Source of the DNA: Nitrososphaeraceae archaeon
GTDB taxonomy: Archaea > Thermoproteota > Nitrososphaeria > Nitrososphaerales > Nitrososphaeraceae
Direction: 5' to 3'
Length of the DNA: 8,701 nucleotides
NCBI GenBank assembly: GCA_021155845.1
Contig: JAJNBK010000048.1
Span: 1-8,701 of the forward strand
Shown here: in pieces, positions 1 to 8,701 of the stretch
How positions within the stretch are numbered: position 1 is the stretch's first letter
How the letters are laid out: each line of letters starts with the position of its first letter
Notes under the pieces: model-generated
Database searches by the model: none
What the model saw: only the letters and a program-made list of their open reading frames with translations
What the model was told of the DNA's origin: nothing
Program-made: the position numbers and the translations under genes

Positions 1-141
1 CTGTCTTTCTCTTTCTTCTGCTAACAGATTTCGAATTCCTGCCCGAACAATTTCTGATCGTCCTGAAAAACCAAGAACATTTTGTAATTTATCTATCTCC
101 GATAGGATCTCTTGATTGAGTGATATACTTACTATTGCCAA
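1..141 (-). CDS. Ribbon-helix-helix (NikR/CopG-like) transcriptional regulator, N-terminal part
   Basis: The first 47 codons of a gene that runs off the left edge of the window. Reading leftward from a TTG start at 141-139, the protein begins MAIVSISLNQEIL and continues with a helix, then GFSGRSEIVRAGIR and NLLAEERERQ. This is the classic ribbon-helix-helix fold: a beta strand (residues 2-8) that enters the DNA major groove, helix A (about 9-24), and helix B beginning at the G-x-S-x-R-S-E turn (about 25-43). Many archaeal proteins of this kind act as metal-responsive repressors like NikR, but the metal-binding C-terminal domain is outside the window, so metal sensing is inferred. An in-frame TAA lies a short way upstream and no ATG occurs between it and the TTG. 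A TATA-like box about 23 nt upstream fits a leaderless transcript. The gene is divergent from the znu remnants, so control of zinc or manganese uptake is its likely role. Confidence 0.82.
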   Translation of the reverse strand, partial: MAIVSISLNQEILSEIDKLQNVLGFSGRSEIVRAGIRNLLAEERERQ

Positions 142-356
142 TATATTATTAAGATATTTATATATAAATATACATTTATTATTATTAAATTACATTCTTA
201 AATATACAAACAATCTCAATTTGATGACAATAAATCAGCATAGTCGAAATTGTTTTGGTTATGCCAATTGCATTAATCAGAACCATCTATCTAAACAAAA
301 TCAATTCTAAATTAGTTATTATATTATTAGGTTAATATCTTGAATAAGTTATTAAA
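142..356. other. AT-rich divergent intergenic region with possible faint znuA traces
   Basis: Apart from the TATA palindrome, no intact gene is visible. In one + frame, from about 253, an F-W-L string followed by scattered residues and an L-Y-Y ... N-x-x-x-N-K-L-L-K stretch (about 316-357) weakly resembles the middle of ZnuA-type proteins (the H-x-W-L-D-P region and the following helix). Several stop codons interrupt it. I treat this as a possible highly eroded 5' part of the znuA pseudogene. Confidence 0.35.
154..171 (-). promoter_or_regulatory. TATA box in an 18-bp perfect palindrome, possible autoregulatory operator
   Basis: The sequence ATATTTATATATAAATAT equals its own reverse complement. 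Its centre lies about 22 nt upstream of the TTG start of the RHH regulator, where an archaeal TATA box would sit for a leaderless transcript. RHH dimers bind short inverted repeats, so this site could be both promoter and operator. However, palindromes arise easily from pure A/T sequence, so the operator reading is inference only. Confidence 0.45.
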
Positions 357-686
357 ATGAAATTTTCATATTGTGGGCAGTCAGACTTTATTGTATTCCA
401 TAATTTATTCAGCCAATCTATATAAAAAATAGTACATCAACACAATTTACTAGGATTTGGATTAGAAGATACATTAATAAAAAGATTGTAATTAATCAAA
501 ATGATAGATCAATTGAAAACCGATATTATTTATTATAATGAGTTAATCCATTCTGACTTGGCAAATTGTATTGAAGAGACTGCTAATAGTCAGGTACTTA
601 TTTTAAATTCTATAAAGAGAGCACATCAGGAAGAAAAAAAAGGTATTGGTTATATAAAAAGAATGGATCATAATGTGCTATCCTAA
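357..686 (+). pseudogene. znuA: Remnant of a ZnuA/TroA-family Zn/Mn-binding protein (C-terminal half)
   Basis: One frame can be read through the whole segment with internal stops at 423-425 and 489-491. The order of motifs is that of the C-terminal lobe of cluster A-I metal-binding proteins. First comes C-x-x-x-DFIVFHN (384-404), which carries the conserved metal-ligand His. Next is HQHNLLGFGLED (435-470), corresponding to the usual 'GLSPE' region. Then come LIKMIDQLKTDIIYYNEL and IEETANSQVLILNSI, which are the Rossmann-like helix and strand with the E-L and V-L-x-L-x-P-I positions. The last part, EEKKGIGYIKRM, is the usual terminal helix. The piece after the second stop is open from ATG 501 (61 codons) and ends 13 nt before the znuC start. 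Signal peptide and N-terminal lobe are not recognisable. This metal receptor would have fed the ZnuC transporter but cannot work as read. Family identity is pattern recognition, not a database match. Confidence 0.7.
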
Positions 687-687
687 A

Positions 688-697
688 GGTGGAGAGG
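688..697 (+). promoter_or_regulatory. Shine-Dalgarno-like site that favours the TTG start of znuC
   Basis: GGTGGAGAGG lies 2-12 nt before the TTG at 700. Its GGTG and GGAG elements match the archaeal anti-SD sequence, with spacings of about 8 and 5 nt. No such motif precedes the in-frame ATG at 673, which would overlap the upstream reading frame by 14 nt. The site therefore supports the TTG as start. Confidence 0.5.
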
Positions 698-699
698 GA

Positions 700-1431
700 T
701 TGCAAGTAGTAAATATTGACAATGTCTCTTATGGATTTAATTCGGCTCTTGTTCTTGAAAACATTTCATTTACAGTAGACAAAGGCGATTTTGTAGGAAT
801 AATTGGTCCTAATGGTGCCGGCAAAACTACTCTATTTCGTTCAATGCTTGGATTACTGGAAGACTATCAAGGCAGAATTACATTCTTTGGTGAGGATATT
901 CGTAAAAATAGAAATATACTTCAAAAGATAGGTTATATCCCACAGAAAAATTCAATAGATCAAGGCTTCCCTGCAACAGTTGAAGAAATTGTTTCATTAG
1001 GAATTACTAGTAGAAGACCATCCAAAAACAAAATAAATTATGCTATCGAAACGGTAGGATTATTTGATCAGAAAACCAAAAGAATTGGCGAATTATCCGG
1101 TGGACAGCAACAACGGGTTCTCATTGCAAAAGCTCTAGCAAATGAACCAGAATTGTTAATACTTGACGAACCAGTTACAGGAATTGATCTGGAAACACAG
1201 AACAAATTTTATATTTTGCTAAAGAAATTAAATGAAGAGAATAAGATCACGATAATATGGGCCTCTCATGATCTAGACGCAGTAAAAAAACTTGCAAATA
1301 AGATTGCATGTGTTAACAGACGCATATTCTTCCATGGCGATGCTACTATCTTTTTTGAAAACAATGAATTACTAAAAAAATATTCTGAATCAACAATGCA
1401 AGCACACATGCAATTGCACGATCATAGTTAA
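700..1431 (+). CDS. znuC: Zn/Mn-type metal ABC transporter, ATP-binding protein (ZnuC-like)
   Basis: ATPase subunit of a cluster A-I metal importer; it would power the permease ZnuB on the cytoplasmic face of the membrane. From the TTG start the protein has 243 residues, the usual size. All ABC motifs are present: Walker A GPNGAGKT (36-43), Q-loop Gln 82 in IGYIPQK, signature LSGGQQQR (132-139), Walker B LLILDEP (152-158) with catalytic Glu 157, and H-loop His 190 in WASHD. The string after the Q-loop (SIDQGFPATVEEIV) is typical of the ZnuC/MntB/TroB branch. The C-terminus ends HMQLHDHS, a small His cluster as often seen in zinc transport proteins. An ATG at 673 (252 residues) is the alternative start, but the RBS and family N-terminus favour TTG 700. 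Its partners look broken: the upstream znuA is a remnant and no intact permease follows. The ATPase is thus an apparent orphan, perhaps used with another permease. Whether the metal is zinc or manganese cannot be decided. Confidence 0.9.
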   Translation: MQVVNIDNVSYGFNSALVLENISFTVDKGDFVGIIGPNGAGKTTLFRSMLGLLEDYQGRITFFGEDIRKNRNILQKIGYIPQKNSIDQGFPATVEEIVSLGITSRRPSKNKINYAIETVGLFDQKTKRIGELSGGQQQRVLIAKALANEPELLILDEPVTGIDLETQNKFYILLKKLNEENKITIIWASHDLDAVKKLANKIACVNRRIFFHGDATIFFENNELLKKYSESTMQAHMQLHDHS

Positions 1432-1443
1432 TACAAAAATAAT

Positions 1444-1570
1444 ATGGAAATTATTGAATTAATTTTAGGCACAAGCATTTATGGCAATGGTTGTCTTCCC
1501 TATGATTTGTAAATAAATAATTTATTAAAAGGCTTTACCATTTAGTGATGCATTGGACAATAGAGTATTT
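1444..1570 (+). pseudogene. Possible 5' scrap of a ZnuB-type metal permease
   Basis: A short frame starts with ATG 12 nt after the znuC stop, exactly where znuB normally begins. It reads MEIIELILGTSIYGNG before ending at TAA 1510-1512. The same frame then gives LLKGFTI, and a shift of one base gives SDALDN (1544-1561). These pieces resemble the first helix start and the conserved '(L)K-R-x-x-L-x-S/G-D-A-L-x-H' segment of cluster A-I permeases. A further piece at 1867-1932 (LPGSIASAIV and on to VVIVKR, then TGA) might be the end of the last helix. The space up to the next gene (about 546 nt) is shorter than a full permease gene (about 800 nt). Each match alone is weak; position and order make the remnant plausible. 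Confidence 0.35.
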
Positions 1571-1977
1571 TAAATTACAGCACTACTACTTACATACATG
1601 TTTCTTTCTAAGAGAAATATATGAATTCTAAGAATGAATTATTGTCTTTTATCTATAGGTTCAACTACTAACTACCTTAATCCGAAACAGTTTGTTCTTT
1701 ATTCTATCAAAAACTGCTACTTGGTATTCAATAACGCGGTTCATAAATTATTATAGATCGACTTGTATCATATGAGCATCTTTATTCCTTAAATCTTACA
1801 ATATGCTGAAAGTAATAATATAGGTTTAACATAGTAGAAAATAGAGGAAGAACAGGATTAAAGATATTACCTGGCAGTATTGCGTCAGCAATTGTAACGT
1901 ATGCACATTGCTCTGTAGTCATAGTAAAAAGATGAAGTATATTCATAATCAAGTCTAATACGGATAGGTAAGATCGC
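1571..1977. other. Gene-free interval between the znu remnants and the exporter
   Basis: AT-rich, with many stops in all frames. Besides the possible last piece of a decayed permease at 1867-1935, I see no coding frame, structured RNA or repeat here. The interval separates convergent genes, so it should contain the 3' ends of both transcripts, but no clear T-run terminator could be picked out. Confidence 0.4.
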
Positions 1978-2997
1978 TTATTGTTTTCTCCTTGGAATAA
2001 TTGATAGATAACGAGTATGCATGTGAATTACATATATTCCGAGAAATCCTAAAACACCTCCCAGAATAGCAAGAAATATATTTTCAGGTAAATTACTCGT
2101 GATTCCTAATTCTTTCAGTATTATTTGTATTAAGACAGTAATAAGAATACTGGAAGACCCTATCGTTGCTGTAATAGATGCTCCTATTTTGCTTAAGCCA
2201 GTAGTATAACATAGTGATCCAATAAAAGGAAGAAATGAAAAGAGGAGTAATATTATAATAGTAATTATCAATGGCTGTTGCTGAAATGAAGACCCCCAGG
2301 CTGATGATGATAATATTTCTTGAGATTCATACAAAAACCCAATCATAAAAGCAACCAAAATTAATCCAGAGACTAGCATGGAGGCTCCTGCCACTTCTAT
2401 AGATGAATGTATTGAAACAAGTTTGGTTAAAAAGAGAACGCCAATTGCAAATCCAAGGGCTGAAAAAATTGCTTCTATATCACCAAAGGTAATTAATGTT
2501 GACGGCGATGTTATTACTGTCCCTATACCATGGTCATCAAGAACATCTCCTGCATCACTTGCTACCGCCATTAAGAATCCAATTAATGCCAGAACAATAC
2601 CAATAACTCGAATTCTATCTAAATTCTCATTCAAGAAAATTCGTGCTAAAACAACTATAATAACAATTTCAAGAGGACCAGCAATAAGGGCTTCTTTTGA
2701 GGCGCCAATTCGGCTAATAGAATCATACCATGTAAATATCCCAATTGCTAGCAAGAAACAAGCCAAAATGAGATTTTTCCATGATTTTGAGAATAGCGTA
2801 GATATTCCTTTCTTTTTCATAAAAAAAGCCGCAATAAGTGACAGCATAATGCCTGCCAAGGTTATGCTTATGGCTGAAAGCATGATGGGAGGAATTTGCA
2901 GGGAAGTGGTAGTTAAAAATTCAATGAGAATTGATTCTACAGATAGAGTTATTGCATAAATAAAAACGACCCACGATTTGTGTATTAACAATGGCAA
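1978..2997 (-). CDS. EamA/DMT-superfamily membrane transporter
   Basis: A 339-residue integral membrane protein with ten predicted helices, at roughly 9-29, 37-60, 75-93, 103-122, 130-147, 168-193, 201-222, 242-267, 272-294 and 306-325. It is the duplicated 5+5 layout of the drug/metabolite transporter superfamily. The first EamA repeat is well visible: G-A-S-K-E-A-L near 98-104, then the L-x-E (FLNENL) and VIGIVLALIGFLMA pattern. The second repeat has SKIGASITATIGSSS followed by KELGI and a glycine-rich last helix. A soluble Asp/Gly-rich loop (148-166) separates the halves. The substrate cannot be told from sequence; relatives export amino acids, nucleotides or drugs. The start is TTG at 2997-2995, with another TTG two codons later. 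The next Met is at residue 39, inside helix 2, so the TTG region is preferred. It is transcribed alone, convergent with the znu genes, and shows no damage. Confidence 0.88.
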   Translation of the reverse strand: MPLLIHKSWVVFIYAITLSVESILIEFLTTTSLQIPPIMLSAISITLAGIMLSLIAAFFMKKKGISTLFSKSWKNLILACFLLAIGIFTWYDSISRIGASKEALIAGPLEIVIIVVLARIFLNENLDRIRVIGIVLALIGFLMAVASDAGDVLDDHGIGTVITSPSTLITFGDIEAIFSALGFAIGVLFLTKLVSIHSSIEVAGASMLVSGLILVAFMIGFLYESQEILSSSAWGSSFQQQPLIITIIILLLFSFLPFIGSLCYTTGLSKIGASITATIGSSSILITVLIQIILKELGITSNLPENIFLAILGGVLGFLGIYVIHMHTRYLSIIPRRKQ

Positions 2998-3021
2998 ATA
3001 GTAATAACAGCTAAGAAACCA

Positions 3022-3034
3022 CTACATATAATAT
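3022..3034 (-). promoter_or_regulatory. Possible TATA box of the EamA-family transporter gene
   Basis: On the minus strand an A/T-only stretch reading ATATTATATG is centred about 31 nt before the TTG start. That would place transcription start a few bases before the start codon, as is common for nearly leaderless archaeal mRNAs. The surrounding DNA is also AT-rich, so the match is not strong. Confidence 0.3.
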
Positions 3035-3588
3035 GAAGATTCAATCTTGGAGCAGAGCAGGGCCTATCTGCACCAATGATAAAATGCCTAATTTTTCAAT
3101 GATATGCCTATATTTAATAACAAGATAAGTCATCTTACACAGAAAGAATATAACTTTTAATAAGATATAATTTAGTATTCTACTTATCAACTTAAAAATC
3201 AAATACACAAGTTATTGTTCTCTAAACCTTCTTTTGCAGACAAAGATAATAGTAATTAGAAGGCAGAGTAAGATGATATAATATACAAAATATATATAAT
3301 TAGAATAATAATAATTAATCTGAATATATCTTTCCAGAATATGATTTAATCAAGCAAAGGAACAATATCTACTAGCAAGCTAAGAGTATTAGAAATGATG
3401 ATAATGAGGACTACAATTAGTATGAATGAAGAGCATATACACCATAGAGAGCTAGTTTCATCACTACTTGTGGCAAATATTACAAAATTCTCACACAGTA
3501 GTAAGTATCCTAACCTACTCTCTAAAACAACATGCTTCCAACTAATCTAGTCCTACAATTATATAAGTAATTAAGCATCTTCTTTAAA

Positions 3589-3637
3589 GTGGTCTTCTTT
3601 ATTCATTTCTTTATTTCTTTCTTTCTTCTCTAAGTTA
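3589..3637 (+). repeat. Pyrimidine-rich CTTT/TTC low-complexity tract
   Basis: Nearly every base is T or C, built from repeated CTTT, TTTC and TTCTT units (for example CTTTATTTCTTTCTTTCTT). Such homopurine-homopyrimidine tracts can form triplexes or slip during replication. Its function is unknown. Confidence 0.55.
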
Positions 3638-3697
3638 CGTCATTCCAGATCTAATAGACTACAATAGATTGATTCAGCTCATATCAAAAGAAATTGT

Positions 3698-3720
3698 TAA
3701 AAAAAAGAAAGTAGAAAAAC
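3698..3720 (-). terminator. Possible oligo-T terminator of the uvr transcript
   Basis: On the minus strand the sequence reads as two T-rich runs (TTTTTCTACTTTCTTTTTTT) about 90 nt after the uvrC stop codon. Archaeal RNA polymerase commonly stops at such T-runs without a hairpin. It is the only such site near the end of the cluster. Confidence 0.35.
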
Positions 3721-3730
3721 TGTTGTTATT

Positions 3731-3756
3731 GTTTTCTCTCTCTTTCTCTTTCTCTA
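3731..3756 (+). repeat. CT/CTTT microsatellite tract
   Basis: A second pyrimidine tract (TTTTCTCTCTCTTTCTCTTT and on) lies between the presumed terminator and the uvrC stop. It has the same composition as the tract at 3589-3637, so both may come from one slippage-prone background. Confidence 0.5.
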
Positions 3757-3790
3757 TGCGGTCATAATGGTATATGGTTATTCTTCTGAC

Positions 3791-3808
3791 TCTCTATCTA
3801 TCTATCTA
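3791..3808 (+). repeat. TCTA tetranucleotide repeat overlapping the uvrC stop codon
   Basis: TCTC followed by TCTATCTATCTATCTA; its last unit supplies the TAG stop of the uvrC frame on the minus strand. The repeat sits where a longer UvrC would continue toward a helix-hairpin-helix domain, so repeat expansion may have helped to set the present C-terminus. Confidence 0.6.
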
Positions 3809-5104
3809 ATTACTAGAACTCAATTTTCTCAGGTTAACATTATATGCTAAGCCAAATCTGTGGGCTTCATTTCTAATGTGCTGAAGCATCTTAAGTGCAG
3901 GGCTATTCCTTGAAAGAATTATGGGCTCAGATGAATAAGGAGTATAGATTTCTTCATTTTCTTTTGCAAGGGATATACAGGGAATATCTATTCCTAATTT
4001 ATGAAGACCATTAATCGCAGAATGTAACTGTCCTTTTCCTCCGTCAATTACTATCAAGTCTGGCATTTGATATTTGCTATTAATCTTTTCGTCAGGATGT
4101 GAGTATCTACGCGTTACAATTTCTTCAATCATTGCAAAGTCGTTTTGGGTAAATAGCTTTGTCTTAATTCTGAATTTTCTATAACCGGCTTTATTTGGAT
4201 GACCATTAATGAACCTAGTACAGGATCCAACAGCAAATGTAGTTCCGAAATTTGATATATCAAAGCAATCTATTACATATGGCATAGTCGGTAATTGAAG
4301 AATTTTCTTTAGTTCTACTATAGAGGGATCATAGTTATTTCCAGCGTAAAGATTAATATTGCGTAGAACTAGTTCCATTAACTGCCTTTTTTCTTTCATC
4401 GGGAATTGAGAGGAAATCTGAATAATACTCACCTTACGCTCAGCGAGTTTTTCCAATAACTCTTCTAAAGATTGCTTTGACTCGGGTTCTTCGTTCACAT
4501 ATATATATCTCGGAATTACTGGGACTGTTGAATAATACTGTGATATGAAGGTAGAAAGGGAATTGTCTCCAACCAATTCAAATTCAAATCGTTTCCGATC
4601 ACTGATAACGCCGCGAGTTCTCCGTAAAGTCATTATATTTGCAATACCTTTTTCCTCCTCCTTCACTATTCCAATATATTCTTCGTCAGAATTGCCATTT
4701 ACGGCTTTTTCCATTTTCTGTTTTACACGTAAATTGTTCAATCTATGCAGTGTATCACGAATTTCCATTGCCTTTTCATACTGTTGAAGCTCTGATGCTT
4801 GCTTCATCTTATATTCCATTTCGTTTATAAAATTATCAATACTGCTTTTTCCTTCTAATATTCTCTGTAAGGCAATAACATTTCTTATATATTCTGTTCT
4901 AGCCATATCATTAATACAAGGTGCATCACAATTCTTAATGAAATATTCTAAACATGGTTTCTTCGGCAGTTTGTCACAGATTCTAATCTTGAATAACTTT
5001 CTTAAAAGCCCCACAGTAAGAAACTTTGAACTACCTCTTACGAAAGGACCATATATTTTGCCCTTTGGTCCATGAAATTCTCCATTTCTATTACGTCTTG
5101 CCAC
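3806..5104 (-). CDS. uvrC: UvrC C-terminal fragment: Cys cluster, UVR domain and RNase H-like nuclease
   Basis: An open stretch of 432 residues from GTG 5104 (a Val codon in intact UvrC, so perhaps not a true start). Domains in order: the end of the GIY-YIG region; four Cys at 43, 51, 59 and 63, in the place where E. coli UvrC holds an iron-sulfur cluster; a UVR motif (about 88-126) that binds UvrB; then the RNase H-like endonuclease that makes the 5' incision. Its active-site residues are visible as Asp 282 in CFDISN, Asp 354 in VIDGGKGQL and His 415 in NEAHRF. The protein ends 17 residues after that His, so the usual C-terminal (HhH)2 DNA-binding domain is absent. This may be normal for the lineage or another truncation. 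If translated, it could keep UvrB binding and 5' nuclease residues. Confidence 0.7.
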
Positions 5105-5274
5105 AAGCAGGCGGGGAAAAACTTCATCCGTGATTTTAGACGAGAGGTTTTCCAGTTGTTGTTATTAGTATTATTATTTTTTGAAAGTGAAAAATAAGAT
5201 TTAAGTCGCTTACGTATATTTTTCGCTTTTCCAATGTAAATTATTTTCCCTTCTTTATTTTTCATCAAATACAC
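5038..5274 (-). CDS. uvrC: UvrC N-terminal fragment: partial GIY-YIG nuclease domain with out-of-frame tail
   Basis: This is the only piece of the uvrC 5' half that can be opened from a standard codon (GTG at 5274-5272). It encodes 78 residues, but only the first 47 or so are UvrC-like: the V-Y of the GVY motif (residues 1-2), YIG at 13-15, then [14 protein letters not shown] with Arg 23 and Tyr 27, which match the catalytic Arg and Tyr of Thermotoga UvrC. After SLSKNNN comes an Asn-rich stretch (NNNTNNNN) where the family has a short loop, then NWKTSRL. From there the frame is wrong, and the residues to the stop at 5038 are antisense to nothing known. The catalytic Glu is lacking, so this fragment alone should not make the 3' incision. 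Confidence 0.6.
5156..5176 (+). repeat. TTG/TTA trinucleotide repeat in uvrC (Asn-rich run)
   Basis: Seven near-perfect TTG/TTA/GTA triplets. On the coding strand they are AAT/AAC codons giving NNNTNNNN in a loop of the GIY-YIG domain. The run lies about 20 nt from the deletion junction. Confidence 0.7.
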
Positions 5275-5332
5275 ACCAGGATCCTGAGGGATTTGCTTTC
5301 CTATGATAGAAGAGATGTCTAGTGTAGGAGGC

Positions 5333-5344
5333 GATGATGATGAT
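5333..5344 (+). repeat. (GAT)4 repeat at the uvrA-uvrC junction
   Basis: Four GAT units lie between the uvrA stop and the first recognisable uvrC residues. In the uvrC frame the repeat reads as Ser codons. The uvrC start codon would be expected in this short gap, and none is there. Confidence 0.65.
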
Positions 5345-5348
5345 GTGA

Positions 5349-8216
5349 TTATGATGCACCCCTCTGAATGATTTGATCAATTGCTAACTTGGATTTTAGA
5401 TATTTTCCAGTATGGCTTTCTTTATTTTCTGCAACTTCATGAGGTGGTCCCGTAGCAACTATCTTGCCACCACCTTCTCCGCCTTCCGGGCCAAGGTCTA
5501 TAATCCAATCAGCGTCAATAACTATTATAGTATTGCCAAGATCTTCTAGTCTTTTTAAAACATGCAACAATTTGCTAACATCTGCAAAATGAAGCCCTGT
5601 TGTTGGCTCATCTAGAATGTATACTGTTTTACCGGTATCTCTTTTCGAGAGCTCTGCAGCAAGTTTAATTCTCTGTGCTTCACCGCCAGACAATGTAGTA
5701 GCAGGTTGGCCGAGTCGTATGTATCCAAGTCCTACATCCTTCAGAGTTCGGAGCTTTCTTTCAATAATTGAGATATTTTCAAAGAATTCTGATGCTTCGT
5801 CAACTGTCATATTTAGTATGTCTGAAATTGTCTTTTCCTTGTACTTTACAGAGAGCGTTTCAGAATTATACCGTTTTCCTTTGCATTCATCACATGTAAC
5901 ATATACATCAGGTAAAAATTGCATTTCGATTTTTCTGACGCCACCACCTTGACATGCTTCGCATCTTCCATGTGAAACATTAAATGAAAATCTTCCAGAT
6001 TTATATCCCATTTCTTTTGCTTGCGAAGTCTTTGCAAATAGTTCTCTAATTGGCGTAAAAGCGTTAACATAAGTAGCAGCATTTGATCTTGGAGTACGAC
6101 CAATTGGTGATTGATCGATTCCTATGACTTTATCTACATATTCCAAGCCCGATAAATTTCTGTGTTTACCAGGCTTTTCTTTACTGTTGTAAATATGAGC
6201 CGCGAGCGCTTTAAATAATATATCATTTACTAATGTTGATTTGCCAGAGCCAGAAACTCCTGTCACGACTGTCATGCAACCAATAGGAAATTGTACATCA
6301 ATTGATTTCAGATTATTTTCCTGCGCTCCATAAATAGTTAGCCACCGTTCTGGTATTTTCCTCTCTTGCTTAGGATAGGATACAAGTAGGTCACCTCTCA
6401 GGAAAGCTCCTGTAACAGAATTCTTATTATCTAAAATGTTTTCTAATAGACCATAAGCAGTAATTTCTCCGCCGCGCATGCCAGCACCAGGCCCAATATC
6501 AATGATCCAGTCAGCATTACGGATTACTTCTTCATCGTGTTCAACTACAAGCAGCGTATTGTCAAGATCACGTAATTTTTTTAAAGTATCAATCAATTTA
6601 GCATTGTCTCTCTGATGCAGACCTATAGTAGGTTCATCAAGGACATATAAAACTCCAGTTAAGTTCGAACCGACCTGGGTTGCTAATCTGATTCTCTGTG
6701 ATTCTCCACCAGAAAGTGTGGCCGTAACCCTATTCAATGACAAATAGTTTAATCCAACATTATTCAAGAATTCAAGCCTTGAAATAATCTCTTTTAGTAT
6801 TGTTCTTGCAATATATCTTTCAGTTTCTGAAAGTTGTATGGTTCTAAAAAATCGATAACAATTATCAATGGAAAGATCGCATATGTCCATTATCGACTTT
6901 TCCTGTATCTTGACTGAAAGTGCTTCTCTACGCAATCTCCTACCTAGACAACTATCACAGGTACGCTCGCGCATAAACTGCATGATCTCGTCACGCTTTG
7001 ATTCTGATTCAGTTTGCTTATATGCGCGCTCCAAGTTTGGAATTACGCCTTCAAAGGATCCTCTATATTCCCATCTGCTAGATGAATATTTTCCTTCATA
7101 TTTATAATGAATCTTATCATCTGTTCCATATAAAATGACTCTGATCTGCTCTTCTGTCATCTTTGAGATAGGCGTATAAAGATTAAATCCAAAATGTTTG
7201 CCTACGTCTCTGAGCATTTCAGAGCGGAATGTAGCGAAGTAGCCAGACCAAGGTTTCACAGCTCCCTCCAATATGCTTTTTGACTTGTCTGGAATAATTA
7301 GTTCAGGGTCGAATTCGATTTTTATCCCAAGCCCGTTGCAGTCTCTGCATGCACCGAAAGGAGAATTAAATGAAAATGAGCGTGGTTCTAAATCTCCTAG
7401 ACTGATACCGCAATACGGGCATGCGTTGCGTTGGGAGTATAATGTATCTTCACCGTCTATCGAGGCAATCACAATACCATTTCCTATCTTAAGGGCGGAT
7501 TGGACGGATTCAAATAATCTGCTTTTTTCCTCAGTCATGACCTTTAATCTGTCAACGATGACTTCAATAGTATGTTTTTTTTGTCTGTCTAGTCTAGGAT
7601 ATTTTGATTTTTGTTCTTGTTCTTGTTCTTCATCATCTTCGAGATTGGTTATCGCACCATCTAATCGAATCCTGGAAAAGCCCTCTTGTTTTAATTCATT
7701 AAATAATTTTTCGTACGTACCTTTCTTTGCTGAAATGATTGGGGCAAGAATCATAATTGAGCCATTCTTCTTCTTTTGAGCTGATTTCCATATCGATTCT
7801 GTAATAGAATCTGAAGATTGACTTGTAATTGTTCTATTGCATTCAGGACAATTAGGTATTCCTATTCTGGCATATAGTAATCGTAGATAATCATAGATCT
7901 CTGTTACGGTTCCGACCGTAGAACGTGGATTCTTGCTGGTAGTCTTCTGTTGTATTGATATTGCTGGAGATAAACCATCTATAGAATCAACATCTGGTTT
8001 GTCCATTAACTCCAAAAATTGTCTTGCATATGCTGATAATGACTCTACATAGCGCCTTTGTCCTTCTGCGTAAATAGTATCAAATGCAAGTGTAGATTTT
8101 CCTGAGCCTGATAACCCTGTAATTACAATGAGTTTGTTTTTTGGAATTTCTAGATTGATATTTTTTAGGTTGTGCTGTCTTGCACCTTTTATAACTATTT
8201 TATCATGCATATTCAT
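5349..8216 (-). CDS. uvrA: Excinuclease ABC subunit A, with the second H-loop deleted
   Basis: UvrA is the damage-sensing ATPase of nucleotide excision repair; as a dimer it loads UvrB on lesions. The 955-residue frame is full length. Visible parts: Walker [10 protein letters not shown] (34-41); the UvrB-binding region; zinc module 1 with Cys 266, 269, 290 and 293; signature [10 protein letters not shown] (about 500) with Walker B YVLDEP and H-loop VEHD; Walker [11 protein letters not shown] (about 654); zinc module 2 CEAC...CDEC (about 754-780); signature [11 protein letters not shown] (about 840) with YILDEP. The normal VIEHNLDVIK-x-ADW that follows is shortened to VIDADW (about 897-903), losing the switch His of ATPase II. 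An extra acidic [10 protein letters not shown] loop (193-202) comes from a hexanucleotide repeat. ATG 8216 overlaps the uvrB stop (ATGA), so the two are translationally coupled. The protein should fold, but ATP hydrolysis at site II is probably impaired. Confidence 0.95.
7611..7630 (+). repeat. TTGTTC hexanucleotide repeat in uvrA
   Basis: Three units of TTGTTC plus TT. On the coding strand they are GAA-CAA pairs giving EQEQEQ in a variable loop between the first zinc module and the UvrB-binding domain. The repeat keeps frame and is probably harmless. Confidence 0.75.
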
Positions 8217-8701
8217 AAAACCTCTACATGTGTTCGTTCTTCTAACAAATTCTTTATCTTTGTCAGTTTTTCCCTAAATTCAATAGCTTTTTCAAAATCT
8301 AATTCCTCAGCAAATTTTTTCATGGTTGCTTCTGTCTCTATTGCAAGTTTTAGCAGGTCTGATCGAGCGATAGATTTTGTAAGTGTCTGATTTTGTTGTT
8401 GCCTTATCTGGAATGGCTTTAACAACTGATCTGGGTGTTATCTTGTACTTTTCGTTATACTGGATCTGTTTCTTACGCCTTCTCTCTGTTTCTGCTAGCG
8501 CACTTTTTATTGAATCAGTAATATTATCTGCATACATGATAACCATACCATCGACATTTCTTGCAGCTCGACCAAAAGTCTGTATTAGACTTGTATTGTT
8601 GCGTAGGAATCCTTCTTTATCAGCGTCCAATATAGCAACAAGAGACACTTCCGGAATATCTAGCCCTTCTCTAAGCAGGTTAATACCTACCAAAACATCA
8701 A
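8213..8701 (-). pseudogene. uvrB: uvrB, excinuclease ABC subunit B, C-terminal part, frameshifted
   Basis: UvrB is the helicase-like subunit that verifies damage and recruits UvrC. The gene continues beyond the right edge. Frame one reads [18 protein letters not shown], then [10 protein letters not shown] and [12 protein letters not shown] (helicase motifs V and VI, with Phe where Ile is usual), then the [16 protein letters not shown] segment. After KSDTYK this frame becomes nonsense and stops at 8307. The natural continuation [20 protein letters not shown] and the UVR motif [17 protein letters not shown] lie in the next frame and end at TGA 8215-8213. Removing one base from the TTTT run at 8375-8378 joins the two smoothly. 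As read, UvrB would lose the tail that binds UvrA and UvrC. The stop overlaps the uvrA ATG. Confidence 0.9.

Follow-up and report, generated by a model that had tools for sequence, protein, structure and literature searches.

A conserved uvrBAC operon with three contig-private deletions in a Nitrososphaeraceae metagenome contig

The window, i.e. the whole stretch of DNA that was analysed, is an 8,701-nt metagenome contig from Nitrososphaeraceae whose minus strand holds the end of uvrB followed by uvrA and uvrC, an order that is the same in relatives when the clusters of the family genomes are compared. Its nearest matches among genome records are Nitrososphaera MAGs and a Nitrosocosmicus genome, and several near-identical UvrA and UvrC proteins carry the source label Nitrososphaeraceae archaeon. 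We read it as a normal, conserved uvrBAC operon of a soil species, with three deletions that are private to this contig and do not characterise the species, and we give this reading, with a library or assembly artefact slightly favoured as the origin of the deletions, about an even chance. The initial annotation had proposed a separate lesion in each of the three genes, and one deletion per gene was indeed found.

The C-terminal part of uvrB lies at 8213..8701 on the minus strand and is truncated by the window end. Its helicase part (8307-8699, minus strand) and its UVR motif (within 8213-8437, minus strand) are in different frames, and PF12344 and PF02151 were accordingly matched in two separate frames of this UvrB (TIGR00631), leaving the UVR motif and the helicase region without a common frame. 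Compared with the conspecific protein P0241, which is 99% identical, four residues and one base are absent near 8385/8386, i.e. ∼13 nt as judged from the protein comparison, so that the proposed frameshift ahead of the UVR tail is confirmed. Against more distant relatives, among which the length of the linker varies, the same gap aligns as 8 nt. In P0241, P0242 and P0243, the three closest UvrB fragments among the matches listed, the linker is whole at the position of the gap.

The uvrA gene (5349..8216, minus strand; 955 codons) is open throughout and has suffered an in-frame loss of 24 nt, with the junction inside 5505-5522. In the protein this is an 8-residue gap at residues 900/901, which removes the H-loop of ATPase II, as had been noticed from the sequence at the outset. 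The extra residues, with the EHNLD motif, were present in 120/120 UvrA homologues (the best 120 of 8000 scored, the sample on which the protein comparisons draw for each list), and the EHNLD and H-loop residues also align in the solved UvrA structure PDB 2r6f. The protein P0001, also among the best 120 of 8000, has the H-loop and differs from the window by 0.6% outside the gap. The window UvrA still passes the family cut-offs, with 1441.7 bits for NF001503 (cut-off 1147) and 1353.7 bits for TIGR00630 (cut-off 729.8).

The largest loss is in uvrC, where 46 residues and one base (∼139 nt) are absent near 5137/5138, which deletes the second half of the GIY-YIG domain and shifts the frame. Consequently, the N-terminal half of GIY-YIG (5038..5376, minus strand) and the rest of uvrC, comprising the UVR motif and the RNase H-like endonuclease domains (3806..5161, minus strand), are in different frames. 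For the endonuclease domains, PF08459 and PF22920 are above cut-off, and the UvrC frame of the window, which is also the entry P0121 (standing for two member sequences), scores 278.5 bits with TIGR00194, below the cut-off of 285.45, compared with 409.9 bits for the conspecific P0122. The GIY-YIG domain, solved in structures 1yd6 and 1ycz, was whole in 9/9 full-length conspecific UvrC proteins among the matches listed (P0122-P0130), and no internal deletion was seen in any of these nine. One of them, P0129, has a cluster of replacements within GIY-YIG, around residues 40-50, that is absent from the other eight and may be a local sequence error.

The loss of the GIY-YIG core, as initially annotated, therefore stands. 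The lack of a start codon, which had been counted with it, does not stand as a private lesion: the GIY-YIG frame has no ATG, GTG or TTG ahead of the GTG at 5274, and two of the nine conspecific UvrC proteins, P0122 and P0127, begin at this same GTG position.

Without GIY-YIG there would be no 3′ cut, without its tail UvrB would make poor contact with UvrC, and without the H-loop ATPase II would be impaired. If the lesions are real, these domain roles predict a uvr cluster that has lost dual incision.

At the level of the contig the three gaps are real and are not chance readings, because the proteins around them are otherwise up to 98–99% identical to conspecific proteins. This bears out the remark in the initial annotation that the remainder of the proteins is well conserved and that the decay, if real, is recent; any decay must be very recent. 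Whether the organism itself has the gaps is another matter than their presence in the contig sequence. The UvrABC proteins of mesophilic ammonia-oxidising archaea (TIGR00630/NF001503, TIGR00631, TIGR00194) provide the natural comparison. The window shares their gene order and domain make-up and is 98–99% identical to the conspecific proteins, but it lacks a piece of the UvrB linker, the H-loop of UvrA ATPase II and half of the UvrC GIY-YIG domain. The cluster resembles a young pseudogene cluster, or a misassembled metagenome cluster, in that open frames are broken by deletions in conserved sequence.

None of the three gaps was found in any relative examined, namely the UvrA list, the UvrC and UvrB conspecifics and 20 family clusters. 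The case in which close relatives would carry the same shortened forms, which had been considered at the outset as an argument against decay, was thus not encountered, no sequence examined sharing the gaps. In the family clusters uvrB was full-length in 20/20, uvrA in 20/20 and uvrC in 18/20; one of the two short uvrC genes (L117) is cut by a contig end and the other (L114, genome G035) has an in-frame stop. The latter stop lies in the linker near 14506 of contig C48 of G035, ∼60 bases short of the end of the contig, and the frame goes on beyond the stop; it is a different lesion from that of the window, and may be real or a contig-edge error. Across 70 family genomes, some UvrA match was obtained in all and a match of E 2e-40 or better in 63. 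The other seven (G007, G031, G048, G049, G051, G055 and G061) gave no convincing uvrA, G055 having a 25-residue piece only, at 80% identity; their completeness is unstated, and they may simply miss sequence and are not evidence of loss. On the evidence of the conspecific sequences, the species retains the UvrABC pathway.

Relaxed selection would be expected to raise amino-acid replacement in the affected genes. The nearest relative whose DNA was compared has a UvrA 82% identical, and the first four relatives have a DNA identity of ∼66–69%, so that silent sites should be near saturation; we therefore used private amino-acid changes and distances to outgroups. Private changes of the window number 2 for UvrA and 3 for UvrC, compared with 0–7 and 0–6 in intact conspecifics, the raw counts of 4 and 4 having been reduced by removal of the start residue in both proteins and of the junction residue 900 in UvrA. 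These counts were made against eight of the nine UvrA proteins of the closest class (P0049 omitted) and, for UvrC, against P0122-P0130 (fragments P0134 and P0202 omitted). Moreover, the distances to six UvrA outgroups differed by no more than two residues between the window and P0001, and the distances of the window to five UvrC outgroups fell inside the range of the nine conspecifics, reaching its upper end for two of the five. By both measures, raised amino-acid replacement was not found in uvrA or uvrC. Two other genes of the contig served as controls, an EamA-family transporter (1978..2997, minus strand) and an ABC transporter ATPase of the zinc/manganese type (673..1431, plus strand); neither had a lesion, frameshifts and gaps longer than 5 residues being absent when each was aligned with four relatives, but with ∼1.8 kb of coding sequence only this control hardly discriminates.

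The initial annotation had explained three lesions in one pathway by relaxed selection on the whole UvrABC system, and as a lineage-wide process this could also call on the in-frame uvrC stop of G035. The explanation fares badly against the above results, since the gaps are private, no relative examined shares a lesion, replacement is not raised and the genes of the family clusters are full-length with the two uvrC exceptions described; we regard it as very improbable.

A narrower form of loss is suggested by two conspecific UvrA proteins close to the window. P0017 and P0049 do not differ at any aligned residue, yet each lacks a block of its own, of 22 residues in P0017 and 56 in P0049. Internal deletions are thus present in two of the nine listed UvrA proteins that form the class up to 4.5% distant from the window (three of ten if the window itself is counted), compared with 0/41 in the next class at 4.5–11%, where one protein has a shorter and one a longer C-terminus; both classes come from the best 120 of 8000 and were set after the data were seen. 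With the window DNA as a stand-in, microhomology at the gap of P0017 is 4 bases and at that of P0049 0–2 bases, depending on the exact breakpoint. Loss may then be recurrent within the species, with UvrABC inactivated in separate clones through short deletions that differ from clone to clone and show little microhomology, and with null alleles standing beside intact ones; the uvrC stop of G035, in the same family, would be in keeping with this. On the other hand, the classes were drawn with the data in view, protein clustering and the best-120-of-8000 list bias the count, P0017 and P0049 share one backbone and maybe one project, all of the gaps may be errors, and the nine full-length conspecific UvrC proteins have no internal deletion. 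We take recurrent loss to be unlikely, and the contrast between the UvrA classes is a lead for it, nothing more.

The contig does contain decay of an ordinary kind. Of eight relatives compared at this locus, seven have adjoining genes for a ribbon-helix-helix regulator, a ZnuA-like binding protein, an ATPase and a permease, and the eighth (L108) gave an ATPase match only. In the window, 351-677 (plus strand) is a ZnuA-like remnant that covers residues 189–302 only, with an in-frame stop, 36% identity (E 9e-13) and the N-terminal part gone, and no permease match below E 1 was obtained in 1432-1977, where the longest frames are of 40 and 56 residues. This remnant is ordinary, older gene decay, unlike the clean uvr gaps, and the uvr genes of the window have no point decay of the kind seen in it. 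As to the rest of this operon, the ATPase at 673-1431 stands alone, without a following permease, L108 being seemingly alike. At 1-141 (minus strand), truncated by the window end, is the N-terminal part of a ribbon-helix-helix regulator (PF01402), 70–81% identical to that of the metal operon of relatives. Between the EamA gene and uvrC, ∼800 bases (3022-3805) hold no recognisable gene, and two small open frames there had no Pfam match over cut-off.

Two explanations of the uvr gaps thus remain to be weighed against each other. Under the reading that we slightly favour, the deletions would have arisen at the level of a single molecule, the library or the assembly, short stretches being skipped with both flanks kept, and the organism itself would keep a working UvrABC system, with a genome presumably free of the gaps. 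We lean to this origin because the near-identical UvrA P0001, UvrC P0122-P0130 and UvrB P0241-P0243 are whole at each of the three places. Furthermore, gradual decay is an odd fit to gaps of 13, 24 and 139 nt that are accompanied by only five private amino-acid changes, and the different blocks missing from P0017 and P0049, which are identical where aligned, suggest that gaps in these genes may arise outside the organism.

The difficulty with this reading is that no artefact mechanism fits well. Error-prone long reads are argued against by the clean flanks and by the two other contig genes, which are free of frameshifts and of gaps over 5 residues. Microhomology of the length found at the P0017 and P0049 gaps is too short for collapse at assembly k-mers. 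Besides, znuA has truly decayed on the same contig, so that gene loss does occur in the lineage, and G035 has another uvrC lesion.

Alternatively, the window may be a real and very young null allele, in which a first deletion cost one clone its excision repair and two more soon followed. Such a clone would be without the 3′ incision domain of UvrC, the UvrB tail that contacts this protein and, in UvrA, the ATPase II H-loop, and would have no dark repair. The clean flanks, the intact neighbouring genes, the real gene decay elsewhere on the contig and the scarcity of microhomology at the gaps of P0017 and P0049 are all consistent with it, and we consider it a serious possibility, somewhat short of an even chance. 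That three large deletions should come with so few point changes weighs against it, however, as does the finding that every conspecific protein among the matches listed was whole at the places of the gaps.

Whether such a clone could live bears on the same alternative. The uvr genes of Haloferax volcanii are described as non-essential, with mutants that are UV-sensitive without photoreactivating light (PMC7776575), and UvrABC is reported as absent from Ca. Nitrosocaldus cavascurensis, a thermophilic ammonia oxidiser (PMC5797428). By these two cases loss of UvrABC is survivable, and both favour the young null allele. The likeness to Ca. N. cavascurensis is that of an ammonia oxidiser without a working UvrABC system, if the window lesions are real, but there the organism is a thermophile and the genes are altogether absent, whereas in the window they are present and conserved, with lesions on one contig. 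The XPF-type nuclease domain ERCC4 was over the Pfam cut-off in 63/70 family genomes and the XPD-type helicase domain DEAD_2 was found in 38/70, which agrees with the initial expectation of XPF/XPD-type enzymes beside UvrABC and is likewise in favour of the young null allele. Among the open-licence papers listed by the literature searches, none deals with uvr decay in Nitrososphaeraceae.

Taken at face value, the finding would have meant that an abundant group of soil archaea had lost a DNA repair pathway. As it stands, the contig is unfit as evidence for loss of UvrABC, conspecific proteins showing that the pathway is kept in the species. Where a metagenome contig seems to show the decay of a pathway, comparison with near-identical proteins recovered from other samples offers an inexpensive filter. 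Should the deletions nevertheless prove true, they would mark a soil ammonia oxidiser clone that has recently become repair-null, or a population in which loss recurs, and either would be worth following.
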